This document shows positions 1 through 64,000 of a stretch of 64,000 nucleotides of DNA, piece after piece. Under the pieces are notes generated by a model, which had not been told where the DNA came from, made no database searches, and worked only from the letters and a program-made list of their open reading frames with translations. The first letter of the stretch is position 1. Each line of letters starts with the position of its first letter. Made by a program: the position numbers and the translations under genes. This DNA comes from Deltaproteobacteria bacterium (GTDB lineage: Bacteria; Myxococcota_A; UBA9160; UBA6930): contig VGRF01000002.1 of the NCBI GenBank assembly GCA_016875395.1, forward strand, positions 62,001 through 126,000. Reading direction: 5' to 3'.

Positions 1-934
1 TGTAGAAGTTCGCGTAGCTCGCGGGCAAGCGCGTGCCGCCCATCACGACCGGTCGTGGGTACGGGAGCTTCACGACGCGCAGGCCGCGCACGTGGGCGAG
101 GCGGCGCACGTTGTCTTCGGAGCGCGCGTGGTTCTCGTCCGCGGGGTCGGCCTCGTACGCGAGCACGACGGTGTTCTTCGAGACGAACCGCGCGATGTCG
201 TCGACGTGGCCGTGCGTGTCGTCGCCGACGCAGCCCTCGCCGAGCCAGATCGTCTCGCGGATGCCGAGCGCCGCGGCGAACACGCGCTCGTAGTCCGCGC
301 GCGTCATGCCCGGATTGCGCTCCTGCACTCTCGAGAGCAGGCATTCCTCGGTCGTGAGCAGGCGCCCCGCGCCGTTCGCGTCGATCGCGCCGCCCTCGAG
401 CACGACGCGCTGCGCGTCGCGCGCGCCGTCGGTCGCGCTCCGTAACAAGTTCTCGCTGCGGTCGGGGCGGCACGGCAGCACGCGCGCGTGGCCGCTGATG
501 CGCTCGATCGCGGCGCCGACCAGCACGTCGCGCTTCCAGTTCGCGTACTTCGCCCACGCGTTGAATCGCCAGCTCGCGAGCACCACGCGGCCGCGCGCAT
601 CGTGCACGAACGTGGGCGCGCTGTCGCGCAGCCACACGCGATCGTTCGGCACGAGATGCAGCCGCACGCGCTCCTTCGGCACGCCGTGTGCGGCGAGCTT
701 CTGCTTGGCGTCGGCGCGCACGCTCGCGTCGTGGCAGAGAATCTCGACCTGCTCACTCTGCGCGAGCACGCGCGCGATCTCGGCGTACACCCACGGAATC
801 GGCGCGAGCTTGCCGGGCCAATCGGGCTCGTGGTGAGGCCACGCGATCCAGGTCGCGCGGTGCGGCTCCCACTCGCCAGGGAAGCGCAGCGGGAACTCGG
901 GCGTGCGCACCGTCTTCGCGCTGCGAGCCGCCAT
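1..934 (-). CDS. aguA: Agmatine deiminase, C-terminus cut by window edge
   Basis: Hydrolyses agmatine to N-carbamoylputrescine and ammonia, in the cytosolic arginine-decarboxylase route to putrescine. The frame is open for 311 codons from the ATG at 934 to the left edge. The N-terminal signature reads EWEPHRATWIAWPH followed by DWPGK. An EGGAID segment, a TTEECLL segment and the GDDTHGHVDDIARF block with family catalytic His/Asp residues follow. The visible end is LPASYANFY, which in this family lies shortly before the GGGxxHC segment with the nucleophilic Cys, so the active-site Cys is outside the window. It starts 39 bp after the stop of aguB on the same strand, consistent with an aguB-aguA operon. 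A TTG-TTA pair (440-448) encodes Leu-Leu. Confidence 0.93.
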   Translation of the reverse strand, partial: MAARSAKTVRTPEFPLRFPGEWEPHRATWIAWPHHEPDWPGKLAPIPWVYAEIARVLAQSEQVEILCHDASVRADAKQKLAAHGVPKERVRLHLVPNDRVWLRDSAPTFVHDARGRVVLASWRFNAWAKYANWKRDVLVGAAIERISGHARVLPCRPDRSENLLRSATDGARDAQRVVLEGGAIDANGAGRLLTTEECLLSRVQERNPGMTRADYERVFAAALGIRETIWLGEGCVGDDTHGHVDDIARFVSKNTVVLAYEADPADENHARSEDNVRRLAHVRGLRVVKLPYPRPVVMGGTRLPASYANFY

Positions 935-973
935 CGCGTCCCTAATTCCTCGCCTCGGCGGCGAGCCGCTTGC

Positions 974-1891
974 TCAACTCAGCCATCTCTTCGTGATGCC
1001 GCCGTACGCGTCGATGCGGCGGTCGCGCAGGAAGGGCCAGTTGCGGCGCGTCTCCTCGGCGAGCGCGTGGTCGCAGCGCGCGACGAGCGTGGCGGGCTCG
1101 GTCTTCGCTTCGGCGAGGATGCGGCCGAACGGGTCGTAGATCGTCGAATGCCCGAAGAACTCGATGCCGTCGGTGCCGGGCTCCGGCTCGAAGCCGACGC
1201 GATTCGGCGACGCGACGAACACGCCGTTCGCGATCGCGTGCGCGCGCTGGATCGTCTGCCACGCCGTGCGCTGCGCTTCGCCGAACGTGGCCTTCTCCGC
1301 GGGGTGCCAGCCGATCGCGGTGGGGTAGAAGATCACGTCTGCCCCTAACAACGCCGTGATGCGCGCCGCTTCCGGGTACCACTGGTCCCAGCAGATCAGC
1401 ACGCCGACGCGCGCGTGTTTCGTCTGCCACACCGCGAAGCCGTTCGACGAGGCCGCGGCGCCCGGCACCGAGACGGCGTCGCCCGGCGCGAAGTAGTACT
1501 TCTCGAAGTAGAGCGGGTCGTCGGGGATGTGCATCTTGCGGTAGACGCCGAGCAGCGCGCCGTCCGCATCGATCACCGCCGCCGAGTTGCGGTACACGCC
1601 CGCGGCTTCGCGCTCGAACAGCGGCACGACGAGCACGACGCCGAGCTCGCGCGCGAGGGCCTGCATGCGCTGCGTGGTCGGGCCGGGAATCGACTCCGCG
1701 AGATCGAAGCGCGCCGTCTCTTCCTTCTTGCAGAAGTAGGGCGCGTTGAACATCTCCTGCAGGCAGATCACGCGCGCGCCCTGCGCGTGCGCCTCGCGGA
1801 CGCGCGCGACCTGGCGCGAGGCGTTCGCTTCGAGATCCGCGTCGCCCGCGCGCTCCTGCACGATGCCGACCGTGAAAGCTGCCGTTCGCAT
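974..1891 (-). CDS. aguB: N-carbamoylputrescine amidase
   Basis: Nitrilase-superfamily hydrolase of 305 residues, the usual length, expected to convert N-carbamoylputrescine to putrescine, CO2 and ammonia. The Glu-Lys-Cys triad can be placed: Glu in CLQEMFNAPYFC near residue 45, Lys in YRKMHIPDDP near 120, and Cys in LICWDQWYPEAARI near 167. The YFEKYYFAPGD and CWDQWYPE strings are typical of plant and bacterial AguB rather than of generic omega-amidases. It lies 39 bp upstream of the agmatine deiminase gene on the same strand, so the two-step agmatine-to-putrescine pathway is encoded together. The start at 1891 fits the family N-terminus. Confidence 0.92.
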   Translation of the reverse strand: MRTAAFTVGIVQERAGDADLEANASRQVARVREAHAQGARVICLQEMFNAPYFCKKEETARFDLAESIPGPTTQRMQALARELGVVLVVPLFEREAAGVYRNSAAVIDADGALLGVYRKMHIPDDPLYFEKYYFAPGDAVSVPGAAASSNGFAVWQTKHARVGVLICWDQWYPEAARITALLGADVIFYPTAIGWHPAEKATFGEAQRTAWQTIQRAHAIANGVFVASPNRVGFEPEPGTDGIEFFGHSTIYDPFGRILAEAKTEPATLVARCDHALAEETRRNWPFLRDRRIDAYGGITKRWLS

Positions 1892-1997
1892 GGCGGCGCA
1901 CGGTAACGCCTGGCCGACGTTTGGGGCCTGGCGTGGAACGTCGCTGTCGCGTCACTCCGTGCCAGGCCCGAAATGGCCCTGGTCTAGCCTCGCGCCC

Positions 1998-2753
1998 ATG
2001 TCCGCCTCCGCGCGCCGCCTCGATCGCCGCATCGTGCTCGGGCTCGCGCTCACGGCGACGTGGCTCGCGCTCGGCGCCGGCTACATCGCGCAGGGCATCG
2101 GCTGGCGCGCGTTCCTCGCGCTGCCGCCGAGCGAGCTCGCGAGCTTCCTCGAAGGCGCGGTCGCGCCGCTCGCGTTCCTGTGGCTCGTGCTCGGGCTCTT
2201 CATGCAGCAGAGCGAGCTGCAGCAGAACAGCCGGGCGCTCGCGCTGCAATCCGAGGCGCTGCAGAAGAGCGCAGAGCAGGCCGAGATTCAGGCGCGCGCA
2301 ATCCATGCGAACGAGCTGCACGCGCGGCAGGACACGTTCGTCGATCTGTACGCGCTCGTGACGCGGCAGCTCGGCGTGATGGCGGCGCTGCTCTACATGT
2401 CGAGCCAGCAGCAGAGCCTCGGCGGGAGCGTGCCGCAGGAGCGCGTGAGCGAGATGTGGACGCAGCTCGGCGCCGGCGACAGCGAGGTGTTCATGCGCGG
2501 CATGCTCGCGCTCGGCGCGACGCTGCCCGCCGCCGAGGGCTACCCGCTCTTCTTCGGAACGCCCGTGCGCACGCGACACACCGAGGCCTTCATCGGGACG
2601 TTCGAGCGCTTGTTACGGAATGCCGAGGCGTGCGACCCCGACGGGCTCATCAAGGACGCGATCCTCGGCAACGGATCCGGGCGTCTGTTCTCGCTAATCA
2701 TGCGCCTGCGCGACAACCCGCCGGACGGCGCGGTGTACGTGCCGGCGAGCTGA
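1998..2753 (+). CDS. Membrane-anchored coiled-coil protein of unknown function
   Basis: Not recognised. The ATG at 1998 gives 251 residues. Two hydrophobic segments (about 14-34 and 50-70) are followed by a Gln/Glu/Ala-rich helix (about 72-105, QQSELQQNSRALALQSEALQ) that looks like a coiled coil. A cytoplasmic or periplasmic domain without known motifs then runs to the end. The arrangement of two TM helices plus a coiled coil resembles small membrane proteins sometimes annotated as DUF4760-like, but I cannot confirm a family. It is convergent with the next gene, with only 3 bp between the stops. One TTG-TTA-CGG (Leu-Leu-Arg) occurs at 2610. Confidence 0.75.
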   Translation: MSASARRLDRRIVLGLALTATWLALGAGYIAQGIGWRAFLALPPSELASFLEGAVAPLAFLWLVLGLFMQQSELQQNSRALALQSEALQKSAEQAEIQARAIHANELHARQDTFVDLYALVTRQLGVMAALLYMSSQQQSLGGSVPQERVSEMWTQLGAGDSEVFMRGMLALGATLPAAEGYPLFFGTPVRTRHTEAFIGTFERLLRNAEACDPDGLIKDAILGNGSGRLFSLIMRLRDNPPDGAVYVPAS

Positions 2754-2756
2754 GGC

Positions 2757-3995
2757 TCACGCGCCCTTCACGTCGCCGACCTTCACCACCTTCGTCTCCA
2801 GCGGCGCGATCTCTTCCTCCGGCAGCAGGAAGCGCCAAAACACGCTGCCGCTCGGCCGGCCCTCGCTGTCGAGCCAGTTCGCGACGCCCGGATCGCGCGC
2901 AGCGAGCACGATCCGGAACGAGCCGTCGCGTTCGAGTTGGGTTTGCCTGCGGTTCAGCGAGATCCGCCGGTAGCGGTAGTCGAAGCTGACCGTGTGGCGA
3001 TTCCAGAGCACGACGTTCGCGAAGCGGCACTTCGGAAAGCGGCCGCGCATCACGAGCGCCTCGTCGGGCGCGAGCACGAACGGGGCGGTCGAATAGACGT
3101 TGTCCTTCGCGGCGAAGCCGATCTTCGTGTTCGAGTCGTCCTTCTTCGCGCGCGCAAACTGGTTCGGAACGAGCGAAACCCACGGCGGCAGCTGGGCGGG
3201 GTCGCGGCGAGGCGGGTAGATCGTCGTGCTCAGGAAGCGCGCGACGCGGCGAATGCCTGCGGCCACCGAGGCGTCGCTCGGCGGCGGGGGCGGAGCGGTG
3301 CTGCCGATGCGCTCGATGGACAGCGGGATGTGGTGCAACTGGTCCGCCGCGATCGAGTGCTTCGTCTCGTAGTAGTGGCGCGTCGTCAGCGAGCTCGCGC
3401 CGGGATCGAGGCGCAGCCAGTTGCCGCGCTCGGGCTTGCGCGCGCTCGCGATGATCTCGAAGTCGCCGTTTCGCGCGTGCGCGAACTCGCTGTCGTTCAG
3501 CGTCGCGCCGAGGCCGCTGGGATTCGAGCCGTCCGCGCCTCCCAGCTCGACCGTGAAGCTCGTGTAGATCGCACGCGCGAGGTTGCCGCGGATGCGATAC
3601 GAGTGCTCCGGCGAGACGGGCGTCAAGAAGTAGATCGCGTCGGGGTTGTCGCCGAGCAGCTTCTTCTCGGGCGTGACGGCACGCTTCCACGCGGGCCGCT
3701 CGGGCGAGGGCTCGAAGTAGACCTCGATCGCGTGGTGCAGGTGGAACATCACGAGCCGGCGCGCCTCGGCCTGATCCATCGGCCCGCGTAGGCCCCACGC
3801 GTCCGTCGCGAATGCCGCCTCGAGCTGCCCTAACACCTCGCGCAGCTCCTGCAGCGCGGCGCCGGACTCGCTGCCGTCGCTCGATGCGCTCGCGCCCTCG
3901 GGCAGTGCGCGCGCGCTCGACGGCGCGAGCAGCTCGTGCGCGGCGAGCGCGCCGAAGCCCGCGGCGCCGCCGAGAAGAAAGTCGCGTCGGTCCAT
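2757..3995 (-). CDS. Tat-exported DUF1214-like protein
   Basis: The start is placed at the ATG at 3995 because GGAG lies 7 nt upstream and the product then begins MDRRDFLLGGAAGFGALAAH, a twin-arginine signal (RRDFL) with a hydrophobic stretch. The 412-residue product is therefore probably folded before export. The body carries two similar segments, FEIIASARKPERGNWLRL and FRIVLAARDPGVANWLDSEG, each ending in the NWL pattern, and the last is followed by GSVFWRFLLPEE. This matches the DUF1214/DUF1254-type proteins I know, whose biochemical role is unsettled. That assignment is from pattern memory and is moderate. No metal site is evident. Confidence 0.7.
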   Translation of the reverse strand: MDRRDFLLGGAAGFGALAAHELLAPSSARALPEGASASSDGSESGAALQELREVLGQLEAAFATDAWGLRGPMDQAEARRLVMFHLHHAIEVYFEPSPERPAWKRAVTPEKKLLGDNPDAIYFLTPVSPEHSYRIRGNLARAIYTSFTVELGGADGSNPSGLGATLNDSEFAHARNGDFEIIASARKPERGNWLRLDPGASSLTTRHYYETKHSIAADQLHHIPLSIERIGSTAPPPPPSDASVAAGIRRVARFLSTTIYPPRRDPAQLPPWVSLVPNQFARAKKDDSNTKIGFAAKDNVYSTAPFVLAPDEALVMRGRFPKCRFANVVLWNRHTVSFDYRYRRISLNRRQTQLERDGSFRIVLAARDPGVANWLDSEGRPSGSVFWRFLLPEEEIAPLETKVVKVGDVKGA

Positions 3996-4063
3996 GCGCA
4001 GCTCCTCCGCGGCGCGAGGTAGCACGGGGCGCCGAGCTAGCGTGGGCGCGAAGGAGAGCGCCC

Positions 4064-4831
4064 ATGATTCGTCTCGTCTTCCTGCTGCGTCGCAAGCCCG
4101 GGATGTCGCGTGCCGACTTTCACGCCTACTGGCGCAACGTTCACGCGCCGCTCATCGCGAGCTTCCAGACGGCGCTCGACATCAAGCGCTACGTGCAGGT
4201 GCACACCATCGACGACCCGATGAACGAAGCCGCGGCGGCGGCGCGCGGGGGGATGGAGCCGATCTACGACGGCGTCGCCGAGCTGTGGTGGGACTCGGAG
4301 AAGGCGCTCGCGGCCGCGATGGCGACCGATGGCGGACGCGCGGGCGGCGCAGCCGCGCTCGACGACGAGCGCCGTTTCATCGATCTCCCGAATTCCCCGC
4401 TCTACTTCACCTACGAGTATCCGCAGGTGAACCCCACGCCCGAGCTGGTCGCTCGGCCGACGAGCCCGCTCGCGAAGCTCTACTTCCCGCTGCGCCAGCC
4501 AGCCCCGCAATCGCTCGATGCGGCGCAGCTCTACTGGCGCACCGCGCACGGGCCGCTGATTCGCTCGATGGCGCAAGGCATGGGAATTCTCCGGTACCAG
4601 CAGGTGCACTACTTCGCGTCGTCGCTCGAGCAGGGCATGCGCGAAGCGCGTGGCACGCTGACGCCGCCCTACATGGGCCACGCCGAGGTGTGGTTCCAGC
4701 GCCCGCTGCACGCGACCCCGGAGTCCGCGGAAGGAAATCGCCGCGCGATCGAGGACGAGGCGAAGTTCATCGACTTCAGGCGCTCGACGATGTTCGTCGC
4801 GAAGGAGCACGTGATCGTCGATCGGATCTGA
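4064..4831 (+). CDS. EthD-domain protein with two tandem repeats
   Basis: 255 residues from the ATG at 4064, with AAGGAG about 8 nt upstream. Two dimeric alpha-beta-barrel units are visible. The first (1-110) starts MIRLVFLLRRKPGMSRADFHAYWRNVHAPL and the second (about 145-250) contains LDAAQLYWRTAHGPLIRSMAQ. Both have the W/H-A-P-L core typical of EthD proteins, and each ends in a D-E-x-x-FID motif. EthD was first described as an accessory to an ether-degrading P450, and many relatives have no known substrate. A tandem pair in one chain would form the barrel intramolecularly. It overlaps nothing and is convergent with the flavoprotein that follows. Confidence 0.82.
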   Translation: MIRLVFLLRRKPGMSRADFHAYWRNVHAPLIASFQTALDIKRYVQVHTIDDPMNEAAAAARGGMEPIYDGVAELWWDSEKALAAAMATDGGRAGGAAALDDERRFIDLPNSPLYFTYEYPQVNPTPELVARPTSPLAKLYFPLRQPAPQSLDAAQLYWRTAHGPLIRSMAQGMGILRYQQVHYFASSLEQGMREARGTLTPPYMGHAEVWFQRPLHATPESAEGNRRAIEDEAKFIDFRRSTMFVAKEHVIVDRI

Positions 4832-4837
4832 CCGCGC

Positions 4838-6799
4838 TCACAGCAGCGTCTGCGCCAGCTCGAATGCCTGCCGCGTCGCGAACACCATGCGCCGCGGCGC
4901 GAACGCGTCGCCGAGCACGTGCACGCGCGGGTGCTGCGGCTTCAGCTCGCGGTAGAGCGCGTCGTCGGGGATCGCGCCCGCAACGAGCACGACCGAGTCG
5001 AAGCCGCCGCGCGTCCAGCGCCGCGAGCCGTAGGTGGACGCGAGCGCGAGCACGTCCCCGCGAATCTCGGTGACGCGCGCCATCGAGACGAAGTCCACGC
5101 CCGCGTCGATGAGCCGCGCGAACATGCCGCCGTTCGAGTACTTGCCGACGAGCGGTGACGGCGCCGGCGTCTGATAGATGAGCGTGACCGCGTGGCCGAG
5201 GCCCGCGAGGTGATCGGAGACCGAGAGCGGCGCGGGGCCGTCGTCCTCCGAGATCACCGCGACGCGCGGCCCGAGCTTCGCCGCGCCCGAGAGCGCAGCC
5301 GCAGCGCCGTGTACGTGCGCGCTCGCGGCGCCGGGAATCGGAGGAATGCGCGGCGTCGCACCGGTCGCGACGAGCACGAGATCGGCGTTCGCCGCGAGCA
5401 CGTCGCGTGCGGTCGCGGTGCGACCGAGCTGAACGTCGACTCCGACGCGCGCGAGGCGTGCAGCCTGATAATCGATCCAGCGCCGATACGTGTGATTGCC
5501 GCGCGCGAGGGCTGCGGTCGCGAGCGCACCGCCGATCGCGTCGCTGCGCTCCCACAGTGCGACGCGATGTCCCTGCTCCGCGCACAGCGCCGCGAACTCG
5601 CTGCCGCCGGGGCCGCCGCCCACGACGAGGATGCGCTGCGGCGCATGGGTTCGCGTGGCGGAAGCGGCGAGCGCGTGCTCGCGCGCGAAGCGCGGATTCA
5701 CGCCGCAGGCGTACGGCAGGCCGTCGACGAGCTTGCGGTGGATGCACTCGTTCAGCCCGATGCACGGGCGCACGGGCTCGGCGTCGGCGCCTCGCGCCTT
5801 GTTGGGGATCGCCGCATCGGCCATCGAGGCGCGCGCCATCGCGACGAGATCGGCGTGCCCGGCGGCGAGCACTTGCTCCGCTTGCTCCGCGGACGTGACG
5901 CGCCCCGTGTACACGACGGGCAAGTGCGTCACCTGCTTCGCGCGGCCGGCGAGCGCCGCCCACTGCATGTCGTCGAACCACGGGATCGGGATGTAGCTGG
6001 GCGCGTCCCAGTTTCCGCCGACGTCGAAGCTGAAGTAGTCGACCGTGCCGTCGCGCGTGAACGCCTCGACGAAGCGCAAGCACTCGTCGAGCGCGTAGCC
6101 GCCTTCGAGAAACTCGTCGAGCGTCATGCGCAGTCCGAGCGTGAACGGGCGCCTCGTCTCCTCGCGGATGCGCTCGCAGATCTCCCGCAGATAGCGCCGC
6201 CGATTCTCGAAGCTGCCGCCGTAGCCGTCGGTGCGCAGGTTCGTCGCCGGCGAGAGGAACCACTGCACCACGTCGTCGTGGCCCGCGTGAATCTCGATCG
6301 CATCGGCGCCCGCTTCGAGCGCGATCGCTGCGGACTCGCCGTACTCGCGCACGAGCCACTTCACCTCGCTCTCGTCGAGGCCGTGCGCGACGAGGTGGCT
6401 GTTGTATCCCGCGAACGTCGCCGACGGGCCGAGCGGCATGCCGCCTTGCTGGACCATCTGCACCGAGATGACCGAGCCCGCGGCGTGAATGCGGCGCGTG
6501 AGCTCGCCGAGTCGATCGCGGTAGCGAGCGTCGCGGAAGAAGCCGGGCACGTGCGCGCCGACGCCGGTGGGCTCGAACCCGAGGGGCACCGGGTTCTTCA
6601 CGAAGTTGGGCCCGCCGCCGAGCCACCGAAAGCCGCCGCGTGCGCGCGAGAGCCACACCGCGCAGTGCTGCTCGAACTCGGCCTCGCTGCCCATCAGGTT
6701 GCCGTTGCCGCCGCCGTGCGGCGGGACGACCAGGCGGTGATCGAGCGAGAGCGTGCCGACGCGGATCGGCGAGAAGACGTGGCGAAGCGCGTGAGTCAT
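4838..6799 (-). CDS. Old-yellow-enzyme / 2,4-dienoyl-CoA-reductase-like flavoprotein
   Basis: 653 residues from the ATG at 6799. The N-terminal TIM barrel of the NADH:flavin oxidoreductase family (1-370) contains FSPIRVGTLSLDHRLV, EIHAGHDDVVQWFLSP, and DYFSFDVGG. The C-terminal FAD/NAD(P) module (about 385-653) begins RILVVGGGPGGSEFAALCAE. This is the FadH/trimethylamine-dehydrogenase architecture. The region between domains that normally holds four Cys ligands of a 4Fe-4S cluster reads RPCIGLNECIHRK and then YACGVNP, so only three Cys are seen and a Leu sits where the second ligand is expected. Substrate unknown: enoyl-CoA, amine or alpha,beta-unsaturated carbonyl are all possible. It lies 28 bp downstream of the COG2509 gene on the same strand. 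Confidence 0.88.
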   Translation of the reverse strand: MTHALRHVFSPIRVGTLSLDHRLVVPPHGGGNGNLMGSEAEFEQHCAVWLSRARGGFRWLGGGPNFVKNPVPLGFEPTGVGAHVPGFFRDARYRDRLGELTRRIHAAGSVISVQMVQQGGMPLGPSATFAGYNSHLVAHGLDESEVKWLVREYGESAAIALEAGADAIEIHAGHDDVVQWFLSPATNLRTDGYGGSFENRRRYLREICERIREETRRPFTLGLRMTLDEFLEGGYALDECLRFVEAFTRDGTVDYFSFDVGGNWDAPSYIPIPWFDDMQWAALAGRAKQVTHLPVVYTGRVTSAEQAEQVLAAGHADLVAMARASMADAAIPNKARGADAEPVRPCIGLNECIHRKLVDGLPYACGVNPRFAREHALAASATRTHAPQRILVVGGGPGGSEFAALCAEQGHRVALWERSDAIGGALATAALARGNHTYRRWIDYQAARLARVGVDVQLGRTATARDVLAANADLVLVATGATPRIPPIPGAASAHVHGAAAALSGAAKLGPRVAVISEDDGPAPLSVSDHLAGLGHAVTLIYQTPAPSPLVGKYSNGGMFARLIDAGVDFVSMARVTEIRGDVLALASTYGSRRWTRGGFDSVVLVAGAIPDDALYRELKPQHPRVHVLGDAFAPRRMVFATRQAFELAQTLL

Positions 6800-6827
6800 C
6801 GGCCGAGTGTGAGACAACTCGCGCGCG

Positions 6828-8480
6828 CTACGCGACTCCCAGCAGCGACTTCGCCACCGCCTCCGCCAACTCGATGCCGTCGACCCCCGCCGACATGATG
6901 CCGCCCGCGTAGCCCGCGCCTTCGCCGCCGGGGAAGAGGCCGCGCGTGCCGAGGCTCTGCATGTCCTTGCCGCGCGTGATGCGCAGCGGCGACGAGGTGC
7001 GCGTCTCCGTGCCGGTGAAGAGCGCGTCGCGCATCGCGAAGCCCGGCAGCTTGCGCTCGAAGGCGGGCATCGCTTCGTGGATCGCGCCGAGCGCCCAGCC
7101 GGGCAGGGCGGGGTTGTTAGGGTCGGCGAGGTTGCCGAGCGCGACGCCGGGCTTGTACGATGGCAACACGCTGCCGAGCGCCCGCGAGGGAACGCCCTGC
7201 AGGAAGTCGCCGACGAGCTGCGCCGGTGCGCGGAACTCGCCGCCGCCGAGCTCGAACGCGCGCGCCTCCCACGCGCGCTGGAACGCGATGCCGTCGAGTG
7301 GATGCACGCGGCCGCTCGCGTCGCGCCGCGCGGCGTAATCGTCGGGCGTGAGGCCCACGACGATCCCGGCATTCGCGTTGCGGTCGTCGCGCGAGTACTG
7401 GCTCATGCCGTTCGTGACGACGCGCCCGGGCTCGCTCGTGGCCGCGACCACCGTGCCGCCGGGGCACATGCAGAAGCTGTAGACGCTGCGCCCGTTGCTC
7501 GCGTGATGGACGAGCTTGTAGTCGGCCGCGCCGAGCCGCTTGTCTCCCGCGTGCGGTCCGAAGCGCGCGCGGTTGATCAGCGACTGCGGGTGCTCCACGC
7601 GAAAGCCGATCGAGAGCGGCTTCGCCTCCATGAAGACGCCGCGCGCGTGGAGCACCTCGAACAGGTCGCGCGCGCTGTGGCCGGGGGCGAGCACGACGTG
7701 ATCGGCCGCGAGCTCTTCGCCGCCCGCAAGTGTCAGGGAGCGCACGCGCGAGTCGACGATGCCGACGTCCACGACGCGCTGCTCGAAGCGAATCTCGCCG
7801 CCGAGCGCCGTGATCTGCGCGCGCAGCTTCTCGACCATGCTCACCAGCCGGAACGTGCCGATGTGCGGCTTGCCCGAAGTGAGGATGTCGTCGGGCGCGC
7901 CGGCCTCCACGAGCTCGTTCAGCACCTTTCTCGTCAGGTGCCGCGGGTCGCTGATCTGGCTGTAGAGCTTGCCGTCCGAAAAAGTGCCCGCGCCGCCTTC
8001 GCCGAACTGCACGTTCGACTCGGCGTGCAGCTCGCCGCGGCGCCACAGGTCCCACGTGTCCTGCGTGCGCTTGCGCACTTCGCTGCCGCGCTCGAGCACG
8101 ATCGGGCGCAGGCCCGCCTGTGCGAGCACGAGCGCCGCGAAGATTCCGCACGGGCCGAAGCCGACCACGACGGGCCGCGCGCGGCCGCTCGCGAAGAAGC
8201 GCTCGGGCGCGTGCCCGACGGGCTTGTACCGCATGTCGGGCGTCGCCGAGATCTGCGCGTCCTTCGCGTGCCGCGCGCGCTGCTTCTCCTCGGCGCCGAC
8301 CTGGCAGTCCACCGTGTAGATCCACGCGATCGCGCTCTTCTTGCGCGCGTCCCAGCTCTTCTTGTGCACCGTGAACGCGCGCAGCTCGGCGTCGCGAATC
8401 GCGAGGCGCGCAACGATCGCGGCGCGCAGGGCCGCGTCGTCGTGATCGAGCGGCAGGCGCAGGTTCGTGATGCGGAGCAT
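6828..8480 (-). CDS. FAD-dependent dehydrogenase, COG2509 type
   Basis: 550 residues from the ATG at 8480 (MLRITNLRLPLDHDD), a start that fits the family, whose members open with a short ferredoxin-like domain. The DxGxGxxG-type dinucleotide fold is VVVGFGPCGIFAALVLAQAG near residues 105-125. It is followed by ESNVQFGEGGAGTFSDGKLYSQ and, at the C-terminus, GLFPGGEGAGYAGGI, all characteristic of this conserved but biochemically undefined group of flavoproteins. A soluble enzyme is likely, as no signal peptide or TM helix is seen. It is probably transcribed with the downstream flavoprotein and is divergent from the disrupted regulator at 8577, with about 96 bp between the starts. Confidence 0.88.
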   Translation of the reverse strand: MLRITNLRLPLDHDDAALRAAIVARLAIRDAELRAFTVHKKSWDARKKSAIAWIYTVDCQVGAEEKQRARHAKDAQISATPDMRYKPVGHAPERFFASGRARPVVVGFGPCGIFAALVLAQAGLRPIVLERGSEVRKRTQDTWDLWRRGELHAESNVQFGEGGAGTFSDGKLYSQISDPRHLTRKVLNELVEAGAPDDILTSGKPHIGTFRLVSMVEKLRAQITALGGEIRFEQRVVDVGIVDSRVRSLTLAGGEELAADHVVLAPGHSARDLFEVLHARGVFMEAKPLSIGFRVEHPQSLINRARFGPHAGDKRLGAADYKLVHHASNGRSVYSFCMCPGGTVVAATSEPGRVVTNGMSQYSRDDRNANAGIVVGLTPDDYAARRDASGRVHPLDGIAFQRAWEARAFELGGGEFRAPAQLVGDFLQGVPSRALGSVLPSYKPGVALGNLADPNNPALPGWALGAIHEAMPAFERKLPGFAMRDALFTGTETRTSSPLRITRGKDMQSLGTRGLFPGGEGAGYAGGIMSAGVDGIELAEAVAKSLLGVA

Positions 8481-8576
8481 GTGGCGCGGAGCTTCCCGCG
8501 TGGGCGCGCGTCGCGCGAGCGAGCCGCCGGCATCGCGAGGCGCTCTCGCTCGCATCGGCGCGATAGCCTCGCTGGC

Positions 8577-11302
8577 ATGGACGGCGCGGTGATCGGGCGC
8601 GAGGCGGAGCTGGCCGAGATCGAGGCCGCGCTTGCACCGCCGAGAGCCGGCTTCGCGGCGCTCGTGCTCGAGGGCGAGGCGGGGATCGGCAAGACGACGG
8701 TCTGGCGGCAAGGGCTCTCGTACGCGAGCAGCCACGGATACCGCGTGCTGCGCTGCCAGGCGGTGCAATCGGAGGCTCGGCTCTCTTTCTCTGCGCTCGC
8801 GGACCTGCTCGCTCCCGTTGCAGGTGCCGACTTCGCCGCGCTGCCCGATCCCCAGCGCCGGGCGCTCGACGCGGCGCTGCTTCGCGCGGACGCGGTTGGC
8901 GCCGATCCCGACCCGCGCGCGATCGGCACCGGAGTCGTCACGCTGCTCGCGGCGCTCGCCGTGCCCGCGCCGGTGCTCGTCGCCATCGACGACGTGCAGT
9001 GGCTCGATCGCGCGTCGGCTCGCGCGCTCGCCTTCGCTCTGCGCCGGCTCGAGCCGCATCCGATCGTCGTGCTGTCGACCCGTCGCGTCGGCCAGAACGG
9101 CTCAGCGAGTGGGGCGCTCGCCGCGAGCGAACGCGTGGTCCGTCTCGGGCCGCTCAGCCTCGCCTCGCTCTACCGGATCGTCGAGAAACAGCTCGGCCGC
9201 GCGCTGCCTCGGCCGCTCCTCGTGCGCATCGACCGCGCATCCGGCGGGAACCCGTGCGCGCTCGGGGGCTCGGAGGCCTCCGGCGAGCTGCCCATTCCTC
9301 CCGACCTCCATCAGCTCGTCGCGGGCGATTGCGCAAGCTGCCGCCTCGCACCCGTGATGCGTTGCTGCGCGTCAGCGCGCTCCGGCAGCCGACCCGGTCG
9401 GCGCTCGACGCAGCAGCACTCGAGCCTGCCGTCGCGGCTGGAATCGTGCGCGTCGCTGCCGAGGGCGACCGCGTCGAGTTCGAGCATCCGCTGTTCGCGG
9501 CGGGCGTCTACGCCGAAGCATCCCGCGCGCGCCGGCGGCGGCTGCATGCGGAGCTCGCCGAGAGCGCAGCCGACGTCGAGGAACGCGCGCGGCACTTGCT
9601 GCTTGCACGGCCTGCCGAGGTCGAGGACGAGCCGCTCGCCGCCACTCTGTTCGAGGCCGCCGAGTACGCGGTGCGGCGGGGCGCCGTCGAATCGGCGGCC
9701 GAGCTCGCCGAGCGCTCCGCGCAGCTCACGCCGGCGCGTCTCGCCGACGCTCGCCGGCAGCGCAGCCTGCGGGCGGCCCGGCACCATCTCAAGGCGGGAG
9801 ACCCTGCGCACGCGAACCGCCTGTGCACGATGGCGCTCGACGCGTCCCCGCCGGACAGCGCACGAGCGGAAGCTCTCCTGCTGATGGCAGAGGCCGCCAT
9901 GAACGAGCGGTCCACGGATGCCAGTCGGCTCCTCGAGCAGGCACTCGCCTGCGTGGGCGACGACCTCGCCCGCGCGGCGCAGATCGAAGGTGCGCTCGGC
10001 TTGGTGCGATTCGCGCAGCTCGACTACGCCGGGGCGTCGCAGCACACGGCTCGCGCCGTCGCACTCGCGGAGCGTGCGGGCGACGCCTCGTCGATCGCGG
10101 AGGCGATCGCCAACAACGCCATCGCGGATCTCGTTCTCGGCAAGGGCATCGACGAGCGCGTCCTCGAGCGCGCGCTCGCGCTCGAGGACCCGGACCGCGA
10201 AGTGCCGTTCCAGATGCCGGCCACGATGAACGTCGCCTCCGCGTATCAGTACATGGGTCGCATCGAAGTCTCCCGGCCCCTGTTCGTGAAGCTGCGGGAC
10301 CGTCTGGTCGCGCGCGGCGACGAAGCCGACCTGCCCTGGGTCATGTGCCTGGTCGCCGCCGCAAGCTGGCTCGGCGGCGAGCTCGAGGGTGCCGAGCGGG
10401 AGGCCAACGAGGCAGAGCGAGCAGCCACGTTGATTGGCTCCGCGTTGTTTCGCGCGTTCGCACTCCAGGTGCGGGCTGCGACCCGAGCCCAGCGCGGCGA
10501 CGCCGTCGGCGCGCGTGCCGACGCAGCGGAGGGGCTCACGCTCTCGGAGCGCATCGGTTGGGGCGCGGGTGTCGTCGACGCGCGCTGGGCGCTCGCCACG
10601 CTCGCCTTGGCTGAGGGCGCACCCGCAGCCGCAGCGGCCTGGCTGACGCCCGTGATCGCCGAGATCGAGAAGGCCGGCGTCTACGAGTAGGTGGTCGCGC
10701 GCGCACTGCCGGACGCGCTCGAGGCGCTCGTCGCCACTGGCGAAGCCGAGCGTGCCGCGCGCCTAACGCAGGCTTTCGAGGCATGGGGGCGCCGCTTCGA
10801 TCGCCCCTGGTCGCTCGCCCTCGCGGGCCGCAGTCGAGGCCTGCTGCTCGCCGCCGCCGGCGACCTCGACGGCGCGAGCGCCGCCATCGACGAGGCTCTC
10901 GTTGCGCACGAGCGCCTGCCGATGCCCTTCGAGCTCGCGCGAACCCTGCTCGTGCGCGGGCAGATCCAACGTCGGCGCGGCGAGCGGCGCGCGGCCCGCG
11001 CAACGCTGGAGCGCGCGCTCGCGCTCTTTCGAGGCATCGGCGCCGCGCCCTGGGCCGAGAAGGTCGCCGCCGAGATCGCCCGCATCGGCATCCGGCGCGC
11101 GCCCGACGATCTGACGGAGAGCGAGCGGCGCGCCGCGGAGCTGGCGGCGCAGGGCCTCACGAATCCCGAGATCGCCGCGCGTCTCTTCATGGCTCGCCGC
11201 ACCGTCGAGGCGAATCTGGCGCGCGCATACCGCAAGCTCGACATCCGCTCGCGCGCCGAGCTCAGCGCGGCGCTCGCGAGGCGGGCCTCTCCGCACTCCT
11301 GA
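8577..11302 (+). pseudogene. LuxR-family ATPase regulator (MalT/LAL type), disrupted
   Basis: The pieces together read as one ~908-residue signal-transduction regulator. It has an N-terminal AAA-type ATPase with Walker A GEAGIGKTT and Walker B VLVAIDDVQWLD, a long TPR-like middle, and a C-terminal LuxR helix-turn-helix (LTESERRAAELAAQGLTNPE). Two lesions are visible. Near 9326 the frame shifts: VAG continues as RLRKLPPRTRDALLRV only if one C is restored. At 10688-10690 an in-frame TAG interrupts VYE / VVARALPDALEALV, where homologues run straight through. Domain content and codon use are intact on both sides, so decay is recent or these are sequencing errors. Read as three pieces: 8577-9326, 9327-10690, 10691-11302. 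Confidence 0.85.
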
Positions 11303-11376
11303 AAACGAGCTGCCTCCTCAATTCATGTGGAGATGACTGACGCGCCACAGGCGCGCGACGGCGCACGCTCCGCGGC

Positions 11377-11637
11377 ATGACGGCTTCGCTCTTTCTCGTC
11401 GAGTGCTTCTGGCCGGGCGTGACTCGGCAGCAGGTCGAGGCCGCGAGCGCGCGCGCGCAGGCGCAGACGGGCGCCGCGGTTCGCTTCCTCGGCGCGCTGC
11501 TCGTGCCGAGCGACGAGGTCGTGCTGTTTCAGTTCCGCGCGGGCTCGAGCGACGAAGTCGCGCGCGCCGCTCGCGAGGCCAAGTTGCCTTTCGATCGCGT
11601 CGCCGAGTCGATCTGGCTCGGCCCGAGCGGAGCATGA
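11377..11637 (+). CDS. Small DUF4242-like ferredoxin-fold protein
   Basis: 86 residues starting MTASLFLVECFWPGVTRQQV. The pattern of an N-terminal beta strand, a helix (TRQQVEAASARAQAQTG), a strand pair (VRFLGALLVPSDEVVLFQF) and a terminal amphipathic segment with ESIWL resembles the SCO4226/DUF4242 family of small barrel proteins. Some of those bind nickel, but the metal-binding residues are not evident here. Function unknown. No Shine-Dalgarno is obvious. It sits between the disrupted regulator and a secreted protein. Confidence 0.65.
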   Translation: MTASLFLVECFWPGVTRQQVEAASARAQAQTGAAVRFLGALLVPSDEVVLFQFRAGSSDEVARAAREAKLPFDRVAESIWLGPSGA

Positions 11638-11719
11638 GCCCGATGGCCGGGCCCGCGGTGCCGCTCGTTCGACTTGCTGCCAACGAGCCCACCGGGCTCA
11701 CAACCGCCGGAGAAACCTG

Positions 11720-12193
11720 ATGCGCAACCGACTCCGCCGCTCCCCACTGCTCGCTCTCGCACTCATCGCGGCATTCGTGGCCGGCCAGGTCTCGGCTGGC
11801 ACGCAGTTCGCGACCAGCATCAACAAAGGCCTCGTCAACGCCTTCTCGTCCGTCGGCCAGAACCTGTTCGGCGAGGCAGCCTTCGAAAGCCGCTTCGTGC
11901 CTCCGAATCCCATCTTCCCGGCGGGCTCGGTCCAGCTGTTCATGGCGTCCGACGTGGAGCTGGCGACGGGCATGAACGTGTTCGTGCCGCCGAATCCGAC
12001 TACGCCCGGCGATCCATGCCGCGTGGCGATCCAGATCCGCTCGGTGCCGACGAATTCGGAAGCGCCGCTGCAGGTGGTGATCGACCCCGACGTGATGCCC
12101 GGCGGCTCCGACGTCGATCTCGTCTACGACACGCTCGCCAGCTACCGCCCGAGCCTCGCGCGTTGCGAGCAAGCGGCGGACTACCAGCCTTGA
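11720..12193 (+). CDS. Secreted protein of unknown function
   Basis: 157 residues with a clear Sec signal peptide (MRNRLRRSPLLALALIAAFV then AGQVSAGT, cleavage near residue 27). The ATG at 11720 is preceded by GGAGAAACC. The mature part has two Pro-rich copies of FVPPNP (about 57 and 92) and two Cys (about 99 and 150) that could pair. I recognise no family. The next gene is also secreted and on the same strand, 99 bp away. Confidence 0.65.
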   Translation: MRNRLRRSPLLALALIAAFVAGQVSAGTQFATSINKGLVNAFSSVGQNLFGEAAFESRFVPPNPIFPAGSVQLFMASDVELATGMNVFVPPNPTTPGDPCRVAIQIRSVPTNSEAPLQVVIDPDVMPGGSDVDLVYDTLASYRPSLARCEQAADYQP

Positions 12194-12292
12194 TTCGGCG
12201 CGCCGCGGCCCGCCGGATCTCCATTTCTGGGGATGCAGCTTTCTGGCTCGCCATTCGAAACTAAAAACCCTCGCACCTGATTGGAGTCAACG

Positions 12293-13852
12293 ATGAACCT
12301 GATTGCAGTTCTCGCACTGATCTTGGCAGCGGCGCCTGCTCTCGCCGGCCCACCGAAGGACATCGCGCTCGAAGTCGTCGGCACCTACGCGACCGGCGTC
12401 TATGCCGGCGGCGGCGCCGAGATCAGCGCGCACGATCCCGCGACGCAGCGGCTCTTCACGGTGAACGCCGCGACGAGCAGCATCGACATCCTCTCGATCG
12501 CGAACCCAGCGGCGCCGTCGCTCGTCGGCTCGATCTCGCTCGCGGGCCTCGGCGCGCAGGCGAACAGCGTGGCGTGGAAGAACGGCGTGCTCGCGGCCGC
12601 GATCGAGGCGAGCCCGAAGCAGAGCCCGGGCACCGTCGCGTTCTTCGACGCGAACGGGAACTTGCTCTCGGCCGTGACGGCGTGCGCACTGCCGGACATG
12701 GTCACGTGGACGCCGAACGGCCGCTTCGCGCTCGCTGCGTGCGAGGGCGAGCCGAACGACGCGTACACCGTCGACCCCGAAGGCGGCATCGCGATCATCG
12801 ATGCGAGCGCGGGTGCGGCGAACGTGACGCAGGCGAACGTGCGCATCGCGGGCTTCACGCAGTACAACGGCAACGTGCCCGCCGGCGTGCGCGTGTTCGG
12901 TCCGAACGCGACGGCCGCCCAGGACTTCGAGCCCGAGTACATCGCCACGAGTCACGACTCGCAGACCGCATGGGTCACGCTGCAAGAGAACAACGCCATC
13001 GCGATCGTCGACATCGGCAGCGCGTCCGTGACGAGCGTGGTCGCGCTCGGTTCGAAGAACCACCTCGACGCGGGCAAGGCGCTCGATCCGAGCGATCGGG
13101 ATGGCCCGTCGATCGCGATCGCGAACTGGCCGGTGCTCGGCATGTACCTGCCCGACGCGATCGACTCGTTCCGGATCAACGGCACCACCTATCTGGTGAC
13201 GGCGAACGAAGGCGACTCGCGCGCCTACCCGGGCTTCGACGAAGAGCGCCGCATCGGCGCGACCAACGTGGTCCTCGATCCCACGGTGTTCCCCAACGCT
13301 GCGACGCTGAAGTCGAGCGCACGGCTCGGGCGCCTGAAGATCACCGCGACGCGCGGCGACATCGACAACGACGGCGACTTCGACCAGCTGCACGTCTTCG
13401 GCGCTCGCTCGATGTCGATCTGGAGCGCGAGTGGCGCACTCGTGGCCGACACCGGCGACGAGCTCGAGCGCCTGACCGCGCTCACCGGCGTCTTCAACTC
13501 GGACAACGCCAACAACAACACCTTCGACCAACGCTCGGACGACAAGGGCCCCGAGCCCGAGGCGGTGGTCGTCGGCAAGGCGTTCGGCCGCAGCTACGCG
13601 TTCCTCGGCCTCGAGCGCATCGGCGGCGTGGTCGTGTACGACGTCGAAGACCCCGCCGCGCCGCGCTTCGTCACGTACCTCAACAACCGCAACTTCGCGG
13701 GCAACGCTGCGGCGGGCACCGCGGGCGATCTCGGTCCCGAGGGCATCCTCTACATCAAGGCCGAAGACAGCCCGACCGGCGACAACCTCGTCGTGACGAG
13801 CAACGAGATCAGCGGCACGGTGACGATTCTGCGCGTGGTGAAGGTGAACTAG
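12293..13852 (+). CDS. Choice-of-anchor I type secreted beta-propeller protein
   Basis: 519 residues from the ATG at 12293 with TTGGAG 7 nt upstream. The signal peptide is MNLIAVLALILAAAPALAGP. The body has the repeated pattern of surface proteins annotated as choice-of-anchor I or phytase-like propellers. Segments include DIALEVVGTYATGVYAGGG near the start, QDFEPEYIATSHDSQTAWVTLQ in the middle, and LVTANEGDSRAYPGF. A calcium-loop-like GDIDNDGDFDQLHVFGARS and GPEPEAVVVGKAFGRSYAFL follow toward the end. These proteins are extracellular or periplasmic and their substrates are mostly unknown. No C-terminal sorting anchor is visible, so the protein may be soluble. It is followed by the hairpin at 13919. 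Confidence 0.78.
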   Translation: MNLIAVLALILAAAPALAGPPKDIALEVVGTYATGVYAGGGAEISAHDPATQRLFTVNAATSSIDILSIANPAAPSLVGSISLAGLGAQANSVAWKNGVLAAAIEASPKQSPGTVAFFDANGNLLSAVTACALPDMVTWTPNGRFALAACEGEPNDAYTVDPEGGIAIIDASAGAANVTQANVRIAGFTQYNGNVPAGVRVFGPNATAAQDFEPEYIATSHDSQTAWVTLQENNAIAIVDIGSASVTSVVALGSKNHLDAGKALDPSDRDGPSIAIANWPVLGMYLPDAIDSFRINGTTYLVTANEGDSRAYPGFDEERRIGATNVVLDPTVFPNAATLKSSARLGRLKITATRGDIDNDGDFDQLHVFGARSMSIWSASGALVADTGDELERLTALTGVFNSDNANNNTFDQRSDDKGPEPEAVVVGKAFGRSYAFLGLERIGGVVVYDVEDPAAPRFVTYLNNRNFAGNAAAGTAGDLGPEGILYIKAEDSPTGDNLVVTSNEISGTVTILRVVKVN

Positions 13853-13918
13853 CGAGCGAAGGTCGAACAGTGGCCTCGCTGGTTGTTGGGGCTCGGTTTG
13901 CGCAGTTCGCGCCGTCTG

Positions 13919-13956
13919 CGCGGGAGGTCGGTGCCACCGGCCTCCCGCGTTTCATT
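13919..13956. terminator. Hairpin terminator between convergent genes
   Basis: The stem CGCGGGAGG pairs with CCTCCCGCG (13919-13949), with additional G-C pairs inside, and is followed on the plus strand by TTTCATT. It lies 67 nt after the stop of the propeller gene and touches the stop codon of the convergent cupin gene. It could therefore serve the plus strand and possibly both. Confidence 0.65.
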
Positions 13957-14314
13957 CGAGCGCGACGAAGATCGAGCGCCGCGGCTCGGGATCGAGCGCG
14001 CGGCTGATGTGCCCGCGCCCGGTGGTGTCCTCCGCGAGCAGCACGTCGCCCGGACCGAGCACGCGCTTCTCGCCGCTGCCGATCTCGATCTCGACGCGGC
14101 CGCCGCTGAGCATGATCACGTACTGCCGCCGCGGCGCGTTGTGGAAGTCGTAGTCGTACCCCGCGCCCGTCTCGCGAAACAGGATCGACTTCGCATCGAG
14201 CGGTTTCGACATCGCGCCGATCGCGCCGAAGTCGCGCAGGTCGATCTCGAGATCCTCGAAGTGCGATTCGCCGTCGGGGCCGCTGTAGACGCGCGTGATG
14301 CGTTGGGTGGGCAT
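13952..14314 (-). CDS. Single-domain cupin protein
   Basis: 120 residues. The cupin core is visible as HNAPRRQYVIMLSGGRVEIEIGSGE (motif 1 region, about 60-84) and LGPGDVLLAEDTTGRGHIS (motif 2 region, about 88-106). The second motif keeps the PGD turn and the H in GHIS. The first motif has only one clear His (FHNAP), so metal binding is uncertain. Members often act as small-molecule binders or isomerases. The substrate cannot be told here. Confidence 0.75.
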   Translation of the reverse strand: MPTQRITRVYSGPDGESHFEDLEIDLRDFGAIGAMSKPLDAKSILFRETGAGYDYDFHNAPRRQYVIMLSGGRVEIEIGSGEKRVLGPGDVLLAEDTTGRGHISRALDPEPRRSIFVALE

Positions 14315-14343
14315 GCCCGGATCTTGGCGCAGGAACGCGACAC

Positions 14344-14979
14344 TCAGCGCGCGGTCGCGAGCTCCAGCCAGATCTCGTTGCGCCTCAGGAACGGCAGCGA
14401 GAACGGCGAGTTGAAGCGCGCCCAGAGCGGCTCGCCCACGAACGCGAGTGCGTCGCGCCGGAGCGCTCGCTCGAGCGTCTGCAACTCGGCCTGGTAGCGC
14501 GACTGCGACCAGCCTCCGCTGTAGCGGCGCACCGCGACGCTGCGCGCCGCGACCTCGCGCAGTTGCACGCGCCGATCCTTCGGCTCGGGCAGCGAGGCGA
14601 GCGTGTAGCCGGCGGGCATCGTGAACTGCACGAGGTAGGTGCCCTCGCCCGCGGCTCGCTCGATCACGGGCGCGGTCATCGCGATCTTTTGCGAGCGCGC
14701 CGTCGTGACGGGGGCAGTCATCGCGATCGACTCTCGCGAGCGGTTCTCGCCGAAGATGTAGGCGGCCAAGACGCGAAACCCCGCGTTGCCGGCGCTCTCC
14801 TGAGTTCCCTTCACCTCGACCTCGGCGACGACGTACGGCCCATAAGCGCGCAGCTCGTAGTCCGGTCGGCGCTCGACGACCTGATAAGTCGGCTCTTCGA
14901 TGGCCATGGCACCCCCGGCGCTCAGCGCGGAGCCTGCCAGCATCGCGAACGCGACGAGCGAGAGACCGCGGCGGCGCAT
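14344..14979 (-). CDS. SOUL family heme-binding-like protein, exported
   Basis: 211 residues from the ATG at 14979, where the product begins MRRRGLSLVAFAMLAGSALS, a Sec signal ending GGAMA. The mature domain shows the SOUL/HEBP pattern: YQVVERRPDYELRAYGPYVVAEV, then NRSRESIAMTAPVTTARSQ with the repeated phrase KIAMTAPVIE, then YTLASLPEPKDRRVQLREV and RRYSGGWS. Family proteins bind heme or porphyrins in some cases. The exported form seen in many Gram-negatives has no settled role. The next upstream gene (15200) is on the same strand with a 220-bp gap in which I see no gene. Confidence 0.87.
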   Translation of the reverse strand: MRRRGLSLVAFAMLAGSALSAGGAMAIEEPTYQVVERRPDYELRAYGPYVVAEVEVKGTQESAGNAGFRVLAAYIFGENRSRESIAMTAPVTTARSQKIAMTAPVIERAAGEGTYLVQFTMPAGYTLASLPEPKDRRVQLREVAARSVAVRRYSGGWSQSRYQAELQTLERALRRDALAFVGEPLWARFNSPFSLPFLRRNEIWLELATAR

Positions 14980-15199
14980 CGAGAGAGCTCTCCAGCAGAC
15001 GCCCAACATCGCCGGCAATCTGTCATGCCGAGCGCCCTTTGGCGAGAGGACGCGACTGGCTCCGCAGCCGCCTGGAGGCCCAGCGGGGCGCTTCCGGCCT
15101 CCCATCGCCCGGGCTGGTTCGCGACAGCGGCTGTGGCTAGTCGTCTGAGCGAGAAGACTCGCCGTGCGCTCGCCGCTGCTCGCGGCGACGGAGGGCGCC

Positions 15200-16156
15200 T
15201 CACCCCGACGACGCGTCTGCCACCGGCCCGAGGTCCCCGATCATGCACTTCACGCTGCCGCCGCCCTTCTTCAGAAACTCGCTCACGTCGACCGTGATCG
15301 GCGTGACGCCGCGCTCGCGGATGCGGCCTAACAAGGCATCCGAGATGCCGCCGGGCAGGATCAGGAAGGACTCGCTGCCGCGCGTATAGGTGAAGGAGTT
15401 GGCGGCGTAGCGCTGCGCGTCGGCCTCGGGGATCTCGATGAGGTTCTGTGCGCCGAACGCGGCGGCGAGCTTCTCCCAGCCGCCACGCGCGAGGGCGGCG
15501 CGGTAGGCGAGCAGGAGCTCGCGGCGCGGGCCGAAGGCGCAGAGTGCGGTGTCGCCGTGGTAGTGCGCTTCGAGCACGAGCTCGATCCGCAACACGTCGC
15601 GCGGTTCGACGATCTCGCGCAGCAGCGGCTCCACCGCGATGTCGGTGCGGAAGCCGTACACGCGTTTCCATGGCGGGATCGCGAGCGCGGGTACGAAGCG
15701 CTGCTTCTCGATACCGCCGTGCGTGAGCACGTATCGGCCCGCGACGGGGAAGAAGTCGGCTTCGCCTTCCATGCGGAAGCGCTCGGGGATCTCGCGCACG
15801 TCGAAGCCGAGCTGCTCGAGCACGCGGCGGTAGTGGGGCTTCTCGCCGGCGCGCGTGGGCAGGAGGTTCGCGAGGTAGAAGCGCTTCTCGCCGTGCGGCT
15901 TCTCGGCGTCGACTTCGGTGAGGAAGCCGGCGTTCGCGGGGTAGACCATCCCCGGTTGCGCGGGATCGGGCGGCACGACGACGACGCGGATCCCGAGGTC
16001 GCTGAGCAGATCGCGCAGCTGCGCCCACTGCTTCTGCGCGAGCGCGCGGTCGACGCTGCGCTTCGTTCCCCAGCGGGTGCGAGTGTGCGGGTTCGCGCCG
16101 CCTTTCACGCTGAAGTGGGCGGGGTCGCCCATGAGGATGGTGCGTTTCATGGTCAT
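15200..16156 (-). CDS. DDAH/amidinotransferase-fold hydrolase, candidate N-succinylarginine step
   Basis: 318 residues of the guanidine-modifying superfamily. The catalytic residues can be placed: an acidic pair in RMEGEADFFPVAGRYVLTHG near 130, His in LEAHYHGDTALCAFG near 215, and the nucleophilic Cys in GGGSVKCMIGDL at about residue 304. The YHGDTALC segment corresponds to the HLDTA motif of dimethylargininase. By sequence it would be called dimethylarginine dimethylaminohydrolase-like. By position, downstream of an aminotransferase-astA-astD run, it could supply the N-succinylarginine dihydrolase step normally done by AstB, which belongs to the same fold family and is absent here. It is separated from astD by the palindromic element at 16195. 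A second start (ATG 16150) is possible. Confidence 0.83.
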   Translation of the reverse strand: MTMKRTILMGDPAHFSVKGGANPHTRTRWGTKRSVDRALAQKQWAQLRDLLSDLGIRVVVVPPDPAQPGMVYPANAGFLTEVDAEKPHGEKRFYLANLLPTRAGEKPHYRRVLEQLGFDVREIPERFRMEGEADFFPVAGRYVLTHGGIEKQRFVPALAIPPWKRVYGFRTDIAVEPLLREIVEPRDVLRIELVLEAHYHGDTALCAFGPRRELLLAYRAALARGGWEKLAAAFGAQNLIEIPEADAQRYAANSFTYTRGSESFLILPGGISDALLGRIRERGVTPITVDVSEFLKKGGGSVKCMIGDLGPVADASSG

Positions 16157-16523
16157 CGGATTCTCACGCGTAGGTCGGAGTTGTTACTGGCGTCGCGCCT
16201 CGCGCCGGGCCGGGCGCTGCTGCGCGGGATGGCTCGCTCGGGGCTTGCCGGTTGAAGGTGCTACGCGGGCGCTTGGCCGCGCTGCGCGTCGCTCCGCTCG
16301 CGCATTCTCGCGCCCCTCGCTGCGCTTGATTCCCGCTCCGCAGCGCCCGGCCCGGCGCGAGGCGCTCCTCGGTGGGGGAGCACGGTCGTGACTTTGTGGG
16401 GAACGGCGCAGCCATCGCGGCCTCGAGCCGCTCTGGCTGCGCTGCGCGCGTAGTTGCTTCATCGGTCATCGAGGATGGCTCGGAGATTCGTCGTCGTGTT
16501 CCACAGCGAGCGGTAGCGAGTTG
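16157..16523. other. Intergenic gap dominated by the palindromic element
   Basis: The 367-bp space between the stop of astD and the start of the DDAH-like gene. Apart from the palindromic element it contains TTGTTACTGG at 16181 and a 16521-16529 copy of TTGTTACGG that supplies the TAA stop of astD on the minus strand. No gene or promoter was recognised in the remainder (16366-16520). Confidence 0.6.
16195..16365. repeat. Long palindromic element, copy 1
   Basis: The arm at 16195-16219 is perfectly complementary to 16341-16365 (25/25). Pairing continues inward with interruptions (for example GCGGGA near 16224 with TCCCGC near 16331). The ~120-nt interior contains GGCTCGCTCGGGGCTTGCCG. The same element, with different but again fully complementary arms, is at 23748-23919. 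It lies between astD and the DDAH-like gene in a minus-strand run and has no convincing coding frame. Confidence 0.85.
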
Positions 16524-17946
16524 TTACGGCTCGGGTACGCCGGGCGGGAGGCTCTTTGCGTCGAACGGCTGCTCGTTCAGCGTCATGGACTGGGGTTCGG
16601 TGCAGTAGAGCGTGGCGAGGACGGCGGCGGGGCGGTGGTTGCCGCTCTTCTTGCCGCCGCCGAAGGGGAGCTTGCCGCTCGCGCCGATCGTGCCGCGGTT
16701 CCAGTTGAGAATGCCGGTCTGGATGCGGCCCGCGCAGTGCTCGAAGTGCTTGCGCTCGCGCGTCATCACGGAGGCGGCGAGGCCGAAGTCGGAGTCGTTC
16801 ACGGCGGCGATCGCTTCGTCGAGATCTGTTACGGCGTAGAGCGCGGCTTCCGGGCCGAAGATCTCTTCGCGTTGGTACGCGTGCGTCTGCGCGGCGGAGC
16901 CAAAGCGCGTGAGCGCGGGAGCGACGTAGGGAGCGATGCGCGCGATCTCGCCGCGGAAGATGCGCTCGCCGCCGGCGTCGCTCGCGAGACCGCGGTAGCG
17001 CATCACTTTGTCGAAGGCGGCGCGCGAGACGAGGGGGCCCATGAACACGCCGGGCTCGAGCGGCGGGCCGATCTTCATGCCGGAGAGCACGCGCACGAGT
17101 CGCTCGGTGAACTCCGCTTCGATTTCGCGATGCACGAACACGCGCGAGAGGCACGAGCAGCGCTGGCCTGTCGTGGCGGCGATCGAGAGCGCGGCCTCGG
17201 CGGCGGCGAGGCGCAGATCGGCGTCGCGCCACACGATCATCGCGTTCTTGCCGCCCATCTCGAGCGCGAGAATCTTGCCGGGCTGATCGAGCGTGGCCTG
17301 CGTGAGCGCTCGGCCGACGTTCCACGAGCCGGTGAAGAGAATCCCGTCGACGTGCGGGTGGAGCGCGAGCGCTTGGCCGGCGGGTGCGCGGCCCTGCACG
17401 AGCTCGAAGACGCCGCGCGGCAGGCCGGCGTCGCGCAGTGCGCGCATCAGCCACTCGCCGACCGCGGGCGCGAGGTCGCTCGGCTTGAACACGACGCAGT
17501 TCCCCGTAACGAGTGCGGGCACGATGTGGCCGTTCGGGAGATGCGCGGGGAAGTTGAACGGGCCGAGCACCGCGAGCACGCCGCGCGGGTGGAACACGGC
17601 GCGCGCCGTCGGGCCCGCCTCGATCGGCGCCACGAAGCGCATGCCGTCGTCGAGCGTGACGTCGACCTTGGGCGCGATCAGCGCCGCCTCACCGCGCGCG
17701 TCCCAGAGCGCCTTGCCGACTTCGCGCGCGATCAGCAGCGCGAGCGCTTCCTGCCGCGCCTTCGCGATGTCGCGGAAGCGGCGCAGCACTGCGGCGCGCG
17801 CCTCGAAGCCCGCGTCGCGCCACGCGGGAAACGCGGCGCGCGCGCGCAGGACCGCCTCGTCGATCGCGGGCTCGTCCCAGATCGGGAAGCGCCCGACCTC
17901 GTCGCTCGGGTCGGCGGGGGGGGACGCTGCGGATGACTTCGGGCAT
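16524..17946 (-). CDS. astD: N-succinylglutamate-5-semialdehyde dehydrogenase, frame break near start
   Basis: NAD-dependent aldehyde dehydrogenase. The Cys nucleophile is in TTGQRCSCLSRVFVHRE (about 263), the Glu in LALEMGGKNAMIV, and the C-terminus has LPFGGGKKSGNHRPAA. The pattern FNFPAHLPNGHIVPAL and KNAMIV match AstD rather than general ALDHs. The only good start, ATG at 17946 (MPEVIRSVPP), lies 16 nt after the astA stop, but it is out of frame with the body. A run of eight C on the coding strand (17916-17923) separates the two, and seven would join them as VPP-ADPSDEVGRFPIW. Either the genome has an indel error, or the tract is slippery. The final stop TAA is part of a CCGTAACAA motif. 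Expected role: oxidation of the semialdehyde made by the class III aminotransferase. Confidence 0.88.
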
Positions 17947-17962
17947 CGTTCAGGGCTGCTTG

Positions 17963-19000
17963 TTAGGGGAGCGGAGTCACGTGCACGCGCTCGCCGCTCT
18001 TGACTGCGAGGGCTTCGCGCACGTCGGCGGACACGAGCGGCGCGCCCTCGGCGTCGACCGGCACCACGGTGGCGCGGAAGCGGCCGCCGGCCTCGGTCGA
18101 GAGCAGCGCGAGGTTCGCGTTCTTCGTGCCCTGTGAGCCGCGCGGCACGCCGGGCAGCACGAGCTCGCGGCGCTCCCGTACCGACACGATCGCGTCGCGC
18201 GCCGCGCCGTAATAAGGGCCGCCGTCGAACGGGTCGACTTGGTTCATCGGGAAAAAGCCGATCTTCTCGAGGATCGCGACGGCCGCCTTCGCGGTTTCGT
18301 TCGGCTGCCCGATGATCTTCTGCGTCTCTTCGGGGAACAGCGCGACGTAGACCGGGTCCACCGGGAAGAGATCCGCGATGAACTGCTTCGTCTTGGCCGA
18401 AAGATGGTCCGCGGTGCGGAAGTCGAGGCCGGTGAACTTCGCGCCGAATGCGTCCCAGAGCCGATTCTTCCCCGGCGCGTCGAAGCGCGAGAGCATCTCG
18501 GCGATCACCTGCTTCTCGAAGCGTCGCGGGTGCGCGGCCATGTAGGCGAAGCGCACGATCGAGAGCGCCTTGCCCGCCTTGCGCGGGTGGTGGCGATACG
18601 CCGGGTCGATCACGAGGCCGCCGATCTCGGTGGGGCCATCGGTGGTGGACTGCAAGCGCAGCTTCTTGTGCAGGAAGCGCTTGTCGAGCTCGGGGCTGCG
18701 GCGCTCCTCGGTCGAGACCTCGAGCCAATAATAAGGGCGACCCGGACGGCCGTGCTTCGCCATGATCAGCGAGGTGCCGATCGTCTTCTTCGCGTCGAGG
18801 TCTTCGAGCGCGAACATGTAGATCGCCTCGCGCCAGTCGAGCGAGTCTTCGCCGCGCGCCGAGCGGAACGAGCGGCCGCTGAGCGCGATGCGCTCGACGA
18901 GGAACTGCGGGTCGGCCGGCAAGTTCATCGAGTCGAGCAGCTTGGCGAGGGCGACGAGATCGTCGAGATCGCCCTCGTTCACGGGCCTGAGAATCAACAT
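17963..19000 (-). CDS. astA: Arginine N-succinyltransferase
   Basis: 345 residues, equal to the length of E. coli AstA. It transfers succinyl from succinyl-CoA to the alpha-amino group of arginine (some homologues also use ornithine). Recognisable segments are MLILRPVNEGDLDDLVALA at the start, GLVIDPAYRHHPRKAGKALS, GKNRLWDAFGAKFTGLDFRTADHL and FPMNQVDPFDGGPYYGA. The ATG overlaps the stop of the preceding aminotransferase gene by 7 nt (ATGTTGA), which indicates translational coupling. The stop TAA lies in a CCTAACAA motif at 17960. It is the committed enzyme of the AST branch and identifies the pathway for its neighbours. Confidence 0.93.
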   Translation of the reverse strand: MLILRPVNEGDLDDLVALAKLLDSMNLPADPQFLVERIALSGRSFRSARGEDSLDWREAIYMFALEDLDAKKTIGTSLIMAKHGRPGRPYYWLEVSTEERRSPELDKRFLHKKLRLQSTTDGPTEIGGLVIDPAYRHHPRKAGKALSIVRFAYMAAHPRRFEKQVIAEMLSRFDAPGKNRLWDAFGAKFTGLDFRTADHLSAKTKQFIADLFPVDPVYVALFPEETQKIIGQPNETAKAAVAILEKIGFFPMNQVDPFDGGPYYGAARDAIVSVRERRELVLPGVPRGSQGTKNANLALLSTEAGGRFRATVVPVDAEGAPLVSADVREALAVKSGERVHVTPLP

Positions 19001-20370
19001 GCGAGTCCCTTCTCGTTCGCGACGCGCCGCATCGCGCGCTCGAGCGCAGCGAAGCCCGCGTCGAGCTCTTCATCAGTCACGTTCACCGGCAGCAGCATGC
19101 GGATCTTCATCGGATCCTTGCCGGCGCCGAACACGATCACGCCTTCGTCGAATGCGGCTTTGAGAATCGCGTTCACGGTCGCGGGCGCGCCGTCGAACGG
19201 AGTGAACGCCTGCATCGCGCCGATTCCGCTGCGCGCGCCTACCGCGTTCGGCATGCGCGCCGCGAGCGACACGAAGCGAGCCTCGACGCGCCGCGCGATG
19301 CCGGCGACGCGCCAGTTCGCGCCGAGGAATCCCTCGCCCGCGAGCTTCTCGATGATGCGCGCGCCGACGGTCATGCCCACTGTCGCGCCGGCGTAGGTGC
19401 CCGCGACGAGTCCTTCGCGTGGGTTGTAGTCCTTCGTGTAGAGGACTGCGCTGCCCTGCAGGACCTTCCCGACCGTGACGAGATCGACGTACTGCTCGAG
19501 CCCGAGCGTCTTGTGCGCGAACAGCTCGCCCGTGCGCGCGAAGGTCTGCACCTCGTCGACCCACACCGCGATCTTCGCCGCGCGGCAGCGTTCCATCAGC
19601 GCGACGAAGAACTCACGCGGCGCGGTGTTGAAGCCGCCTTCCCCCTGGACGAGCTCGAACAGCATGCCTGCGACCTGACACGGGTAGCGCTTCAAGTGCG
19701 CGTCGAGCACCGCGAGCGAACGCTGCGTACCGCCTTCCACGCGCGGATCGAAGAACGGCACGTAAAGCACGTTGCCTCGAAGCGGCAGGCCCTCGCGGAA
19801 GCCGGGCTTGTCGGTCAGCTCGGCCATCGTCGTGGTGCGGCCCGCGAAGGCGTTCTCGAACGCGATGACGAAGTGCGCCGGGTAATGCTTCTGCCAGATC
19901 ATCTTGATCGCGTCCTCGTTCGCCATCGCGCCCGAGAGCGAGAGCCAAGCGTGAGCAAGCCGCGGCGACGCGTGGCTCAACAACAAGCGCGCGAGGTGCA
20001 GCTGCTCGAGGCCCGGCGCGAGGTTGCCCTGAAACACGATGTCGCGGGCGGCCGCGATCACCGCGCTCTCGAGCAGGTCGCGCTCGGAATGGCCGAACGC
20101 GTAGACGCCGATGCCGCCGATGAAGTCGAGCACGCTCCGGCCGTTCGCGAGGCGCACGCGCGCGCCTTCGCCGAGGCCGGAGAGCACGAGGGGATAGAAG
20201 AGGGGGCGCCCGCGCACGTCGGCGAGCTGCTGCATCGCGGCCGCGTAGCCCTCCGCGTCGAGCGGGCGCGCGGCGATCTCGCGCTGCACCGCGTCCACCA
20301 GCGCACGCGCGGCAGCCTTCACGGCGGCGGAGTTCGAGACGGCTTCGAGTGAGGCTTCCGGGGTCGGCAT
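18994..20370 (-). CDS. Class III aminotransferase (succinylornithine/lysine type)
   Basis: 458 residues from the ATG at 20370. PLP-binding features: LSLSGAMANEDAIKMIWQ, WVDEVQTFARTGELFAHK, and the Schiff-base Lys in VDLVTVGKVLQGS. The context directly upstream of astA and astD suggests succinylornithine transaminase (AstC role). However, the sequence is divergent from ArgD/AstC: the usual GxGRTG is FARTG, and the protein is about 50 residues longer, with an N-terminal extension. It could instead use lysine or ornithine at the omega-amino group. First gene of the minus-strand run; its upstream region (20371-20551) is shared with a divergent gene. Confidence 0.82.
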   Translation of the reverse strand: MPTPEASLEAVSNSAAVKAAARALVDAVQREIAARPLDAEGYAAAMQQLADVRGRPLFYPLVLSGLGEGARVRLANGRSVLDFIGGIGVYAFGHSERDLLESAVIAAARDIVFQGNLAPGLEQLHLARLLLSHASPRLAHAWLSLSGAMANEDAIKMIWQKHYPAHFVIAFENAFAGRTTTMAELTDKPGFREGLPLRGNVLYVPFFDPRVEGGTQRSLAVLDAHLKRYPCQVAGMLFELVQGEGGFNTAPREFFVALMERCRAAKIAVWVDEVQTFARTGELFAHKTLGLEQYVDLVTVGKVLQGSAVLYTKDYNPREGLVAGTYAGATVGMTVGARIIEKLAGEGFLGANWRVAGIARRVEARFVSLAARMPNAVGARSGIGAMQAFTPFDGAPATVNAILKAAFDEGVIVFGAGKDPMKIRMLLPVNVTDEELDAGFAALERAMRRVANEKGLAC

Positions 20371-20551
20371 GGCGCAGCAACTTATCGGCAGAATTTCCGG
20401 TCGCTTGGGCTCGCCCGCCCAGACCGCTTCGATCGCACGTCTCCGCTCGGGCTGAAGTCCAGTCAGTCGCTCGCGTTGGGCGAACGCCACGCCGAAGGCG
20501 GGCCGCATTTCTCCATTGAACGCGTTTCGCGCCGCGCCGATACCTTCGGCC

Positions 20552-21397
20552 ATGTCCGCAGAGCTCGAAAACCCGCGCCGCCGCCGCGAGACGCTGCGCC
20601 GCGAGCGCACGCACCACATCGCGCGCAAGCAGGCCCTGCAGGCCACCGTGCCCTACCTCGCGGTGGTGCGCGCGCCGCGTCACCCGCGCGCAGGCCGCGA
20701 GATGGGCCGCGAGTTCACGGTCGCCACCTACAACGTGCACCGCTGGTCGGGCCTCAACGGCGCGAGCACGCCCGACGCCGCGCGCGCCGGGTTCGTGATC
20801 AGCGAGCTCGGCGCGGATGTGATCGCGCTGCAAGAAGTTCTCAGACCGTTCGAGGGCGACGATCCGCTCGAACGCATCGCCGACGCGCTGCACCTGCACG
20901 TCGCGTTCGCGACGGCGCGCGTGCATCGGCTCGGGGAGCTCGGCAACGCGATCCTCTCGCGCTGGCCGATCACCAGCGTGTTCACGCTCGACCTCACGTT
21001 CTCGAACGTCGAGCGCCGCTCCGCCGTGGCCGCGCAGTTCACCACCGACAACGGGCCCGTCGCGATCGTGGCGACCCACCTCGCGCTCGTGGACCGCACG
21101 CGCCGGCAGCAGGTCGATCAGCTGCTCGGCCATCCGCGCCTGCAGGGGCCCGTCGTGTTGTTAGGCGACATGAACGCGTGGCGGCGCTGCAAGGCCACGA
21201 AGGCGCTCGACGCCGAGCTCGGCGGCGGGGCCGAGTTCCCGCGCACGTTCCCCGCCGCGAGCCCACTGCTCGCGCTCGATCGCATCTACGCGCGCGGCGC
21301 CGACGTGAGCGAGATCGCCGCGCACAAGACGCCCGCGGCGAAGCGCGCGTCGGACCATCTGCCCGTCGTCGCGAGAGTGAAGCTCGGGCGCGAGTGA
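20552..21397 (+). CDS. Endonuclease/exonuclease/phosphatase family protein
   Basis: 281 residues from ATG 20552. After a basic N-terminal stretch (PRRRRETLRRERTHHIARK, residues 7-25) comes the metal-dependent EEP fold: VATYNVHRW near 57, VIALQEVLRPFEG with the metal Glu, LGDMNAWRR with the Asp-x-Asn pair near 200, and KRASDHLPVVARV with the catalytic Asp-His near 270. Substrate may be DNA, a phospholipid headgroup or an inositol phosphate; nothing in the sequence decides. No signal peptide is seen. VLLGDMN is encoded with TTG-TTA at 21158. Confidence 0.85.
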   Translation: MSAELENPRRRRETLRRERTHHIARKQALQATVPYLAVVRAPRHPRAGREMGREFTVATYNVHRWSGLNGASTPDAARAGFVISELGADVIALQEVLRPFEGDDPLERIADALHLHVAFATARVHRLGELGNAILSRWPITSVFTLDLTFSNVERRSAVAAQFTTDNGPVAIVATHLALVDRTRRQQVDQLLGHPRLQGPVVLLGDMNAWRRCKATKALDAELGGGAEFPRTFPAASPLLALDRIYARGADVSEIAAHKTPAAKRASDHLPVVARVKLGRE

Positions 21398-21424
21398 GCC
21401 GGAGCGCGCGGCTATCGTCGCCGC

Positions 21425-21739
21425 GTGCGTCTTCTCCTCCTCGCCACGCTCGCTGCGCTCCTCGTCGGCTGCGCGGCGACCTCCGCTACGCGCCTGTTTC
21501 GCTCCGGCACCGCGGCGCTGGACCGCGGCGACGAGATCGCCGCCGTGCGCGATCTCGAACAGGCCGCGCGCCTCCTGCCGGGCTCTTCCGCCGTACAGAA
21601 CCACCTCGGCCTCGCGTACGCCGCCTCACGGCGCGACGCCGATGCGCTCGCCGCGTTCGAGCGCGCGGTCGCGCTCGACTGTGACAACCAAGCCGCGCAG
21701 CAGAACCTCGCTCGCGCGCGCGCCCACGCGGCTCGTTAG
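21425..21739 (+). CDS. Small TPR lipoprotein
   Basis: 104 residues with a GTG start. Lipobox LLVGC at residues 12-16 of MRLLLLATLAALLVGC, so lipid attachment is expected and, with no Asp at +2, probably outer-membrane sorting. Two TPR-like helices pairs follow (TRLFRSGTAALDRGDEIAAV and LGLAYAASRRDADALAAFER). Likely a protein-interaction lipoprotein. It precedes fur by 9 bp and may be cotranscribed with it. Confidence 0.75.
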   Translation: MRLLLLATLAALLVGCAATSATRLFRSGTAALDRGDEIAAVRDLEQAARLLPGSSAVQNHLGLAYAASRRDADALAAFERAVALDCDNQAAQQNLARARAHAAR

Positions 21740-21748
21740 CGTCTCGCG

Positions 21749-22195
21749 ATGGCGAACGAGCTCGAGCAGAAGGCCCTCGCGAGCTACCTCGAGGACCACA
21801 ACCTCAAGCACACGAAGCAGCGCGAGGCGATCCTCGACGTCTTCCTCGAGACGCGCGGCCACATCACCGCCGAGTCGCTCTTCAACAAAGTGCGCGAGGC
21901 GCACCCGGGCGTCGGCTTCACCACCGTCTACCGCACGATGAAGCTGCTGTGCGACGCCGGCCTCGCGATCGAGCGCCACTTCGACGACGGCGTCGCGCGC
22001 TACGAAATCGAGCACGAGCACCACGACCATCTCGTGTGCACGCGCTGCGGCAAGATCGTCGAGTTCGAGTGCGCGATGATCGAGCAGGCGCAGGAAGAGA
22101 TCGGCAAGCGCTACGGCTTCCGCTTGTTACGGCACCGCCACGAGCTCTACGGCCATTGTCCCGAGTGCCAGAAGCGCGAACGACCTCTGCGGTGA
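21749..22195 (+). CDS. fur: Ferric uptake regulator family protein
   Basis: 148 residues. The winged-helix part includes HTKQREAILDVFLETRGHIT and VGFTTVYRTMKLLCDAGL (recognition helix). The regulatory metal site is in EHEHHDHLVCTRCGKIVEFE, and the structural zinc ligands are the two CxxC pairs CTRC (about 94-97) and CPEC (about 137-140). This is the Fur/Zur/PerR family; full-length and both CxxC pairs fit Fur, but Zur or PerR cannot be excluded by eye. The stop overlaps the GTG start of the methyltransferase gene by 4 nt (GTGA). Confidence 0.9.
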   Translation: MANELEQKALASYLEDHNLKHTKQREAILDVFLETRGHITAESLFNKVREAHPGVGFTTVYRTMKLLCDAGLAIERHFDDGVARYEIEHEHHDHLVCTRCGKIVEFECAMIEQAQEEIGKRYGFRLLRHRHELYGHCPECQKRERPLR

Positions 22196-22971
22196 CGGGC
22201 CGCGAAATCGTGCTCACGGAAGCGCAGCGCGCGCGGCTCGCGCTTCCCCGATACCCGCGCAGCGCGAAGTACGACGCCGCGTGGGCGATCGCGAACATGA
22301 TGGGGCCGAACGCGCTGTGGCTGATGGAAGCGCTGTGCGCGGCGCTCGCGCTCGAGCCGGGCATGCGCGTACTCGACCTCGGTTGTGGCAAGGCGATCTC
22401 GTCGATCTTCCTCGCCCGAGAGTTCGGCGTACGCGTGTGGGCCGCAGACTTGTGGATCGCACCGACCGACAACCTTGCACGCATCGAGCAGGCTGGCGTT
22501 TCGGATCTCGTGTTCCCGCTGCGCGCCGAAGCGCACGACCTGCCCTTCGCGGAGCGCTACTTCGACGCGGTCGTGAGCGTCGACGCGTATCACTATTTCG
22601 GCACCGCGGATCTCTACTTCGCGCAGCACGTGGCGCCCATCGTCAAGCCGGGCGGCCAGTTCGGAATCGTCGTCCCCGGTGTCGCCGCGGAGCTGACCGA
22701 AGCTCCGCCGCGCCTCACCCCGTACTGGGATCCCGCCTTCTCGAGCTTTCACAGCCCTGAGTGGTGGCGCGGAAACATCTCGCGCAGCGGGCGCGCGACC
22801 GTCACGACGGCCGACCGCCTGCCAGAGGCGTGGCGCGACTGGCTGTCGTGGCAAGAGGTGTGCGCCGAGGCGGGGATGCGACCCGAGGCCGCGCGACGTG
22901 AGGCGGAGATGCTGCGCGCGGACGCCGGCGAGCTGCTCGGCTTCACGCGCCTGGTCGCGCGCGTGACCTGA
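22192..22971 (+). CDS. SAM-dependent methyltransferase
   Basis: 259 residues with a GTG start overlapping the fur stop. Class I fold: motif I is VLDLGCGKAISSIFLAREFG near residue 60, motif II VWAADLW, motif IV FDAVVSVDAYHYFG, and post-motif LKPG-like IVKPGGQFGIVVPG. Closest to the small-molecule methyltransferases of the ubiE/cyclopropane-synthase-like group. The N-terminal LTEAQRARLALPRYPRSAKYD is unlike UbiE. Substrate unknown; coupling to fur may mean only shared transcription. Confidence 0.85.
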   Translation: MTGREIVLTEAQRARLALPRYPRSAKYDAAWAIANMMGPNALWLMEALCAALALEPGMRVLDLGCGKAISSIFLAREFGVRVWAADLWIAPTDNLARIEQAGVSDLVFPLRAEAHDLPFAERYFDAVVSVDAYHYFGTADLYFAQHVAPIVKPGGQFGIVVPGVAAELTEAPPRLTPYWDPAFSSFHSPEWWRGNISRSGRATVTTADRLPEAWRDWLSWQEVCAEAGMRPEAARREAEMLRADAGELLGFTRLVARVT

Positions 22972-23012
22972 GAATCATTCAGTCGGGGGCGCGAGCCGCC
23001 GAAACACGTGGC

Positions 23013-23171
23013 ATGGCGCGCCAGCAATACATCGAGTGCCCGATTTGCGACACCGACATCGCGCTCGAAGGCGCGAAGCCCGGCGACGAGATCTTCTGCG
23101 GCTACTGCGGCGCGCCGATCACGCTCGCGAAGGGCACGGACGAGGAGTCGTTCGAGGCCGAGGAGTACTGA
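23013..23171 (+). CDS. LysW-like acidic zinc-ribbon mini protein
   Basis: 52 residues from ATG 23013 to TGA 23171. It opens with MARQQYIECPICDTDIALEG; CxxC pairs are ECPIC (9-12) and FCGYCG (29-32), and the tail ESFEAEEY is acidic. Length, the spacing of the two Cys pairs, the D-I-A-L-E-G and G-D-E-I strings and the acidic end are those of LysW, the amino-group carrier used in lysine or arginine biosynthesis by some bacteria and archaea. The C-terminal residue here is Tyr rather than the Glu used for conjugation, so carrier function is not assured. It may simply be a zinc ribbon. Neighbours (methyltransferase, rmlC) give no clue. Confidence 0.75.
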   Translation: MARQQYIECPICDTDIALEGAKPGDEIFCGYCGAPITLAKGTDEESFEAEEY

Positions 23172-23175
23172 GCGC

Positions 23176-23724
23176 TCAGTAGCGCGGCAGCTTGTCGCGC
23201 AGCTCCGCGAGCTTTGGCGCCGCCGCGTCGCGATTCGAGAGCGTCGGCACGAGCACCGGCCACGGCACCGCGAGCTCCGGATCATTCCACGCGATCGCGA
23301 TCTCGCTCTTCGGCTGATACGGCTCGGTCACCTTGTACTCGACCTCGGCGGTCTCGCTGATCACGAGAAAGCCGTGCGCGAAGTTCGGCGGGATCCAGAG
23401 CTGGCGGAAGTTCGTGGCCGTGAGAGGCGTCATGAAGTGCTTGCCGAACGTGGGCGAGCCGATGCGGATGTCGACCGCGACGTCGAGGATCTCGCCCGCG
23501 ATGCAGCGCACGAGCTTGCCCTGCGCGGGATCGAGCTGGGCATGCAGGCCGCGCAGCGTGCCCTGGCGCGAGCGTGAGTGGTTGTCCTGCACGAAGGGCG
23601 CGCTGATGCCGTGCTGCGCGTAGCGCTCGGCGCGGTAGGTCTCGAGGAAGAAGCCGCGTTCGTCTTGGTGCACGAAGGGCTCGATCAGAAGGACGCCGGG
23701 GAGGGGTGTTTGGTGAACCTTCAT
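23176..23724 (-). CDS. rmlC: dTDP-4-dehydrorhamnose 3,5-epimerase
   Basis: 182 residues, normal for RmlC/RfbC. Cupin-fold epimerase in dTDP-L-rhamnose synthesis. Key parts: GVLLIEPFVHQDERGFFLETY at the start, QDNHSRSRQGTLRGLHAQ with the catalytic His near 60, RQLWIPPNFAHGFLVIS, and EVEYKVTEPYQPKSE with the conserved Tyr. It lies 4 bp from the LysW-like gene (convergent). The rmlA gene is upstream on the same strand but is separated by 319 bp holding the second palindromic element. The rmlB and rmlD genes are not in the window. Confidence 0.94.
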   Translation of the reverse strand: MKVHQTPLPGVLLIEPFVHQDERGFFLETYRAERYAQHGISAPFVQDNHSRSRQGTLRGLHAQLDPAQGKLVRCIAGEILDVAVDIRIGSPTFGKHFMTPLTATNFRQLWIPPNFAHGFLVISETAEVEYKVTEPYQPKSEIAIAWNDPELAVPWPVLVPTLSNRDAAAPKLAELRDKLPRY

Positions 23725-23747
23725 CGTGGGGGCTCGTTCGTTGCGCC

Positions 23748-23919
23748 GCGCCGTGCGGGGGGCCGGGGGCTGCTGCGCGCGATGGCTCGCTCGGGGCTTG
23801 CCGGTTGAAGGTGGCACTTGGGCGCCTGGCGGAGTGGCGTGGACGGTTTCCGCCGGCTTGCTCGCGCCCCTCGCTGCGCTTGATTCGCGCTCCGCAGCCC
23901 CCGGCCCCCCGCACGGCGC
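23748..23919. repeat. Long palindromic element, copy 2
   Basis: The arm at 23748-23772 is perfectly complementary to 23895-23919 (25/25). Compared with copy 1 at 16195, five arm positions differ and all five are compensated on the other arm. A further inner pair (GCGCGA with TCGCGC here, GCGGGA with TCCCGC there) also co-varies. The interior starts and ends with the same sequence as copy 1 but differs in the centre (23812-23860). It lies between rmlA and rmlC within a minus-strand pair. Confidence 0.85.
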
Positions 23920-23960
23920 TCCTCGGCGAAGAGGCCGAACGCTCTGGGTGTTAGGGCGGG

Positions 23961-23995
23961 CGAATCTTCGGCGGCTGCGAGCCGCCGAAGATTCG
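23961..23995. terminator. Strong 16-bp hairpin downstream of rmlA
   Basis: CGAATCTTCGGCGGCT (23961-23976) pairs without mismatch with 23980-23995 across a 3-nt GCG loop. It lies 49 nt beyond the rmlA stop on the minus strand. No T tract follows on either side, so it may be a processing or stability hairpin rather than an intrinsic terminator. Confidence 0.6.
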
Positions 23996-24043
23996 TTGCG
24001 TGCTGGGATGCTCGTGCGCGCAGCGAAGATGAGTTGCCCGAGA

Positions 24044-24922
24044 TCACCTCGGCTCCTTCGCGATGCGCGTCAGGTAAGCGCCGTAGGCGTTGTTCTTCAT
24101 CTCGGCGCCGAGGCGGAGCAGTTGCTCCGTGTCGATCAGCTGCATGCGCCAGGCGATCTCTTCGATGCAGGCGACCATCAAACCTTGGCGCTCTTGGACT
24201 GCCTGGATGTATTGGCCGGCTTGGAGCAGCGACTCGTGCGTTCCGGTGTCGAGCCAGGCGAAGCCGCGGCCCAACAGCTCTACGCGCAGCTGGCCGCGCC
24301 TCAGGTAGGCGAGGTTCACGTCCGTGATCTCGAGCTCGCCGCGCGCGGAGGGCCTCAGCGCGGCGGCGACGTCGCTCACGTTCCGGTCGTAGAAGTAGAG
24401 GCCCGTGACCGCCCAGTTCGACTTCGGCTGCTTCGGCTTCTCCTCGATCGAGATCGCGCGCTGCTGCGCGTCGAGCTCGACGACGCCGTAGCGCTCGGGG
24501 TCGCGCACGAAGTAGCCGAACACCGTGCCGCCCTCTTCGCGCGCGCCCGCCGCGCGCAGCGTCTCCGAGAGCCCGTGCCCGTAATACAGGTTGTCGCCGA
24601 GCACGAGCGCCGCAGGGCCGCCCGCGAGGAACTCGCGCCCGATCGTGAACGCCTGCGCGATCCCTTCAGGCTTCGGCTGCACCGCGTACGAGATCGACAT
24701 CCCGACGCGCGCCCCGTCCCCTAACAAGCGCTGGAAGTTCGCCTGATCCTCCGGCGTCGTGATCACGAGCACGTCGCGAATCCCCGCCAGCATCAGCACC
24801 GACAGCGGGTAGTAGACCATCGGCTTGTCGTACACGGGCAACAGCTGCTTCGAGACGCCACGCGTAATCGGATACAGCCGCGTCCCCGTCCCGCCCGCGA
24901 GCAAAATCCCGCGCCGCGTCAC
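24044..24922 (-). CDS. rmlA: Glucose-1-phosphate thymidylyltransferase
   Basis: 292 residues from GTG 24922 ([20 protein letters not shown]), the family length. It makes dTDP-glucose from dTTP and glucose-1-phosphate. The signature [20 protein letters not shown] and [51 protein letters not shown] and [13 protein letters not shown] are all present. First visible gene of a partial dTDP-rhamnose set with rmlC. A Leu-Leu pair is coded by TTG-TTA at 24720. In the 188 bp upstream toward top6A a further CCTAACAA copy (25086) is intergenic. Confidence 0.94.
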
Positions 24923-25110
24923 AGCCGAACCCCAACACCACGCACTCTCCGAGAAGCGCGCATCAGCAACCAAGCAGGCAACGACGCCGGAGCCGCTCGA
25001 AGCGGCGACGGCGTCGCCCGCCTCCCACCCCGCGATGAACCCCTCCGAAAACGAGGAGCGCCGCGCGGCGCGGCGCCCGCGCGGGCCTAACAAGCGGCAC
25101 GTCGGCTCTC

Positions 25111-26319
25111 TCAAGGCAAAAACGCTCCGACGTTCGCCAGCTTCCGCGGCAGATACTCGTCGATCACGTAGTTCAGCCCCCACTTCGCGAGCGCCTGCTG
25201 TTCGGCGCGCACGCCCATTTGCAGCAGATCGTTCATCGCCTTCTGCCAAGGTTTGTGCGCCTTGAAGAACGGATCGTTCTTCAGCGCATCGCGCGCGCGC
25301 TTGATGTCGACGTCGAGCAGCGGGTGCGTCGGCAGCTGGTAGTCGCGGATGTCCTGCGGCGTCACGCCGAGGAAGCGCGCCTGGGGCACGCAGAAGAACT
25401 GCGAGAGGTGCGCCGCGTTGCCCGAGCCCACTTTCAGCGTGCGATAGATGTTCGAGATGCCGTACGGATCGCAGTCGACGAACGCGTAGACGGGAATCTT
25501 CGATTCGTCGGAGAGCTTGCGGATGAAGCGGCGCGTCGCGCGCGTGGGCACGCCCGCGAGCGAGACGAGGATGCAGTCCGCGGTCTGCCAGAACTTGTGG
25601 CTCTGCAGGCGCTGGAACACGCCGCCGGTCTCGATCGCGAGGATGAACTTCGCGTCGGTCTCGAACGAGAGATGCTCGACCGTGCTCGGGATCGAGTACG
25701 CGCCGCTGCCGAACCTCGTGCAGTCGATGCGCTCCACCTCGCCCGTCTCGCGATCGGGATCGAGCACGACGAGGTTGCCAGCGACCGCGCCGCCGTGCTC
25801 GTCGGGAATGAAGCGGAGCTGCTCGCGCGAGAGCCCGCGCACCGAGAACATCGCCTCGATGTCGTCCATCACCGCGTCGCTCTCGGTCTGCTCGTCGAAG
25901 CGCGCGTCGTTCCAGTTCTTCGACTGGTAGTAGGCGTCGCGCTTCGTGGCGAAGTCGTTCGTCTCCACGAGCTGCTTCGAGAGGCCCATCATGCGCAGCG
26001 TCTGCGCGAAGCTCTTCACCGTGTTCACGGTGAGCGTGCGCACCTTCTTCTGCTTGCCGATCTCGAAGTAGCCCTTCGCCTCTGCGTACTTCACGTTCGC
26101 GAGCGAGCGAATCGGAAACGCGAGGTCGGGCTTGCCGCGCTTGTTCACCTGGCCGTGCACGCCCGATGCGCTGTCGCGAATCGCGCCGACCGTCACGTCG
26201 TCGAGCGCGGAGTTCTTGCGCCGGATCTCTTCGGCGCGCTTCTGCGCGTCCTTCTCGCTGATGCTCGGCGCGGGCTTCTTCTTCGCCGCCGCCGCTGCCT
26301 TCGCCTTCTTCGCGGCCAT
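25111..26319 (-). CDS. top6A: DNA topoisomerase VI subunit A
   Basis: 402 residues. Type IIB topoisomerase catalytic subunit, related to Spo11. The active-site Tyr lies in [11 protein letters not shown] (about 129). The Toprim metal site is seen as AIETGGVF (Glu) and [16 protein letters not shown] (Asp-x-Asp). The N-terminal 40 residues are Lys/Ala-rich ([13 protein letters not shown]), an extension not found in archaeal proteins and probably DNA-binding or disordered. The ATG at 26319 overlaps the top6B stop as TGATG with GGAAGG upstream. Topo VI is standard in archaea and plants and patchy in bacteria, so this pair is a transferred or anciently retained extra topoisomerase. Confidence 0.93.
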
Positions 26320-28049
26320 CACACCTTCCGGCTCTTCTCGAGCATGTGAGTGAGGTTGGCGACGACCTTGTCGCGCTCCTTGTCGTCGAAGCCGAGAATC
26401 TCCTGCAAGCCGATCGCGACCTGCGGCAGATACTTGTCGATGTACGAGCGCTTCTTCGCCTCGTCAGCCTCGCGGCGCCGCTTGCGAATGAACATCGCGA
26501 CCTGCCGGCCGCACTCCTGCAGCGCGAGGCGCATCTCCTTCACGATCTCGTCGTAGTGCGCGATCGCTTCCTTGCTCTCGCTCGTGAACGGCACCCACAC
26601 GCTCGCGATGTGGATCATCACGAGCATCGGGCCGACCGGCAGCGCGCCCTTCGGCTGCTGCAGCTGGTACGAGCGCCAATCCGTGCTGATCACCGCCTTC
26701 GTCGCCGCGCACGCGCCTTGCTGATACTGGAGGGGCACGCGGTTCGCGTAGCGGTAGAGCGTGATCGCTTCTTCGGCGGAGAGATCGCCGCCGTACGCGA
26801 GGCCGGCCTCGATCAAGAACGGGTTGCCGCGGTAGACGACGGGCTTGCGCGTGACGGTGGCGTAGAAGTCCGCCTTCACCTCTTGCTTCAGCGCGCTCTC
26901 GATCAGCTTCTCGCCGATCGGCGCGATGCAGTCGGTCGGCGGCGCCATGATCTTCGTCGCCTGGATCGCGCGGTGAACCTTCTCCGCCTCTTCGCGCGTG
27001 ATCTCCTGCGGGCGGCGATTGCTCTTCACGTTCGCCTTCTCGCAGATCTCGTCCGCGAGCCGGCCCGAGAGGCGCGAGAAGTCGTTCTGCAAGCAGCTGC
27101 GCAGGTTGCGCGCCTGCGTGTCGCGGAACATCTGCATCAGCACGCCGAGCTCGACGCCGTACGGATGCGGCTTGATCTCCGCGGTCTCCGGCGGCAGCTC
27201 CTTCGTCACGCGCTCGAACAGAATCGCGCCGTTGGTCTTGTCCGGGCTCGGCGGCAGGTACTCGATGCGCGCGTGCGGGTTCGCGAGGGCGATCTGGCGC
27301 ACGTAGGCGTCGACCGACTGCTTGCCGCCGCGGTACGCGCCCTCGAGCTCGATCTCGACGCGCGTTCCGTGCGCGTGATGCCACTCGACCGTCTCTTCTC
27401 GCGTGACGCGCGGGTCGTTCGTCTTCGTGTCGATCACGAGCTCGAACAGGTGCGCGGGCTTCTTGTCGCCCGTGCGCGTGACGATCCGCACGGGCTTGCC
27501 CGTCGTGAGCAGCCCATACATGCCCGCGGCGCTGATGCCGATGCCCTGCTGGCCGCGGCTCTGGCGCAGGCGGTGGAACTTCGAGCCGTAGAGCAAGCGC
27601 CCGAAGATCTTCGGCACCTGCTGCTTCACGATGCCGGGGCCGTTGTCCTCGATCGCGACGCGGAAGCGCGTCTCCTCGAGCTGCACGATCTCGACGCGGA
27701 TGTCCGGCGCGATGCCAGCCTCCTCGCACGCGTCGAGCGAGTTGTCGACCGCTTCCTTCACGGTCGTGAGGAGCGCCTTGGCGGGGTTGTCGAAGCCGAG
27801 CAGGTGGCGGTTCTTGGCGAAGAACTCGGACACCGAGATGTCGCGCTGCTTCTTCGCCATGTCGGCCGCGGTCGCGCTGGCGCGCGCCTTCGGCGCTTTT
27901 CGCCGGCCGGCGTGGTCGTCGCTGCCCGTCTCCGGCTCCTCGGCGGGCGCCGGCTCTGCCGCGGCGCGCTTGCTCGCCGCGCTCATCGCCTCGCTCGCGG
28001 GCGCATCGCTCGCCGCCCCCGGCGCAAACAGGCTCCCCTGCCGGTTCAT
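26319..28049 (-). CDS. top6B: DNA topoisomerase VI subunit B
   Basis: 576 residues from ATG 28049; an internal start at [19 protein letters not shown] would give the archaeal-like N-terminus. GHKL ATPase: N-box [14 protein letters not shown]1 box [11 protein letters not shown]2 box [16 protein letters not shown]. Transducer-domain Lys and the [18 protein letters not shown] region follow. The first ~75 residues are low-complexity Ala/Pro/Glu and are unlike archaeal TopoVIB. Works as an A2B2 complex with the downstream subunit for ATP-dependent strand passage. A 157-bp gap separates its start from the stop of the upstream unknown gene at 28207. Confidence 0.93.
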
Positions 28050-28206
28050 CTCCCGGTTCCCCCCAGCCGCGGATGATGCTGGGCGAAACACACGGAGCAA
28101 GGGCGCAGCCGCGGATCGGCGCGCGAGTTACGCAGGAGATCGGGGACGTTGTTGCGTAGGTCGACCGGCCCGACCCGTCGGCTGGGTGCGTTCTTGCGCA
28201 GCGCGT

Positions 28207-28419
28207 CTACGCGAGCGCGATCTTCTGCCCGCGAAAGTTCCCAATCAGGCGGACGCGGCCGCTGCGCAATAGCTCGACCACGGTGGTCACGACTTCGCGG
28301 TCGTCCTCGGTCAGCTCGCCGAGCGTCGTCACGAGCTCGAGCAGCGTGGTCTCCACGACCGCGTCGGTCTCGGCGTCGAAGATCGCCCGCGCCTGCATCG
28401 CTGCCGCTGCTGTCCGCAT
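28207..28419 (-). CDS. Small protein of unknown function
   Basis: 70 residues from ATG 28419, chosen because GGGGGAGA precedes it by about 8 nt. Sequence starts MRTAAAAMQARAIFDAETDA and continues as an acidic helix-rich stretch ending LLRSGRVRLIGNFRGQKIAL. The tail pattern LLRSGRVRLIGNFRG resembles the end of small regulatory or anti-sigma-antagonist-like proteins. I recognise no family. It is upstream of top6B on the same strand. Confidence 0.6.
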   Translation of the reverse strand: MRTAAAAMQARAIFDAETDAVVETTLLELVTTLGELTEDDREVVTTVVELLRSGRVRLIGNFRGQKIALA

Positions 28420-28629
28420 GACCGTGTCTCCCCCGTCTGGCGAATTGGATGCAGCGCACATGCCAGGCGTTCACGGGCTTTACGCTGGCTTTACCCGGCG
28501 CGTATGAAGTGCTCGAACCCCGCGCACCCGCAGCGGTTTCTCGCGTGCGGAAGGGCGCCTCGGCCGGGCGCGGCGGTGACGAAATGCGGACGCAGCGGCC
28601 GAATTTCGACAGCGCGTGAACACGGGGCG

Positions 28630-30249
28630 TCATGGCGCGCCCGCCGAGCTCGCGCTCACGCCCCGCATGCCGATCGCCTCCGTCATCGCGCTCGTGTCCA
28701 CGCGCGCATCGCCCGCGAGGTCCGCGATCGTGCGCGAGACGCGCAGCACGCGGTGGGCGGCACGGGCGCTGAGGCCGAACTTCTCGACCGCGCGGCCGAG
28801 CAGCGCGCGCGCGTCGGGCGTCGCGAGCGTGAGCTCGTGCAGCGCGTTCGCCGGGATCTCGCTGTTCGCGGCGAGGCCGAGCGGCGCGAGGCGCAGCGCC
28901 TGCTTCTCTCGCGCGCGCAGCACGCGCTCGCGCACGCGCGCGCTCGGCTCCTCGCCCGCGGGCGCGTCGAGCTCGCGGAACGGGACGGGCTTCACCGCGA
29001 CGTGCAGGTCGATGCGATCGAGCAGCGGGCCGGAGAGGCGCGCCTCGTAGCGCGCGATCGAGTCGTCGTCGCAGCGGCAGTCGCGCACGCCGCTCTTGTG
29101 CCAGCCGCAGTTGCACGGGTTGCACGCTGCCACGAGCGAGAAATGCGCTGGCAGCGCGACGCGGTACTGCGCGCGTGCGAGCACGACGACGCGCTCTTCC
29201 AGCACCTGCCGCAGCGACTCGAGGCAGCGCCGCTCGAACTCGGGCAGCTCATCGAGGAACAGCACTCCGCAGTGCGCGAGCGTCACTTCGCCCGGCTGCG
29301 GCGGTGCGCCGCCGCCGAGCAGGCCCGCGCGGCTCGCCGAGTGATGCGGCGCGCGGAACGGGCGCACGAACGCGAGCGGCGCATCGGGCTCGAGCGTGCC
29401 CGCTGCGCTGCGAATGCGCGCCACTTCGATGGCCTCCTCGAAGCGCAGCGGCGGGAGAATCCCAGGCAGCGCGCGCGCGAGCAGCGTCTTGCCCGCGCCC
29501 GGCGCCCCGCGCAGTAGCAGGCCGTGCGCGCCGGCCGCGGCCACCTCGAGCGCGCGCTTCGCGTGCGCTTGCCCCTTGATCGCGGCGAGGTCGTGCTCGC
29601 ACGCGACTTCTCCGCGCAGAACGCGTGGCTTCGCGCGCGGCAGCTCGTGCGTGTCGTGCAGCCAAGCGAGCGCGTCGATCAGCGACTCCGCCACGAACAC
29701 CTGCGCGCTCTGCGCGAGCGCCACCTCCGCCTCGTTCTCCGCGGGAGCCACGATGCGCGAGCAGCCGGCGCGCGCGAGCGCGAGCACCTGCGCGAGCGCG
29801 CCGCGCACGGGGCGAATCCGGCCGTCGAGCGAGAGCTCGCCGACGAGGCCGAGCGCGAGCGTCGACTCCCACGGCACCGCGCCCGCCGCGGCGAGCACGC
29901 CGATCGCAATCGGCAGATCGAGCCCCGCGCCGCTCTTGCGCAGCGATGCGGGCGCGAGGTTCACCGTGATGCGGCGATCGGGGAAACGCTGCCCCGTCGC
30001 GTGAATCGCGGCGCGCACGCGCGCGGCGCTCTCGCGCACGGCCGCCTCGGGCAAACCCACGATGTCGACGCGCGGCAGCTGCGAGCTGATGCGCACCTCG
30101 ACCTCGACGGGCACGCCGTCGACGCCGATCAGCGCGCCGCCGAGCACGCGCGGCACGCGCGCCGCGCTGTCGTCTTCGATGGTGCGTTCTTCTGCGAGCA
30201 GCGAATCGAGCGACGCGTCGTCGAGCGCGTCGTCAGGAATGTTGGCCAC
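28630..30249 (-). CDS. comM: YifB/ComM family Mg-chelatase-like ATPase
   Basis: 539 residues. N-terminal ChlI-like domain (DGVPVEVEVRISSQLPRVDI, GRIRPVRGALAQVLA), central AAA+ with Walker A RGAPGAGKTLLARALPG (about 230) and Walker B GVLFLDELPEFERR, and a C-terminal Mg_chelatase C domain. A zinc-like Cys cluster NPCNCGWHKSGVRDCRC (about 375-390) is typical. ComM/YifB is a hexameric helicase that promotes branch migration during natural transformation in Vibrio and Acinetobacter. The first ~35 residues are an acidic extension (DDALDDASLDSLLAEERTIE). Divergent from the lipoprotein operon at 30440. Confidence 0.9.
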   Translation of the reverse strand: MANIPDDALDDASLDSLLAEERTIEDDSAARVPRVLGGALIGVDGVPVEVEVRISSQLPRVDIVGLPEAAVRESAARVRAAIHATGQRFPDRRITVNLAPASLRKSGAGLDLPIAIGVLAAAGAVPWESTLALGLVGELSLDGRIRPVRGALAQVLALARAGCSRIVAPAENEAEVALAQSAQVFVAESLIDALAWLHDTHELPRAKPRVLRGEVACEHDLAAIKGQAHAKRALEVAAAGAHGLLLRGAPGAGKTLLARALPGILPPLRFEEAIEVARIRSAAGTLEPDAPLAFVRPFRAPHHSASRAGLLGGGAPPQPGEVTLAHCGVLFLDELPEFERRCLESLRQVLEERVVVLARAQYRVALPAHFSLVAACNPCNCGWHKSGVRDCRCDDDSIARYEARLSGPLLDRIDLHVAVKPVPFRELDAPAGEEPSARVRERVLRAREKQALRLAPLGLAANSEIPANALHELTLATPDARALLGRAVEKFGLSARAAHRVLRVSRTIADLAGDARVDTSAMTEAIGMRGVSASSAGAP

Positions 30250-30292
30250 TGGGTTCTGCCAACGGGACCGCGGGGTGAGCGGCCAGGGCGAT

Positions 30293-30357
30293 GAAGGCAG
30301 GGCCCGCTTTCGCGAACCCTGCCTTCCACCCTTGAGAAGCCCCGCCAGGGATGGGGC
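30293..30357. promoter_or_regulatory. Two tandem hairpins in a divergent intergenic region
   Basis: GAAGGCAGGG (30293-30302) pairs with CCCTGCCTTC (30317-30326), and GCCCC (30339-30343) pairs with GGGGC (30353-30357). They lie between the starts of yifB/comM (minus) and the lipoprotein (plus), so on the plus strand they could form a leader structure for the envelope operon. No T tract or known riboswitch core was recognised. Confidence 0.4.
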
Positions 30358-30439
30358 ATCCGACCCTTAAGTGGTGCGCAGCGACGGAAAGTGTCAGCGC
30401 TCTCCGAGAAAGCGAGCTTGCCGAGTTACGTTCGCTGCC

Positions 30440-31243
30440 GTGTGGTTTCGCAGCGTGAGAATTGCGTGCCTGTGCGCCCTGGCTGTCGCGACAGTTGCCG
30501 GTTGCGGTGCGGCGCCTCCCACCGTGAGCGCAGCAGCCGCGGCCCCGCCCCAAGATCCCGCGCAGTTCAGCGCTGAGCGCTTTCGCGCCAACGTCGCGGC
30601 GCTGGTCGAGCTCGGCGCGCGTGCGCCGGGCGACGAAGCGAGCGCACACGCACGCGCGTGGGCGAAAGCGAACGCTCCCGCAGCGCGAGCGGACGCGGTC
30701 GTTGCGCTGATCGCGCCGCTCACCGCGAGCGGCGACAGCTCCGACGGGCTGGCGGATGCGAGCTCGGGCGCGGCGCTGATCCTGGAGGCCGCGCGCGCGC
30801 TCGCGGCTCGAGACGCTGCGCCGCGCGTAGAGCTGTTCGATTCGAGTGCGCTGGCATCCGCTGCGCTCGCCGGCACCGCGCTCGCGGTCTACGTGCCGCG
30901 CGCGTGCGCGCTGCCACAGCGCCGCGACCTGCTCTCGCACCGCGTGCTGCGCGAGCGCTTCTTCGACTTTGCCGGCGCGGAGGCGGGCGCCGCGGGCTTC
31001 GAGCAGAGCGAAGCGCCGCACGAAGCGCTGCTGGCAGCGGGCGCGCGCCGCGTCGTGGTCCTCGATGCGCCGCGCGCGAGCGGTGCGGCCTGCGACCCGC
31101 AAAAGTTCGTGGATGCGCTCGTGCGCTTTGTACGCGATGCATCTGCACTGCTGACTCGCGGTTCTGCACACGGCGTGAATGCGCCGCCCGCCGAGGCGTC
31201 TCAGCCCACAGACGGCGCAGTCGCGCCTCAGGAGAACTCATGA
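30440..31243 (+). CDS. Lipoprotein resembling a degenerate M28 peptidase domain
   Basis: The GTG at 30440 gives 267 residues with a lipobox ending ATVAGC near residue 22; the GTG at 30455 is an alternative. The region VAALVELGARAPGDEASAHARAWAKANA resembles the start of M28 aminopeptidases, and DGLADASSGAALILEAARALA resembles their Asp-x-SG-metal segment. The usual His of the first metal site and the Glu-Glu catalytic pair are not visible (the equivalent stretch reads LFDSSALASAAL). This may be a catalytically dead peptidase fold; the assignment is by pattern and moderate. The stop overlaps the next ATG (ATGA). Confidence 0.65.
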   Translation: MWFRSVRIACLCALAVATVAGCGAAPPTVSAAAAAPPQDPAQFSAERFRANVAALVELGARAPGDEASAHARAWAKANAPAARADAVVALIAPLTASGDSSDGLADASSGAALILEAARALAARDAAPRVELFDSSALASAALAGTALAVYVPRACALPQRRDLLSHRVLRERFFDFAGAEAGAAGFEQSEAPHEALLAAGARRVVVLDAPRASGAACDPQKFVDALVRFVRDASALLTRGSAHGVNAPPAEASQPTDGAVAPQENS

Positions 31244-31917
31244 ACGCTCTGCTCAAACGCTCAGGTGTCTCGCTCGGTCTCATCGCTGCCGCTGGCATGC
31301 TCGCCAGCTGCGCCACCAACACCGGCACTGTGATGGACGACAAGCGCGCTCAGGGCGCGCTGATCGGCGCCGCCGCGGGCGCGGCGACCGGCGCCGCCGC
31401 GAGCAAGCGCAACGCGAAGGGCGCCGGCATCGGCGCGCTCGTGGGCGCGCTCGCGGGCGCGGGCATCGGCCACTACCTCGAGAACAAGGAGCGCGCGGCG
31501 CAGGAGCTCGACGCGATCCCGGACGCGAACGTCGAGATCGAGGGCGACTCGGTCGTCGTCACGTTCGCGGGCGAAGTCATGTTCGACTCGGGCTCACGCA
31601 ACCTCTCGCCGGGCGCGCTCTCTCGGCTCGACTCAGTGGCGGCCACGATCAACCGCTACCCCGACGCCGATGTGATCGTGAAGGGCCACACGGACTCACA
31701 GGGCCCCGAGGACGCGAACATGCGCCTCTCCGAGGACCGCGCGGTGATGGTGAAGAACCACCTCGTGCTGAAGAACGTGGACGTGCGCCGCATCACGACG
31801 CTCGGCTTCGGCGAAAGCCAGCCGATGGCGACCAACGCGACGCCCGAGGGCCGCGCGATGAACCGCCGCGTCGAGATCGAGCTGCGCCCGCAGCAGCGCG
31901 TGCGCGAGAGCTACTGA
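31240..31917 (+). CDS. OmpA-family outer-membrane lipoprotein
   Basis: 225 residues, GGAG 6 nt before ATG. Lipobox MLASC (residues 20-24). A Gly/Ala-rich glycine-zipper segment (about 40-75, GALIGAAAGAATGAAA, AGIGALVGALAGAGIG) is followed by the OmpA peptidoglycan-binding domain. The latter has VMFDSGSRNLSPGALSRLDS, IVKGHTDSQGPEDAN, LSEDRAVMVKNHLV and GFGESQPMATN, ending NRRVEIEL. Layout is that of YiaD/PAL-like lipoproteins that anchor the envelope to peptidoglycan. Translationally coupled to the gene before and 9 bp from the vWA gene after it. Confidence 0.92.
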   Translation: MNALLKRSGVSLGLIAAAGMLASCATNTGTVMDDKRAQGALIGAAAGAATGAAASKRNAKGAGIGALVGALAGAGIGHYLENKERAAQELDAIPDANVEIEGDSVVVTFAGEVMFDSGSRNLSPGALSRLDSVAATINRYPDADVIVKGHTDSQGPEDANMRLSEDRAVMVKNHLVLKNVDVRRITTLGFGESQPMATNATPEGRAMNRRVEIELRPQQRVRESY

Positions 31918-31926
31918 CTCGGAGCG

Positions 31927-33240
31927 ATGACGCTCTACTTCCCAGTGCCCCGCTGCGCGCGAGTGATCGCGGCAGCGGGGCTGCTCGTTTCTGCGCCGGC
32001 GTTCGCGGACGGTGTGCAGCTGCGCCTCGATTCGCCGCTGCCGGGCGCTCGCGTGGAAGGCTTCGTGCACCAAGCGCGCATCGCGGGCAGCGCGCTCGCC
32101 GATGCCGCGGATCCGAGCGTGTTCGACGTGATGCTCGTGATCGACGTGTCGTACTCGACGCGCGCGGCGAGCGGCGGCGACATCGACGGCGACGGCGTGG
32201 TCGGCGTCGATCCGCAGGGCGAGGGCCTCGCGGGCGTCTTCCCGAGCGACGTGCGCAGCACGGACCCGCAGGACTCGATCCTGCACGCGCAGGTTCGCGC
32301 GGCGCTCGCCCTGCTCGAAGGCGTCGACGCGCGCCGCGTGCGCTTCGGCGTGATCACGTTCTCGGGAGAGGTGAACCCGGCGACCGGCGAGCGCGTGAAC
32401 GAGGCGCAGCAGGACGCGCAGCTCGAGATTCCGCTCACCGAGAACTACGCCGCGGTGCGGCAAGCGCTCGCCGGCGTTCTCGCGCGCGGTCCGCACGGCG
32501 CCACGAACTTCTCCGCCGGGATTTTGCTGGCGGTGAGCGAGCTGAACGGACTCACCGGCGCCCGCAGCGAGCCGCGCGCGGAGGCGAAACGCGTCGCGCT
32601 GTTTCTCACGGACGGCCTGCCCACGTTCCCCGTCGGCAAGGGCACCGAGATCGATCCCGGCGACGAGGAGGCCGCGCTGCGCGCCGCAGAGCTCGCTCAG
32701 ACCGCGGGCGTCTCGATCAACACGTACGCCGTCGGCCCCGGCGCGCTCTCGTACAACCGCGTCACCACCGAGATCGCGCGCATCACGCGCGGCGTCTACA
32801 CGCCGGTGCAAAGCCCCGACGACGTGATCGTGCTGCTCGCGGGCACCTCGTTCTCGGACGTCGAGGACATCGTGTTCACGAACCTGACGACGGGCGACTT
32901 CTCGACCGACGTGCGCGTCGCGCCCGATGGCGCATTCACCGGCTACGTGCCCGTGCGCGAGGGCCGCAACCGCGTGCGCATCGTCGCGCTCGCGAGCGAC
33001 GGCACGCGCGGCGAGCTCGAGCTCGAGCTCGACTTCGCGCTCAGCCAGGTCGGCTCCCGCGACAAGCTCGCCGAGCTCGAACGCATCCGACGCCAAAACC
33101 GCGACCTCGAGCTCAAACGCAAGAGCCTCGAAATCGAAGCCTTCCGCGAACAGCAGCGCAGGCGCCTCGACATCCGCATCAAGGAAGACAAGCCCGCGCC
33201 AACGCCGACCGAGCCGCCGGAGCCGGCACATAACAACTAG
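31927..33240 (+). CDS. Secreted von Willebrand factor A domain protein
   Basis: 437 residues. N-terminal signal ending SAPAFADG (about 29). vWA domain with MIDAS LVIDVSYSTR (Asp-x-Ser-x-Ser, about 70), the Thr in GATNFSAG and the Asp in LFLTDGLPTF. An Asp/Gly calcium-like insert GGDIDGDGVVGVDPQGEG sits directly after the MIDAS strand. After the vWA is a beta-sandwich-like stretch (FSDVEDIVFTNLTTGDFSTD) and a highly charged C-terminal helix (LAELERIRRQNRDLELKRKS, about 375-415). No membrane anchor after the signal, so periplasmic or exported. Third gene of a compact envelope operon. Confidence 0.85.
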   Translation: MTLYFPVPRCARVIAAAGLLVSAPAFADGVQLRLDSPLPGARVEGFVHQARIAGSALADAADPSVFDVMLVIDVSYSTRAASGGDIDGDGVVGVDPQGEGLAGVFPSDVRSTDPQDSILHAQVRAALALLEGVDARRVRFGVITFSGEVNPATGERVNEAQQDAQLEIPLTENYAAVRQALAGVLARGPHGATNFSAGILLAVSELNGLTGARSEPRAEAKRVALFLTDGLPTFPVGKGTEIDPGDEEAALRAAELAQTAGVSINTYAVGPGALSYNRVTTEIARITRGVYTPVQSPDDVIVLLAGTSFSDVEDIVFTNLTTGDFSTDVRVAPDGAFTGYVPVREGRNRVRIVALASDGTRGELELELDFALSQVGSRDKLAELERIRRQNRDLELKRKSLEIEAFREQQRRRLDIRIKEDKPAPTPTEPPEPAHNN

Positions 33241-33312
33241 GCCGCGCGCGAGAGAGACGAGACGCGCCCGCTCGACGGCTGACGCGGCGAGGCCACGACG
33301 GAACGACCTCGG

Positions 33313-33416
33313 CGTCGAACGCTCCTGCCAAGCGTGTCGGCCGAGACCGCAAGCGAAGCGCGCAGCGTTCGGCGGAGTCCTCGGAGCCGAACGCGAAGTA
33401 AACAAGGAAAGAAGCG
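33313..33416 (+). repeat. Dispersed intergenic repeat, copy A
   Basis: Shares GTCGAACGCTCCTGCC, GTCGGCCGAGACCGCAAGCG, AAGCGCGCAGC and GCGAAGTAAACA in the same order with copy B (37676) and, in reverse orientation, with copy C (56180). It lies between the convergent stops of the vWA and EF-hand lipoprotein genes. The centre (TTCGGCGGAGTCCTCGGAGCCG) differs from B and C but resembles the decayed copy at 49255. Confidence 0.8.
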
Positions 33417-33456
33417 AACCTCGGTCTCACGGAAGAAGGAAACCCGCCGCGCCGCC

Positions 33457-34770
33457 TCAGAGCGGCGTGAGGCCCGCATCCGAGATCTGCCGCTGCTTCA
33501 ACTTCCCCTTCTCGTAAACCGACTTCACGTCGATCTTCCCGTCCTGGTTCTTGTCCTCTTCGCGCAGCGCGAGCAGCGAGCGGCCGCTCGTCGTCTCGTA
33601 CGTCTCGAACGTGTCGCGCTTGCCGTCGGCGTTGCTGTCGCGCTCGATGCGCGCGATCAGGTCGTTCGAGTAAGCCGTCCAGGCGTCGACCTTGCCGTCG
33701 TGGTTCAGGTCTTCCTCGGCGCGCTCGAGCTTCTTGTCCTTGTAGAAGACGACGCGGTCGATCGTGGTGTCGCCGTTCGTGTCGTGGCGCTCCTCGGCGA
33801 GCGCGCCGGAGCGGAACACGAAGAACGCGTCGCGCTGGCCGTTCGCGTCACGGTCGATTTCGCGCGAGGCCATGCGGCCGTCCTTGCCGAACACCTGCCA
33901 CTCGTCCGTCTTGCCGTCCCCGTCGTTGTCCTGCTCGATGCGCGCCACCGCGGCCGCCTCGTACGTCGTCCACTCGTCGATGTCGCCGTCGTAGTCGCGA
34001 TCGGCTTCCTTGCGCAGGATCTGGCCGGTCGTCTCGTCGTGGAAGCGCACCTCTTCGGGCGCGCCATCGCGGTCCGCGTCGATCGAGCGCACCAGCACCG
34101 CGAGCTCGCGCGTGTTGCCCCAGGCGCCGACCGCGATCTTGCGGTGCTCCTCGTCGAAGATCGCGGCCGGGAGGTCCTTCGGCGCGGGAGCCGTCGGCGC
34201 TTCGCGGCTGTCGGCGATCGCGCCGACGGCGGCTTCCTGCGCGGCGCCGGCAGCCTCGAGCTGCTCGGTCTGCTCGATCTGCCGTAACAACTCTTCTTGA
34301 CGCTCGAGCTCGCCGGCGATCTCGTCCTCGAGCTCGTCCGTGCGCTCCGACTCCCTCTCGATCTCGCGCTCCATCTCCTCTTCACGGCCGCGCTCGCTAC
34401 CCGGGTAGCGCCCGCCGCCGCCACCACCGAGGGGGTTCTCGCCCGTGATCGCGCCGTAGATCATCTGCGTCACGCCGCCGACCGCGGCCCCGATCGGACC
34501 CGCCTGAGCGCCCACGATCGCGCCGATCAGCATTCCCTGCGCGGCAGCCCTCGCGCGATCCCCGGCTGTGACGCCGTCGTTCTGGGGATCATCCGGGTCC
34601 GTGTCCGCTTCTTCCGGAATACCCGCCGTGGGGTCGTCGGGATCACCGGAGCTGTTGTCCACCGACGAGACCGGGGGCAGCGGCTTCCCCCGCGACGCGC
34701 TGCCGCCCCCGTTCGCGCACCCGATCGCGGTGGCGAGCAGCAGGCACAGGATCGCGGTCAGGGTTCGCAT
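33457..34770 (-). CDS. Lipoprotein with eight EF-hand-like calcium loops
   Basis: 437 residues from ATG 34770. Lipobox ATAIGC at 13-18. After an Asp/Pro-rich linker (about 35-65) comes a Gly/Ala membrane-active segment (AAQGMLIGAIVGAQAGPIGA), a Glu/Arg coiled coil (about 125-175, REEEMEREIERESERTDELE), then at residues ~225-420 eight loops spaced about 23-28 residues. They are DADRDGAPEE, DRDYDGDIDE, DNDGDGKTDE, DRDANGQRDA, DTNGDTTIDR, DLNHDGKVDA, DSNADGKRDT and DKNQDGKIDV. These follow the Dx[DN]xDG calcium pattern. Periplasmic, outer-membrane-attached calcium-dependent scaffold is a plausible inference; no enzyme signature is seen. Confidence 0.85.
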   Translation of the reverse strand: MRTLTAILCLLLATAIGCANGGGSASRGKPLPPVSSVDNSSGDPDDPTAGIPEEADTDPDDPQNDGVTAGDRARAAAQGMLIGAIVGAQAGPIGAAVGGVTQMIYGAITGENPLGGGGGGRYPGSERGREEEMEREIERESERTDELEDEIAGELERQEELLRQIEQTEQLEAAGAAQEAAVGAIADSREAPTAPAPKDLPAAIFDEEHRKIAVGAWGNTRELAVLVRSIDADRDGAPEEVRFHDETTGQILRKEADRDYDGDIDEWTTYEAAAVARIEQDNDGDGKTDEWQVFGKDGRMASREIDRDANGQRDAFFVFRSGALAEERHDTNGDTTIDRVVFYKDKKLERAEEDLNHDGKVDAWTAYSNDLIARIERDSNADGKRDTFETYETTSGRSLLALREEDKNQDGKIDVKSVYEKGKLKQRQISDAGLTPL

Positions 34771-35170
34771 CGGACGCCCTTTCTTGTCTCCGACGGAGTG
34801 AGTGGCACGAGCGGCGCGCACATAACGTGTCGACTCTACTCCCGGGGTCCAGGCCAGCCAACGAGCAGTTGCTCGCAACCTCGAACCCGGGCGACGCGAG
34901 GTCGGCGGGCACCACGTCGGTCAACCCCGCGCGCGCAAACGAGATGCGCATCACCAGCAGTTTTGGTTACCCGCGCTCGCCTCCTCTCGCGAATCACGCA
35001 GATCGGCGACACCCGACGCAGCTCGGTCGCCACTCTCGACGCACGAGAGAGGTGAGACACGAGCCGGAAACTCCGAACCCTCAAACTTCCCATTGACCCG
35101 CGGGGAGGCTCGGATACTTTGCGCCATCCTCGCGAGAGCGGCCCCCGCCGCACAAAGGCCTTCTCTGCCG
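34771..35170. other. 400-bp divergent spacer
   Basis: Between the EF-hand lipoprotein (minus) and NRDE gene (plus). The right end carries the promoter at 35093-35120. The middle (34830-35060) is less G+C-rich than its surroundings, with several short open frames but no recognisable product or start signal. I assign no gene. Confidence 0.5.
35093..35120 (+). promoter_or_regulatory. Sigma-70-type promoter
   Basis: TTGACC (35093-35098), a 16-bp spacer, and TACTTT (35115-35120). The -35 matches TTGACA at five of six and the -10 is TAxxxT-like. It is 51 bp upstream of the ATG at 35171 and suits that gene. Confidence 0.5.
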
Positions 35171-35941
35171 ATGTGCACCCTCATCGCCCTGCATCGCTGC
35201 TACCCGACCGCGCACCTGTTGGTGGCCGCGAACCGGGATGAGTTTCTCGCGCGTCCGGCGAGTGGGCCGCGCGTGCACGAGTGGGGCGGACGCAGAGTCA
35301 TCGCGCCCGTGGACGAGCGCGCGGGCGGCACTTGGCTCGGCCTCAACGACGCCGGCGTGTTCGTGGCCCTCACGAACCGGCCGACTGCGGCGCCTGACGC
35401 GACCCGCCGCTCGCGCGGGCTGGTCGTCGCGGACGCACTCGGGCGCGCCTCCGCGACGCGCGCCGCCGAGGCCGCGCTTCAGCTCGCGCCGGGCGCCTAC
35501 AACCCCTTCAACCTGTTCGTGGCCGACGCCGAGCACGCCTTTGCGATCGTCTACGAGGAGAAGCCGCGCGTGCGCGTGCTCGCGCCCGGCGCGCACGTGA
35601 TCGGCAGCGCGGATCCGAACGACGCGGCGGTGCCGAAGATCGCGCGCTTGTTAGGGGAAGCGGAGCGCGTGGCGGCGGGCCCCGAGGCGAGCGCGCTCGA
35701 TGCGCTGAGCGAGCTGTGCCGCTCGCACGACGCGCGCAACGACAACGCGCTCGAGCGCACCTGCATCCATCACGGCGAGTACGGGACGCGCAGCTCGACG
35801 CTGCTGCGTCGCGGGCCCGATCGCGAGCGGGACGTGTTTCGCTTCGCGGGCGGCGCGCCGTGTCAGACGAGTTATCAGGATTTCACGCCACTTCTGCGCG
35901 AGCTCGATGGAGCCGCTCTGAACTTCCCGACGACGAGGTGA
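35171..35941 (+). CDS. NRDE/TANGO2 family protein
   Basis: 256 residues from ATG 35171 (MCTLIALHR). The Cys at position 2 becomes the N-terminal nucleophile expected in this Ntn-hydrolase-like family, and NRDEFLARP (about 22-30) is the eponymous motif. Further matches are GGTWLGLNDAGVFVALTNRP and YNPFNLFVADAEHAFAIVY. TANGO2 homologues have been tied to heme trafficking or acyl-CoA homeostasis, and the bacterial role is unsettled. The next gene starts 4 bp after its stop. Confidence 0.9.
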   Translation: MCTLIALHRCYPTAHLLVAANRDEFLARPASGPRVHEWGGRRVIAPVDERAGGTWLGLNDAGVFVALTNRPTAAPDATRRSRGLVVADALGRASATRAAEAALQLAPGAYNPFNLFVADAEHAFAIVYEEKPRVRVLAPGAHVIGSADPNDAAVPKIARLLGEAERVAAGPEASALDALSELCRSHDARNDNALERTCIHHGEYGTRSSTLLRRGPDRERDVFRFAGGAPCQTSYQDFTPLLRELDGAALNFPTTR

Positions 35942-35945
35942 ACAC

Positions 35946-36272
35946 TTGAGACGCATTGGCAGCAACATCCGCAAGCAGGCCACCGACGCGAAGGCGAACC
36001 GCCTCTCGCGCAACATCATCCGCTACACGGAGGAAGAGAAGCCCAAGAACGAGTACCCGAAGCGCATCGTCTCGCCGCCGCGCTCGAAGGCGTGCTGCAC
36101 CGACGAGAATCGCGTGGTTGTCGGCCAGGTGAAGGAAGTCGAGGGCTTCAAGTTCTGTTACAAGATTTGCGCGACTTGCGGCCACGCCGTCCGGTACTTC
36201 TACCCCGCGGCCGAAGGCACGAGCGACGCGGTGAAGAGCTACCGGTCGTGGAAGAAGTACATGGTTCAGTGA
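35946..36272 (+). CDS. Small Cys-containing basic protein of unknown function
   Basis: 108 residues with a TTG start at 35946; GAGGTG lies just upstream. The N-terminus is highly basic (MRRIGSNIRKQATDAKANRL) and the C-terminal part has Cys pairs SKACCTDE and KFCYKICATCGHAVRYFYP. Four or five Cys could bind one zinc. I recognise no family. It sits in one run with the NRDE gene and folC. Confidence 0.65.
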   Translation: MRRIGSNIRKQATDAKANRLSRNIIRYTEEEKPKNEYPKRIVSPPRSKACCTDENRVVVGQVKEVEGFKFCYKICATCGHAVRYFYPAAEGTSDAVKSYRSWKKYMVQ

Positions 36273-36315
36273 GCGACGGCCGCTTCGGCGCGCGCTCGCG
36301 AGATGCGGTCGTCGC

Positions 36316-37629
36316 ATGAGTGAGCGTCTTCGGGAAGCCGAGGAATACCTTCAGGGCCTGATCAACTACGAGCGCGCGCCCAGCTTTGCGGGCGCGCGCT
36401 TTTCGTTGGCGCCGATCCAGGCGCTGCTCGCGAAGCTCGGCAACCCCGAGCGCGGCCTGCGCGTGCTGCACATCGCGGGCTCGAAGGGGAAGGGCTCGAC
36501 CGCGCTGCTCTCCGAGGCCTTGTTAGGCGAAGCCGGACTGCGCACGGGCACGTTCACGTCGCCGCACCTCGAGCGCTGGACGGAGCGCTTCCGCGTCGCG
36601 GGCCGCGAGATCGACGGCGATCGCCTGGCCGACGCGGTCGCGAAGATTCGCCCCGCGGTCGACGCGCTGCGCGGGACCGAGAACGCGCCGAGCTTCTTCG
36701 ACGCGACGACCGCGGCGGCCCTCGTGATCTTCGCCGAGGAGAACGTCGACGTGGCGATCCTCGAGGTCGGCCTCGGAGGCCGCCTCGATTCGACGAACGC
36801 AGTCACGCCCGCGGTCACCTGCATCACCACGATCGAGCTCGAGCACACCGACAAGCTCGGGTCGACGCTCGCTGCGATCGCGGGCGAGAAGGCCGGCATC
36901 GTGAAGCCCGGCGCGCCGCTCGTGACCGGTGCGCTCGCGCCCGAGGCCGCCGCGGTCTCGGCGCAGCGCGCGCGCGAAGCCGGCGTGCCGCTCGTGCGCC
37001 TCGGCGCGGAGATCACACGCGAGGTCGTGAGCGAGTCGCTCGGAGGGATGCGCGTCCGCGTGCGCGACGGCGGCTTCTCGTGCGAGTTCGACCTCGCCGC
37101 CGCCGGCGCGCATCAAGCCGCGAACGCCGCGATTGCGCTCGCCTGCGCGCGGCGGCTCGGCGTCCTGAGCGACCAAGAGATCGCGCGCGCGGCAGAGCGG
37201 GCGTTCGCGCGCGTGACCCTTCCCGGCCGCGTCGAGATCGTCTCGCGCGCGCCGTGGATCCTGATCGACGGCGCGCACACCGAGGAGTCCGCGAAGGCGC
37301 TCGCGCACGTGCTCGCGCAGATCCCGCGCCGCTCGGCGCACCTCGTCGTCTCGATTTCCGCCGGCAAAGCGCTCGCGGCCATCTGCGCCGCGCTCGCCCC
37401 GCACGCCGACCACGTCACGATCACGCGCGCCGAACCGATCCGTTCCCTGACACCCGCCGAAGTCGCCGACGCCTTCCGCGCCGTCTCCCCCGCCCTCGAC
37501 CTCCGCATCGTCCCCAACCCCCACCTCGCCCTCCGCGCCGCCCGCGAAAGCACGCGCGAAACCGACCTCCTCTGCGCCACCGGCTCCTTCTACCTCGCGG
37601 GCATCGCACGCAGCGTGCTCCGAGCCTAA
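36316..37629 (+). CDS. folC: Folylpolyglutamate / dihydrofolate synthase
   Basis: 437 residues. Mur-ligase fold: P-loop VLHIAGSKGKGSTALLSEAL (about 54-70), TGTFTSPHLERWTERFRV, VAILEVGLGGRLDSTNAV, GEKAGIVKPGAP, and ILIDGAHTEESAKAL of the C-terminal domain. ATP-dependent addition of Glu to dihydropteroate or folates in the cytoplasm. The TAA stop lies in a CCTAACAA motif (37625). Downstream 517 bp contain repeat copy B and a hairpin. Confidence 0.92.
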   Translation: MSERLREAEEYLQGLINYERAPSFAGARFSLAPIQALLAKLGNPERGLRVLHIAGSKGKGSTALLSEALLGEAGLRTGTFTSPHLERWTERFRVAGREIDGDRLADAVAKIRPAVDALRGTENAPSFFDATTAAALVIFAEENVDVAILEVGLGGRLDSTNAVTPAVTCITTIELEHTDKLGSTLAAIAGEKAGIVKPGAPLVTGALAPEAAAVSAQRAREAGVPLVRLGAEITREVVSESLGGMRVRVRDGGFSCEFDLAAAGAHQAANAAIALACARRLGVLSDQEIARAAERAFARVTLPGRVEIVSRAPWILIDGAHTEESAKALAHVLAQIPRRSAHLVVSISAGKALAAICAALAPHADHVTITRAEPIRSLTPAEVADAFRAVSPALDLRIVPNPHLALRAARESTRETDLLCATGSFYLAGIARSVLRA

Positions 37630-37675
37630 CAACGGAGCCCCGCGGAACGCCAGACAGTCCCGCAACCAGCTGCGC

Positions 37676-37776
37676 GTCGAACGCTCCTGCCCAGCAGGTC
37701 GGCCGAGACCGCAAGCGAAGCGCGCAGCAGCGCGCGAGTCTTCGAGCGCGATGCGAAGTAAACATGGAGAAAAGCG
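37676..37776 (+). repeat. Dispersed intergenic repeat, copy B
   Basis: Most complete copy. It has the core GCAGGTCGGCCGAGACCGC, AAGCGAAGCGCGCAGCAGCG, CGAGTCTTCGAGCGCGATGC and GAAGTAAACATGGAG in order. Copy C (56180-56280) matches it nearly base for base in reverse complement; copy A (33313) shares both ends. It lies between the convergent folC and homocysteine methyltransferase genes. Confidence 0.85.
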
Positions 37777-37849
37777 GGCGCCTCGATGCAAAGCCGCGCC
37801 CGGCGTGCGGCACACCTCGCTCTCGAGGACCTGCACGGTGCCACGGCCC

Positions 37850-37882
37850 GCTTCGGCTTTCGGCTTCGCCGAAAGCCGAAGC
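37850..37882. terminator. Perfect 15-bp hairpin in convergent spacer
   Basis: GCTTCGGCTTTCGGC pairs without mismatch with GCCGAAAGCCGAAGC across TTC (37850-37882). No U tract follows on either strand. Between two convergent genes it could act as a bidirectional 3' end or stability hairpin. Confidence 0.55.
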
Positions 37883-38146
37883 GCCCGGACCGGCACCTCG
37901 CGAAGGCCACGAGGGGAGGGGTTGCCAGTCCGGGCGCTGGAGATTTCGTCTCCCGAGCATCAAGTAGAGCAACCCGCGTGCCAGCGCGGCGAAGCCTCGC
38001 GCGCAGAGCCGCATCTCGCGCTACGCGCGCGGAGAAGCGCGCGCTCTTGCCGGTTCGCGATTCGGTGAGTTGCATCCGTACGCGCGAAGCGCAGCGCCAA
38101 TTTGCGTCACTGCAGCGCCGACCTGCCGACGCTCCGCACACGCCTG

Positions 38147-38989
38147 TTAGGGAAGCAGCGCCGCGAGCGCCGCGACGTGTTCGGGCCGCGTCCCGCAGCA
38201 TCCGCCCAGCGCGGTCGCGCCGGCATCGAGCCAGCGCCGCGCGGCTGCCGCGAACTCGCGCGGCGTCTGCGCATTCGTGCGCGCGCCGTCCGCGCGCGGT
38301 GCGCCGAGGTTCGCGTACGCAAAGAACGGCATACGCGATTCCTGCAGCACGTCGAGGCACGGCGCGAGCGTCTGCCACGGCGCGCAGTTCACGCCGATCG
38401 CGAGCGGCGAGAGCGGCAGCACGCGCGCGATCGCGGCGGTGAGCGGCTCCCCCGAGAGCAGCCGCGCGCCGGGCGCACACGTGAAGCTGACGAGCGCCCG
38501 AGCGCCCGCGTCGTGCGCGGCCCGCAGCGCGGCTTCGGCTTCGCGCGCAGTGTTCATCGTCTCGACGAGAATCGCGTCGATGCCGGCCGCCACGAGGTTG
38601 CGGGCATGCTCCGCGTGCTCGCGCGCGAGCGTCGCGTCGTCGGGAACGAGCGTGGGCGAATAACAATCTTCGAGCGGCGCCGCGGAGCCGAGCACGAACA
38701 CGTTCGGGGCGCCCGCCTCGCGCGCACCTTCGCGCGCGAGCTGCACCGCGCGCGCGGTCAGCTCCGCGGCGCGCTCGCCGAGTCCGGCGCGCGCGAGCGT
38801 GCGGCGCTGCGTCCGAAACGTGTTCGCGGTGAGCGCCTGCGCGCCCGCGGCGGCGTAGTCGCGGTGAACCGCGCGCAAGACCTCTGGTGCTCCGAGCAGT
38901 GCGCGCGCGGACCAGAGCGGCAGTTCGCACGCGACTCCGCGGCGCTCGAGCTCGGTGCCAGTCGCGCCATCGAGAATGCGCGCGCGCAT
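38147..38989 (-). CDS. Homocysteine S-methyltransferase family protein
   Basis: 280 residues from ATG 38989 (MRARILDGATGTELERRG); the ATG at 39028 would add 13 residues but overlaps the divergent start. Zn-binding Cys of the family: one in IGVNCAPW and the pair in ATALGGCCGTRPEHV. The TIM-barrel start ILDGATGTELERRG is typical. Transfers a methyl from SAM, S-methylmethionine or a similar donor to homocysteine; it is single-domain, unlike MetH. Position next to an HAD domain of MtnX type is notable but may be chance. Confidence 0.88.
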   Translation of the reverse strand: MRARILDGATGTELERRGVACELPLWSARALLGAPEVLRAVHRDYAAAGAQALTANTFRTQRRTLARAGLGERAAELTARAVQLAREGAREAGAPNVFVLGSAAPLEDCYSPTLVPDDATLAREHAEHARNLVAAGIDAILVETMNTAREAEAALRAAHDAGARALVSFTCAPGARLLSGEPLTAAIARVLPLSPLAIGVNCAPWQTLAPCLDVLQESRMPFFAYANLGAPRADGARTNAQTPREFAAAARRWLDAGATALGGCCGTRPEHVAALAALLP

Positions 38990-39026
38990 CCTGAAATCGG
39001 AGTCGCCACCGATATCATGCGCGGCC

Positions 39027-41654
39027 ATGTCACTCGCCTCGCTCGCGCGGCACGAGCGCGCCGGTCGCCTCGAGCCCGTTCGGCTGGGCGTGCGTTACTC
39101 GGCCGACGTGCCGCCGCACCGTAGCGGCGACGGTGTGCTCGGCGCGATCGCGTTTGCGGAGGCGCCGCTCGCGGTCGGCACGCACCGCCTCGGCCCGTTC
39201 GAGATCTCCGTCTCCGCGGATCTGCGCGGCAGCGACGCCGCCTTCGACATCGCACTGCGCTCGCGCGCGAGCGAGCCGCTCTACGTCGAGTCGATCGTGC
39301 TCGGCGTGCGCTGGCGTCCGCCCGCCGCCGAGAGCGGGATGCGCTTCCTGCGCAACGGCTGGCAGTCGTGGTCGTTCAGCGGAGCGCGCGAGCTCGACGC
39401 TACGGGCGCTGCGCCGTTCCCATCGGGTCCGTGGCTACGCGGGATGTTTCACGCAATCGGCCAGCCGGCTGCGGACCGCGCGGGCTGGCACGAGTCCGAT
39501 CTCGTCACCGCGGCGGCTGCGCCGAGCGGCGCGACGTGCCTCGCTGGGCTCTGCGAAGCCGGCCGTGCGATGGGCCTCGTTTACTTGCGGCGCGAGTCGG
39601 AGACGGTGCGCGTCGAGGTCGAGGCGCAGCTCGAAGTGGTGGCCGCGCCCGCCGAGCGGATCGAGAGCGAGCGCTTCACGTTCGCGCTCGGCGACTCCGC
39701 GGACGCGCTGCTCGAGCAGTTCGCGGCGGAGCTGGGCGCGCGAGCGGGCGCGCGGACGAACGCGCCGTTCCAGGCCGGCTGGTGCAGCTGGTACCAGTTC
39801 TTCGCGGCGGTCTCCGAGGCCGACATCCTGCGCAACCTCGAGTCGCTAGCGAAGCTGCGCGCCTCGCTGCCGATCGACGTCGTGCAGATCGACGACGGCT
39901 ACCAGCGCGCGACCGGCGACTGGCTCGCGACGAACGCGAAGTTCCCGCGCGGCCTGGCGCCGCTCGCGGCGGACATTCGCAGCGCAGGCTTCCAAGCAGG
40001 CATCTGGACGGCGCCCTTCTGCGTGGTTGCCGAGAGCGACACGTTCCGGCTGAACGGCGACTGGTTGTTACGGCGCGGCGACGCGCCATTCCTCGGCCTG
40101 CTTCACCGCGAGTGGGCCGCGGACTCGCGCGTCTACGTGCTCGATCCCTCGCTGCCGGCGGTGCAGCGCCACCTGCGCAGCACGTTCGCCGCGCACGCGG
40201 CGATGGGCTTCACGTACTTCAAGCCGGACTTCCTCTACGCCGCCGCGATGCAGGCCGACGCAGCGGACGCCTCGCTGCCGCGCGCCGCGCGCCTGCAGCG
40301 CGGGCTCGCCGCGATGCGCGAAGGCGCAGGCGCGGAGGCGTTCATCCTCGGCTGCGGCTGTCCCCTCGGCGCGGCGGTCGGCTTCGTCGACGGCATGCGC
40401 ATCGGGCCCGACACCGCGCCGCACTGGAAGCCGCGCGCGGGCATCGCCGGCATCGAGGACACCGCGGCGTCCGGCGCGAACGCGCTGCGCAACACCTTCG
40501 CGCGCGTCTTCATGCACCGGCGGCTTTGGCTCAACGACCCCGATTGCTTGATGGTGCGCAGCGCGAGCACCGAGCTCACGCCCGCGGAGATTCACTCGCT
40601 CGCCGCCGGCATCGCGGCGAGCGGCGGCATGGCGATCGTCTCGGACGACGTGGCGGCGCTCTCGCCCGGCGACCTCGAGTTGTTACGGGAGTCGCTCGCG
40701 CTCGCGCGCGAGGTGGACGCCGGCGCGGCGCACGGCACCGCGCGCGCGCTCGGGCTGCTCGACGCCGGCGGCCCGCATGGAATCGTGAGCCACACGCAGA
40801 ACGCCGTGATCGCGGTCGCGCACAACGCGAGCGATGCGCCGGCCACGCTGTCGCGCGACGTCTCGCGCGAGCTGGCGGCGCGCGGTGCGCTCCCGCCGTT
40901 CGCGCTGCTCGGCGGCACAGAGCCGGAGCCGCGCGACGATGCGCTGCTGCGCGCCGAGCTCGCGCCGCACGCGAGCCTCGCGGTGCGCGTCGCGAAGGAC
41001 GTGCGCCTCGCGGTGTTCTGCGATTACGACGGCACGTTCGCGAAGCAGGACGTGGGCTCGACGATCGTGCGCACGCACGCAGCCGAGCGCCGCGCGCAGC
41101 TGTGGGCGCGGCTCGAGCGCGGCGAGCTCGACGCGTGGTCGTACAACATGGAGCTGCTGAACGGCCTCGCGTATCCCGAGCGAACGCTGAACGAGTTCCT
41201 GAGGACGATCGAGATCGACCCCGGCGGACGCGCGCTGGTCGACTGGTGTGAAGAGCACGGCATTCCGTTCCGCATTCTCAGCGACGGCTTCGACTACAAC
41301 CTCGAGCGGCTGCAGCGCATCCATGGCGTGCGCTTCGCGCACGACTCGAACCGGCTCTGGTACGAGCAAGACCGCTGGCGCATCGCGGCGCGTTACCCGG
41401 ATCCCCGCTGCGGCTGCGCCACCGGCGTCTGCAAGGCCGCGCGCATCCGCGAGTTCCGAACGCACCACCCGGGCGCGCGGGTGATTCACGTCGGGAACGG
41501 ACGCGTCTCTGACTTGTGCGGCGCGCGCGCGGCCGATCTCGTGTTCGCGAAGGACTCGCTGGCGGAGGAGCTCACGAAGCAGGGCGTCGCGTTCGAGCCG
41601 TTCGAGACGCTGCACGACGTGATCGCCAGCCTCGAACGGCTCGTCTCCGGCTAG
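39027..41654 (+). CDS. GH36 alpha-galactosidase fused to HAD (MtnX-like) phosphatase
   Basis: 875 residues from ATG 39027. Residues 1-655: glycosidase of clan GH-D with NGWQSWSFSGA, AGWCSWYQFFAAVSE, VVQIDDGYQRATGDWL, the nucleophile Asp in TYFKPDFLYAAAMQ, and the acid/base Asp in MRIGPDTAPHWKPR. The GH36 part ends ELAPHASLAVRV as in other family members, followed at once (near 41001) by a haloacid dehalogenase domain. The latter has motif I VFCDYDGTFAKQD, motif II ILSDG, Lys in FAKDSL, and HVGNGRVSDLCG for motif IV; this is the MtnX-like HAD-IB type. Both active sites look intact. One chain that can cleave a galactoside and dephosphorylate a product suggests a phosphorylated sugar substrate. 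Start overlaps the divergent gene. Confidence 0.92.
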   Translation: MSLASLARHERAGRLEPVRLGVRYSADVPPHRSGDGVLGAIAFAEAPLAVGTHRLGPFEISVSADLRGSDAAFDIALRSRASEPLYVESIVLGVRWRPPAAESGMRFLRNGWQSWSFSGARELDATGAAPFPSGPWLRGMFHAIGQPAADRAGWHESDLVTAAAAPSGATCLAGLCEAGRAMGLVYLRRESETVRVEVEAQLEVVAAPAERIESERFTFALGDSADALLEQFAAELGARAGARTNAPFQAGWCSWYQFFAAVSEADILRNLESLAKLRASLPIDVVQIDDGYQRATGDWLATNAKFPRGLAPLAADIRSAGFQAGIWTAPFCVVAESDTFRLNGDWLLRRGDAPFLGLLHREWAADSRVYVLDPSLPAVQRHLRSTFAAHAAMGFTYFKPDFLYAAAMQADAADASLPRAARLQRGLAAMREGAGAEAFILGCGCPLGAAVGFVDGMRIGPDTAPHWKPRAGIAGIEDTAASGANALRNTFARVFMHRRLWLNDPDCLMVRSASTELTPAEIHSLAAGIAASGGMAIVSDDVAALSPGDLELLRESLALAREVDAGAAHGTARALGLLDAGGPHGIVSHTQNAVIAVAHNASDAPATLSRDVSRELAARGALPPFALLGGTEPEPRDDALLRAELAPHASLAVRVAKDVRLAVFCDYDGTFAKQDVGSTIVRTHAAERRAQLWARLERGELDAWSYNMELLNGLAYPERTLNEFLRTIEIDPGGRALVDWCEEHGIPFRILSDGFDYNLERLQRIHGVRFAHDSNRLWYEQDRWRIAARYPDPRCGCATGVCKAARIREFRTHHPGARVIHVGNGRVSDLCGARAADLVFAKDSLAEELTKQGVAFEPFETLHDVIASLERLVSG

Positions 41655-42040
41655 CGCGGGTCGTCCGGGCCGAGCTCGCGCTCGACGTCGGGGTCGCGCG
41701 GTGCGACCGCTCTCTCTTGCGCGTCTCGTTTGCGGATGCGCGCGCTCGCTGCGTCGTCGAGCGGCATCACGATCGCGAGCACGACATAGATCACGATGCC
41801 GACGCCGCTCGAGATGATCGTGCCGAGCACGAACGCGAGCCGCACGACCGCGGTCGGCAGACCGAGGATCTCAGCGAGCCCGCCGCACACACCGGCGAGC
41901 ACTCGCTCGGAGCTCGAGCGCGTCCACTCGCTGCGGGGAGTGCGGCGCCGCTCGCCGATGAACGAGCCGCAGTGCTTGCACTTGACCGCTTCGACGCGGA
42001 CTTCTTCTGCGCAGTAGGGGCAGATCTTCGTGCTCGACAT
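41651..42040 (-). CDS. PspC-domain protein with N-terminal zinc ribbon
   Basis: 129 residues. Residues 1-30 form a zinc ribbon (KICPYCAEEVRVEAVKCKHCG). The PspC domain follows: RVLAGVCGGLAEILGLPTA and one TM helix (about 80-105, LAFVLGTIISSGVGIVIYVV). Membrane stress-response protein; the added ribbon is common in bacterial PspC-likes. The stop codon shares CTAG with the stop of the fusion gene on the opposite strand. Confidence 0.88.
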   Translation of the reverse strand: MSSTKICPYCAEEVRVEAVKCKHCGSFIGERRRTPRSEWTRSSSERVLAGVCGGLAEILGLPTAVVRLAFVLGTIISSGVGIVIYVVLAIVMPLDDAASARIRKRDAQERAVAPRDPDVERELGPDDPR

Positions 42041-42043
42041 CGA

Positions 42044-42454
42044 TTAGGCCTCGAGCGCGCGCAGGCGCGCGCGCTTGTGCGCAGCGATCGGGATGGCGCC
42101 GGCGGCGATGGCGATCCACACCAGCGCTCCGCCCGCGTAGGCGAGCGCGATCGCGTTGGCGACCGGGAGCGGCAGCACGCCGCGCAGCACCTCGGCGAGC
42201 CGCGGCAGGAAGTACGCGTTCCACGCGAGCACGATCGCGAGCGGCGGCAGCGCAGCCGCGCACAGCAGTGCGAGCTCGCGCTTGAAGCCGGCGGGGATCG
42301 TGCGGGCGGCGAGCTGCGCGCGCAGCTCGCGCTTCGCGCGCGCGAGAGTCGTCTCGAGCAGCGCGAGCGGCGGCGCGCTCACGCGGAAGTGGTCGAGCTC
42401 GCGCGAGAGACCGCGCAGCTCGCGAAGGGTCTCGTCGTCTCGCAGGTCGCTCAT
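42044..42454 (-). CDS. Putative membrane partner of ECF sigma factor
   Basis: 136 residues from ATG 42454, whose ATGA overlaps the stop of the sigma gene. Charged N-terminal domain (DETLRELRGLSRELDHFRVS, 1-65), then two TM helices (about 62-82 and 98-120). The layout of a small cytoplasmic domain plus TM helices directly downstream of an ECF gene is that of an anti-sigma factor. No HxxxCxxC zinc motif is seen, so it would be a non-ZAS type. Function is inferred from position. Confidence 0.7.
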   Translation of the reverse strand: MSDLRDDETLRELRGLSRELDHFRVSAPPLALLETTLARAKRELRAQLAARTIPAGFKRELALLCAAALPPLAIVLAWNAYFLPRLAEVLRGVLPLPVANAIALAYAGGALVWIAIAAGAIPIAAHKRARLRALEA

Positions 42455-43077
42455 GCTTCTTCCTCGCTGTCTGCGACGACGCGTTCGCGCAAGGCCTTCA
42501 CCGCAGCATGCAGCCGGCTCTTGATGGTTCCGCGCGGCACGCCGAGCACGCGCGACATCTCCTCTTCGCCGAGGTCCTCGTAATACCTCAGCACCAGCAC
42601 CTCGCGCAGTCGATCGGGCAGCGCGAGCACGCGCTCGCGCATGCGGTCGCCCTCGGCGACGGGCGGCGCATCGGGGGTCTCGCGCAGTGTCTCGTCCTCG
42701 ATGCGCGCGGACTCGACCGCGCGGCGCTGCACTTCGAGGCGGCGATAACGGTCGCGGCACAGGTTGTTCGCGATCTGGTAGAGCCACGCGGTGAAGCGTC
42801 GCTCGACGTCGAAGGTCTCGCGCGCACGCACGACGCGGATCCACGTCTCCTGGAAAATGTCGTCTGCGGCGCTGCCCACGCGGCGCGACAAGAAGCCGTA
42901 GAGCATCCACTGGTGGCGCTGCATCAGCGTCTCGAGCGCGCGCTCGTCGCCGGCCTGGAGGCGGGCCATCAGTTCTTCATCGGTGGCCACGCCGCGCGAG
43001 GCTATCACGGACGCTTCGCGGGCTTTCTGGCGGACGCGGGTGGGAACGAGCTGAAGCGGGAGAGTTGCGGTGGTCAT
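42451..43077 (-). CDS. ECF RNA polymerase sigma factor
   Basis: 208 residues. Region 2: ELMARLQAGDERALETLMQ, DDIFQETWIRVVRARETF, FTAWLYQIANNLCRDRYRR. Region 4: LPDRLREVLVLRYYEDLGEEEMSRVLGVP and GTIKSRLHAAVKAL. A ~30-residue linker rich in Glu separates them. Region 3 is absent, as in ECF sigmas. Upstream on its strand, a GGAAC box (43132-43136 on the plus strand as GTTCC) at about 55 bp could be a self-recognised -35 element, but no matching -10 is clear. Confidence 0.9.
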   Translation of the reverse strand: MTTATLPLQLVPTRVRQKAREASVIASRGVATDEELMARLQAGDERALETLMQRHQWMLYGFLSRRVGSAADDIFQETWIRVVRARETFDVERRFTAWLYQIANNLCRDRYRRLEVQRRAVESARIEDETLRETPDAPPVAEGDRMRERVLALPDRLREVLVLRYYEDLGEEEMSRVLGVPRGTIKSRLHAAVKALRERVVADSEEEA

Positions 43078-43156
43078 CGTGAGAGCGGCTACGAGCGAGG
43101 CAGTCGCCGCGTTCGCGGGCTAAAGACTCGCGTTCCCAGAAGCGCGAAGGCCGCCC

Positions 43157-44500
43157 GTGACCTCCCCCCGCATCGCCGTCGTCGGCGCCGGCATGGCCGG
43201 AATCGCCGCTACCCAGCGCCTGCTCGAAGCCGGCGCAGAGGTCGTGCTCGTAGAGCGCGCGGTCGGCGGCGGGCGGGCGCAGGAGATCGCGCGCGACGGC
43301 TTCCGCATCGAGCGCGCGCCGCTGCTGCTCGGAGCCCGCGACCGCTCGCTGCACGCGCTCGGCGCGAAGCTCGCGACCGCGGAGGCGCTGCCGCTGCTGC
43401 GCCCCGTCGCGATGGCGCAGCTGCACGAGGGCAAGCTGCACGCGACAGAGGCCGTCGACCACCGCGGGCTCCGCCAGCTCCCCGGTATGCCGCTGCGCGA
43501 CGGTTGGCGCTTGCTACGGCTGGAGCGGCTGCTGCGCCGGTTCGCCTCGATTCTGGACGCGGGCTCGCCAGAACACGCCACTCGACTCGACGACCGCAGC
43601 GTGGCCGACTTCGTGCGCCTCTATTTCGGCGCCGGTGCGCTCGCGAGCTGGGTGCAGCCGCTGCTCGCCGCCGACCTCGGCCTCGAAATCGCGCACACGA
43701 GCCGCGTCGCGTTCCTGCGCCACCACGTCGCGCGCGCCGAGCTCGGCCTGGGCCGCCCGCGCACGAGCGTGGCTGTGCTCGGCGCAGAGCTTGCGCGCGG
43801 CGCGCGCCTCGTGCCCGGGGACGTGCGCGGCATTCGCGCGAGCGCGAGCGGCTACGAGCTCTCGCTCGCGAGCGGCGCGCGCGTCGAGGCCGAGGCGGTC
43901 GTGCTCGCGATTCCGCCGCGCGAAGCGCTGCGCGCCGCGGCGGCGCTCATCACGCCCGCGGAGGAGGACTTCCTCGGCGCGAGCCGCGCCGAGTCCGCGG
44001 TCGTCGCGAGCTTCGCGTGCAGCGGCGCGCTCGCGCCGCACTCGCTCTGGGCGCGCATCCCGCGCGACGCCGGCGTGCCGCTCGTGAGCGTGCTGCTCGA
44101 GCCCGGTGCGCCGGGTGGCTTCGCGCCCGAAGGCAAGACGCTCGTGCAGCTCGTCGCGACGCCGGTGTTCTCGCACGCTCATCTCGAAGCGGCCGACGAC
44201 GCGATCGCGCGCTCGCTCGCCGCAGCGCTCGAGCGCGTACGCCCCGGCGCAGCGAGCGGCGCGCAGCTGCTCGACATCGCGCGCTTTGAGTGGGCTCGCC
44301 CGCGCTTCGACGTCGGCCGCTACCGCGCGCTCGCGGGCTTCGCGCGCGTGCAAGCCGACCGCCGCGCGCGCGGGCGCAGGCTCTACTTCGCGGGCGACTA
44401 CCTGAACGCACCGACCCTCGAGGGCGCCGCGAGCAGCGGCCTGCGCGCGGCAGCGGCCGCGCTGGGGGACCTGCGCGTCGAGGGCGCCGCAAGCGCCTGA
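43157..44500 (+). CDS. FAD-dependent amine-oxidase / protoporphyrinogen-oxidase-like protein
   Basis: 447 residues, GTG start. FAD-binding RIAVVGAGMAGIAATQRLLEAG (4-25) and the C-terminal FAD loop RLYFAGDYLNAPTLEGAASSGLRAA (about 405-430). The middle (SVADFVRLYFGAGALASWVQPLLAADLGLE) resembles HemG/HemY and squalene-desaturase-type oxidases. No signal is obvious. Substrate undecided: porphyrinogen, polyene or amine. It is divergent from the ECF sigma gene and 9 bp convergent with mutS2. Confidence 0.8.
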   Translation: MTSPRIAVVGAGMAGIAATQRLLEAGAEVVLVERAVGGGRAQEIARDGFRIERAPLLLGARDRSLHALGAKLATAEALPLLRPVAMAQLHEGKLHATEAVDHRGLRQLPGMPLRDGWRLLRLERLLRRFASILDAGSPEHATRLDDRSVADFVRLYFGAGALASWVQPLLAADLGLEIAHTSRVAFLRHHVARAELGLGRPRTSVAVLGAELARGARLVPGDVRGIRASASGYELSLASGARVEAEAVVLAIPPREALRAAAALITPAEEDFLGASRAESAVVASFACSGALAPHSLWARIPRDAGVPLVSVLLEPGAPGGFAPEGKTLVQLVATPVFSHAHLEAADDAIARSLAAALERVRPGAASGAQLLDIARFEWARPRFDVGRYRALAGFARVQADRRARGRRLYFAGDYLNAPTLEGAASSGLRAAAAALGDLRVEGAASA

Positions 44501-44509
44501 ACGCGGCGC

Positions 44510-46885
44510 CTACTTCAAGTACGCGAGCGTCACGCCTTCGCCGCCCTTGCTCGCGCCCGGCGTGAAGCGGGCGACGTGGGGGAGGCGGCGCAGGTGCTCG
44601 CGGATCGCGCTCTGCAGCGCGCCGGTGCCGACGCCGTGGATGATCTCGAGCGCCTCGCTGCCGGCGCGCGCGGCGTCGTCGAGCGCCTTCTCGGTGGCGT
44701 CGATCGCCTCGTCGACGCGCATGCCGCGCAGGTCGACGCGCCGTGCGTTCGCTTGCTCGGGCAGCGTGTCGACGCGCACGTAGCCGCGCGCGGGCGGCGT
44801 CGCGCCCGCACTCGTTACGGGGCGTAGCTTGTCCGCGTCGATCGCGATGCGCGCGCTGCCGATCTGCACGAGCGCGCGGCCACTGCGGTCGGGCAGCGCG
44901 ACGAGCGTGCCGCTCTTGCCGCCGTCGACGCGCAGCGCGTCGCCGGGCTTCGCGCTCGCCCAGTCGACACCGGCGCCTCGCTCGCGCGGAGCTCGCGCGC
45001 GCTCCGCCTGCTCGCGCTGCATCGCGTCCTGCTCGAGCGCGACGAGCTTGTCGCGCGCGCGGGCCGCTTCCTGCGCGCTGCCTTTGCGCTGGAGATCGCG
45101 AATCACCCCCGCGATCTCGCCGTGCGCACTCTTGAACGCGGCGTCGAGCTCGCTCCGCATCTTGCCGATCAGCTTGTCGCGACGCTCCTGCAGCTTCTCG
45201 AGCTTCTCGCGATACGCGTCGCGGGTGGCCTCGCTTTCTTCGCGCAGCTGCGCCGCCTCGTGTCGCTCGCGTTCCAGCGCCGCGCGGCTCGCCTGCAGCT
45301 CGGTCAAAAGCTGGTCGAGCCGCCGGTCTTCGCGATCGATCAGCGCCCTCGCGCGCTCGATCACGCGCGCCGGCATGCCCATGCGCGCCGCGACCGCGGT
45401 TGCGCTCGAAGCGCCTGCCATGCCCAGCCGCAGGCGGTAGGTCGGCGCGAGCGTCTGCGGATCGAACTCGACGCTCGCGTTCTCGAAGCGCGGGTCTACG
45501 TCGGCAAGCTCTTTCAGCAGGTTGTAGTGCGTCGTCGCGATCGCCCGTGCGCCAGCGTCCGCGAGCGCTTCGAGGCAGGCCTGCGCGAGCGCGGCGCCCT
45601 CGCTCGGGTCGGTGCCCACGCCCACTTCGTCGAGCACGGCGAGCGTGCTCGCGTCCGCCTCGGCGACGATCTGCGCGAGTCGCGCGATGTGCGCGTAGAA
45701 CGTCGACAAGTTCTCGTGCAGATCCTGCGCGTCGCCGACCAGCGCGACGACGTGCTCCACCGCCGCGATGCGCGCGCCCGGCGCTGCGGGCACGAACATG
45801 CCCGCGCGCGCCGCGAGCGCGGCCAGTGCGAGCGACTTCATCGCGATCGTCTTGCCGCCCGCGTTCGGGCCCGAGATGACGAGTACGTGGAAGCCCTCGC
45901 CGAGTCGCAGGTCGTTCGGCACGACTTCGCGCGGCGGCAGCAAGGGGTGCCGTAACAACTTCAGCTCGAACACGCCGTCGTCGGCGAGCGCCGGCTCGCT
46001 CGCGTCCTGCTCGCTCGCGAGCGCAGCGCGCGCGAAGGCGAGATCGAGATGCGCGAGCGCCGCGAGGTTCGCCTCGATCTCGGGCGCGCGGCGCGAGGCC
46101 GCCTCGGACAGCTCGGCGAGCACGCGGCGCGTCTCGCGGTCGACCGTGAGGTCCGCCTGCTTCTTGCGGTTGTTGAGCTCGACCACCGCTTCGGGCTCGA
46201 CGAAGAACGTGGTGCCGCTCGCGGACGCATCGTGCACGATGCCGGGCACCCGGTCGCGCGCCCCCGCTTTCACGGGCAGCACGTAGCGGTCGCCGCGCAG
46301 CGTCACGAACGAGTCCTGCAGCGCGGGCGCGATCTCCGCGTCGCCGAGGAAACGCTCGATGCGCTCCTTCGCTGCGATGCGAGCTCGCGCGCAGCGCGGG
46401 CGTGCGTTCGCGAGCGCGGGCGAAGCGGCGTCCGAGACCTCGCCGCCCGGCGTGATCGCGTGCTCGATCTGCGCGGCGAGCGCGCCGTGATCGGCGATGG
46501 CGCTCGCGATCGCGGCGAGCTGCGGCGCCGCCTCCGCGCGCCGCGCGAGAAAGCGCGCGGCCTCGGCGCACACGCGCAGCGTCGCGGCGAGATCGAGCAG
46601 CTCCGCGCCGCTGAGCGCGCCGCCGCGCGTGATGCGCGGCAGCAGCATCTCGATGTCGCGCACTCCAGCCGCCGGCGTCACGTCGCCGTCGTCGAGAATC
46701 GCCTTCGCCTCGCGCGTCTCCGCGAGCCGTTCGCGCGCTTCGGAGAGACTCGCAGCGAACAGCGCGGTGCCGAGCTCGTCGAGGCCCTCCTGCGCGCGCG
46801 GCGTGCGCAGGTGCGAGCGCAGTCGCAGCACGAGCTCCGGCCACTCGAGGCGTGCGAGGGTCTGTTCCGAGACGCGGAAGGCCAT
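44510..46885 (-). CDS. mutS2: Endonuclease MutS2
   Basis: 791 residues. MutS2 layout: N-terminal clamp/lever region, ATPase with Walker A VLVISGPNAGGKTIAMKSLA (about 336) and Walker B LAVLDEVGVGTDPSEGAALA, a long coiled coil (about 505-600), and a C-terminal Smr nuclease domain (VDLRGMRVDEAIDATEKAL and EIIHGVGTGALQSAI, about 710-791). MutS2 works on branched intermediates and, in some species, collided ribosomes. No mutS is in the window. The Leu-Leu at 45950-45958 is TTG-TTA. Confidence 0.93.
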   Translation of the reverse strand: MAFRVSEQTLARLEWPELVLRLRSHLRTPRAQEGLDELGTALFAASLSEARERLAETREAKAILDDGDVTPAAGVRDIEMLLPRITRGGALSGAELLDLAATLRVCAEAARFLARRAEAAPQLAAIASAIADHGALAAQIEHAITPGGEVSDAASPALANARPRCARARIAAKERIERFLGDAEIAPALQDSFVTLRGDRYVLPVKAGARDRVPGIVHDASASGTTFFVEPEAVVELNNRKKQADLTVDRETRRVLAELSEAASRRAPEIEANLAALAHLDLAFARAALASEQDASEPALADDGVFELKLLRHPLLPPREVVPNDLRLGEGFHVLVISGPNAGGKTIAMKSLALAALAARAGMFVPAAPGARIAAVEHVVALVGDAQDLHENLSTFYAHIARLAQIVAEADASTLAVLDEVGVGTDPSEGAALAQACLEALADAGARAIATTHYNLLKELADVDPRFENASVEFDPQTLAPTYRLRLGMAGASSATAVAARMGMPARVIERARALIDREDRRLDQLLTELQASRAALERERHEAAQLREESEATRDAYREKLEKLQERRDKLIGKMRSELDAAFKSAHGEIAGVIRDLQRKGSAQEAARARDKLVALEQDAMQREQAERARAPRERGAGVDWASAKPGDALRVDGGKSGTLVALPDRSGRALVQIGSARIAIDADKLRPVTSAGATPPARGYVRVDTLPEQANARRVDLRGMRVDEAIDATEKALDDAARAGSEALEIIHGVGTGALQSAIREHLRRLPHVARFTPGASKGGEGVTLAYLK

Positions 46886-46952
46886 GGGCGCGGGTTCTAC
46901 TGGATCGCGAGACAGCGGTCAGGCTGCCCGCCAGATTGCCGATGAGGTGCAC

Positions 46953-47705
46953 ATGCGTGACGAGCTGCTCACCGAGGCCGTGTGCGAGAGCACGCGCGAT
47001 CTCTCGCGCCGCTCGACGCGCGAGATCGTCGCGGCGATCCACGCCGCGGACCGCAGCGTGCCCGACGCCGTCGCGCGCGTGCTGCCCGAGATCGAGCGCG
47101 CCGTCGACCTGCTCGTGCTCGTGCTCCAGGGCGGCGGGCGCTGGTTCAACGTGGGCGCCGGGACGAGCGGCCGGCTCGGCGTGCTCGACGCCTCCGAGCT
47201 GCTGCCCACGTTCGGCTTTCCGCCCGAGCGCGTCCTCGGAATCATGGCCGGTGGCGACGCTGCACTCGTGCGCGCAGCCGAAGGCGCCGAGGACGACGCG
47301 CGGGCGGCGCGCGCTGCACTGATTGCGCGCGAGCTGATGCCGGGCGACGCGGTGCTCGCGATCTCCGCGAGCGGGCGCACCCCCTTCGCGCTCGCCGCAC
47401 TCGAGCTCGCGAACGAAGTGGGCGCGCGCCGCATCGCGCTCAGCTGCGACCCCGGGTCGCCGATCGCGTTGGCCGCGGAGGTCTCGATCGCACCGCAAAC
47501 CGGCGCTGAAGTGATTACGGGCTCGACGCGCATGAAGGCCGGGCTCGCGCAGAAGATGGTGCTGCACACGCTCTCGACCGCGGTGATGGTGCGCCTCGGC
47601 CGCGTCGAGGGGAACGAGATGACGAACCTCGTGCCGAGCTCGCGCAAGCTCGAGCGGCGCGCGCTGCGCATCGTGTGCGAGCTGGGAGGCGTGGAGGAAG
47701 CTTGA
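46953..47705 (+). CDS. murQ: N-acetylmuramic acid 6-phosphate etherase, short form
   Basis: 250 residues from ATG 46953. It cleaves the lactyl ether of MurNAc-6-P to GlcNAc-6-P. SIS-domain signature: WFNVGAGTSGRLGVLDASELLPTFG, then AGGDAALVRAAEGAEDD, SASGRTPFALAALE, and GSTRMKAGLAQKMVLHTLST. The catalytic Glu regions are present. Family members are about 300 residues, so the C-terminal ~45-residue UBA-like tail after LERRALRIV is missing and the protein ends at CELGGVEEA. Activity is likely, since the SIS fold is intact, but oligomer contacts may differ. Confidence 0.87.
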   Translation: MRDELLTEAVCESTRDLSRRSTREIVAAIHAADRSVPDAVARVLPEIERAVDLLVLVLQGGGRWFNVGAGTSGRLGVLDASELLPTFGFPPERVLGIMAGGDAALVRAAEGAEDDARAARAALIARELMPGDAVLAISASGRTPFALAALELANEVGARRIALSCDPGSPIALAAEVSIAPQTGAEVITGSTRMKAGLAQKMVLHTLSTAVMVRLGRVEGNEMTNLVPSSRKLERRALRIVCELGGVEEA

Positions 47706-48032
47706 GCCCGCACCGCGCTTGCCGCCGCGCACGGCAGCGTGTCGGGCGCGCTCGCGCCACTGCGGAAGAGCTGAGCGCGATGCAGCGGCCGGCGAAGACG
47801 CCGCCGCTGATCGCCGGGGTCGCAGCACGAGCACCCAATCAAGCCCGCGTTCGACCGAGTGCCCGAGCGACCACCCAATCAGCCCCGCAAGAGAGGATCA
47901 GCGGCGGCGCGCAGCGTCGTCCGCTGCATCCAACCTGCTTCGCGCCCGCGACCACCGTGCCAGAGAGCGCCGCGAAGTCTGCAAAAAGCCCACGGCTTGG
48001 TCTCCGAGGAAACCTCTTCCCCCAAGCCCCCC
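47706..48032. other. 327-bp convergent spacer with a short direct repeat
   Basis: Between the stops of murQ and gcdH. It contains two copies of CACCCAATCA followed by A/GCCCCGC-like sequence at 47832 and 47872 (40 bp apart). No gene, hairpin terminator with U tract or RNA was recognised. Confidence 0.4.
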
Positions 48033-49199
48033 TCAGAACGCCTTCATCCCCGTGATGTAATCCCCAAGAATCAACGTGTGAACGTCATGCGTCCCCTCAT
48101 ACGTCCGCACGGTCTCGAGATTCACCATGTGCCGCATCGACTGGTAGTCGTCGACGATGCCGTTCGCGCCTAACAAGTCGCGCGCGGCGCGGGCGATGTT
48201 CAGCGCGATGTCGACGTTGTTGCGCTTCGCCATCGAGACCATCACCGGCTCGAGCTTGTGCTCGTCCTTGATGCGCCCGAGCCGCAGCGCGAGCAGCTGC
48301 GCCTTCGTGATCTCGGTGAGCATCTCGGCGAGCTTCGCCTGCGTGAGCTGTTTGCCCGCGAGCGGCCCGCCCTGCACGAGGCGCTCCTTCGAGTAATTCA
48401 CGACCTCGTCGAAGCAGGCCATCGCCGCGCCGATCGCGCCCCACGCGATGCCGTAGCGCGCCTGCGTGAGGCACGAGAGCGGACCCTTCATGCCGGCCGC
48501 GTTCGGGAGCCGGGCTTCCTCGGAAATCTCGACATCTTTGAGAAACAGCTCCGAAGTCACCGACGCGCGCAGCGAGAACTTGCCCTTGATGTCGCGCGCT
48601 TCGAAGCCAGGCGATCCCTTCTCGACGAGGAAGCCGCGCACGCCTTCGTCGGTGCGGGCCCACACGATCGCGATGTCCGCGAGCGTGCCGTTCGTGATCC
48701 AGCGCTTCGTGCCGTTCAGCACCCAACGATCACCGCGGCGCTCGGCTTTGGTGCGCATGCCCTGCGCGAAGGAGCCGAAGTCGGGCTCCGTGAGGCCGAA
48801 ACAGCCGATCGCCTTGCCCGCGGCCATCGGCGGGAGCCAGCACTCTTTCTGCGCATCGGAGCCGTACGCGTAGATCGGGTACATGCAGAGCGAGCCCTGC
48901 ACCGAGGCGAACGAGCGCAGGCCCGAGTCGCCGCGCTCGAGCTCCTGCATCACGAGTCCGTACGCGACGTTGTTCATGCCCGCGCAGCCGTAGCCGTGAA
49001 GGTTCGCGCCGAAGAGCCCGAGCTCCGCGATCTGCGGCACGAGCTCCATCGGGAACGAGCCGTCCTTGCGCACGTGCTCCTGCACGCGCGGCAGGAACTC
49101 GTTCGTCACCCACGCGCGCACGGAGTCGCGCGCGAGGCGCTCCTCGTCGGAGAGGAGATCGTCGAGGCGCAAGAAGTCGACGCCGTTGAAGCTCGCCAT
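48033..49199 (-). CDS. gcdH: Glutaryl-CoA dehydrogenase-type acyl-CoA dehydrogenase
   Basis: 388 residues from ATG 49199. FAD enzyme of lysine/tryptophan breakdown that turns glutaryl-CoA into crotonyl-CoA and CO2. Marks of the GCDH group rather than short-chain ACADs: GYGCAGMNNVAYGLVMQELE, SGLRSFASVQGSLCMYPIYA, GCFGLTEPDFGS, and the catalytic Glu in TVRTYEGTHDVHTLILG (about 367). Substrate assignment is from sequence pattern. Upstream, the 177-bp spacer to the phasin-like gene contains a decayed repeat copy. Confidence 0.88.
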   Translation of the reverse strand: MASFNGVDFLRLDDLLSDEERLARDSVRAWVTNEFLPRVQEHVRKDGSFPMELVPQIAELGLFGANLHGYGCAGMNNVAYGLVMQELERGDSGLRSFASVQGSLCMYPIYAYGSDAQKECWLPPMAAGKAIGCFGLTEPDFGSFAQGMRTKAERRGDRWVLNGTKRWITNGTLADIAIVWARTDEGVRGFLVEKGSPGFEARDIKGKFSLRASVTSELFLKDVEISEEARLPNAAGMKGPLSCLTQARYGIAWGAIGAAMACFDEVVNYSKERLVQGGPLAGKQLTQAKLAEMLTEITKAQLLALRLGRIKDEHKLEPVMVSMAKRNNVDIALNIARAARDLLGANGIVDDYQSMRHMVNLETVRTYEGTHDVHTLILGDYITGMKAF

Positions 49200-49254
49200 G
49201 AGAAGACTCCCGAGTTTGCGCGAAGGGCGCGCAACGTAGGAGGCCGCCTCAGGT

Positions 49255-49310
49255 TGCGCGATCACCGCGCGCTCGGCTCCGAGGGCGTCGCCTCGCTGCG
49301 GGCTTCGCTT
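49255..49310 (-). repeat. Dispersed intergenic repeat, decayed copy D
   Basis: On the minus strand, GCAAGCGAAGC, GCAGCG and CCTCGGAGCCGAGCGCG follow in the order seen in copy A (33313), without the flanks. It is weaker than the other three copies. Confidence 0.4.
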
Positions 49311-49328
49311 GCGCGCGCGAAAAGTCGA

Positions 49329-49360
49329 AGGGCCCGGCAGCACGCGCTGCCGAGCCCTTC
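49329..49360 (-). terminator. Intrinsic terminator of phasin-like gene
   Basis: AAGGGC(C)CGGCAGC pairs with GCTGCCG(A)GCCCTT around ACGC (49329-49360). On the minus strand the stem is followed by CGACTTTTC, and it lies 17 nt beyond the stop of the gene at 49377. Confidence 0.7.
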
Positions 49361-49376
49361 CTTGAACGACGCCTGC

Positions 49377-49823
49377 TCAGGCGACGGCGACCGTGGCTTG
49401 CCTCGACGCCTTCTTCGCCTTCAGCTCGCGCGACAGCGCGGCCACGCGCTTCTCGAGCCGCTCCACCTCATCCGCGCGCGCGATGCCGGCGTAGCCGAGC
49501 ATCTCGCCGTAGCGGGCCTGCGCCTGCTCGCGCAGCTCCTCGGCGCGCTTCGCCGCCGCGCTCTCGCGCAGCTCGCCGCGCAGCTCCTCAGCTCGCGCCT
49601 CGGCTTGCTCGCGCAGCTCCTGCGCGCGCTTCACCACCGGGCTCTTCTCGAGCTCGTGGCGGAGCTTCTTCACCTCGCGCTCAACGCGGGTCTCGAGCTC
49701 CTTGCGGCGCTTCTCCGCGTCCTTCTGGATGCGCTTGAACTCGCGCTTCGCGTTGCCGAGCGCGTCCTCGAAACGGGCGCGCGCCTCTCCGATCACGTTG
49801 GTCCGGGCCTGGGTCTTCGCCAT
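49377..49823 (-). CDS. Phasin-like coiled-coil protein
   Basis: 148 residues from ATG 49823 with GAGAGGAG 7 nt upstream. Nearly all-helical and Lys/Glu/Ala-rich: ARFEDALGNAKREFKRIQKD, REVKKLRHELEKSPVVKRAQ, repeated ELREQAEARAEELRGELRES, ending with a basic KAKKASRQATVAVA. This resembles PhaF/phasin-type granule or nucleoid-associated proteins. A generic coiled-coil would look the same. Its promoter region is AT-rich and has TGACGCA repeats, unusual for the window. Confidence 0.7.
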   Translation of the reverse strand: MAKTQARTNVIGEARARFEDALGNAKREFKRIQKDAEKRRKELETRVEREVKKLRHELEKSPVVKRAQELREQAEARAEELRGELRESAAAKRAEELREQAQARYGEMLGYAGIARADEVERLEKRVAALSRELKAKKASRQATVAVA

Positions 49824-49872
49824 GACGTTCTCCTCTCGGGGTTGCGGCCGGAGGTTCTTTTCCCGGCTCACG

Positions 49873-49952
49873 CGGCGTCATGGATAACACGATGCGTCAT
49901 TGCGTCAAGAAGATATTTTTACCTGCAATTTCAAATAGATACGTCTGACGCA
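49873..49952 (-). promoter_or_regulatory. AT-rich control region with TGCGTCA repeats
   Basis: TGCGTCA occurs at 49893-49899 and 49901-49907, its complement TGACGCA at 49946-49952, and a near match GGCGTCA at 49873-49879. The intervening bases (49908-49940) are the most A+T-rich of the window. It lies directly upstream of the phasin-like ATG (49823), so it probably holds its promoter and an operator. Confidence 0.5.
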
Positions 49953-49998
49953 CTGCGGCAGACGGAGTCGAGGTCGACGCGGCGCGGCAGAACGCCGC

Positions 49999-51000
49999 TC
50001 ACCAGCGGACGAGCGCGCTTCCCCAGCTGAAGCCCGAGCCGAATCCGGTCATGGAGACGAGTCGGCCGCGCTCGAGCGCGCCCTCGGCTTGGGCTTCCGC
50101 GAGCAGGATCGGGATCGAGGCGGCGGAGCAGTTCCCGTAGCGCTGGATGTTGTTACGGAGCTTGCGCTCGGGGATCTGCAGCGCGTTCGCCACGAACTCG
50201 TTGATGCGCAGGTTCGCTTGGTGGAAGAGGAACAGGTCGACATCGTCCTGCTTCACGCCCGCTTGTGCGAGCGCCTCCCCTAACACCTCGGGCATGCGCG
50301 TGACGGCGTGCTTGAACACGAACTTGCCGTCCATCTTCGGGAAGTGCGCCTTGCGCGCGAGCACCTCGGGCGTGAGGCGGGTGGGCGCGTGGCCTGAGCC
50401 CGGCGCCTCGATCCAGAGCTTCTTCGCGTACTTGCCTTCCGCGTGCATGCGTACGGCGAGAATGTCGGCGGGGTCGTCGGGATCGGTGTTCGCCTCGACC
50501 ACGACCGCGCCGGCGCCGTCGCCGAACAGCACCGCGACATCGCGGCCCTCGGTCGAGATGTCGATGCCGGTCGAGTGCACCTCGCAGCCTACGAGCAGTA
50601 CGCGCCGGAATTGCCCCGACGCGACGAAGCCGCGCGCGACGCCGAGGCCGTAGATGAAGCCGCTGCACTGGGCGCGCAGGTCGAAGCAAGGTGCGGTGCC
50701 GCCGAGCCGCTCCTGCAGGAAGAACGAGGTGCCCGGGAAGTCCGCCTGCGACGAGAGCGTCGCCAGCACGATGCAGTCGATGTCGCTCGCTTCGAGTCCG
50801 GCGCGCGTGAGCGCCTCTCGGCTCGCCGCCTCCGCGAGATCCGCCGGCAGCTGCCCCTCGCTGATCCAGCGCCGCTCCACGATTCCGGAGCGCTGGCGGA
50901 TCCACTCGTCGGTGGTGTCCATGAGCGCTTCGAGGTCTTTGTTCGTGATGCGCCGCTCCGGCACGTACATGCCGGTTCCGCTGATGCGCGTGCGAATCAT
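49999..51000 (-). CDS. fabH: 3-oxoacyl-ACP synthase III (FabH type)
   Basis: 333 residues. Condensing enzyme starting fatty-acid or related acyl chains. The catalytic triad is seen: Cys in DLRAQCSGFIYGL (about 112), His in DLFLFHQANLRINEF (about 256), and Asn in QRYGNCSAASIPILL (about 287; Cys for the usual Thr next to it). The GDGAGAVVVEANTDP region and C-terminal FGSGFSWGSALVRW are typical. Its ATG overlaps the stop of hflX by 4 nt (ATGA). Confidence 0.93.
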   Translation of the reverse strand: MIRTRISGTGMYVPERRITNKDLEALMDTTDEWIRQRSGIVERRWISEGQLPADLAEAASREALTRAGLEASDIDCIVLATLSSQADFPGTSFFLQERLGGTAPCFDLRAQCSGFIYGLGVARGFVASGQFRRVLLVGCEVHSTGIDISTEGRDVAVLFGDGAGAVVVEANTDPDDPADILAVRMHAEGKYAKKLWIEAPGSGHAPTRLTPEVLARKAHFPKMDGKFVFKHAVTRMPEVLGEALAQAGVKQDDVDLFLFHQANLRINEFVANALQIPERKLRNNIQRYGNCSAASIPILLAEAQAEGALERGRLVSMTGFGSGFSWGSALVRW

Positions 51001-52676
51001 GAGAGCCCCCCTTCGGCGCCGTAGTCTGCTGTTAGGGAAAGCGCGATCGGCTTCGAGTCGAACAGCTCGATCTCGGCGCGCTCCAGCACGGCCTCGAAGC
51101 CCGTGCGCGCGAGCGCGGACACCGGCACCGCGCCGAACTCGGCCGCCAGCCGCGCGCCTTCGCCCGGCGGTAGCTGGTCGATCTTGTTGAACACGAGAAT
51201 CTCGGGCCGCTCGCGCAGTCCCATCTCGCTCAGCACCGCGTGCACCGCGGCCATGCGTCGCTCGACGCCCTCCGCGGACGCGTCCACCACGTGGAGAAAG
51301 ACGTCGGCCTCACGCAGCTCTTCGAGCGTGGCGCGGAAGGCGGCGACGAGCGTCTCGGGCAGGTTCCGGATGAAGCCCACGGTGTCGGTCACGATCACTT
51401 CGCGGTCGCGCGGGAAGCGCAGGCGGCGCGAGGCGGGATCGAGCGTCGCGAACATCTTGTCGGCGACGAGCACGTCGGTGCGCGTGAGCGCCCGTAACAA
51501 CGTGCTCTTGCCGGCGTTCGTGTAGCCCACGATCGAGAGCACCGGCGCGCCGCGGCGCCCACGCCGAGCCCGGCGCTGCTCGCGCTGCTCGCCGAGCTGG
51601 CGCAGCTCGCGCTCGAGGCGCGTCACGCGATCGCGCACGCGTCGGCGATCCATCTCGAGCTTCGTCTCGCCGGGACCGCGTCCGCCGACGCCGGCGCCGA
51701 GGCGCGACAGCGAGGTGTCGCTCTGCGCGAGCCGCGGCAGCGTGTACTTCAGCTGCGCGAGCTCCACCTGCAGCTTGCCGTCACGGCTCGTCGCGCGCTG
51801 GGCAAAGATGTCGAGGATCAGCTGCGTGCGATCGATCACGCGCAGGTCGAGCGCCTCGGCGAGGTTGCGCGCCTGCGTCCCTGACAAGTCGTCGTCGAAG
51901 ATCACGAGATCGACGTCGCTCTGGAAGCAGCGGATCGCGAGGTCCTGCAGCTTGCCCGAGCCGATCACGGTGCGCGGATCGGGCTGCGGCCGGTTCTGCA
52001 CCAGCACATCCACCACCTCGACGTTTGCGGAGCGCGCGAGCTCGCGGAGCTCCTCGGTCGAGGCGTCGGTCTCGCTACGGCTGCGCCCCGACGTAACCAC
52101 CACGAGCACCGCGCGGTCCTCGCCCGCGACCTTCTTGGTGCGCACGCCGCGCGAGAGCTCGTCATCGAGCCCGCGAATCCAGTCGAGGAAGGGCAGGTCG
52201 ACGAGCGAGGCGGGCTTTGGCGGCAGGTACTGGATGCCCGCGCCGTCGCCGTTCGCGGGCCGCAGCGCCGCGGTGTGCACGAGACCCGGCAGGCCCTCCT
52301 CGCCCACCGCGACCGTCGCCATCGCGTCGAGGTGCAGCTTCGCGAGGTCGGTCAGGTCGTCCTGCGAGAGCGGCTCGGCGTCGGCGAAGCGCGTGTGTAC
52401 GCAGCGCAGGCCGCGCAGGCGGCCCGGGCCGGCGCGCATGCGACCCCAATCCGGCATGGTGAGCCCGCGGTTCCCGCCGCACATCACGTGGGTCACGGCA
52501 CCGCGCCGGTCGATCAGCACGCCCACCACGCGCCGAATCTCGTGCGAAAGCTCGGTGAGCTCGCGCGCCAGCTCGTGGGTCACGAGCCGGTCCGGCGGGA
52601 TGCTGCGTCGCCCCAGGTGCTCGAGCCGTTTCACGTGGCTCGCCTTGAGACCGCTCGTGTTTCCTTCGACGCGCAC
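50997..52676 (-). CDS. hflX: GTPase HflX
   Basis: 559 residues from GTG 52676, the point where family homology starts (VEGNTSGLKASHVKRLEHLG); an ATG at 52763 would add 29 residues. N-terminal HflX domain, glycine-rich GVGGRGPGETKLEMDRRRV, G1 VLSIVGYTNAGKSTLL (about 387), G3 VTDTVGFIRNLPETLV, G4 ILVFNKIDQL. HflX splits ribosomes in stress. A ~160-residue extra N-terminal segment is as in HflX of delta-proteobacteria-like groups. Translationally coupled to the downstream fabH. Confidence 0.9.
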   Translation of the reverse strand: MRVEGNTSGLKASHVKRLEHLGRRSIPPDRLVTHELARELTELSHEIRRVVGVLIDRRGAVTHVMCGGNRGLTMPDWGRMRAGPGRLRGLRCVHTRFADAEPLSQDDLTDLAKLHLDAMATVAVGEEGLPGLVHTAALRPANGDGAGIQYLPPKPASLVDLPFLDWIRGLDDELSRGVRTKKVAGEDRAVLVVVTSGRSRSETDASTEELRELARSANVEVVDVLVQNRPQPDPRTVIGSGKLQDLAIRCFQSDVDLVIFDDDLSGTQARNLAEALDLRVIDRTQLILDIFAQRATSRDGKLQVELAQLKYTLPRLAQSDTSLSRLGAGVGGRGPGETKLEMDRRRVRDRVTRLERELRQLGEQREQRRARRGRRGAPVLSIVGYTNAGKSTLLRALTRTDVLVADKMFATLDPASRRLRFPRDREVIVTDTVGFIRNLPETLVAAFRATLEELREADVFLHVVDASAEGVERRMAAVHAVLSEMGLRERPEILVFNKIDQLPPGEGARLAAEFGAVPVSALARTGFEAVLERAEIELFDSKPIALSLTADYGAEGGLS

Positions 52677-52920
52677 TTCGTCCGGTGGCCCCGCTCCCAG
52701 GTGGCAGCAAACGGCGCGCAGCTTACTCCCCGAGCTGCGGGGTTGTCCCGCGGCCGAGGCCATCGGCAACGGAAGCTCGGCGCGCGGCGGTCGCGGGGGC
52801 CCGCTGGGCAGCGCAATTCGCAACGGGATTTGCCGTGCGGGCCACTACTTTGAGGGCCTCGCCTGCCGATGAGACTGGGCGCGGCGCTCAGCGGCTGGGC
52901 GCGAACGGAGGCGCGAAGAC

Positions 52921-54282
52921 ATGAGCGCGAACGTGAGGCTGGCGGTGCTTCTGCTTGCGGCGGGCAAGGGCACGCGCATGAAGTCGCGGCGTACGAAGGT
53001 GCTGCACGAGATCTGCGGGCGGCCGATGCTCGCGTACCCGCTCGCGGCGGCGGCGCAGGTGGGCGCCGAGAAGCTCGTCGTGGTGATCGGGCGCGACGCG
53101 GACCAAGTCGAAGCGGCGTTCGCGGGCCGCGCGCAGTTCGTGATCCAGGCCGAGCAGGGCGGCACCGGCCACGCGGTGCAAGTCGCGCTGCCGAAGCTCG
53201 GCGACTTCGCGGGCGATGTGCTCGTGCTCTACGGCGACACGCCGCTGCTGCGCGCCGAGACGCTCGCGCGCATGCAGGCGAAGCGGCGCGAGACCGGCGC
53301 GCCCCTCGTGATCCTGACTTCTCCCGAGCCGCTGCCCGGCCTCGTCGTGCGCGGCGCGGATGGGCGCGTCGAGCGCATCGTCGAGCAGACCGACGCGAAG
53401 ACGCCCGCCGAGCTCGCGATTCGCGAGGGCAACACGGGCGTCTACCTCTGCGACGGCGCCTTTCTCGCGAGCGCCGTCGCGCAGCTCGAGCCGAAGAATG
53501 TGCAGGGCGAGCTGTACCTGACCGACGTGGTCGCGATCGCGCGCAGGCGCGGGCTCGCGGTGGAAGCGATTCAGCTGGCCGACGCGGACGAAGCGCTCGG
53601 CGTGAACACGCGCGCCGAGCTCGCGCGCGCCGCCGCGGTGCAGCGCCGCCGCAACGTCGAGCGGTGGATGGCCGAGGGCGTGACGTTCATCGATCCCGAG
53701 AACGTCTACGTCGACACCGATGTCGCGATCGGGCGCGACACGCAGATCGATCCCGGCGTCGTGATCACCGGCCCGACGCGCATCGGCGAGGGCGCGCACG
53801 TGAAGGCGCACTGCGTGATCGAGTCGAGCGTGCTCGACGACGACGTGGTCGTGGGCCCGAGCGCGCACCTGCGCCCCGGCTCGCACCTGAAGAGCGGCGT
53901 GCGCATCGGCAACTTCGTCGAGGTGAAGAACAGCGTGCTCGGGCGCGGCGTGAAGGCCGACCACCTCGCCTACATCGGCGACGCCGACGTCGGCGAAGAC
54001 TCGAGCTTCGGCTGCGGCGCGATCACCGTGAACTACGACTGGGTGAACAAGCACCGCACCACCGTGGGCGAGCGCGTGCGCATCGGTTGCAACGCGAACC
54101 TGATCGCGCCGATCGCGCTCGAGAGCGACAGCTACGTCGCCGCGGGCACCACCGTGACGAAGCCGGTGCCGAGCGATGCGATCGCGGTGGGCGCGGCGCG
54201 GCAGAAGAACGTCGAAGGCTGGGGCAAGAAGCGGCGAAAGGCCGGAACCGGCGGCGGGCACTCGGGGTCGCAACACGGCTGA
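52921..54282 (+). CDS. glmU: Bifunctional GlcNAc-1-P uridyltransferase / GlcN-1-P acetyltransferase
   Basis: 453 residues. N-terminal nucleotidyltransferase (VLLLAAGKGTRMKSRRTKVL, QGGTGHAVQVA, LYGDTPLLRAET, GNTGVYLCDGAFL) and a C-terminal left-handed beta-helix with hexapeptide repeats and the acetyltransferase site (RPGSHLKSGVRIGNFVEVKNS, YIGDADVGEDSSFGCGAITV, GCNANLIAPIALE). Last two steps to UDP-GlcNAc for peptidoglycan. A GC-rich tail KRRKAGTGGGHSGS follows the last coil. glmS starts 44 bp downstream, so the two form an operon. Confidence 0.96.
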   Translation: MSANVRLAVLLLAAGKGTRMKSRRTKVLHEICGRPMLAYPLAAAAQVGAEKLVVVIGRDADQVEAAFAGRAQFVIQAEQGGTGHAVQVALPKLGDFAGDVLVLYGDTPLLRAETLARMQAKRRETGAPLVILTSPEPLPGLVVRGADGRVERIVEQTDAKTPAELAIREGNTGVYLCDGAFLASAVAQLEPKNVQGELYLTDVVAIARRRGLAVEAIQLADADEALGVNTRAELARAAAVQRRRNVERWMAEGVTFIDPENVYVDTDVAIGRDTQIDPGVVITGPTRIGEGAHVKAHCVIESSVLDDDVVVGPSAHLRPGSHLKSGVRIGNFVEVKNSVLGRGVKADHLAYIGDADVGEDSSFGCGAITVNYDWVNKHRTTVGERVRIGCNANLIAPIALESDSYVAAGTTVTKPVPSDAIAVGAARQKNVEGWGKKRRKAGTGGGHSGSQHG

Positions 54283-54326
54283 GCGAGTGATTAGGGCTCG
54301 CGCTGCGAGCCGCGGGAGTCGAAGGC

Positions 54327-56162
54327 ATGTGTGGAATCGTCGGGTACGTCGGGCGCAAGCGTTCGGTGAACGAGGTGCTGCTCGACGGCCTGCGCCGGCT
54401 CGAATACCGCGGCTACGACTCCGCGGGCGTCGCGGTGTGGGACGGCGCCGCGCTGAAGGTGCGGCGCGCGGTCGGGAAGCTCGCGAATCTCGACGCCGAG
54501 ATTCGCGGCGAAGATCTCGCGGGCGTCGTCGGCCTCGGTCACACGCGCTGGGCCACGCACGGCAAGCCGAGCGTTCCGAACGCGCATCCCCACGTCGCCG
54601 GCGACGTCACGATCATCCACAACGGCATCGTCGAGAACTACCGCGAGATTCGCGCCGAGCTCGAAGCCGCGGGCCGCACGATCCGCAGCGAGACCGACAC
54701 GGAGCTCGTCGCGCACCTGATCGACATGGAGGTCGCGCGCGGCGTCGATCTGCTCACCGCGACGCGCGGCGTCGCCAAGCGACTGCTCGGCAGCTACGCG
54801 CTCGCGGTGTTCTCGACGCGCACGCCGGATCACATCGTCGTCGCGAAGCACGGCGGCAGTCCCCTAATCTTCGGCCTCGGTCAGGGCGAGTCGTTCCTCG
54901 CCAGCGACATCCCCGCGATCCTGCCGCACACGCGCTCGATGCTGTTCCTCGCGGACGGCGAGTTCGCGGTGCTCTCGCGCGACGGCGTGCAGATCGTGGA
55001 CGCGAACGGCCACCTGATCGAGCGCGCGCCGCGCACGATCCAGTGGGATCCGGTCAGCGCGGAGAAGGGCGGCTTCGATCACTTCATGCAGAAGGAGATC
55101 TTCGAGCAGCCGCGCGCGCTGCGCGACACGCTCGGCACGCGCGTTCGCGAAGACTCGCTCGATCTCGACCTCGACGGCATCGATCTCTCGCCCGCCGCGG
55201 TGAAGAACGTCGAGCGCATCACGCTGCTGGCGTGTGGCACTGCTTACTACGCCGCGTCGGTCGGCAAGTACCTGATCGAGCAGCTCGCCGGCATTCCCTG
55301 CGAGGTCGATCTCGCGAGCGAGTACCGCTACCGGCGGCCGATCGTGGGCGCGAACGCGCTCGTGATCCCCGTCTCGCAGTCGGGCGAGACCGCCGACACG
55401 CTCGCCGCGCTGCGCGAGGCGAAGTCGCGCGGCGCGCGCGTGCTCGCAGTGTGCAACACGCGCGACTCCGCGATCGCGCGCGAGAGCCACGACGTGCTCT
55501 ACACCGCGGCGGGCCCGGAGATCGGCGTCGCGTCGACGAAGTGCTTCACCGCGCAGGTCCTCGCGCTCTACCTGATCGCGCTGAAGCTCGGCATCGCGCG
55601 CAAGACCCTCGGCGGCGAGGACCTGAAGCAAGCCTTCGCGAACCTGCGCAGCCTGCCGCGCATCGTCGAGAAGACGCTCGCGCTCGACGCGCAGATTCGC
55701 GCCGTCGCGCAGCGCTACTTCCGCGCCACGAACTTCCTCTTCCTCGGCCGCGGGATCATGTATCCGATCGCGCTCGAGGGCGCGCTGAAGCTCAAGGAGA
55801 TCTCGTACATCCACGCCGAGGGCTACGCCGCGGGCGAGATGAAGCACGGCCCGATTGCGCTGATCGATCAGAACATACCGGTCGTCGTGATCGCGAACCG
55901 CAGCCCGGTATACGACAAGATGATCTCGAACCTCGAGCAAGTGCGCGCTCGCGACGGCCAAGTGATCGCGATCGCGAGCGAGGGCGACACCGCGATCGCG
56001 GAGAAGGCCGACGCGGTGATCCGCATCCCCGAGCTGGGCGAGCACCTGACCGCGCTGCTCGCGACGATTCCGGTGCAGCTGCTCGCCTACCACGTCGCGA
56101 CGCTCAAGGGCACGGACGTGGATCAACCGCGCAACCTCGCGAAGTCAGTGACGGTCGAGTAG
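54327..56162 (+). CDS. glmS: Glucosamine-fructose-6-phosphate aminotransferase
   Basis: 611 residues. N-terminal glutaminase with Cys1 nucleophile (MCGIVGYVGRK), LGHTRWATHGKPSVPNAHPH, and two SIS domains: TLLACGTAYYAASVGKYLIE, SQSGETADTLAALREAK, and the last Lys/His region LKEISYIHAEGYAAGEMKHGP, ending LAKSVTVE. Makes glucosamine-6-P for glmU and peptidoglycan. No glmS ribozyme-like leader was recognised in the 44-bp glmU-glmS gap. Confidence 0.97.
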   Translation: MCGIVGYVGRKRSVNEVLLDGLRRLEYRGYDSAGVAVWDGAALKVRRAVGKLANLDAEIRGEDLAGVVGLGHTRWATHGKPSVPNAHPHVAGDVTIIHNGIVENYREIRAELEAAGRTIRSETDTELVAHLIDMEVARGVDLLTATRGVAKRLLGSYALAVFSTRTPDHIVVAKHGGSPLIFGLGQGESFLASDIPAILPHTRSMLFLADGEFAVLSRDGVQIVDANGHLIERAPRTIQWDPVSAEKGGFDHFMQKEIFEQPRALRDTLGTRVREDSLDLDLDGIDLSPAAVKNVERITLLACGTAYYAASVGKYLIEQLAGIPCEVDLASEYRYRRPIVGANALVIPVSQSGETADTLAALREAKSRGARVLAVCNTRDSAIARESHDVLYTAAGPEIGVASTKCFTAQVLALYLIALKLGIARKTLGGEDLKQAFANLRSLPRIVEKTLALDAQIRAVAQRYFRATNFLFLGRGIMYPIALEGALKLKEISYIHAEGYAAGEMKHGPIALIDQNIPVVVIANRSPVYDKMISNLEQVRARDGQVIAIASEGDTAIAEKADAVIRIPELGEHLTALLATIPVQLLAYHVATLKGTDVDQPRNLAKSVTVE

Positions 56163-56179
56163 GGCGGGGCGGTCGCGAC

Positions 56180-56280
56180 GTTCTCCACGTTTACTTCGCA
56201 TCGCGCTCGAAGACTCGCGCGCTGCTGCGCGCTTCGCTTGCGGTCTCGGCCGACCTGCTTGGGTGGAGCGCTCGGCTTCC
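56180..56280 (-). repeat. Dispersed intergenic repeat, copy C
   Basis: Read on the minus strand it matches copy B (37676) over GCAGGTCGGCCGAGACCGC, AAGCGAAGCGCGCAGCAGCG, CGAGTCTTCGAGCGCGATGC and GAAGTAAAC with few differences. It lies just after the glmS stop. Copy A (33313) is more distant. Confidence 0.8.
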
Positions 56281-56371
56281 AGGTTGTTCGGTCGTTTTCT
56301 CGGCGCGTCAGGCATCGAGGGCGAGCGGCGAGTAGGGGCGTTCTAACGTCGCGGCGGGATTGGAGGCCGCG

Positions 56372-57664
56372 ATGGTTGCTCGGTTGCTCGTGCTCGTGTT
56401 CGTTGCGCTGATTCCTTCGCTTTCGATTGCAGACGAAGCGGACAAGGAGCGCGTGTCGGAGTTGCTCACGCGCGGGGAGCGGCTCGAGCGGGCGGTGCGG
56501 GTGCACGAGCGGATTTGGCTCGCGTCGGGGAATTCGAATGCGTACTTGGTGACGACGCCGGCGGGGAACGTGCTGATCGACACGGGGGCGACGTTCGACG
56601 CGGAGCGCACGCGGCGCGCGCTCGATGCGGTGCCTGGCGAGATTCGCGCGGTGGTGCTCACGCATGCGCACGTCGATCACGTCGGCGGCATGCCGCTGCT
56701 CGCGCCGAAGGGTGTGCCGGTGATCGCGCATCGCGCGATGCGGCAGCGGCTCGCGGATCAGATCGCGCTGACGCCGTTCCGTAACAAGCGGGCGCGCGTG
56801 CTCTGGAGCGCGGTGATGGATGGGCAGGAGGCGCATCCGGTCGCGGACGTAGCGCCCAGCGTGATCGTGGACGACGCACACGAGCTCGAGCTCGGCGGTA
56901 CGCGCTTCGTCGTGCTCGCGACGCCGGGCGGAGAGGGGCCCGACGGGCTCACGGTCTGGATCCCGGAGCTCGGTGCGATCTTCACCGGTGATCTGTGCGG
57001 GCCGACGACTGCGTCGTTCCCGAATCTGTTCACGCTGCGCGGCGAGAATCTGCGCGAGGCGGTTCCGATGATCGCTTCGCTCGATCGCGTGCTCGCGATC
57101 TCGCCGCGTCCTCGCCTCTGGCTGCCCGGGCATTTCGAGCCCGTGCGCGGGCGGAAGCAGATTCGCTCGACGCTGCAGCGCACGCGCGACGCGGTCGCGT
57201 ACGTGCACGCTGCGACCGTCTCGGGCATGAACGCGGGCAAGGATCTCTGGACGCTGATGCGCGAGGTGAAGCTGCCGCCGGAGCTCGCGGTGTCGGAGCA
57301 GTATGGGCGCGTCGCCTGGGGCGTGCGCGCGATCTGTGAGTCGTACACGGGCTGGTTCCGCTACGAGTCGACCGCGGAGCTCTACGCGACGCCGCGCAGC
57401 GTCGCGGACGCGGAGCTCGTGGCGCTCGCGGGCGGCGCCAGCGCGGTCGCGGCGCGCGCGCAGCAGCACGTGGCGCGCGGCGAGCCCGAGCTCGCGCTCC
57501 ACTTCGTCGATGCCGCGCTCGCGGCGGACGCGAAGAGCCGCGACGCGCTCGCCGCGAAGCGCGCTGCGCTCGAGGCGCTGCTCGCGCGCGACGGCGCGAA
57601 CTTCCAGCTCGGCGGCTGGCTGCGGCACGAGCTGCGGGCAGTCGAGGCGCTGCTGGCGCATTGA
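56372..57664 (+). CDS. Exported MBL-fold hydrolase, alkyl-sulfatase-like
   Basis: 430 residues from ATG 56372 (GGAGG 5 nt before; the in-frame TTG at 56360 is less likely). Signal peptide MVARLLVLVFVALIPSLSIA. Metallo-beta-lactamase fold: AVVLTHAHVDHVGGMPLL (HxHxDH), then LATPGGEGPDGLTVWIPE and IFTGDLCGPTTASFPNLF, WLPGHFEPV. The TPGGE and dimerisation-like C-terminal half (ELAVSEQYGRVAWGVRAICE, residues 300-430) match SDS-degrading alkylsulfatases. Periplasmic sulfate ester hydrolysis is likely but the substrate is inferred. Confidence 0.85.
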   Translation: MVARLLVLVFVALIPSLSIADEADKERVSELLTRGERLERAVRVHERIWLASGNSNAYLVTTPAGNVLIDTGATFDAERTRRALDAVPGEIRAVVLTHAHVDHVGGMPLLAPKGVPVIAHRAMRQRLADQIALTPFRNKRARVLWSAVMDGQEAHPVADVAPSVIVDDAHELELGGTRFVVLATPGGEGPDGLTVWIPELGAIFTGDLCGPTTASFPNLFTLRGENLREAVPMIASLDRVLAISPRPRLWLPGHFEPVRGRKQIRSTLQRTRDAVAYVHAATVSGMNAGKDLWTLMREVKLPPELAVSEQYGRVAWGVRAICESYTGWFRYESTAELYATPRSVADAELVALAGGASAVAARAQQHVARGEPELALHFVDAALAADAKSRDALAAKRAALEALLARDGANFQLGGWLRHELRAVEALLAH

Positions 57665-57745
57665 CCGGCAGCGACACGCGCGCTGAGCGTCTAGCTTGCG
57701 CGACCCCCCGCACACAACGAACCGTTCCTCCGGCGGAGATCTCTG

Positions 57746-59968
57746 GTGCTCGTCGAAGACCTTCTCTCGGGCATGAACCCCGAGCAGCGCGAGGCAGTCC
57801 TCGCGACCGAAGGCCCGGTGCTCGTGCTCGCGGGCGCCGGCTCCGGCAAGACGCGCGTGCTCACGCACCGCATCGCGTACCTGGTCGGGCACTGCGGCAT
57901 CGCGCCCGAAGCGATCCTCGCCGTCACGTTCACCAACAAGGCCGCGGGCGAGATGCGCGAGCGCGTGGGCAAGCTGCTCGGCCCCGACGGCGTCGGCGTG
58001 TGGCTCGCCACGTTTCACTCGACGTGCGTGCGCATTCTGCGCAGCGAGATCGGCCACCTCGGCCGCTCGCGCGGCTTCGTGGTCTACGACGAGTCGGACT
58101 CGCTCTCGCTCGTGCAGGAAGCGATGCGCCGCCACGGCCTCGATCCGAAGGGCCCCGACGCGCGCCGCCTGCGCTGGCGCATCGATCAGTGGAAGAACGC
58201 GGGCGACTTGCCTGCCGCCGCCGCCGAGAAGGCGAGCGACATCGAGGCCCGCCAAGCCGCCGAGGTCTACGCGACGTACCAGCGCCTGCTCGCCGAGGCG
58301 AACGCGCTGGACTTCGGCGACTTGTTATTGCTCACGGTCGATCTCTTCGACCGCTTCCCGAACGTGCTGCGCCACTACCAAGAGCGCTGGCAGTACCTGC
58401 TGATCGACGAGTACCAGGACACGAACCGCGTCCAGTACCGCCTCGTGAAGCAGCTCGCAGCGCTGCACCGGAACGTGTGCGTCGTCGGAGATCCGCAGCA
58501 GTCGATCTACGGATGGCGCGGCGCCGACGTGAACAACATCCTCGACTTCGAGCGCGACAACCCCGGCGCTCAGACCGTGAAGCTCGTGCGCAACTACCGC
58601 TCGTCGCAGGAGATCCTGAGTGGCGCGGGCGCGGTGGTCGAGAAGAATCGCGGCTCGCCCTTGCAGCTGATCGCCGAGCGCGGCGCGGGCGAGCGCATCG
58701 TGCTCTACGAAGCGCGCGACGAGCGCGACGAGGGGCAGTACGTGGTGCGGCGCATCCTCGAAGAGGTGCGCGACGGCGGGCGCAAGTACGGAGACTGCGC
58801 GGTCTTCTATCGCACGAATGCGCAGTCGCGGCCGATCGAAGAGGAGCTGCTGAAGTACGACGTGCCCTACGTCGTGGTCGGCGGCGTGCGCTTCTACGAC
58901 CGCGCCGAAGTGAAGGACGTGCTGTGTTACTTGCGCGCGGTCGTGAACCCCGCGGATGCCGCGGCGCTCGCGCGCATCGCGAACCGACCCGCGCGCGGCA
59001 TCGGCGACACCACGCTCGACCGGGCGATGGAGCTGGCGCGCGCGCGCGGCGTCTCGTTCGAGGAGGGCATGCGCCTGTTCGCCGCGAGCGACGCCGCGGG
59101 CCGCGCGCGCCCGAAGCTCGTCGCGTTCCTCGAGCTGATGGACGCGCTGCGCCGCGACATCGCGGCGCTCGCGCCCGCCGACGCGATCGCGGAGGCGCTG
59201 CGGCGCAGCGGCTACCTGCTCGCGCTCGAGCGCGAGAACACGCCGGAGGCGGAGTCGCGGCTCGAGAACTTGCGCGAGCTGGTCGCGAGCGCGGAGGACT
59301 TCTCGGCCGACAGCGCCGAGATCGCGGACGCGTCGCGCACGCCACTCGAACGCTTCCTCGACCAAGTGGCGCTCGTCTCCGATCTCGACAGCGCGGAGCT
59401 GAGAAGCGACCGCGTCTCCCTGATGACCGTGCACTCCGCTAAGGGCCTCGAGTTCCCCGTCGTGTTCGTGGCTGGCCTCGAAGAGGGCGTCTTCCCGCAT
59501 CAAGCCGCCGCGCGTGACGGGCGCGACATCGAGGAGGAACGGCGCCTCTGTTACGTGGCGATGACGCGCGCGATGGAGCGCCTCACGCTCAGCTACGCGC
59601 GCGAGCGCCGGCGCTACGGCCAGCACACCTACGGCTCGCCCTCGCGCTTCCTGCGCGAGATCCCGCAGAAGCTGCTGGACTTCCGCGGCGGCGCCGCGTT
59701 CGAGCGGCCGCGCGAGGTCGACGCGCCGGTGCGCGAGCGCAGCGCCGGCCGCCACTACGACTACAGCTACGACCAGGGCGCCAGCGACGGCGACTCCGCT
59801 GGCGACGCGGGCGTGCGCCGAGGCACGCGCGTGCGCCACCCGATCTTCGGCGCCGGCGCCGTGCTCGAAGTGATCGGGCGCGGGCCCTCGCAAAAGCTGC
59901 GCATCCAGTTCGACCGCGCGGGCGTGAAGACCGTGCTCGTGCGCTACGCGAATCTCGAGCTCGGTTGA
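57746..59968 (+). CDS. UvrD/PcrA-type superfamily 1 helicase
   Basis: 740 residues, GTG start. Motif I LAGAGSGKTRVLTHRIAYL, Ia VTFTNKAAGEMRERV, II YLLIDEYQDTNRVQY, III VVGDPQQSIYGWRGAD, IV VKLVRNYRSSQEI, V LMTVHSAKGLEFPVVFVAGL, VI RLCYVAMTRAMERLTLSYA. The C-terminal RVRHPIFGAGAVLEVIGRGP is the PcrA/UvrD Tudor-like tail that contacts RNA polymerase. Repair and replication helicase; PcrA versus UvrD cannot be split by eye. The next gene begins 36 bp later. Confidence 0.94.
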   Translation: MLVEDLLSGMNPEQREAVLATEGPVLVLAGAGSGKTRVLTHRIAYLVGHCGIAPEAILAVTFTNKAAGEMRERVGKLLGPDGVGVWLATFHSTCVRILRSEIGHLGRSRGFVVYDESDSLSLVQEAMRRHGLDPKGPDARRLRWRIDQWKNAGDLPAAAAEKASDIEARQAAEVYATYQRLLAEANALDFGDLLLLTVDLFDRFPNVLRHYQERWQYLLIDEYQDTNRVQYRLVKQLAALHRNVCVVGDPQQSIYGWRGADVNNILDFERDNPGAQTVKLVRNYRSSQEILSGAGAVVEKNRGSPLQLIAERGAGERIVLYEARDERDEGQYVVRRILEEVRDGGRKYGDCAVFYRTNAQSRPIEEELLKYDVPYVVVGGVRFYDRAEVKDVLCYLRAVVNPADAAALARIANRPARGIGDTTLDRAMELARARGVSFEEGMRLFAASDAAGRARPKLVAFLELMDALRRDIAALAPADAIAEALRRSGYLLALERENTPEAESRLENLRELVASAEDFSADSAEIADASRTPLERFLDQVALVSDLDSAELRSDRVSLMTVHSAKGLEFPVVFVAGLEEGVFPHQAAARDGRDIEEERRLCYVAMTRAMERLTLSYARERRRYGQHTYGSPSRFLREIPQKLLDFRGGAAFERPREVDAPVRERSAGRHYDYSYDQGASDGDSAGDAGVRRGTRVRHPIFGAGAVLEVIGRGPSQKLRIQFDRAGVKTVLVRYANLELG

Positions 59969-60004
59969 GCGCCGCTTTGGCGCGCGCGGCCGAACGGAGG
60001 CCCG

Positions 60005-60640
60005 ATGAAGCTGCAAGAGAAGATGGTCGCGATCGCGCTCGGCGGTGCGGGCGAATCCCTCGAAGGCACCTTCCTCGGCGGCGCGAGTGGCGACGACCGC
60101 GGCGCGCTGATCGCGCCGCCGCATCCGCTCTACGGCGGCAGCATGGAGTCGCCCGTCGTCGCGGAGGTCGCGTTCGCGTGCCACCGCGCGGGCATCGCGA
60201 CGTTGCGCTTCAACTGGCGCGGCGTGGGCGCGAGCGCGGGCGAGCCCTCTGGCGACGAAGGCGACGCGGACGCCGACTACGGCGCCGCGCTCGCGCATCT
60301 CGCCGAGACCGTGCCCGGCGCGCTGCTCGCGTGCGGCTACTCGTTCGGCAGCGCCGCCGCCGTGCGCGCCGCCGAGCGCAGCCCGCGCGTGCGCCGCCTC
60401 GTGCTCGTCGCGCCGCCGCCCGCGCTGATCGCGCCCGCGCGCATCGCCGCGCTGCGCGCGCGCGCGCTGGTCATCACGGGCGACCGCGACAACTTCGTGC
60501 GCGTGGCCGCGCTGCAGGACGCGTTCGCGAGCGCAGCGAACGTCACGCTGCGCGTGCTGCCTGGCGTCGACCACTTCTTTATGGACGGGCTGAGCGACCT
60601 GGGGAAGGAAGTGAGCGAGTGGCTGTGGGGCGGCGAGTAG
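60005..60640 (+). CDS. Alpha/beta hydrolase, DUF/YpfH-like
   Basis: 211 residues. GALIAPPHPLYGGSMESPVV near 35-55, RFNWRGVGASAGEPSGDEGD, the nucleophile elbow ACGYSFGSAAAVRAA (Ser about 115), ALVITGDRDNFV with the Asp, and PGVDHFFMDGLSDL with the His. This is the COG2945 alpha/beta hydrolase type. Intracellular esterase or thioesterase of unknown substrate. 6 bp convergent with the PBP1A gene. Confidence 0.85.
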   Translation: MKLQEKMVAIALGGAGESLEGTFLGGASGDDRGALIAPPHPLYGGSMESPVVAEVAFACHRAGIATLRFNWRGVGASAGEPSGDEGDADADYGAALAHLAETVPGALLACGYSFGSAAAVRAAERSPRVRRLVLVAPPPALIAPARIAALRARALVITGDRDNFVRVAALQDAFASAANVTLRVLPGVDHFFMDGLSDLGKEVSEWLWGGE

Positions 60641-60646
60641 CCGCTC

Positions 60647-63250
60647 TCAGAAATCCAGCCTTCGATCCGCCGGCGATTCCTCCGCCATCGCCTCGCCGCT
60701 CGGCGCGCTCACACGGTCGAGCGGCTCGGTGCCGGTGAGGAACGCCTCCTCCATCGCGTACTTCGAGGAGCCGCTCGCGAGAGCGCCGGTCTTGGTGTCG
60801 ACGCGCAAGAGCGAGACGCCATCGGGCACTTCGGGCTCGGCGGGTTTTCGCTTCTCGAGTGCAGCTTCCATGAACGACATCCAGATCGGGAGCGCGGCCA
60901 CGCCGCCGGTCTCCTTGGGCCCGAGCACGTCCCGCGCGTCGATTCCGACCCACACCCCCGTAACAACTCGCGGCGAGAAGCCGACGAACCACGCGTCGGT
61001 TTGGTCGTTCGTCGTGCCGGTCTTGCCCGACAAGTACGGCCCGAGCTTGCGCGCGCGGCCCGCCGTGCCGTTCGGGTGCTCGACGGGCGCGCGCAGCATC
61101 CGCGCCGTCACGTACGCGTGCGCGGGCGCCATCGCATAGCCGCGCGGCACGACGAGCTCCGGCGCGACGCGCTTCTCGACGATCTCCTCGACCGGGCCGA
61201 AGTCTCCGAGCGCCTCGTCTTCGAGCGGGAGCACGTCTTCTTCCTCGGGCGCTTCGGCCGCTTCGCTCTCCGCGACGACGAGCTGCTTCTCGGCTTCAGC
61301 CTTCGCTTCCTCGCCGTCGTCCTCCGCTGTCTTCTCGTCCTCGGGCTTCTCGATCGGCCCGTCGAGCGGCACGTTCTCGATCACCACCTCGCCCTTGCGA
61401 TCGAGCACGCGCGCGATCAGCCGCGGCTCCACGAGACGGCCACCTGACGCGAACACGCCGTAGGCGCGCGTGATCTCGAGCAGCGTCACGGAGCTCGTGC
61501 CGAGCGCGAGCGCGAGACCGCCGTCGAGCGGCGACTTGACGCCGAGCCTGCGCGCGAGCTCTTGGGTGGGCTCGATGCCGACGTCGCTCAGCACGTAGAC
61601 CGCGGCGTTGTTGATGGAGCGCGCGAGCGCCTCGGTGAGCGTGAGGCGCCCGAGGAACTCGCGGCCGTAGTTCTCCGGCCGCCAGAGCGAGCCGCTGCCG
61701 TCGTCGTACACCGCGGGCCGGTCGTAGACGATCGTGGCGGGCGTGAAGCCCGCGGCGAGCGCGGCGGCGTAGACGATCGGCTTGAATGCGCTGCCGGCTT
61801 GGCGGCGCGCCTGCGTCGCGCGGTCGAACTCGCTGCCCGCGAAGTCGTAGCCGCCCACGAGTGCGAGCAGATCGCCGGTCTGCACGTCGTACGAGAGCAG
61901 CGCGCCCTGCACGTCGGGCACCTGATACAGCGCCGCACTCGGCTCCGTCGCGCCCTCGGCGGGAGCTGTCAGGGAGAACTGCGCGACGTCGCCGGCCGCG
62001 AGCGCCTGCGAGAGCTTCGCGATCGAGGCGCCGTGCGTGCCGGGCTTTTTCGCGTGCGCCCAGCTCGACGAGGCGAGCGTCACGTTCGCTTCGACGCCGG
62101 CGCCGAACGCGACGCGCGCGAGCTTCTTCGCGTCGTCGACCTTCAGCACGACGCCGGTGCGCGGCTTCGCGAAGAACTCCGGCGCGAGCGGCACGCCCTC
62201 GGCGAGCGCGTTCTCCTCCGCGAGCTTCGGCAGCTCCGCCGCGATCGCGTCCGGAGCGACCTTGCGCAGCGCGCCGCGATAGCCGCGGCGATGGTCGAGC
62301 GCCTCGACGCCGCTCTGCAGCGCCGCGACCGCGCGCTTCTGGAGCGCGAGGTCGATCGTGGTCTCGACGCGCAGCCCGCCGTTCAGCACGCGCTCGTTGC
62401 CGATCTCGGCGACGAGCCGCCGGCGCACCTCTTCGGTCACGTAGGCGGCGACCTCGAAGTCCGTGGTCGACGGCGAGCGCAGCACGGGTTTTGCCGCGAG
62501 CTGCGCAGCGTAAGTCGCGTCGTCGATGTGGCCGACATCGCGCATGCGTCCGAGCACGTACACGCGCCGCTCCTCTGCGCGCACGGGATTCAGGTAGGGC
62601 GAGAATTTCCCCGGAGCCTTCGGCAGTCCCGCGATCAGCGCGGCCTCGCTGGCCGTCAGGTCCGCGAGCGACTTGTCGAAGTAAGTGCGCGCCGCTTCCG
62701 CGACGCCGTAAGCGCCGCTGCCGAAGTAGATGTGGTTCAGGTAGCGCCAGAGGATCTCGTCCTTGCTGAAGCGCTCCTCGATTTGGCCCGCGAGCACGGC
62801 CTCTTTCGCCTTGCGCGAGTAGGTGCGCTCGCTCGTGAGCAGCAGGTTCTTCGCGAGCTGCTGCGTGATCGTGCTCGCGCCCTGCGTCTCGTCGGTCGTG
62901 AGATTCGTCCAGGCAGCGCGCAGCGTGGACACGAAGTCGACGCCGCCGTGCTCGTAGAACTTGTCGTCCTCGGCCGCGAGGAACGCGTTCACGACGAGCT
63001 TCGGAATCTCGTCCATCGGCGTGAGGGTGCGCCGCTCGCTGTAGAACTCGCCGATCAGCGCGCCGCTGCGGTCGTACACCCGGCTCGTGAGCGGCGGCTC
63101 GTAGCTGTCGAGCGCCGTCAGGTCGGGCAGGTCGCTCGTGACCCACATCCAGAGCAGGCCCGCGCCGGTCGCCGCGATCAGTACGAGCAGCCCGAACGCA
63201 ACGCCGATCCGAATGAGCGTCGCCCGTGACACTTCCGCCCGCCCCCTCAC
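60647..63250 (-). CDS. mrcA: Class A penicillin-binding protein (PBP1A)
   Basis: 867 residues. TM helix 12-33, GT51 transglycosylase (DDKFYEHGGVDFVSTLRAAW, GASTITQQLAKNLLL, EILWRYLNHIYFGSGAYGV), transpeptidase with the active Ser in RQAGSAFKPIVYAAAL, SxN in ARSINNAAVY, and KTG in YLSGKTGTTNDQTDAWF. Between them is the PCB_OB-like region. At residues about 627-697 (61165-61370) there is an acidic insert rich in Glu (EKTAEDDGEEAKAEAEK and AEAPEEEDVLPLEDE) not in enterobacterial PBP1A. Inner-membrane peptidoglycan synthase. Confidence 0.95.
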   Translation of the reverse strand: MRGRAEVSRATLIRIGVAFGLLVLIAATGAGLLWMWVTSDLPDLTALDSYEPPLTSRVYDRSGALIGEFYSERRTLTPMDEIPKLVVNAFLAAEDDKFYEHGGVDFVSTLRAAWTNLTTDETQGASTITQQLAKNLLLTSERTYSRKAKEAVLAGQIEERFSKDEILWRYLNHIYFGSGAYGVAEAARTYFDKSLADLTASEAALIAGLPKAPGKFSPYLNPVRAEERRVYVLGRMRDVGHIDDATYAAQLAAKPVLRSPSTTDFEVAAYVTEEVRRRLVAEIGNERVLNGGLRVETTIDLALQKRAVAALQSGVEALDHRRGYRGALRKVAPDAIAAELPKLAEENALAEGVPLAPEFFAKPRTGVVLKVDDAKKLARVAFGAGVEANVTLASSSWAHAKKPGTHGASIAKLSQALAAGDVAQFSLTAPAEGATEPSAALYQVPDVQGALLSYDVQTGDLLALVGGYDFAGSEFDRATQARRQAGSAFKPIVYAAALAAGFTPATIVYDRPAVYDDGSGSLWRPENYGREFLGRLTLTEALARSINNAAVYVLSDVGIEPTQELARRLGVKSPLDGGLALALGTSSVTLLEITRAYGVFASGGRLVEPRLIARVLDRKGEVVIENVPLDGPIEKPEDEKTAEDDGEEAKAEAEKQLVVAESEAAEAPEEEDVLPLEDEALGDFGPVEEIVEKRVAPELVVPRGYAMAPAHAYVTARMLRAPVEHPNGTAGRARKLGPYLSGKTGTTNDQTDAWFVGFSPRVVTGVWVGIDARDVLGPKETGGVAALPIWMSFMEAALEKRKPAEPEVPDGVSLLRVDTKTGALASGSSKYAMEEAFLTGTEPLDRVSAPSGEAMAEESPADRRLDF

Positions 63251-63336
63251 CCTCGCGCAACCTAGCCTTTCGGCTTCGCGCTGATGTAATGACTCTCACT
63301 TCATCGGCGCTCGCATCCACGGAACGGAGACCTCGC

Positions 63337-64000
63337 GTGGCGAAGAAACGCAAAGCCCCGGCGCGCAACGAGCGCGCCCCGCGAGCGCCGAAGGCAGCCA
63401 GGCCGAGCGGGGGGGCGCGCGCCCTCTCGCTCGCGTTCGTGATGGACCCGATCCTCGGCCTCAACATCAAGGGCGACACCACCTTCGCGCTGATGCTCGA
63501 GGCGCAGCGCCGCGGGCACCGCATCTACACCGTCGACCCGAGCGACCTCGGCGTGCGCGACGCGCGCGTCACGGCGAAGGCGCAGCCCGTGGAGCTGCGC
63601 CGCGAGGTCGGGAACCACGCGACGCTCGGGCCGGCGCGGCTCGTGGGCCTCGACGAAGAGTTCGACGTGGTGTTCCAGCGCAAGGACCCGCCGGTCGACG
63701 TCGCGTACGTCACGGCCACGCAGATCCTCGCGTTGTGCCGGCGCGCGCTCGTGCTGAATCGCCCCGAAGGCATCCTCGCCGCGAACGAGAAGCTGTACGC
63801 GATGCACTTCGCCGAGGTGATGCCGACGACGCTGATCGCGCGCGAGATCCCGCAATTCGTCGACTTCATGGCCGAAATGGGCGGCCAGATGATCGTGAAG
63901 CCGCTCCACGGCAAAGGCGGCGAGGGCATCTTCCACGTCACCAACGGCGACCGGAACCTGTTCTCGATCCTCGAGCAGAGCACGAACTTCGGGACGCGCT
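63337..64000 (+). CDS. gshB: Glutathione synthetase, cut by right edge
   Basis: Partial: 221 codons from GTG 63337 (GGAGA about 7 nt before). After a basic Pro-rich start, the GshB core begins ALSLAFVMDPILGLNIKGDTTFAL, followed by RRGHRIYTVDPSDLGVRDAR, VFQRKDPPVDVAYV, LNRPEGILAANEKLYAM and the ATP-grasp loop IVKPLHGKGGEGIFHV. ATP-dependent joining of gamma-Glu-Cys and Gly. The rest of the ATP-grasp domain lies beyond the window. Divergent from PBP1A, with an 86-bp gap. Confidence 0.93.
   Translation, partial: MAKKRKAPARNERAPRAPKAARPSGGARALSLAFVMDPILGLNIKGDTTFALMLEAQRRGHRIYTVDPSDLGVRDARVTAKAQPVELRREVGNHATLGPARLVGLDEEFDVVFQRKDPPVDVAYVTATQILALCRRALVLNRPEGILAANEKLYAMHFAEVMPTTLIAREIPQFVDFMAEMGGQMIVKPLHGKGGEGIFHVTNGDRNLFSILEQSTNFGTR

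Follow-up and report, generated by a model that had tools for sequence, protein, structure and literature searches.

The window, a stretch of 64,000 nucleotides of bacterial DNA, contains two long palindromes, here called copy A and copy B, which form hairpin elements on the minus strand at positions 16195 to 16365 and 23748 to 23919, respectively. Copy A has a DDAH-like and an astD-like gene as neighbours, both scoring below the NCBIfam cut-off, and copy B has rmlC and rmlA, both above it. Copy B precedes the rmlC start by 23 nt and has the same orientation as this gene. The two perfect 25-bp inverted repeats reported in a first-pass annotation were confirmed by a direct sequence check; they pair 16195-16219 with 16341-16365 in copy A and 23748-23772 with 23895-23919 in copy B. 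Exactly as described there, the arms of the two copies differ at five positions which are all compensated on the opposite arm, and an inner pair (GCGGGA/TCCCGC versus GCGCGA/TCGCGC) is likewise altered jointly. Both palindromes proved to be larger than first stated. The outer stem, P1, of copy A has arms of 35 nt at 16195-16229 and 16331-16365, which are 94% complementary, are separated by 101 nt, and consist of the perfect 25 bp followed inwards by a part in which two mismatches are conserved; the corresponding arms of copy B span 23748-23782 and 23885-23919. Inside P1 two conserved internal-loop strands are found. In copy A these are 16228-16236 (GATGGCTCG on the plus strand, CGAGCCATC on the minus strand) and 16319-16331 (the CTGCGCTTGATTC region on the plus strand, GAATCAAGCGCAG on the minus strand), enclosing a variable inner region at 16237-16318, and in copy B they are 23781-23789 (GATGGCTCG) and 23873-23885 (the CTGCGCTTGATTC region). 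The two copies share identical core segments of 32 nt and 24 nt, where the chance expectation is 0, and the predicted folds yielded z-scores of -6.6 (copy A) and -7.0 (copy B) against dinucleotide shuffles, none of 200 shuffles folding as well. In copy A it is the minus strand which tolerates G-U pairs, a property described below.

A second, smaller GC-rich hairpin lies about 40 nt from copy A on the minus strand (16406-16442), and another beside copy B (23961-23995, minus strand). This smaller hairpin is also variable in sequence and accompanies most copies at this distance in the genome of the window only; it may be the normal terminator of the gene upstream. Together with the sequence CGCCCGCC-N-CGAGGA it precedes the element in this genome and not elsewhere. 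The 10-mer GTAACAACTC / GAGTTGTTAC occurs at both ends of copy A (16178-16187 and 16518-16527) and further at 34284-34293, 40677-40686, and 60960-60969 of the window. In the whole genome 183 occurrences were counted (96 and 87 on the two strands), whereas the reversed control gave 0; most of them fall within genes, in any frame, often as GAG TTG TTA CGG. It is therefore a genome-wide short signal resembling an uptake or segregation sequence, its presence at both ends of copy A is poor evidence of a target duplication, and its interpretation as a direct repeat flanking copy A was rejected.

The first-pass annotation had described an element of two copies. Both are real, but no fewer than 14 are present in the genome, so that compensated change is a property of a family and not a coincidence between two copies. 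A DNA search of the whole genome (4.51 Mb) found further full copies on several contigs, and a covariance model built from 11 copies of this genome detected 14 clear and three weak ones in it. A search of this kind had been suggested as a check, with the absence of further copies and of covariation in relatives as a refutation. Both are in fact present in relatives: the model matched nine of 14 genomes of the same family and, with as many as 43 copies in a genome, at least 28 of the 80 genomes belonging to the order; several relatives carry between 17 and 51. When an exact pattern was used instead, 24 of 379 genomes of the phylum matched, one with 51 copies, and all 24 belonged to the same order, while the 299 genomes of the phylum outside this order gave 0 matches, as did the reversed control. 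Nearly all genomes seen by name are metagenome-assembled (MAGs), and all organism names among the matches listed are Myxococcota, 'Deltaproteobacteria', 'Proteobacteria', or unnamed MAGs. An assembly artefact was rejected since the element is present in many independent assemblies. A phage origin was rejected too, the single match among viral contigs being a chance match in coding DNA which lacks the arms. The hairpin, of about 170 bases, is a previously unlisted family from one order of uncultured myxococcus-like bacteria. More than 140 distinct copies were read, many of them paralogous within one genome and some orthologous between species. Together they form an extensive natural data set on the way in which long palindromes keep their pairing as the sequence changes, a question of long standing for the evolution of both RNA and REP sequences.

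Each copy is a single imperfect hairpin, in most cases of about 150-175 bp, with an outer stem P1 of 25-30 bp whose arms vary freely and co-vary. The shortest copies measure about 80-115 bp, and the shortest clear one (L092) contains hardly anything besides the stem and both loop strands. On the opposite strand from the one on which the motif was first read, the conserved internal loop is 5'-GAARUMAAGCGCA facing 5'-CGAGCCAUUC, and the element runs from the arm through GAA R U M (A/G) AGCG(C/G)A, a variable inner part and C GAGCCAUUC to the other arm. A set of 146 distinct elements shows this core with a conservation which is inflated, as the set was partly chosen by the loop motif; the model-based set has the same core with few departures. 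The variable inner part often holds a short GC-rich inner stem, P2. One subtype (L055, L062, L063, L073, and others) has a second conserved inner strand pair, TCGAACGCGC / GCGCGTACTCGA, and in the genome JAOTUO (L133-L211) many copies share an inner GGCGGCGCAGCCGCC hairpin carrying AGTGAGCCGAAGGCGAACGAAG, perhaps a further repeat that sits inside the loop. The border of the unit is sharp, as the information content of 29 copies from the genome richest in copies is at background just outside P1. No T-tract was found at the element. A MITE is characterised by terminal inverted repeats, a target-site duplication, and a related autonomous element; here the whole element is one inverted repeat, no constant duplication was found beside it, and no autonomous copy was seen.

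The first-pass annotation had also claimed that base pairing is maintained in this element, and this was borne out both in the genome's own copies and in relatives. Among the 11 copies used for the model, two-sided changes occur at 16 of 27 stem pairs, 96.6% of the cells are paired compared to 77% after shuffling, and the covariation score is 0.453 as against 0.117 for shuffled alignments (none of 500 as high) and at most 0.086 for slid controls. The structure was derived from these same copies and the covariation count leans towards it; the perfect pairing can be seen directly in the letters. In one relative, with 31 copies, each of the four pair types is encountered at positions of the arms, and in two elements (L004 and L006) the arm length differs by 1-2 bp on both sides simultaneously. 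As the arms change in sequence and yet stay paired, it must be the folded single strand itself that matters. Another finding was that this strand has a fixed polarity. Counted on the motif strand, the P1 pairs at least 10 positions away from the core comprise, in the 146 distinct elements, 2743 Watson-Crick pairs, 53 A.C, 3 G.T, and 37 other mismatches. An A.C on the motif strand is a G.U on the complementary strand, which makes 53 G-U pairs on one strand and three on the other. Counted by distinct sequence contexts the ratio is 49 to 3 (p about 1e-11; as related copies enter the counts, exact p-values are optimistic here and for the placement below), and the inner stem P2 shows a bias in the same direction (10 versus 3). 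Tolerance of G.T pairs does not discriminate between DNA and RNA.

With genes called by our own codon-usage caller, 28 of a first set of 55 copies were found between convergent genes, 26 between tandem genes (13 in each orientation), and one between divergent genes. A second, largely separate set of 84 copies yielded 59 convergent, 19 tandem (12 versus 7 by orientation), and six divergent positions, compared to 14, 65, and 66, respectively, for 145 control gaps on the same contigs (p = 1.7e-21 against the second set). Genes and divergent gaps are thus avoided and the copies sit at the 3' ends of genes, at a median distance to the gene end of 30 nt on the motif-facing side and 100 nt on the other. 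Inverted pairs resembling BIME or REPIN dimers are common, about 25 bp apart in the genomes G003 and G008 and wider elsewhere. In these two genomes (L283-L337) the pairs have the order type 2 (plus strand), about 25 bp, type 1 (minus strand), with the flanks GCCGCTTCGCTTCTCGT / ACGAGAAGCGAAGCGGC. A fixed gene neighbourhood was rejected, the neighbours being diverse and the few shared orthologues close to chance by a rough estimate. Among the candidates named at first, a REP/MITE-like element fits best, whereas an RNA leader was rejected, as most copies lie between convergent genes, the orientation in tandem gaps shows no preference, and no consistent 5' position on the same strand is kept.

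A second possibility is that the hairpin terminates transcription in both directions, or blocks read-through, where two genes converge. This would agree with the 70% of copies with both neighbours known that lie between convergent genes, with the median of 30 nt from stop codon to hairpin on one side, and with the very stable fold. The hairpin lacks a T-tract, however, and does not qualify as an intrinsic terminator; no terminator-like site was found at copy A, and one in the region of copy B is not the element. Copy B lies ahead of rmlC and codirectional with it, a terminator would need neither the conserved internal loop nor a polarity which is fixed in all contexts, and we regard this explanation as unlikely. 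The polarity was 29 to 3 between convergent genes, 6 to 0 in tandem gaps with the genes on the G-U strand, and 9 to 0 with the genes on the other strand. Since it is the same in every context with data, selection acts on the folded single strand in a fixed polarity and not on a read-through mRNA.

This last point also bears on a structured RNA, the alternative which deserves most attention and to which we would assign a real, though minority, chance. Each copy would then be transcribed from the minus, G-U tolerant strand, and the transcript would fold into an extended hairpin whose internal loop binds a protein or a ligand; it could work in trans, or else serve as an element for transcript ends, RNase III, or stability. 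The G-U polarity, the conserved internal loop between two variable stems, the constraint on resident copies described below, the location at gene 3' ends, and a 5' spacer (median 100 nt) exceeding the one on the 3' side (median 30 nt) all speak for it. Against it, the polarity is independent of the direction of the neighbouring genes, and a sigma70 promoter of its own upstream of the G-U strand was rejected, as the AT content there is flat, no conserved or AT-rich promoter region is present, and sigma70-like scores are no better than in shuffled sequence. A search of Rfam gave no match at the gathering score, the sub-threshold matches being microRNA models which fit any long hairpin. An independent non-coding RNA, among the candidates proposed in the beginning, may still apply, but a promoter signal for it was not found.

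Copies are multiplied within genomes. Of 120 copies, 86 had their nearest copy in their own genome, compared to 10.7 with shuffled labels, and the identity between copies was 0.66 within a genome and 0.42 between genomes. Two congeneric genomes with about 93% protein identity share at least 10 intergenic sites with an element in both. In seven orthologous elements of the same type (203 stem pairs) six two-sided compensated changes were found, together with six one-sided wobbles, all of the favoured and none of the opposite polarity, and four other one-sided stem changes. The loops of these elements differ by 12%, for which our arithmetic predicts about 43 one-sided changes without constraint, a comparison resting on seven elements. 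One orthologous pair has a 1-bp insertion in both arms and a compensated transversion. At other orthologous sites the arms were kept with a different interior subtype, or the whole element type differs; between G003 and G008 the interiors of L285 and L332 are swapped with the arms kept. These patterns indicate that resident copies are maintained and also exchanged; an empty site could not be demonstrated. Constraint in a fixed polarity at orthologous sites exceeds a purely selfish need and implies some function of the resident copies. Template switching is known to give rise to compensated changes in a single event (PMC8794818), and long inverted repeats which correct themselves in this way would be a mutational curiosity maintained without selection. 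The compensated indels and multi-base compensated changes are what this mechanism would produce. It cannot create the polarity, though, and it leaves the 49 to 3 ratio, the conserved internal loop, the multiplication, and the 3'-end placement unexplained; we therefore give this explanation very little credence.

No transposase, recombinase, or other partner of the element was found. Y1 transposases are present in eight of nine element-bearing genomes of the same family, and linkage to such genes had been proposed as a check, which turned out negative, as none of the 30 Y1 transposase loci of this family has the hairpin element adjoining. One genome (G004) has 31 Y1_Tnp matches, an expanded transposase family; most of them cover the domain only in part and lie in frames of about 120-300 amino acids. 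In the genome of the window a single RAYT-like Y1 transposase (L110:1441-2262, contig 6) is flanked by ACGTACGTGCA palindromes and forms with these a separate classical REP-like system. That the hairpin is a classical REP of a RAYT system grown large appears highly improbable. The placement, the inverted pairs, the Y1 transposases, and the RAYT-like protein would suit it, but the palindromes flanking the only RAYT-like gene of this genome are unrelated to the hairpin and the GTAG/CGTC tag is missing: among 141 feet on the 5' side of the motif GTAG was found eight times and CGTC 11 times, compared to two and nine in windows 50 nt away.

What is observed is a single imperfect hairpin of REP-like behaviour, kept paired in one polarity regardless of the neighbouring genes. 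The explanation we prefer, at slightly under even confidence, is a lineage-specific dispersed repeat which acts like a very large REP and whose folded single strand is used by a strand-specific enzyme. The working form would more probably be single-stranded DNA than RNA, a preference based on the polarity which ignores gene direction, the end of the unit with the palindrome, and the missing promoter signal; as resident copies are constrained, RNA stays a serious rival. The enzyme would act in trans and recognise the conserved internal loop, in the way TnpA-REP handles REP hairpins, and new copies would survive where genes and promoters stay unbroken. The arms may then drift, a change in one arm being matched in the other, partly via wobble intermediates and probably in some cases in one step by template switching between the arms, which would also account for the compensated insertions. 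A bolder version, to which we would give a minority chance, is a new type of dispersed hairpin that is both mobile and useful in situ, its fixed-polarity strand being read by an enzyme through a new internal-loop motif, while the arms co-evolve at resident sites and interior cassettes are exchanged between elements sharing arms. The fixed polarity is a direct and testable prediction of a user of the single strand, and the internal loop offers a concrete bait to find it.

Compared to known systems, the hairpin shares with REP, BIME, and REPIN sequences (PMC3733652, PMC2817692, PMC3116915) that these are extragenic palindromes multiplied per genome, often as inverted pairs, and that the imperfect palindrome is broken by conserved unpaired bases. 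REP sequences, too, are placed outside genes near 3' ends, mainly between convergent or tandem (codirectional) genes (PMC3733652). They measure 20-40 bp and exceed 100 copies, however, as against about 150-175 bp and tens of copies here; they have a GTAG/CGTC tag at the foot, while the hairpin is conserved in an internal loop in the middle of the element with freely variable arms; and their cognate RAYT is flanked by the repeats, while the hairpin has no linked RAYT. The hairpins of IS200/IS605 elements and the substrates of TnpA-REP (PMC8266576) would explain a folded strand of fixed polarity with a conserved interruption. Elements of the IS200/IS605 type are defined by the strand-specific cleavage of single-stranded DNA by an HUH transposase; for the hairpin neither a linked transposase nor a cleavage motif was found. 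RNAs in Rfam with an internal-loop core have in common with it a conserved, asymmetric internal loop set between two stems of variable sequence and the tolerance of G-U pairs, but P1, with its 25-30 pairs of almost exclusively Watson-Crick type, has an unusual length and a promoter signal is missing. In attC sites of integrons the structure is conserved despite variation of the stem sequence, only one of the strands is the working strand, and the core boxes are located at the foot. The hairpin resembles them in its conserved structure and working strand and differs in that its foot and flanks are not conserved and its core is internal. As it works like a REP but departs from one in size, tag, and RAYT linkage, the family was filed as a variant of the extragenic palindromic repeats, and it shows that neither small size nor a tag nor linkage to a RAYT is required of a REP-like repeat.
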